Source: Vulcanimicrobiia bacterium | GTDB taxonomy: Bacteria; Eremiobacterota; Eremiobacteria; Baltobacterales; Baltobacteraceae | Length of the DNA: 16,807 nucleotides | Assembly (NCBI GenBank): GCA_024281135.1 | Contig: JAMXLG010000358.1 | Location: 1-16,807, forward strand | Direction: 5' to 3' | Shown here: piece after piece, positions 1-16,807 of the stretch | Layout: each line of letters begins with the position of its first letter | Position numbering within the stretch: the first letter of the stretch is position 1 | Program-made: the position numbers and the translations under genes | The notes under the pieces: model-generated | Told to the model about the DNA's origin: nothing | Databases searched by the model: none | What the model saw: the letters and a program-made list of their open reading frames with translations, nothing else

Positions 1-2322
1 CGTGATCCACGCGCCGTACGGCGGATCGGCGGCCGCAAACGTTCCGGGAGGCGCGCAGCACGCGTTATCACCGACCGGATATGCCGATGTCCACCAGTAG
101 TACCACGACGTCGCGTTGCGAACGGGAAAAAGCGTCGGCTGCGACCCGGCACGCGCCTGCGCAAGTCCTTCGATTGGCGCGACGTCGTCGAGAATGAACA
201 AGCCGCGCCCATGCGAGGCAGCGAGTAGGTCGTGTGTCTGCGGTTGAATGCGCAGATCGTGAATCGAGACCGGCGGCATGCCAAGCCGGAGTGATTCCCA
301 GTGCGCGCCACGATCGAGACTGAACCACGCACCTTGCTCGAGCCCCGCGAAGAGTACGTCGGGATTTACCGGATCTTCGCGCACGACTCGCGCTGGTTCG
401 TTGCGTGGAAGTGTTACTGAAATCGAATGCCACGTTCGCCCCGCGTCTTCCGTGACGACGATGTACGGCTGCCGGTCGCCAAGCACGTGGCGATCAATGA
501 CCGCATAAGCGCGCGTGGCCGACACACGTGACGGCTCCACGCATTCGATGCGTCCCCATGGTGCAATGCCGGCCGGCGAAACGTTGCTCCACGAACCACC
601 GCCGTCGCGCGTGAGCGAGATAACGCCGTCGTCGCTTCCCGTCCAGATCACGTTCGCGTCAACCGGTGAAGGCGCAATATCGAGCAAGGTGTCGTAGAAT
701 TCAGCGCCCGAGATGTCGGTATTGATCGGACCGCCGGCGAGTTGTTGTTTGTTCGGGTCGTTGCGCGTGAGATCGGGACTGAGCGTCGTCCAGCTTCTTC
801 CGCTATCAACCGTTTTAAAGACGACGTTGGCACCGAAGAACGCGGCCCCGGGTTCGAGCGGCGAGAACGCGATCGGCGCTTCCCAGTTGAAGCGGTGCGG
901 CAGTCCGGCGAGCGCGCGGCCATTGGTGTCGGTGACGTCGGGCGTGATGTCGTAGTTCTGCCGCGACTTCATATCGTAAATGCCGAGCTGTCCGTTCAAC
1001 TCGTTGACGCCGTCGTTCCAAATGAGATCCGGATGGCTGGGCTGCGGCCACGCCCACACGCCGTCGGAATTGTTTGCGACGTCCCGCCAATCGGCATTGA
1101 GCAGCCCGATCGGACTGAGCGAAAGATTTGGTCCGCAGAACGAATCGTTGTCTTGCAAAGCTCCGCAGATGGTGTACGGGTTCTGCGCGTCGTAGCCAAG
1201 ATGATAAATCTGCGCAAGCACGACGTTGTAGCGCCAATCCCAGGTGCGTCCACCGTCGACCGAAATCGGAGCGCCGCCGTCATCGGCTTCGATAACGCGT
1301 TTACCGTCGCGCGAAATCCAAAAGCCGTGATGATCTTGGTGGACCGCGTTGTGATCGTCGATCAGCGTCCGGCCGCCGTCTCGCGTTTCAATCAAATTCT
1401 CCGACGCAAAAAAGACGTGATCGCGGTTCGCCGGGTCGACTTCCAAGCGGCTCATGTAAAATGGCCGTTGGTCGACGAGCGTATCCCGCGACATCATGCG
1501 CCAATGCGCGCCCGCATCGTCCGAGCGCCACAAAAGCCCTTCGCGAGATTGAATCAACGCATAGACGCGTCGCGAATCACTCGGCGCTACGGCAATCCCG
1601 ATGCGCCCCATCGTTCCTTGCGGTAAGCCCCCAACGATCAACTTCTGCCACGTGCGGCCGAAGTCGGTCGATTTATAGATACCGTCGACTGGACCGCCGC
1701 TTGTGAACGTCCACGGCACACGGCGGAATTGCCATACGCCTGCATACACGACGTTCGGATGCGAACGGTCGAGTGCGAGGTCGCTGATACCGCTCTGCGG
1801 TCCCGGATAGAGCGTATGATGCCAATTGCGGCCGCCGTCGCTCGTCACGTACACGCCGCGCGCGCTCGAATCGCGGTAGGGATCGCCCAAAGCACCAGCG
1901 ATTGCGCGTTGAGCATTGCGCGGATCGACGACGATGCGCGCAATCGCGTAGGTGTCTTCGAGTCCGCGGTGCGACCAATGCTTTGCGCCGTCCGTCGTTA
2001 CCCAAACACCGTCGCCGTACGATGCATCGTTGCGCGGCGCAGCTTCGCCCGTGCCCGCATAGACGACGTTCGGGTTCGATGGCGCCACGGCGATTGCACC
2101 GAGTGCGCCAACTGACGAAGACGGCCACACGTCATTCCACGTGAGGCCGCCGTTTGTCGTCTTGAACACGCCGCCGCCCGCGGCACCGAAGTAGTAGAGC
2201 AACGGATCGTCGTCACTCCCGGCAACCGCCGCGACGCGGCCACCTCCGCCGGCCGGGCCGACGTTGCGCCACGCGAAATCCGGCGATGCAATGAGCGCCG
2301 CGAACGCGAATGCGCCGACCAT
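1..2322 (-). CDS. Secreted-type BNR/sortilin-like beta-propeller protein, C-terminus cut by window edge
   Basis: The minus-strand frame from the ATG at 2322 stays open to position 1, giving at least 774 residues. The N-terminus (MVGAFAFAALIAS, then WRNVGPAGGGGRVAAVAG) and later stretches (GGGVFKTTNGGLTW, TTDGAKHW, YKSTDFGRTWQK, LGALQDND-like 'CGALQDNDSF', LSPDLTRNDP, AASHGRGLFILDD, and PPYGAWIT at the edge) match the VPS10/sortilin-type 'exo-alpha-sialidase / BNR repeat' proteins of bacteria, which are usually about 1000 residues or more; so the missing part is the C-terminal domain. Asp-box (S/T-x-D-x-G-x-T-W) repeats support a multi-bladed beta-propeller. A short hydrophobic N-terminus could be a weak signal peptide, but it lacks a basic n-region. 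The biochemical role of this family is not established. The start overlaps the upstream Rieske gene stop by one base (TGATG), so the two are probably translationally coupled. Confidence 0.85.
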   Translation of the reverse strand, partial: MVGAFAFAALIASPDFAWRNVGPAGGGGRVAAVAGSDDDPLLYYFGAAGGGVFKTTNGGLTWNDVWPSSSVGALGAIAVAPSNPNVVYAGTGEAAPRNDASYGDGVWVTTDGAKHWSHRGLEDTYAIARIVVDPRNAQRAIAGALGDPYRDSSARGVYVTSDGGRNWHHTLYPGPQSGISDLALDRSHPNVVYAGVWQFRRVPWTFTSGGPVDGIYKSTDFGRTWQKLIVGGLPQGTMGRIGIAVAPSDSRRVYALIQSREGLLWRSDDAGAHWRMMSRDTLVDQRPFYMSRLEVDPANRDHVFFASENLIETRDGGRTLIDDHNAVHQDHHGFWISRDGKRVIEADDGGAPISVDGGRTWDWRYNVVLAQIYHLGYDAQNPYTICGALQDNDSFCGPNLSLSPIGLLNADWRDVANNSDGVWAWPQPSHPDLIWNDGVNELNGQLGIYDMKSRQNYDITPDVTDTNGRALAGLPHRFNWEAPIAFSPLEPGAAFFGANVVFKTVDSGRSWTTLSPDLTRNDPNKQQLAGGPINTDISGAEFYDTLLDIAPSPVDANVIWTGSDDGVISLTRDGGGSWSNVSPAGIAPWGRIECVEPSRVSATRAYAVIDRHVLGDRQPYIVVTEDAGRTWHSISVTLPRNEPARVVREDPVNPDVLFAGLEQGAWFSLDRGAHWESLRLGMPPVSIHDLRIQPQTHDLLAASHGRGLFILDDVAPIEGLAQARAGSQPTLFPVRNATSWYYWWTSAYPVGDNACCAPPGTFAAADPPYGAWIT

Positions 2323-3428
2323 CAAGACATAATGCTCAGGTAGTGGCGGTCGAATGCCGCCAGCAGACCTTCCGCATTTGCATACAACCCCGGCGTATAT
2401 GCACGCGACTCAATGCCTTTTTGTGTCAGTTCGTTCACGTGCCAATCCTGACGATTTGTGAGATCCCAAAACTCGACCGCGTCGCTCGGATCGAAATCCG
2501 AGCGCGACATTGTCTGTGGGTCGAAGAGCCACGCGCAGTCGACAAGCGTGCGATCCGGCGCAACCGGCTTTGCGTAATGAACCATTACGTAGTCGGGATG
2601 CAAGCTCAGAAGCATCGACGGAAAGATCGTGTAGTAGTAGACGCGATCGATGTCGGCACCGTCGACTTCACCGACGGGCGGACGCGCCGTCGCACCGGTC
2701 GTCGTCAAACTTGCGCCGTGATTACGCAACTCGGAGTAGCCGCCGAGGAACTGACCTTCGCACAAATCGTTGCGTCCCGAATCGGACGGTGAGAGTTTAT
2801 CGAGTTGCGGATGAACGAGCGGACAGTGGTAACACTCGGAGTAATTTTGGAAGATCAACTTCCAATTCGCGTGGATGTCGTAGTGAATGGTGCGAGCCGT
2901 CCTTAGCTCACCGATGTGCCAACGGCGAAATCGCCCGATAAGCGGCGCAAACGCTTCTTCGAAATCTGCTGTCCACTCGGAAAGGCAGACAAAGATGAAC
3001 CCTTCCCAGACGCCGACACGCGCTTCGTGCAACGGAAAGTCGGCCGTTGAGAAACCCTCGACATCCGTCATGTTCCGCGCGACTTTGAGCGCGCCGTCTA
3101 AACCATACGTCCAAGCATGATACGGGCACTGGATCGAGCCGCTGAAGTGACCGCTTTGCGCTTCACAGATTCGCGTTCCGCGATGGCGGCAAACGTTGTA
3201 AAACGCGCGCACGTCTCCGTGCTGGTCTTTGACAACGATCAAACTCTCGCGCGCAACTTCCGCGACGAAGAAATCGCCGGGACGCGAGAGCTTCTCGAGG
3301 CGTCCGACGCAAATCCACTCATGCGAAAAAACATGTTCGCCTTCGAGTTCGAACACGTCGGGCGACCGGTACCACCGCGCGTCGAGCGTTTTTTGCCCCG
3401 ATGCGCTGGCCTTGACGAACGAAGTCAT
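2322..3428 (-). CDS. Rieske [2Fe-2S] aromatic-ring-hydroxylating/betaine-type oxygenase, alpha subunit (paralogue 1)
   Basis: The 368-residue product has the two-domain layout of a Rieske non-haem iron oxygenase. The Rieske centre is C80-x-H82 with C101-x-x-H104 (CRHRG and CPYHAW). The catalytic domain carries N195-x2-E198-x2-H201-x4-H206 (NYSECYHCPLVHP), the usual mononuclear iron ligands, with a candidate acidic ligand in FWDLTNRQDW (D322 or D328). Length and motifs fit the glycine betaine, carnitine and stachydrine monooxygenase group rather than large-subunit benzene or naphthalene dioxygenases; the true substrate is not readable. It would need an external NAD(P)H-dependent reductase, which is absent here. 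A GAGGAGG ribosome site lies 8 nt before the ATG at 3428. It is divergent from a paralogue starting at 3563 and shares the motif FDPSDA-x2-FWDL-x-N-x-QDW with it. Confidence 0.9.
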   Translation of the reverse strand: MTSFVKASASGQKTLDARWYRSPDVFELEGEHVFSHEWICVGRLEKLSRPGDFFVAEVARESLIVVKDQHGDVRAFYNVCRHRGTRICEAQSGHFSGSIQCPYHAWTYGLDGALKVARNMTDVEGFSTADFPLHEARVGVWEGFIFVCLSEWTADFEEAFAPLIGRFRRWHIGELRTARTIHYDIHANWKLIFQNYSECYHCPLVHPQLDKLSPSDSGRNDLCEGQFLGGYSELRNHGASLTTTGATARPPVGEVDGADIDRVYYYTIFPSMLLSLHPDYVMVHYAKPVAPDRTLVDCAWLFDPQTMSRSDFDPSDAVEFWDLTNRQDWHVNELTQKGIESRAYTPGLYANAEGLLAAFDRHYLSIMS

Positions 3429-3562
3429 GGAGCCAACCTCCTCGCCGAATAACGTTCGGATTTTCGTGCGGAGGGAGCCCTATCCTTCGGCGCGTATTCC
3501 CATTTCACCGAACGCCATTCGGTGACGAACGCTTCGCGTCGAATGATCCGGGGAGGTGCCAG
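3429..3562. promoter_or_regulatory. Divergent control region between two Rieske oxygenase genes
   Basis: This 134-bp stretch separates two outward-facing paralogous Rieske genes. Both edges carry a strong Shine-Dalgarno site (GAGGAGG on the minus strand near 3441, GGGGAGG on the plus strand near 3550-3556). No convincing sigma-70 -35/-10 pair was found by eye, but the shared region and the central inverted repeat (listed separately) suggest common control of both transcription units. No regulator gene of the pathway is adjacent. Confidence 0.6.
3505..3525. promoter_or_regulatory. Perfect inverted repeat, candidate operator
   Basis: TCACCGAA (3505-3512) and TTCGGTGA (3518-3525) are perfect reverse complements separated by 5 nt (CGCCA). 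The 21-bp element sits 38 bp before the plus-strand start and about 77 bp before the minus-strand start. A dimeric transcription factor site is the natural reading. It is unlikely to be a terminator because no transcription unit ends here and no U-tract follows. Confidence 0.5.
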
Positions 3563-4675
3563 ATGGCCGGCCGGACCTTTAACCGCCTCGAGTCCTCGCT
3601 TCCGCGCCGCGCCTACTGGGATGCGGCGTTCTTCGCACGCGAGCAACGCGCAATCTTCATGGGACAGTGGGTCTACGTCGGTCGCTCGGATTCTCTTCCC
3701 TCGCCCGGCGATTACCGCGTGGTCGACCTTGCGGGTGAGAGCATCATTCTCATTCGTGGCGACAACGGCCGGCTGCACTGCCACATCAACCTCTGCAAGC
3801 ATCGCGGCAGTCGCCTCTTGTGCGGCGAGGGATCGACGCGCGCGATTCGCTGCCCGTATCATGCGTGGGCGTATTCGCTCGACGGACGTTTAATCAGCGC
3901 TCCGTTTATGGACATGGAGCTGCTCCCGGACGACTCGCGACACCTCATCGACGTGGCCGTTGACGAATGGGGTGGGTTCACGTTCATTCATTTGCCTCCG
4001 CAGCGTGAGTCGCTCGCCGATGCGTTAGGCGCCGTTCCGCACCGGCTCGAACGGTATCCGCTTGCTGAATTGCGCACGGCCGCAACGCTCGAGTACGACG
4101 TTCGCGCGAATTGGAAGGTGCTGCTCGAGAACTATAACGAGTGCTATCATTGCGCCGGCGTTCATCCCGAACTCTGCCGCATTGTTCCCGCTTTCAAAGA
4201 CCATGGTGGGGCGAATCTCGATTGGGATCGTGGAATCCCGCATCGCGAAGGCGCTACGACCTTCACCCTCTCCGGCACGACGATGCGTCACCCATTTCCC
4301 GGCCTCGATGACGACGAGCGCACCCGCCACAAAGGCGAGTTGATCTACCCCAACTTTTTGTTGAGTCTGAGCGCCGATCACGTTGCAGCGTTCGAACTTC
4401 AGCCGCTCGCTGTCGACCACACGCGCGTCGTGTGTACGTTCTTATTCCATCCTGACGAGATCGACACACCTGGATTCGATCCGAGCGATGCCATCGATTT
4501 CTGGGATTTGGTGAACCAGCAGGACTGGCGTATCTGCCAATCGGTGCAAGACGGAATGCGCTCAGCGTATTTCCGGCACGGCTACTATGCGCCGATGGAA
4601 GATGCGAGTCTCGACATTCGCCGCTACATCGCCGCGCATTTGGGTGATGATGCGCTGCACGAGGAACCGTCGTGA
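3563..4675 (+). CDS. Rieske [2Fe-2S] oxygenase, alpha subunit (paralogue 2), first gene of operon
   Basis: The 370-residue product has Rieske ligands C78-x-H80 and C97-x-x-H100 (CKHRG, CPYHAW) and the iron site N190-x2-E193-x2-H196-x4-H201 (NYNECYHCAGVHP). The C-terminal FDPSDAIDFWDLVNQQDW block matches the divergently encoded protein, so the two arose by duplication, though they differ enough to suggest different substrates or steps. The likely reaction is O2-dependent hydroxylation leading to N-demethylation of a quaternary amine, as in glycine betaine or stachydrine demethylases; this is inferred from family resemblance and from the neighbouring sarcosine-oxidase-type gene. The ATG is preceded by GGGGAGG with 7-nt spacing. 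The stop overlaps the next start as GTGA (4 bp). Confidence 0.9.
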   Translation: MAGRTFNRLESSLPRRAYWDAAFFAREQRAIFMGQWVYVGRSDSLPSPGDYRVVDLAGESIILIRGDNGRLHCHINLCKHRGSRLLCGEGSTRAIRCPYHAWAYSLDGRLISAPFMDMELLPDDSRHLIDVAVDEWGGFTFIHLPPQRESLADALGAVPHRLERYPLAELRTAATLEYDVRANWKVLLENYNECYHCAGVHPELCRIVPAFKDHGGANLDWDRGIPHREGATTFTLSGTTMRHPFPGLDDDERTRHKGELIYPNFLLSLSADHVAAFELQPLAVDHTRVVCTFLFHPDEIDTPGFDPSDAIDFWDLVNQQDWRICQSVQDGMRSAYFRHGYYAPMEDASLDIRRYIAAHLGDDALHEEPS

Positions 4676-5838
4676 ATCAACGCTACGACGCAATTGTGCT
4701 TGGCCTCGGCGGTATCGGCAGCGGCGCGGCATATTGGCTTGCGCGCAGCGGCGCGCTCGTGCTCGGGCTCGAACAATTCGAACTCGGCCACGCACGCGGT
4801 GAGTCGCACGATCATTCGCGCATTATCCGCTTGTCGTATCACGCGCGAAACTACGTTGAACTAGCCAAACGAGCGTACCAATCTTGGGAGACGCTCGAAG
4901 TCGATTCCGGCGAACGTGTCGTTTTTAAAACCGGCGGTCTCGATCTCGGCCCTCGCATCAGTGCGATCCCGCTCGAAGGGTATGCGGATGCGATGCGATC
5001 GTGTGGCGTTCCGTTTGAGGTCCTTGGAGCGGAACAAATACGCCGGCGTTGGCCCGCGTTTCACATCGACGACAACGTCTGGGGCCTTTACCAGGCCGAG
5101 ACCGGCATCGTCGCTGCCGAACGCGCGACCGCCGCACACCAACGGATGGCGCGTGCATACGGCGCGACCCTTCGTGAGAACGCGCGCGTAGAACGCATTG
5201 ACCTCGATGGTTCCGATGTTGTCGTGCATACGAGCGACGAGACCCATCGCGCAACGCAGTTGATCGTCTGCGCCGGACCGTGGACGAACGCGATGCTCTC
5301 CTACGCCGGCCTACATCTCCCGCTCGAAGTCACAAAAGAACAAGCAATGTACTTCTCGCCGGCGGACATATCGCCGTTCGCGTTCGGCACGTTTCCCGTT
5401 TGGATTTGGATGGACGACCCCTCATTCTACGGGTTTCCGGTTTTCGGGGAAGCTGCCGCCGTGAAAGTCACGCAAGACGCCGGAGGCAAGCCTGTCGATC
5501 CACAAACGCGTACATTCGACGAAGATCCGGATATAACGGCGCGGGTACGTCGTTTCTTGCGCGCACATCTTCCTGCGCTCGATGCACCGCTTCATCTTCT
5601 CAAAACGTGCCTCTATACACTGACACCTGACCGTGACTTCGTCATCGACACTGTTCCGGGAACGACGAACGTGCACGTTGCAATCGGCGCGGGACACGCA
5701 TTCAAATTTGCTTCGGTCATTGGACGAATTTTGAGCGAACTCGCGCTCGACGAAGCGACTGCGAGCGACCTCTCGGGATTTACGATTTCGCGTCCTATTC
5801 TGTCCATGGCAGAACCGCCCAAGACGTACATGGTATAA
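4672..5838 (+). CDS. FAD-dependent amine oxidase of the monomeric sarcosine / N-methyltryptophan oxidase type
   Basis: The 388-residue product begins with a Rossmann FAD motif (G11-x-G13-x-x-G16) and continues with the SHDHSRIIRLSY block seen in monomeric sarcosine oxidase and N-methyltryptophan oxidase (SolA). Near the C-terminus, KTCLYTLTPDRDFVID matches the segment holding the cysteine that binds FAD covalently in this family; here it is C313. These enzymes oxidatively demethylate N-methyl amino acids, releasing formaldehyde and hydrogen peroxide. Length is normal. The GTG start at 4672 overlaps the upstream Rieske stop by 4 bp, so the oxygenase and the oxidase are probably made together; a Rieske step producing an N-methyl amine followed by this oxidase is a coherent route. 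Exact substrate unknown. Confidence 0.88.
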   Translation: MNQRYDAIVLGLGGIGSGAAYWLARSGALVLGLEQFELGHARGESHDHSRIIRLSYHARNYVELAKRAYQSWETLEVDSGERVVFKTGGLDLGPRISAIPLEGYADAMRSCGVPFEVLGAEQIRRRWPAFHIDDNVWGLYQAETGIVAAERATAAHQRMARAYGATLRENARVERIDLDGSDVVVHTSDETHRATQLIVCAGPWTNAMLSYAGLHLPLEVTKEQAMYFSPADISPFAFGTFPVWIWMDDPSFYGFPVFGEAAAVKVTQDAGGKPVDPQTRTFDEDPDITARVRRFLRAHLPALDAPLHLLKTCLYTLTPDRDFVIDTVPGTTNVHVAIGAGHAFKFASVIGRILSELALDEATASDLSGFTISRPILSMAEPPKTYMV

Positions 5839-5842
5839 CTGC

Positions 5843-7264
5843 GTGAATCTCGACGTTGCCGCCTTCGCGATTTACATCGTCATCGTGCTGGTCATCGGTG
5901 CGGTGACGTCGCGCCGCATCGGGAACGCTGAAGACTTTCATCTGTGTGGACGCAGCCTCGGGCCCGTTACCGTCTCGCTTTCGCTTGCGGCAACCGTGTT
6001 TTCCGGTTCAGGATTGATCGGCGGTGCCGGACTTGCATATGCAATAGGGGCGTCGGGTTCGTATTGGAACCTTACTGCGGTGCCGGCGTGGATTCTCGTC
6101 GGCTTAACAATGACGGTCACGATGCGCCGCTTGCGCTTGACGACCGTTCCGGGGTTCTTGGGCTCGACGTATGGCATGAACGCGCGCCGCCTCATCGCAT
6201 TTCTTCAAGTCGTAGAAGCGGTTACGTTCGTCGCGGTCCAAATTACCGTATCGCGACTTGCGCTCGAGACGCTCTTCGGAATGAACGGGCTTCTTGCGGC
6301 GCTGCTTACTACGGCTGTCTTTGTCGCGTACACGGCAATGGGCGGCTTGTGGGCCGTCGTATGGACGGACATCGTGCAGTACATCGTTTTGATGAGCGCG
6401 GTGATTGCCGGTCTGGTGCTTGCGCTCGTGCACGCCGGCGGATGGTCGGCCGTCACCGCTCATCTACCGCCCTCACACTTGAGTCTGGCGCGGCTTGGTC
6501 TGCAGACGCCGTTTGCGTGGTTCGCGTTGTGCGTCTACGCGTGGGCGTGCGACCAGGCGTACATGCAGCGCGCGTTCGCATCTCGTGACGAAGGCACGGC
6601 GCGAACAGCCTATCTGTTCACGGCTGCAACGTATCTCGTGTTTGGCGTCTGCGTCGCGGGTATAGGCATGGCGGCGTCCGTGCTGCTGCCCGGACTTCAC
6701 GATCCGAATCAAGCGTTTCCGCAGTTGATCGCGCATGTCGTGCCTGCAGGCGTGCGCGGCTTCTTCCTTACCGGAATCCTCGCAACGACCATGTCCACCG
6801 CATCCGCGTATCTTGCCGCATCGTCATCGGTTCTCGTTCAAGATATTTATGAGCCGCTGATCAAGCGCGCTGCCGCCGGGCGGCATTTGGTGAGCACCTC
6901 ACGCGTCGCGACGGTTCTGCTAGCGGTCATCTCGTTCGTCGTCGCGTTGCAGTTTCCGAACATCGTCAACGTCGTGATCTTCTCGACGCTCGTCTCGCCG
7001 GCGGCCATCTTCTTCCCGCTGCTCTTCGGTTTGTACGTGAAACGTACGAACCGTCGCGTAGGATTCGCTGCAATTCTGGTTGCCGCGATTGCAGGCGTCG
7101 CCGATCAAGCATGGCTCGCCGGTCACGCAGCGGTTATCGGCGCCATCGATCCACTTTTTTTTGGGCCGCTCGCCGGCCTGATCGTGCTCGCGGGGGGAAC
7201 GCTCGCCGCGCCTCAACACACCACACCGATAGAAAGGCCCATCGTCCATGCCCACGACCTATGA
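5843..7264 (+). CDS. Sodium:solute symporter (SSS family)
   Basis: The 473-residue product is hydrophobic throughout, with around 12-13 predicted membrane helices by eye, beginning at residue 3 directly after the start. The segment G167-G168-L-W-A-V-V-W-T-D176-x3-Q180 is the conserved SSS motif (GG-x-x-AV-x-TD-x-x-Q), and an FSGSGLIGGAGLAYAIG block near residues 53-70 fits the family's helix 2. Family members (PutP, PanF, betaine and sugar symporters) couple Na+ entry to uptake of small organic solutes. Its place after the amine oxidase makes it the likely importer of the pathway's substrate across the inner membrane. The GTG start lies 4 nt after the previous stop. Its 3' end overlaps the next gene by 17 bp. 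Confidence 0.9.
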   Translation: MNLDVAAFAIYIVIVLVIGAVTSRRIGNAEDFHLCGRSLGPVTVSLSLAATVFSGSGLIGGAGLAYAIGASGSYWNLTAVPAWILVGLTMTVTMRRLRLTTVPGFLGSTYGMNARRLIAFLQVVEAVTFVAVQITVSRLALETLFGMNGLLAALLTTAVFVAYTAMGGLWAVVWTDIVQYIVLMSAVIAGLVLALVHAGGWSAVTAHLPPSHLSLARLGLQTPFAWFALCVYAWACDQAYMQRAFASRDEGTARTAYLFTAATYLVFGVCVAGIGMAASVLLPGLHDPNQAFPQLIAHVVPAGVRGFFLTGILATTMSTASAYLAASSSVLVQDIYEPLIKRAAAGRHLVSTSRVATVLLAVISFVVALQFPNIVNVVIFSTLVSPAAIFFPLLFGLYVKRTNRRVGFAAILVAAIAGVADQAWLAGHAAVIGAIDPLFFGPLAGLIVLAGGTLAAPQHTTPIERPIVHAHDL

Positions 7265-8831
7265 CGCCATTATCATTGGCGGAGGACACAACGGTCTCGT
7301 GACCGCGTGTTATCTCGCGCGCGAGAAATGGAAAGTGCTGGTGCTCGAACGCCGGTACATCGTCGGCGGCGCGTGTGTGAGCGAAGAGACGTTTCCCGGA
7401 TATAAAGTCTCGACCGCTGCGTACGTGAACAGCTTGTTTCGCCCGGAGATTGTGCGCGATCTGAATTTAAAAGCGTACGGTTTTGAAGCGATCGAACGCA
7501 ACCCGGCATCGTTTACGCCATTTCTCGACGGCCGCTATTTGATGCGCGGACGCGACGAGCAGAGCGATCTCGCCGAAATCGCGAAATTCAGCAAACGCGA
7601 CGCGGAAGCGTATCCGAAATATGAGGCGATGCTCGAGCGCGTTGCATCGATCATCGAGCCGACGCTCACGCAAATTCCGCCCAACGTGCTCCGGCCCGGA
7701 CTCGGCGACCTCTTCTCGATGGGCAAGCTCGGACGCGGCATGCAGAAACTCGGTCCGGCCATGGCTGAAGCGGTGGAAATGCTCACCGGTGCGGCACGGC
7801 CGATTCTGGACCGCTGGTTCGAAAGCGAAGAGTTGAAAGGCACGATCGCGACCGATGCGATCATCGGCGCGTTCATGGCGCCGTCGATGCCGGGTACTGC
7901 CTACGTGCTCTTCCATCACGTGATGGGAGAAACGAACGGGAAGAAAGGCGTCTGGGCATACATGCGCGGCGGGATGGGCGGCTTAACGCAATCGCTCGCG
8001 CGCGCGGCCAAAGACCTGGGCGTTGATATTCGCACCGAAGCCGAGGTCACGAAGATCCTCACCAAAGACGGCGCTGCAACCGGCGTCGTGCTCGCGAACG
8101 GTGATGAATTCCACGCCAAGAAAGTTGCCAGCGGCGTCGACATGCATCTTACGTTCGAGAAGTTTCTCGATCCGAACGCGCTGCCGCCGGAATACCGCGA
8201 AGCCGTTTCGCGTATCACCTATGAAAGCGCATCGGTAAAAATCAATGTAGCGATCGAGCGCTTGCCGAGCTTTACGGCGATGCCAGGTCACGAAACGGGA
8301 CCGCAGCATCATGGAACCGTGCACTTTGTTCCGGATCAAGACTTCATCGAGCGCGCGTACGACGATGCGAAGTACGGCGAGCCGTCGCGCGATCCGGTGG
8401 TCGAATGCTGCATGCCTTCATCGTTGGACTCGACGGTTGCACCGGCCGGCAAGCACTTGATGTCCATGTTCGTTCAATATGCTCCGTACAAACCGAAGAG
8501 CGGACAGTGGACGCAGGAGATGCGCGATCGTTTCGCCGACCGGTGCTTCGACATCATCGAACAACATGCGCCCGGCTTCAAAGATTCCGTGATCGATCGG
8601 CAAATTTTAACGCCGCTCGACATCGAAGAAAAGTTCGGCCTGACAGGCGGGAATATTTTCCAGGGAACGATGCCATTTCACAACTTGTATGTGTTCCGTC
8701 CGGTTCCCGGCTATGCAAACTATAAGACACCGATCAAGAACCTCTTCATGTGCGGCTCGGCCGCGCATCCGGGCGGCGGCGTGATGGGTGCACCTGGTTG
8801 GAACGCGGCACGCGAAATGCTCAAGAGCTAG
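7248..8831 (+). CDS. NAD(P)/FAD-dependent oxidoreductase, PYROXD2/phytoene-desaturase-like
   Basis: The 527-residue product has an N-terminal dinucleotide motif G11-G-G13-H-N-G16 followed by LERRYIVGGAC, the typical start of the phytoene desaturase-like FAD superfamily. It carries the FGLTGGNIFQG block (T466) and the C-terminal GGGVMGAPGWNAAREML signature that closes the FAD site. Overall length and motifs fit the PYROXD2-type subgroup found widely in bacteria, whose substrates are mostly unknown; carotenoid desaturation is not indicated because no crt genes are near. It begins within the end of the symporter gene (17-bp overlap), preceded by AAAGG about 10 nt upstream. In this operon it probably oxidises an intermediate, but that is inference. 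Confidence 0.88.
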   Translation: MPTTYDAIIIGGGHNGLVTACYLAREKWKVLVLERRYIVGGACVSEETFPGYKVSTAAYVNSLFRPEIVRDLNLKAYGFEAIERNPASFTPFLDGRYLMRGRDEQSDLAEIAKFSKRDAEAYPKYEAMLERVASIIEPTLTQIPPNVLRPGLGDLFSMGKLGRGMQKLGPAMAEAVEMLTGAARPILDRWFESEELKGTIATDAIIGAFMAPSMPGTAYVLFHHVMGETNGKKGVWAYMRGGMGGLTQSLARAAKDLGVDIRTEAEVTKILTKDGAATGVVLANGDEFHAKKVASGVDMHLTFEKFLDPNALPPEYREAVSRITYESASVKINVAIERLPSFTAMPGHETGPQHHGTVHFVPDQDFIERAYDDAKYGEPSRDPVVECCMPSSLDSTVAPAGKHLMSMFVQYAPYKPKSGQWTQEMRDRFADRCFDIIEQHAPGFKDSVIDRQILTPLDIEEKFGLTGGNIFQGTMPFHNLYVFRPVPGYANYKTPIKNLFMCGSAAHPGGGVMGAPGWNAAREMLKS

Positions 8832-8849
8832 AGGAAGGGAGAGATCGCC

Positions 8850-9758
8850 ATGAGTGAATTTTCGAAAGTCGGCATCGTCGGAACCGGACGCATGGGTGCG
8901 AATATCGCGCGACGCCTCAAGGACGTCGGCTACACGATCGCTGCACTCTACGACGTGAACCCGGCCGCCGCAAAAGAGACCGCGCGCGAGACGGGCGGAG
9001 AAGTCACGCGTTCGCTTCCTCGCGTAACCGAACTTAGCGACGTCATCGTCACCGTCGTTACCGACGACGCGGCGATGTACCAGATCTTCGCCGGATCCGG
9101 TGCGCTTCTCGACGGCGCAAAGGGCAAGATCTTCGTGAATTGCGCTACTATTACGCCGAGCGTCCACGTCGACATCGAACGCGTTGCCGAAGCAGCCGGT
9201 GCACAAAGCTTGGAAGCTTGTATGGCGAGTTCCATTCCGCAAGCTCGCAACGGCACGCTATATTTGATGGTGAGCGGAAAGCGCGACGCCTTCGAGCGCG
9301 TCCGTCCCATGCTTGAAAAGATGAGCGCGTCACTCAAATACATCGGCGACGCGGGACGCGCGGCCCAAGTCAAAGCGCTCGTCAACATGGTGATGAATAT
9401 CAATACGGCCGGACTTGCGGAAGGGCTTGGTCTCGGCAACGCGCTCGGACTCGATCTCGACATGCTTCGCGAAGTCTTCTCGCAAACCGGCGCGAATTCA
9501 CGTGTGCTCGAGACCGATGGCCTCGACATGCAAAATCGCGACCATGACTGCTACTTCTCGGCCGAACATGCCGCAAAAGATTCGGGCATCGCCCTTTCGC
9601 TCGCGGAGGACGAAGATTTGCGTCTTCCGCTAGCACAAGCGACATTCGAACAATTTGAGTTGATGAAACGTCTCGGACTCGGCGGACTCGACAAGTCGGG
9701 CGTCTCCGAACTCACGTTTCCAAACCGCCACGCGCAACACTTAACTGCACGCACGTAA
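8850..9758 (+). CDS. NAD(P)-dependent 3-hydroxyisobutyrate dehydrogenase-family enzyme
   Basis: The 302-residue product starts with a Rossmann fold (G11-x-G13-x-x-G16, then an aspartate in YDVNPAA, suggesting NAD rather than NADP) and has the family's catalytic lysine in the segment AAQVKALVNM (K175, N179), as in 3-hydroxyisobutyrate dehydrogenases, tartronate semialdehyde reductases and related beta-hydroxyacid dehydrogenases. Length is typical. A purine-rich ribosome site (AGGAAGGGAGAG) precedes the ATG, 18 nt after the previous stop. It may reduce or oxidise a short hydroxy or oxo acid formed by the upstream flavoenzymes; which direction and substrate cannot be told. Confidence 0.9.
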   Translation: MSEFSKVGIVGTGRMGANIARRLKDVGYTIAALYDVNPAAAKETARETGGEVTRSLPRVTELSDVIVTVVTDDAAMYQIFAGSGALLDGAKGKIFVNCATITPSVHVDIERVAEAAGAQSLEACMASSIPQARNGTLYLMVSGKRDAFERVRPMLEKMSASLKYIGDAGRAAQVKALVNMVMNINTAGLAEGLGLGNALGLDLDMLREVFSQTGANSRVLETDGLDMQNRDHDCYFSAEHAAKDSGIALSLAEDEDLRLPLAQATFEQFELMKRLGLGGLDKSGVSELTFPNRHAQHLTART

Positions 9759-9775
9759 CGACATCGGAGGAAAAC

Positions 9776-10225
9776 ATGTCCACAACCTCTACCACGTTCG
9801 TTCCGTTGGTGAGTTCGAGCACAAAGGGTCCGCTGGGCGCGGTGCATCTGCCGCGCATGTGGCTCAAGCTCTCGCTCGCGTCCCACGGACTACTGCCGGC
9901 TGATTATGACGAATGCGGCCACGGCTTCGATCAAATGACACTCGACGGTCTAGGGCTGGATCGCCAGAAAACGATCGCCTACATCCGCGACAATCACCCA
10001 ACGTACATGCAATTCGAGCAATGGGTGGCTAAGAACGGTAGCAAGGTCGATCCGGACAGCGTTCGCAAGCACAACGAAGCGATTCACGCATACGAACACG
10101 GCGACGATCTGGCCAAGGAGATGCGCACCGCCTCGGGCATTCCGCACGAGCACGTCAAAGACGCCGTCACGCTCAATACGGTCGAAGACTTGGACGCATT
10201 CCACAAACAGATGCATTCGCATTGA
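9776..10225 (+). CDS. DUF5069-like small protein of unknown function
   Basis: The 149-residue product is soluble, without signal peptide or membrane segment. The segments LPRMWLKLSLA (about residues 24-34), YDECGHGFDQ, LDGLGLDRQKTIAYI and PTYMQFEQWV resemble the pattern of DUF5069 proteins (LPRM near the N-terminus, then a CG/CP-containing strand, a LGLD block and a FE-x-WV block). The C-terminus is histidine-rich (FHKQMHSH), which could bind a metal, but no catalytic motif is recognised. A strong GGAGG ribosome site lies 17 nt or less after the previous stop, and its end overlaps the hydrolase start (TTGA), so it is a firm member of the operon. Role unknown. Confidence 0.75.
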   Translation: MSTTSTTFVPLVSSSTKGPLGAVHLPRMWLKLSLASHGLLPADYDECGHGFDQMTLDGLGLDRQKTIAYIRDNHPTYMQFEQWVAKNGSKVDPDSVRKHNEAIHAYEHGDDLAKEMRTASGIPHEHVKDAVTLNTVEDLDAFHKQMHSH

Positions 10226-11004
10226 TCGTCACGCTCGACGACGGAGCAACCACAACAGTCGAACGCTGGGGAACGGCGGGGCCCGTGCTGATGTGCATAC
10301 ACGGCATGGTGAGCTCCCGCCGTTCTTGGCTTCGCCTTGCGCGTCGCTTCAGCGATCGCTATCAAATCGTTGCCTACGACCAGCGTGGCCACGGCGATAG
10401 TGCAAAGGTTGACGGCCCGATGTCGCTCGCGCGCGGCATACGCGACGCCGAAAACGTTTACGCTGCAATTGGTAGCGCGGATGTGCTCGTTGGTCATTCG
10501 TGGGGTGGCGCGATCTCGATTCGCGCCGGAGAAACGCTCGACGTGCGCGGAGTGGCGACGATCGATCCAATGATCGTCCAAGTTGAACGCGATTGGTATG
10601 ACGAGTACGTAGTGGAGCTGGCCGAAAGTTTCAAGCTGACCGGTGGTGATCGCGACGAGGCGACGCGCGCGGAGTACATCGAGTGGCATGAGGACGACGC
10701 CGAGGGAAAAGTTCACGCGGTCCATACGATGACGACGCGCCCGATCGAAGGCTTACGCGACGAAAACAACCCCACCGACTGGGATCTACGCTCCGATATC
10801 GCGAGATATCGGAAGCCTCTTCTTCTTGCTATGGCGGAACGCGACGGCTCCATCGTTCCCGAATCCGTCATCGACTACGTCGAGAGCCATCATCCGCCGA
10901 ACGTGCAGATCGAAAGATTCGAAGGCCAAGGCCACAATCTGCACCGGACAGATTTCGAAGCGTTTGCAACGGTGCTGGACAAATTTTTAAGGGGGCTCGC
11001 CTAA
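10222..11004 (+). CDS. Alpha/beta hydrolase
   Basis: The 260-residue product has a complete catalytic triad: nucleophile S93 in GHSWGG, acid D208 in AERDGSIVPES, and H238 in GQGHNLHR. An oxyanion-hole segment (MCIHGM, with HG) lies near residue 30. It is a cytosolic-type single-domain hydrolase; the cleaved bond (ester, amide, lactone or C-C) is not readable. The TTG start at 10222 is chosen because it overlaps the upstream stop by 4 bp (TTGA) and keeps the first beta strand (IVTLDDGATTTVERWG); no strong Shine-Dalgarno site precedes it, consistent with translational coupling. It is the last gene of the operon, and its stop codon lies inside the terminator loop. Confidence 0.88.
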   Translation: MIVTLDDGATTTVERWGTAGPVLMCIHGMVSSRRSWLRLARRFSDRYQIVAYDQRGHGDSAKVDGPMSLARGIRDAENVYAAIGSADVLVGHSWGGAISIRAGETLDVRGVATIDPMIVQVERDWYDEYVVELAESFKLTGGDRDEATRAEYIEWHEDDAEGKVHAVHTMTTRPIEGLRDENNPTDWDLRSDIARYRKPLLLAMAERDGSIVPESVIDYVESHHPPNVQIERFEGQGHNLHRTDFEAFATVLDKFLRGLA

Positions 11005-11016
11005 GCGAGCCCCCTT
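10989..11016. terminator. Strong hairpin terminator between convergent genes, containing a stop codon
   Basis: AAGGGGGCTCGC (10989-11000) pairs perfectly with GCGAGCCCCCTT (11005-11016) around a 4-nt loop, CTAA, giving a 12-bp stem. The TAA stop of the alpha/beta hydrolase is in the loop (11002-11004). Downstream on the plus strand is only a moderately T-rich TTCGTTGTCATT; on the minus strand the stem is followed by TTAAAAATTT. It lies between convergent transcription units and may serve both. Confidence 0.8.
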
Positions 11017-11039
11017 CGTTGTCATTACGCTTCCGATCG

Positions 11040-14000
11040 TTAGATCTTGATCTTCGCCTCAACGAAGAACTGGAAGGGCTGGGTCAACGTGTAGCCCGAG
11101 TCGGCGTTAGCTGAGCCGAACGTCGGTTCATACGGGTACTTGAGGAACGCCGGTTCTGCGGCGTACGCAGCCGAACCGGGATTGTACTGGTTGCCAAGCG
11201 GCGCAATGCCGCCGACAGCGGAGTTGAGGATACTGTAGCTGCAGACGCGATTGTTCGCGAGCGCAGCGACGCCGGGTCCGGTTCCGCCCCAGCAGGTGTT
11301 GATGATGTTCGCAAACGTGGCCGTGAGCGTAATTCGCGGGTTCACGTCATACGAGAGTTGGAGATTGAGGCCGAGTTGCGACGGATTACGGTAGGAACCG
11401 GGCAGGTCGAATTGTCCGGTGTACGCATCGGGAATCGCCGCGAGGCCACTTCCGCCGCCACATGAGGTGCCGTCCGCAGCCGATCCACTGCCGCCATACG
11501 CGTAGCGCGGGTCGCCTGCAACAGCACCGATTGTTGCCGTACACGCTTCCGGAGCGAAGCCAGGCGTGGTTTCCGGTGCGCCGTAGCGATTTCCGGCCTG
11601 GAATTGAACCGACGGCGTAATCGCGAACTTGTCGTGGCGATAGTTCAAGAGGAACGTCGCAACGTACGGAACGTTATACGAGTCGTATTCGCTGTTGATT
11701 CCGCCCGGGAAGATATCGTACGGAACGAAGTTTTGGAACGCGTCGATCTGCGCTTGCGGACGGGCGTTCCAGTACGGATTTGCAACTGTTCCCGCAACGC
11801 AGGCCGCCGGATTCGCGATCGGCGTTCCGAGGGTGAATGTCGATCCGGAACCAGTTGCCGGCGTGTAGCACGGAGCCGCTGCGACGCCGTTCGCGGTCGT
11901 ACCGCCGGCGCAGTACTTCTGATCGTTCGGATTGGATGCGCAGTAGCCCGTATAGGCGTTGTAGTTCTTGATGTCTTGGTTCGTCTGAGAAAGAATCGTC
12001 GATCCGTTCGAAAGCGTACCGTATTTGATGTATGCGTTCGTATACGTGAACGAGAGCAATCCGGACAAACCATTTTTCGTGAAGTCGCCTTTGCTCAACT
12101 GAAACTCTACGCCCTCGGCCGTTAAGCTTCCGACGTTGAGTCCCGAGATGAAGCCGGTCTTCTGATCGAGATAGAAGTTCTGGATTTGGTTTTGCGTGTG
12201 GCGATAGAACGGCGTCAGCTTGTACGACCAATCAGTGCCCTTCAGGCGTTGCTCGATCGAAAGGTCGTAGTTGTTCGAGGCCGGCGGTGACACAGCGTGC
12301 CCCGGCGTGTTGAAGCCGAACTTGTAGAACCGCGATCCCAAGAGATCTGCGATGTCTTGCTGCTGCGCACTGTACTGCTCGTACGCCGTATTCGGAGGCT
12401 CAACGTAACGTCCGGCACTCGCGCGCAGAACGAGGTTGGGATTCACCGTGTACGTCATCGCGACGCGCGGCTGGAACGTTGGGTAATAAAAGACCTGCGA
12501 CGACTCATTGACGAGATTCGCGTTGTGATAAGCGACTGATGTGCCCGGGACCGTGATCGAGCCGCAGGGCGTCAGTGGCGAAAACCCGGCCCCGATGCTC
12601 GCTTTTGCGATCGGCGCACCGGTCGTCGGATCAACGCAGTTATCAACATTGTACGCTGCGAACCAGAAATCGCGCATCGGGCCGTTTGTATCGGCGCCGG
12701 TGAACTTGAATCCGTCGTAGCGCATTCCGAGATTGACCAGGAGCTTGTCGTTCGGGCGCCACTCGTCAGTCAGCGAGAGCGAATAGAACTGCGGTTTGAC
12801 CGAGTTATAGAGGCCCGAAAGCCCGTTTTCCACGGTTGTCAATTGACAAGGCGCACCGCCGCACGATGAGGGCAACGTGGGCGCCGTTGTCGAGCCGAAC
12901 GTCACAACTGACGTGGGATCAACTTGACCAGGATTACAGGTCTGAGCGACTCCCGCCGTCGTGTAGCACAAGCCGTTCGAGAAGTTCGGGTTGGTAATTT
13001 CGGCGAGCGTTGTGGTAGCGCCGCCGAATCCGAATAGATCGTAGAACGTGCGGTTGTTGTCGCGGAAGACGTTCGCCTGCGTGTAGTTGCCTTGCAGCGA
13101 GACGAGATGTTCCGCACTGAATTGCTTCGAGAACGTCGCCGAACCGCCGTATGTGTGCGTCGCGAGAAGATAGTTCGGTCCTACCGGTCCGAAATAGTTC
13201 GCGAACGCGGTTTGCGGCCCAGTCTGGAGCCAGTCGGAATAGAACGAGTAGCCGTAGACGCGCAGGTACGCATCCGAGCCCCAGTTCTTCTGATACTGCA
13301 ACTTGAAGATGCTCTGATCGTTATAGATCGAATCGCGAAGATTCGGATCGATCAGCGCCGTCGTGCCTGCGGGGCAAGCATTGGCAAAAGGCGCCGGCAC
13401 GTTCGCGCACCGGCTCGTCGGCGAATCCGGGAAGAGATACGTTTGCTGCAGCGACGTAAAGTTCGAGGGAAGCGGAGCCCCGAGCGCTCCCGTGTAGGTG
13501 AGACCGTCGAAGTACGACGGAGTGCTACCCATGGCGCTGTAGATTGAGTTCCCGATATCGTTCGTCGAGTCGTAGTACGTCGTCTTTAGGTACTGGTTGC
13601 TGAAAAGCAGCTGCAGGTCGTCGCGTCCGCTGTCGTTACGATGCGGAAGCGCGAAGTGGAAGTTCGCGACGACATCACGGTTGGCGAGCCCCGACGTGGA
13701 GAACGCGCTGAACGGCGTCATCAAATACGCCCCAGTGCTCGCATTAGTTCCGATGACGTTCCCCCAGCCGGCGGCATATTGATTGCCTTGGTTCTTGTCG
13801 ACGTAGAGGAAGTTGTCGTTGTTATAACCGCCGAGACCGATGTAGTACGAGAACCGGCGATCCGGCGAGGCGCCACCGGCTTCAACGGCCGCGTGGTGAT
13901 AGTACGACGGAGTGCCGATTCCGAGAACGCCTTGAGCATAGCCGGGATACGAACCGGTCTTGATGACCTGATTGATGTAACCGGCGAGGCCTTGGCCTTC

Positions 14001-14696
14001 GGAGTTTGCCGGCGTTGCGCCGGTGTAGACTTGCAGCTCTTGCTGCCCGAGTGACGATGCCGTACCGCCTGGATAATTATCGAAAGAGCGGTTTACCGGA
14101 ACGCCGTCGACTTCATAGCCGAGCTGGTCGAAGTCGCCACCACGAACGTGTACGGTCTGGAAATAGCCGGTTTGGTTCATCGGCACGTACACGCCGGGAA
14201 CGGTTGCAATCGCGGAGTACGCGTTATTCAGACCGCCGCCGCCGCCGACCGCACTGACCTTTTCTTGGGTTGCGGCGTTGACGGAGTAGACGTCGGACGT
14301 CGTACCGGCTTTCACCAAACTTCCCGCCGAGGTCGAGGTTACTTTGGCGATCGTCTTGAGGCTCGTCATCCGAAGGTTGTAGACTTGCGTCGAGTCCGCA
14401 AAGACGGTGATGCCGGCTTGGCTTTCGTTTGTATATTGGTCCTTCTCCGCCGTCAACGTGTACGTGTCGGGCGAAAGCGAGATGAACGTGTAGTTGCCGC
14501 GTGCGTCGGTCTTCGTCGATGATCCGCCCGAAGGGCTCGTCACCTTCACGTCGACTCCTGCAAGCGGCGCTCCATTTGATGCGTCCGTGATGACGCCGCT
14601 GAGTCCGCCCGTCGTTCCGGCCAGTGTCCATGTTACCTGGCTGAAAAAGAGCGCAATCGTAGCAGCGGCCACCATGACGCGTTTAAAAGACGCCAT
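11040..14696 (-). CDS. TonB-dependent outer-membrane receptor with carboxypeptidase-regulatory-like N-terminal domain
   Basis: The 1218-residue product begins with a signal peptide (basic FKR, hydrophobic core, likely cut after TLAG-like residues 24-26). Residues about 28-110 form a carboxypeptidase regulatory-like beta-sandwich (GGLSGVITDASNGAPLAGVDVKV, TDARGNYTF). Residues about 125-245 form the plug (YSAIATVPGVYV, VHVRGGDFDQLGYEVDGVPVN, QELQVYTGATPANSEGQGLAGYIN). The rest is a long beta-barrel with alternating aromatic strands and cysteine-containing loops, ending in FQFFVEAKIKI. Such receptors import large or scarce ligands across the outer membrane using TonB; the ligand is unknown. No clear TonB box was seen. 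It is convergent with the oxygenase operon, so a shared substrate is possible but unsupported by operon structure. AAGGAGG lies 12 nt before the ATG, a rather long spacing. Confidence 0.92.
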   Translation of the reverse strand: MASFKRVMVAAATIALFFSQVTWTLAGTTGGLSGVITDASNGAPLAGVDVKVTSPSGGSSTKTDARGNYTFISLSPDTYTLTAEKDQYTNESQAGITVFADSTQVYNLRMTSLKTIAKVTSTSAGSLVKAGTTSDVYSVNAATQEKVSAVGGGGGLNNAYSAIATVPGVYVPMNQTGYFQTVHVRGGDFDQLGYEVDGVPVNRSFDNYPGGTASSLGQQELQVYTGATPANSEGQGLAGYINQVIKTGSYPGYAQGVLGIGTPSYYHHAAVEAGGASPDRRFSYYIGLGGYNNDNFLYVDKNQGNQYAAGWGNVIGTNASTGAYLMTPFSAFSTSGLANRDVVANFHFALPHRNDSGRDDLQLLFSNQYLKTTYYDSTNDIGNSIYSAMGSTPSYFDGLTYTGALGAPLPSNFTSLQQTYLFPDSPTSRCANVPAPFANACPAGTTALIDPNLRDSIYNDQSIFKLQYQKNWGSDAYLRVYGYSFYSDWLQTGPQTAFANYFGPVGPNYLLATHTYGGSATFSKQFSAEHLVSLQGNYTQANVFRDNNRTFYDLFGFGGATTTLAEITNPNFSNGLCYTTAGVAQTCNPGQVDPTSVVTFGSTTAPTLPSSCGGAPCQLTTVENGLSGLYNSVKPQFYSLSLTDEWRPNDKLLVNLGMRYDGFKFTGADTNGPMRDFWFAAYNVDNCVDPTTGAPIAKASIGAGFSPLTPCGSITVPGTSVAYHNANLVNESSQVFYYPTFQPRVAMTYTVNPNLVLRASAGRYVEPPNTAYEQYSAQQQDIADLLGSRFYKFGFNTPGHAVSPPASNNYDLSIEQRLKGTDWSYKLTPFYRHTQNQIQNFYLDQKTGFISGLNVGSLTAEGVEFQLSKGDFTKNGLSGLLSFTYTNAYIKYGTLSNGSTILSQTNQDIKNYNAYTGYCASNPNDQKYCAGGTTANGVAAAPCYTPATGSGSTFTLGTPIANPAACVAGTVANPYWNARPQAQIDAFQNFVPYDIFPGGINSEYDSYNVPYVATFLLNYRHDKFAITPSVQFQAGNRYGAPETTPGFAPEACTATIGAVAGDPRYAYGGSGSAADGTSCGGGSGLAAIPDAYTGQFDLPGSYRNPSQLGLNLQLSYDVNPRITLTATFANIINTCWGGTGPGVAALANNRVCSYSILNSAVGGIAPLGNQYNPGSAAYAAEPAFLKYPYEPTFGSANADSGYTLTQPFQFFVEAKIKI

Positions 14697-14713
14697 ATAT
14701 AGGGTGGTCCTCC

Positions 14714-14736
14714 TTAAGGGATTTTGTAATCCTTAA
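14714..14736 (-). promoter_or_regulatory. 5' leader hairpin touching the Shine-Dalgarno site of the TonB-dependent receptor
   Basis: In the minus-strand transcript UUAAGGAUU pairs with AAU-C-CCUUAA around an ACAA loop, a 9-bp stem with a single bulged base. The end of its 3' arm (positions 14714-14715) shares two bases with the AAGGAGG ribosome site at 14709-14715. The CUUAAGG segment can also pair alternatively. This could modulate translation, but no known riboswitch class is recognised. Confidence 0.35.
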
Positions 14737-14779
14737 ACGCCGCCAATTGTTCAGTGTGACATGCACTCCCTCTCAACGA

Positions 14780-14785
14780 ATTATA
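14780..14785 (-). promoter_or_regulatory. Candidate -10 box for the TonB-dependent receptor
   Basis: On the minus strand the sequence reads TATAAT exactly, in a locally AT-rich stretch (TTTTTATAATTCG). It would start transcription near 14773 and give a leader of about 75 nt that includes the hairpin at 14714-14736. No good TTGACA-like -35 is found 16-18 nt upstream, so it may depend on an activator or another sigma factor. Confidence 0.4.
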
Positions 14786-14855
14786 AAAAGGTAACTCATT
14801 GCTGCATATCGACGTGGGAAAATAAAGCCTATTGCAATGCAACACAATTGGTGGC

Positions 14856-14867
14856 ACATGCGCATGT
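14856..14867. promoter_or_regulatory. 12-bp perfect palindrome in intergenic region
   Basis: ACATGCGCATGT is its own reverse complement. It lies between the divergent TonB-receptor leader and the small HNH-like ORF, 13 nt before that ORF's likely start. A shorter palindrome, ATTGCAAT, is at 14831-14838. A transcription factor site is possible; a 12-bp palindrome may also occur by chance. Confidence 0.25.
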
Positions 14868-14880
14868 CACGATCGCACGA

Positions 14881-15180
14881 ATGAATTCGAAAAAGACACG
14901 ACGACTGTGTCAAAACGGATGCAAGCGACGAATCGCACTGCCCGTTGTAAAATTTTGTTCACTTCGGTGTTCAGCTGACTACAGATTCAAAGGAACGTCG
15001 CGTCTGCTGGAGACGGGCATGTACCGAGGCTCGACAGATAGCTACTTCTTGTGCAAATATCTCGTACACAAATATGGTGAGCGCTGCTGCTGCGGAGCGC
15101 CGACGTTTCGAGCGCTCAATAAAGGGCGCGGCCGCCCCATGCGGCGTGTCGCGAGCAAGGACCCCGGCTCAGGCTCTTGA
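14881..15180 (+). CDS. Small zinc-ribbon / truncated HNH-endonuclease-like protein
   Basis: From ATG 14881 the product is 99 residues: two cysteine pairs, C10-x3-C14 and C26-x3-C30 in KFCSLRCSADYRFK, then SYFLCKYLVHKYGERCCCGA (C69, C70, C71). This order (zinc ribbon with FCS-x2-C, a linker, then 'RYL-x-x-KYG-x-x-C-x-x-CG') resembles the front half of phage and mobile HNH endonucleases, but the H-N-H catalytic half that should follow is replaced by a short basic tail, so the gene is truncated or decayed. An in-frame ATG at 14761 exists, but the extra 40 residues run through palindromic promoter-like, AT-rich DNA and look non-coding. No Shine-Dalgarno site is seen. It ends 32 bp before a tRNA gene, a common place for mobile-element remnants. 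If it is not a gene, 14697-15212 holds only the regulatory elements listed. Confidence 0.45.
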   Translation: MNSKKTRRLCQNGCKRRIALPVVKFCSLRCSADYRFKGTSRLLETGMYRGSTDSYFLCKYLVHKYGERCCCGAPTFRALNKGRGRPMRRVASKDPGSGS

Positions 15181-15206
15181 AATATCGGGCGACCCTCAGA
15201 TAGAGC
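15177..15206 (+). promoter_or_regulatory. Possible tRNA promoter
   Basis: TTGAAA (15177-15182) is followed, 18 nt later, by TAGAGC (15201-15206), a weak match to sigma-70 boxes, placing the start close to the mature 5' end of the tRNA at 15213. The -10 match is poor, so this is tentative. The -35 overlaps the stop codon of the HNH-like ORF. Confidence 0.3.
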
Positions 15207-15212
15207 TACCCT

Positions 15213-15295
15213 GCCGACGTGGCTGAGCGGTTGAAAGCACGCGATTTGTAATCGCGCCTCGAAAGAGCTCGCCGGTTCGAATCCGGCCGTCGGCT
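15213..15295 (+). tRNA. tRNA-Thr(UGU) with class II-like long variable arm
   Basis: An 83-nt cloverleaf folds cleanly. Acceptor GCCGACG (15213-15219) pairs with CGTCGGC (15288-15294), discriminator T. The D arm GCT...AGC spans 15222-15238 and reads GCTGAGCGGTTGAAAGC, as in Ser/Leu tRNAs. Anticodon stem CGCGA/TCGCG has loop TTTGTAA, anticodon TGT at 15247-15249. The variable region (15257-15270) is 14 nt and can form a CTC-GAAA-GAG mini-hairpin. The T arm is GCCGG-TTCGAAT-CCGGC (15271-15287). CCA is not encoded. G1-C72, C2-G71 and anticodon bases G35, U36 are threonine identity elements, so charging with Thr is expected; however, the long arm belongs to the Ser/Leu/Tyr class, which is odd. ACA codons in this window fall at conserved Thr positions, consistent with normal decoding. 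Confidence 0.88.
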
Positions 15296-15361
15296 AATCA
15301 ATTTCACTGATAGTGCGGGTAAAAGGGGAAATCGCCGCGTGCCCGCAAGTCTGAGCGCCCC

Positions 15362-15706
15362 ATGCAACCCGTTAAACCCAAGTGGCTGAAGAGCGGCCTC
15401 GTGCTTGTGTGCGAGCGCTGCTTCAAAGAACGCATTCCCGAAGAATCGCCAGAAGTTGCCGAGCGCATCGGAGACTTCAACCTGCGCAATTGGCTGAAGT
15501 CGGAACTCAAAGAACACGGTGAGTGGGGGCCGATTCGCGTCATCTCGACGAGTTGCATGGACGTCTGCGCGAAGGACAAAGTCACCGTCTGCCTCGATCC
15601 GAAAAACGGCGATCCCGCTGAAGTGATGGTCGTCGATCCCGTCGAGGAGAAGCAAGCCGTCTACGACATCATCGTCGAGCGGATGGGCCACAGAGAAGAA
15701 TCCTGA
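15362..15706 (+). CDS. Small cysteine-rich protein, probable [2Fe-2S] thioredoxin-like ferredoxin
   Basis: The 114-residue product carries C17-x2-C20 near the N-terminus and C65-x3-C69 (TSCMDVCAKDKVTV) in the second half, with C77 besides. The C-x3-C followed by a K-x-x-V-T-V strand resembles thioredoxin-like [2Fe-2S] ferredoxins, although those normally have about ten residues between the first two cysteines rather than two, so a different metal site is possible. No signal peptide. No Shine-Dalgarno site precedes the ATG, and no other in-frame ATG exists before residue 66. It follows the tRNA by 66 bp and is separated from the next gene by a hairpin. Function unknown; an electron carrier for the distant Rieske oxygenases is conceivable but unsupported. 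Confidence 0.7.
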   Translation: MQPVKPKWLKSGLVLVCERCFKERIPEESPEVAERIGDFNLRNWLKSELKEHGEWGPIRVISTSCMDVCAKDKVTVCLDPKNGDPAEVMVVDPVEEKQAVYDIIVERMGHREES

Positions 15707-15723
15707 CGGCCTTTGTCAGGATT
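15699..15723 (+). terminator. Hairpin at the end of the ferredoxin-like gene
   Basis: AATCCTGAC (15699-15707) is a perfect reverse complement of GTCAGGATT (15715-15723) around a 7-nt loop, GGCCTTT. The gene's TGA stop (15704-15706) lies in the 5' arm. No U-tract follows, so termination may be inefficient or the hairpin may protect the transcript end. Confidence 0.5.
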
Positions 15724-15742
15724 GGTCGGCTAGTATGACGAT

Positions 15743-16123
15743 ATGAGCACGACCGAAACAGCACCCAAGACCCGCGGCTTCGACTTCGTCATCTACCAAA
15801 CCACCGACATGAAGCGGCTACGCTCGTTCTACGAGCAACTGCTCGACCTTAAACCGACGGTCGAGTATCAGGACTTTTACGTCGAGTACGATCTACCCGA
15901 CGGCAACACTTTCGCGATCGGCCGCGATCCCGCGGCGACGGAATTCGTTCCAGCCGGGGGCGTCGTTTTCGGAGTCGAGGACGCTGAAACGCTTGGCCGC
16001 CGCGTCCAACAGCTGGGAGGCATGTACGTCAAGCGCTTCGGCGAGGGTGATCCATGCTTTTCAGAATGGTGCATGGACCCGGACGGCAACGTCTTCGGCC
16101 TGCATCAGCGCAAGCAAAAGTAA
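15743..16123 (+). CDS. VOC (glyoxalase/bleomycin resistance) family protein
   Basis: The 126-residue product has a single VOC fold: a first beta-alpha-beta-beta-beta unit (DFVIYQTTDMKRLRSFYEQLLDLKP) and a second (VVFGVEDAETLGRRVQQLGG, then FSEWCMDPDGNVFGLHQ), ending in the typical DPDGN-x-FGL-x-Q strand. Such proteins use metal-assisted chemistry or bind small molecules; glyoxalase, resistance and dioxygenase roles all occur and cannot be separated here. Length fits one paired module, so it would act as a dimer. The ATG at 15743 has no Shine-Dalgarno site; a TAGTAT box lies at 15731-15736, which would place the transcript start at or very near the ATG (leaderless). Confidence 0.85.
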   Translation: MSTTETAPKTRGFDFVIYQTTDMKRLRSFYEQLLDLKPTVEYQDFYVEYDLPDGNTFAIGRDPAATEFVPAGGVVFGVEDAETLGRRVQQLGGMYVKRFGEGDPCFSEWCMDPDGNVFGLHQRKQK

Positions 16124-16155
16124 CCCGAAAAGCTTCTACTAGGGCTTGACGACCC

Positions 16156-16194
16156 GTAACCATTTGGTTACCATATGCGTAACCAAATGGTTAC
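16156..16194. promoter_or_regulatory. Double palindromic ArsR operator overlapping promoter and start
   Basis: GTAACCATTTGGTTAC (16156-16171) and GTAACCAAATGGTTAC (16179-16194) are each 7-bp inverted repeats with a 2-bp centre, and are exact reverse complements of one another, separated by 7 bp. Together they form a 39-bp element. TTGACG at 16146-16151 and TACCAT at 16169-16174 (17-nt spacer) make a plausible promoter, so the first palindrome fills the spacer and the second covers the start site. This is the arrangement expected for autorepression by the ArsR protein encoded just downstream. Confidence 0.8.
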
Positions 16195-16501
16195 CGCTGA
16201 TCTCGTCTTTAAAGCACTAGCCGATCCAACGCGGCGCGAAATCCTGAACATCCTACGCAACGGCCGTTGTTCCGTCGGCGATTTGGCCGCCAACTTTCAT
16301 ACGAGCCGCCCCGCGATCTCCAAACACTTGCGCGTTTTGCGCGAGGCGAAGCTCGTGAAAGATACGCCGCAAGGAGCGTCGCGCATGTGCGAACTCAACC
16401 CCGATCCGCTCAAACGCATCGACGCCTGGCTCGAAGATTACAAACACTTCTGGGATCGCAGTCTCGAGCGTCTCAAAGAACACGTGGAGAATCAACGATG
16501 A
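16187..16501 (+). CDS. ArsR-family winged-helix repressor
   Basis: The product is about 104 residues from the ATG at 16187 (108 from the in-frame ATG at 16175). It has the ArsR winged-helix pattern: ALADPTRREILNILRNG, a recognition helix in TSRPAISKHLRVLREAKLV, and a wing in PQGASRMCELNP. No cysteine metal-site motif (CVC) is present, so it belongs to the non-metal group often paired with an AHSA1/SRPBCC protein. The start at 16187 is preferred because a promoter inferred from TTGACG/TACCAT would begin transcription around 16181, downstream of 16175; no ribosome site precedes either ATG, so the message may be nearly leaderless. The stop overlaps the next start by 4 bp (ATGA). The palindromes upstream suggest autoregulation. 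Confidence 0.88.
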   Translation: MVTADLVFKALADPTRREILNILRNGRCSVGDLAANFHTSRPAISKHLRVLREAKLVKDTPQGASRMCELNPDPLKRIDAWLEDYKHFWDRSLERLKEHVENQR

Positions 16502-16807
16502 GTATTGCTCAAACGGAAAGCACGATCGTTCGAGAAATCACGATCGACGCGCCAGCGGAAAAAATCTTCGCTGCATTGACCGACCCGAAGCAGCTGCCGC
16601 AATGGTGGGGCGAAGACGGAAAATATCACACTGAGCACATGGACGTCGATTTACGCGTCGGCGGCGTGTGGCGTACTACAGGGACGGATCCCGGTGGCAA
16701 CTCGTTCGCAGTTGAAGGTGAATACACCATCGTGCAGCCGCCGCATCTTCTCGAGTTCACGTGGCGGCACGATTGGGAAGGCGCCGATAGAACCGAAACG
16801 GTCGTAC
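16498..16807 (+). CDS. SRPBCC/AHSA1-family protein, 3' end cut by window edge
   Basis: About 103 residues are visible. The pattern REITIDAPAEKIFAALTDPKQLPQWWGEDG, then MDVDLRVGGVWRTTGTDPGGN, EGEYTIVQPPHLLEFTWRHDW is typical of START/SRPBCC proteins of the AHSA1 (Aha1 C-terminal-like) group, which have a helix-grip fold with a hydrophobic cavity; full members are around 140-170 residues. It overlaps the ArsR gene by 4 bp and is co-transcribed, a pairing frequently seen in bacteria. The ligand is unknown; repression by the ArsR protein probably controls it. Confidence 0.88.
   Translation, partial: MSIAQTESTIVREITIDAPAEKIFAALTDPKQLPQWWGEDGKYHTEHMDVDLRVGGVWRTTGTDPGGNSFAVEGEYTIVQPPHLLEFTWRHDWEGADRTETVV

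Follow-up and report, generated by a model that had tools for sequence, protein, structure and literature searches.

The tRNA genes of bacteria have been called "surprisingly uniform", and in the accessible part of the same source the long variable arm is tied to the tRNAs for serine, leucine and bacterial tyrosine (PMC4033280). Two described systems come close to the gene reported here. The nematode nev-tRNAs also combine a class II frame with anticodons that belong to class I amino acids, have V-arm elements like those of class II tRNAs and are charged with leucine in vitro, according to the parts of the sources available (PMC4300185, PMC4033280), whereas the present tRNA keeps threonine ends and is the only tRNA-Thr(UGU) in one genome, G015. 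The allo-tRNAs are likewise bacterial and join serine-type features to non-serine anticodons, but in the accessible text they have a 12-bp acceptor branch (8/4 or 9/3) and SerRS elements (PMC7609411), whereas the present gene has a 7/5 branch and threonine ends. Both systems differ from it in identity elements, and in the portions of these papers that were available neither appears as an orthologue alternating between classes. A search of the open-access literature, with papers accessible in part and with subscription papers and preprints outside its range, revealed no class II bacterial tRNA-Thr.

A single tRNA gene, a tRNA-Thr with anticodon tgt on the forward strand, has been called by ARAGORN in the window (the whole stretch of DNA analysed, 16,807 nt, or 16.8 kb), and the Rfam model RF00005 matched the same 15213-15295 span with 60.1 bits and an E-value of 4.3e-11. 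The parts of the gene and its two neighbours are listed in Table 1. ARAGORN, Rfam and the inspection of pairing agreed with the original prediction on the class II frame, the 14-nt variable region with its CTC-GAAA-GAG hairpin, the UGU anticodon and the GCCGACG/CGTCGGC acceptor stem. The variable region (CCTCGAAAGAGCTC), with a hairpin that covaries across the phylum, places the gene among the class II tRNAs as these are defined in the accessible text of PMC7609411, by a structured variable arm of at least 10 nt. All 17 pairs of the acceptor, anticodon and T-stems are formed, the anticodon lies within a normal 7-nt loop and the fourth D-stem pair is missing. The acceptor stem together with U73 is common to the class I tRNA-Thr(CGU) of G001, G004 and G015. 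Features of serine tRNAs were absent from both ends of the molecule: the anticodon is UGU and the acceptor starts GCCGACG, while the Eremiobacterota tRNA-Ser genes read start GGAG (G1-C72, G2-C71). Orthologues with matching acceptor, U73, loop and frame exist in other Eremiobacterota genomes, so the gene is not a chance match, and the class II tRNA-Thr(UGU) of the window is confirmed as a real, intact gene.

Table 1. Coordinates of the tRNA gene, its parts and the adjacent reading frames in the window.
Feature	Position	Strand	Basis
tRNA-Thr(UGU), class II frame, 83 nt	15213..15295	+	ARAGORN, Rfam RF00005, orthologues
Acceptor stem, 5' strand GCCGACG; same in class I Thr(CGU) of G001, G004, G015	15213..15219	+	
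Positions 8-26 with D-arm, TGGCTGAGCGGTTGAAAGCA; 3 D-stem pairs, 13-22 is G.A	15220..15239	+	
Anticodon arm CGCGA-TTTGTAA-TCGCG; anticodon TGT at 15247-15249	15240..15256	+	
Variable region, 14 nt; hairpin CTC (15258-15260), GAAA (15261-15264), GAG (15265-15267)	15257..15270	+	hairpin covarying across the phylum
T-arm GCCGG-TTCGAAT-CCGGC	15271..15287	+	
Acceptor 3' strand CGTCGGC and discriminator U73	15288..15295	+	
Downstream gene, 114 aa, starts MQPVKPKW	15362..15706	+	no Pfam match; start codon picked by eye
Small upstream ORF	14761..15180	+	no Pfam match

The surroundings of the tRNA are kept in part in the close relative G139, whose contig (L023/L331) carries a tRNA of the window type and encodes, in the same order, counterparts of three window proteins located downstream of the tRNA with 82%, 83% and 68% identity. 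The window is accordingly assigned to Candidatus Eremiobacterota, a little-known phylum. The product of the first downstream gene is 82% identical to an ORF of G139, and genes with a similar DNA start, compared by eye, follow the tRNA in G077, G048, G033 and G136. The product of the small upstream ORF is 44% identical over 71 aa to the ORF located upstream of the tRNA in G139. The PYROXD2-like protein of the window shares 83% identity with that of contig L014. Pfam analysis of another part of the window (2322-9758) revealed a gene cluster encoding two Rieske ring-hydroxylating oxygenase-type proteins, an FAD-dependent oxidoreductase (DAO), a sodium:solute symporter, a flavin amine-oxidase-type protein and a 3-hydroxyisobutyrate-dehydrogenase-type protein. 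In many relatives the Thr(UGU) gene is found near tRNA-Tyr, tRNA-Gly(TCC) and tRNA-Thr(GGT), in the cluster order Thr(UGU)-Tyr-Gly-Thr(GGU); the order in E. coli is thrU-tyrU-glyT-thrT. We take the class I counterpart to be the thrU-like first gene of this Thr-Tyr-Gly-Thr cluster.

The distribution of the class II form has been studied in 148 genomes drawn evenly from Eremiobacterota. Genome contigs were scanned with a pattern in which a Thr anticodon comes after a Ser-like D-arm; of the 23 loci obtained, 11 are class II tRNA-Thr(UGU) according to ARAGORN (8 from Eremiobacterota, one from a 'bacterium' (L014), one from Bacteroidales (L012) and one from Thermoleophilia (L017)); at the other 12 matches ARAGORN gave no tRNA. 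The window-type pattern matched 12 of the 148 genomes, 11 of them true by sequence and one (G025) false, and a strict class I UGU pattern matched 45 of the 148 and none of the 11 with a window-type gene. Thr(UGU) genes were then collected with covariance models and fetched stretches, from 117 genomes by script and from G088 by eye, giving 119 rows that correspond to 118 of the 148 phylum genomes plus the window; in the remaining 30 genomes no Thr(UGU) was found or read. The variable region was of 4-5 nt in 74 of these 119 genes, of 6-7 nt in 5, of 11 nt in 2 and of 13-21 nt in 38. The original prediction that the lineage has a tRNA-Thr(UGU) on a class II frame is thus borne out by orthologues across Eremiobacterota. 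These tRNAs have the long variable arm in common with the canonical class II tRNAs (Ser, Leu and bacterial Tyr), from which they differ in the Thr anticodon, the Thr acceptor ends and the arm itself, which is of 13-15 nt in 31 of the 38, mostly with 2-3 bp under a GNRA loop. In four class II forms (G054, G121, G133 and G088) the arm reaches 18-21 nt and 5-6 bp and is no shorter than the Ser arms parsed (16 nt in 4 of 4 from Eremiobacterota). U73 is present in all 39 Thr(UGU) genes with a variable region of at least 11 nt and in 77 of the 79 with a shorter one, G088 standing outside this count. The other threonine isoacceptors parsed, in counts drawn from fetched loci rather than from a full search, were uniformly class I, with a 5-nt variable region and U73 in 27 of 27 genomes for Thr(CGU) and 28 of 28 for Thr(GGU).

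Several individual genes were also recorded during this survey. In the class II Thr(UGU) of G088 (L146:1501-1593) position 33 is a C (loop CCTGTAA) and the variable region is 21 nt long. Among the short-arm genes, that of G108 (L108) has an odd D-arm (GGCGGAATGGTTACGC) and that of G067 (L176) a variable region of 4 nt. One of the 9 tRNAs that the Bacteroidales contig L012 carries in 8 kb is a class II Thr(UGU) with the same acceptor stem and T-stem as the class I Thr(UGU) of that genome (L030); the set looks like a candidate mobile or phage tRNA array. The Thermoleophilia MAG G006 likewise has a class II Thr(UGU) (L017:956-1039); no further one was found among the best 20 loci from 99 genomes of the same class.

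The long variable regions are variable in sequence and constant in their pairing. All 38 can form a stem of 2-6 bp starting at nucleotide 1-3, whose letters vary freely while complementarity is kept (CCC/GGG, CGC/GCG, GAC/GTC, TGC/GCA or AAGCCC/GGGTTT, under GNRA-type loops). The loop is GAAA, GCAA, GTAA or GCGA in 37 of the 38 and CGAAA in G138; for a few two- or three-pair regions the script picked another register of equal length, and the GNRA register was taken by eye. In a simple search the mean stem was 2.95 bp as compared with 2.21 in shuffled sequences (maximum of 200 shuffles, 2.55), a mean that includes the two 11-nt regions and counts related sequences separately. The 11-nt variable region forms no stem. 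The first 12 sequences aligned (10 distinct) are paired in 100% of cells throughout the acceptor, D, anticodon and T stems, and each of the five pairs of the anticodon stem has changed on both sides; the variable stem as aligned is paired in 66.7% of cells, its outermost pair in only 2 of 10. Plain folding of single sequences did not give the cloverleaf as the minimum for the window gene or L001; among the four class II genes folded, L088 gave the cloverleaf and L325 kept the arm with an altered D-arm. The plain folds support the cloverleaf only partly, so the evidence for the variable arm is comparative. The covarying hairpin shows, on this comparison, that the fold of the arm has been kept; it says nothing of any advantage in having the arm.

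The D-arm differs between the two forms as well. The class I and class II tRNA-Thr(UGU) have the same acceptor type and anticodon loop, the same Tyr-Gly(TCC)-Thr(GGT) neighbours in many relatives and, in two pairs of genomes, the same slot, but the class II form has a D-arm of 20 nt in 32 of 38 genes, an arm of 13-21 nt instead of 4-5 nt, and positions 13 and 22 unpaired in 37 of 38. This is the pattern of canonical class II tRNAs, in which 13-22 is unpaired. Pairing of 13 with 22 is seen in 61 of the 74 short-arm genes, none of the 7 intermediates and 1 of the 38 long-arm genes. The 13 short-arm failures consist of G020 (a parsing fault), G108 and 11 genes with the variable region CAATC, whose D-arm is GGCTCAGCGGCTACAGC or differs from it by one letter. 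Near-identical D-arms are found with the variable regions CATTTC, CATTACC and AATACCACACC and, in G085, with a 15-nt hairpin. The series looks like a possible path from class I to class II, leaving aside the direction in each case; the class I genome G136 is nested in a class II group on the ThrRS tree.

The Ser/Leu-like D-arm of the original prediction holds for the window's own group, which has GGCYGAG in 15 of the 38 class II genes, and fails for the other 23, with AGCCAAG, TCCCTAG, ACCCGAG, CCCATAG and more. Thr(UGU) of G004 and G061 and Ser(UGA) of G031 have one and the same complete D-arm, and Thr(UGU) of G117 shares its D-arm with Gln(UUG) of G015. Given this variety and the match to Gln(UUG), likeness of D-arms is a poor guide to descent, and the D-arm has been rejected as proof of a serine origin.

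The comparison of closely related genomes revealed the same gene block with tRNAs of different class in the pairs G077 (class II)/G048 (class I) and G033 (class II)/G136 (class I). The main matching ORFs are about 70-95% identical in the first pair and 86-96% in the second, and in both pairs the poorer matches are the ORFs just upstream of the tRNA and overlapping wrong-frame ORFs. Identical positions in G033/G136 were 88/88 for tRNA-Tyr, 74/74 for tRNA-Gly, 65/75 for Thr(GGT) and 46/72 for Thr(UGU); in G077/G048, where Tyr and Gly are on another contig in G077, they were 84/85, 72/74 and, for Thr(UGU), 54/74. tRNA-Tyr and tRNA-Gly are 97-100% identical in these two close pairs and Thr(UGU) 64-73%; on these alignments the UGU gene is, in both, the one that has changed far more than the other tRNAs. 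The DNA right after the tRNA is alike at 92% in G033/G136 (119 nt) and 86% in G077/G048, and the stretch before it aligns poorly. A more distant pair, G003 (class II)/G060 (class I), gives a weaker contrast (Tyr 78/88, Gly 64/74, Thr(GGT) 70/75, Thr(UGU) 58/76).

The class assignments have also been placed on a ThrRS tree, a quick tree of one gene from 67 mostly fragmented genomes, in which G136 is represented by one of its two ThrRS genes. Class II and class I genomes are interleaved on it, and on its well-supported branches the class II label must have changed at least 10 times. In a 64-genome version, without three long rows, the fewest class changes were 16 and a single clade of the 29 class II rows was rejected (p-AU 0.00018). 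The Thr(UGU) gene appears to have switched body plan many times in the phylum while still being read as threonine. Some of the switches could be binning errors, because many of the genomes are in many contigs with completeness not given; two pairs have the backing of synteny.

Decoding has been analysed in G015, the only genome whose tRNAs were all read, which consists of one 3.5-Mb contig. Among its 45 tRNAs (RF00005) the threonine set consists of three genes, Thr(UGU) of class II and Thr(GGU) and Thr(CGU) of class I, beside which there are four Ser, five Leu and one Tyr. The class II gene is therefore the sole UGU gene of that genome and must read ACA there unless another Thr tRNA does so. 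In the ThrRS gene, columns with ACA in class II genomes hold Thr at 0.46 and Ser at 0.044 in class I genomes (26 codons), and the columns with ACA in class I genomes hold 0.466 and 0.041 (40 codons); Ser codon columns hold Thr at 0.053 and Ser at 0.546. ACC and ACG lie on more conserved Thr columns (0.69 and 0.66) and ACT at 0.40, with similar values in class I genomes. Since ACA falls on Thr and not Ser columns, equally in class I genomes, this test, covering the ThrRS gene of class II relatives, provides indirect evidence that the class II Thr(UGU) decodes ACA as threonine in the relatives; the ordinary decoding originally proposed is favoured and the Thr/Ser ambiguity is not. Among the Thr codons of ThrRS genes, ACA accounts for 27 of 850 where the genome is of class II and for 44 of 822 where it is of class I; across eleven genes of the window it accounts for 39 of 330, a minor yet not negligible share.

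Of 80 genomes, 65 gave a ThrRS that passes the family cut-off, and the four scanned for domains have the ordinary ones. A regular expression found the editing motifs in 66 of 67 sequences, the remaining one being cut by the contig end. A loss of the N-terminal TGS in ThrRS was considered and dropped, as Pfam finds no TGS in the deep-branching class I genome G009 either. The editing motifs of ThrRS could clear serine. Known threonine identity lies, in the accessible text of PMC9976931, in acceptor pairs and anticodon, which are the parts that vary least among these Thr tRNAs. SerRS does not read the anticodon, according to the parts of PMC7609411 and PMC9976931 available, so UGU alone does not exclude charging with serine. 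U73 is weakened as a barrier to SerRS as well, because tRNA-Ser(UGA) also has it in 19 of 19 Eremiobacterota genomes read (L097, L110, L113, L310 and 15 of L332-L350); Ser(GGA), Ser(CGA) and Ser(GCU) as read have G73. The SerRS of Eremiobacterota may have no need for G73, and the remaining barriers that would keep it off are the shorter arm, in most genomes, and C2-G71.

The gene is very probably a working tRNA-Thr(UGU) that is charged with threonine by an ordinary ThrRS and reads ACA, with a core that varies freely. Its ends (acceptor stem, U73 and anticodon loop) are those of the ordinary Thr tRNAs of the lineage, and its core (D-arm and variable region) has been rebuilt as class II. As known Thr identity lies in acceptor stem and anticodon, ThrRS would read only the ends of the tRNA and leave the core unpoliced, and an unpoliced core together with a minor codon may explain why the UGU gene changed its core many times in Eremiobacterota. 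Charging by ThrRS, rejection by SerRS and relaxed constraint as the cause are the inferred steps; in the pairs examined the gene has kept its chromosomal slot, and a new core would arise either through mutation step by step or because a diverged copy took the place of the gene. Recognition by both ThrRS and SerRS, causing or serving Thr-to-Ser substitution at ACA, is improbable. The class II frame, the Ser-like D-arm of the window's group (in G004 and G061 that of Ser(UGA) itself), the U73 of Ser(UGA), by which U73 alone is no bar to SerRS, and the 18-21 nt arms of four Thr(UGU) would suit it, but ACA aligns with Thr and not Ser, just as it does in class I genomes (one gene), most of the arms (31 of 38) are 13-15 nt long where the four Ser arms parsed from Eremiobacterota measure 16 nt, and the ThrRS editing motifs are kept. 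The acceptor also has C2-G71 where the Ser tRNAs read have G2-C71, and C2-G71 is a SerRS antideterminant in E. coli tRNA-Leu in the accessible part of PMC9976931. The Ser-derived chimaera of the original prediction fits poorly with the Thr-Tyr-Gly-Thr cluster of many relatives, the variable regions of 5, 6, 7 and 11 nt and the 23 of 38 genes that have other D-arms. A decayed gene, or an assembly or binning chimaera, is the least credible reading: many relatives are fragmented metagenome assemblies, but the stems are intact with compensatory changes, synteny is conserved and contigs of 3.5, 0.97 and 0.85 Mb carry class II genes.

The arrival of class II cores by recombination, in which the gene or its interior is replaced from another lineage or another tRNA, concerns the origin of the core and is compatible with threonine charging by an ordinary ThrRS; its probability is put slightly short of even. 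In G033/G136 the 119 nt after the tRNA and the identical Tyr and Gly genes stand beside a Thr(UGU) with 46 of 72 positions alike and a preceding stretch that aligns poorly; G019 and G143 have the same anticodon arm, variable region and T-arm with different D-arm and acceptor; and identical D-arms occur across tRNAs of different identity, in the serine and glutamine cases given above. Against this, among the tRNA-Tyr, tRNA-Ser and tRNA-Leu read, comparison by eye revealed none that combines the D-arm of a class II Thr(UGU) with its variable arm, the full tRNA set coming from one genome, and the intermediates (6, 7 and 11 nt) are in keeping with stepwise growth. Inspection of the tRNA listing by eye gave no support to the adjacent tRNA-Tyr as core donor.

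In this phylum a threonine tRNA crosses the long-arm boundary, many times by the ThrRS tree and with intermediates. The Thr(UGU) genes may serve as a natural experiment on the origin of class II tRNAs and on what ThrRS and SerRS really read, and they would supply candidate ThrRS substrates with unusual cores. In these genomes the isotype of a tRNA is not to be inferred from its body plan.
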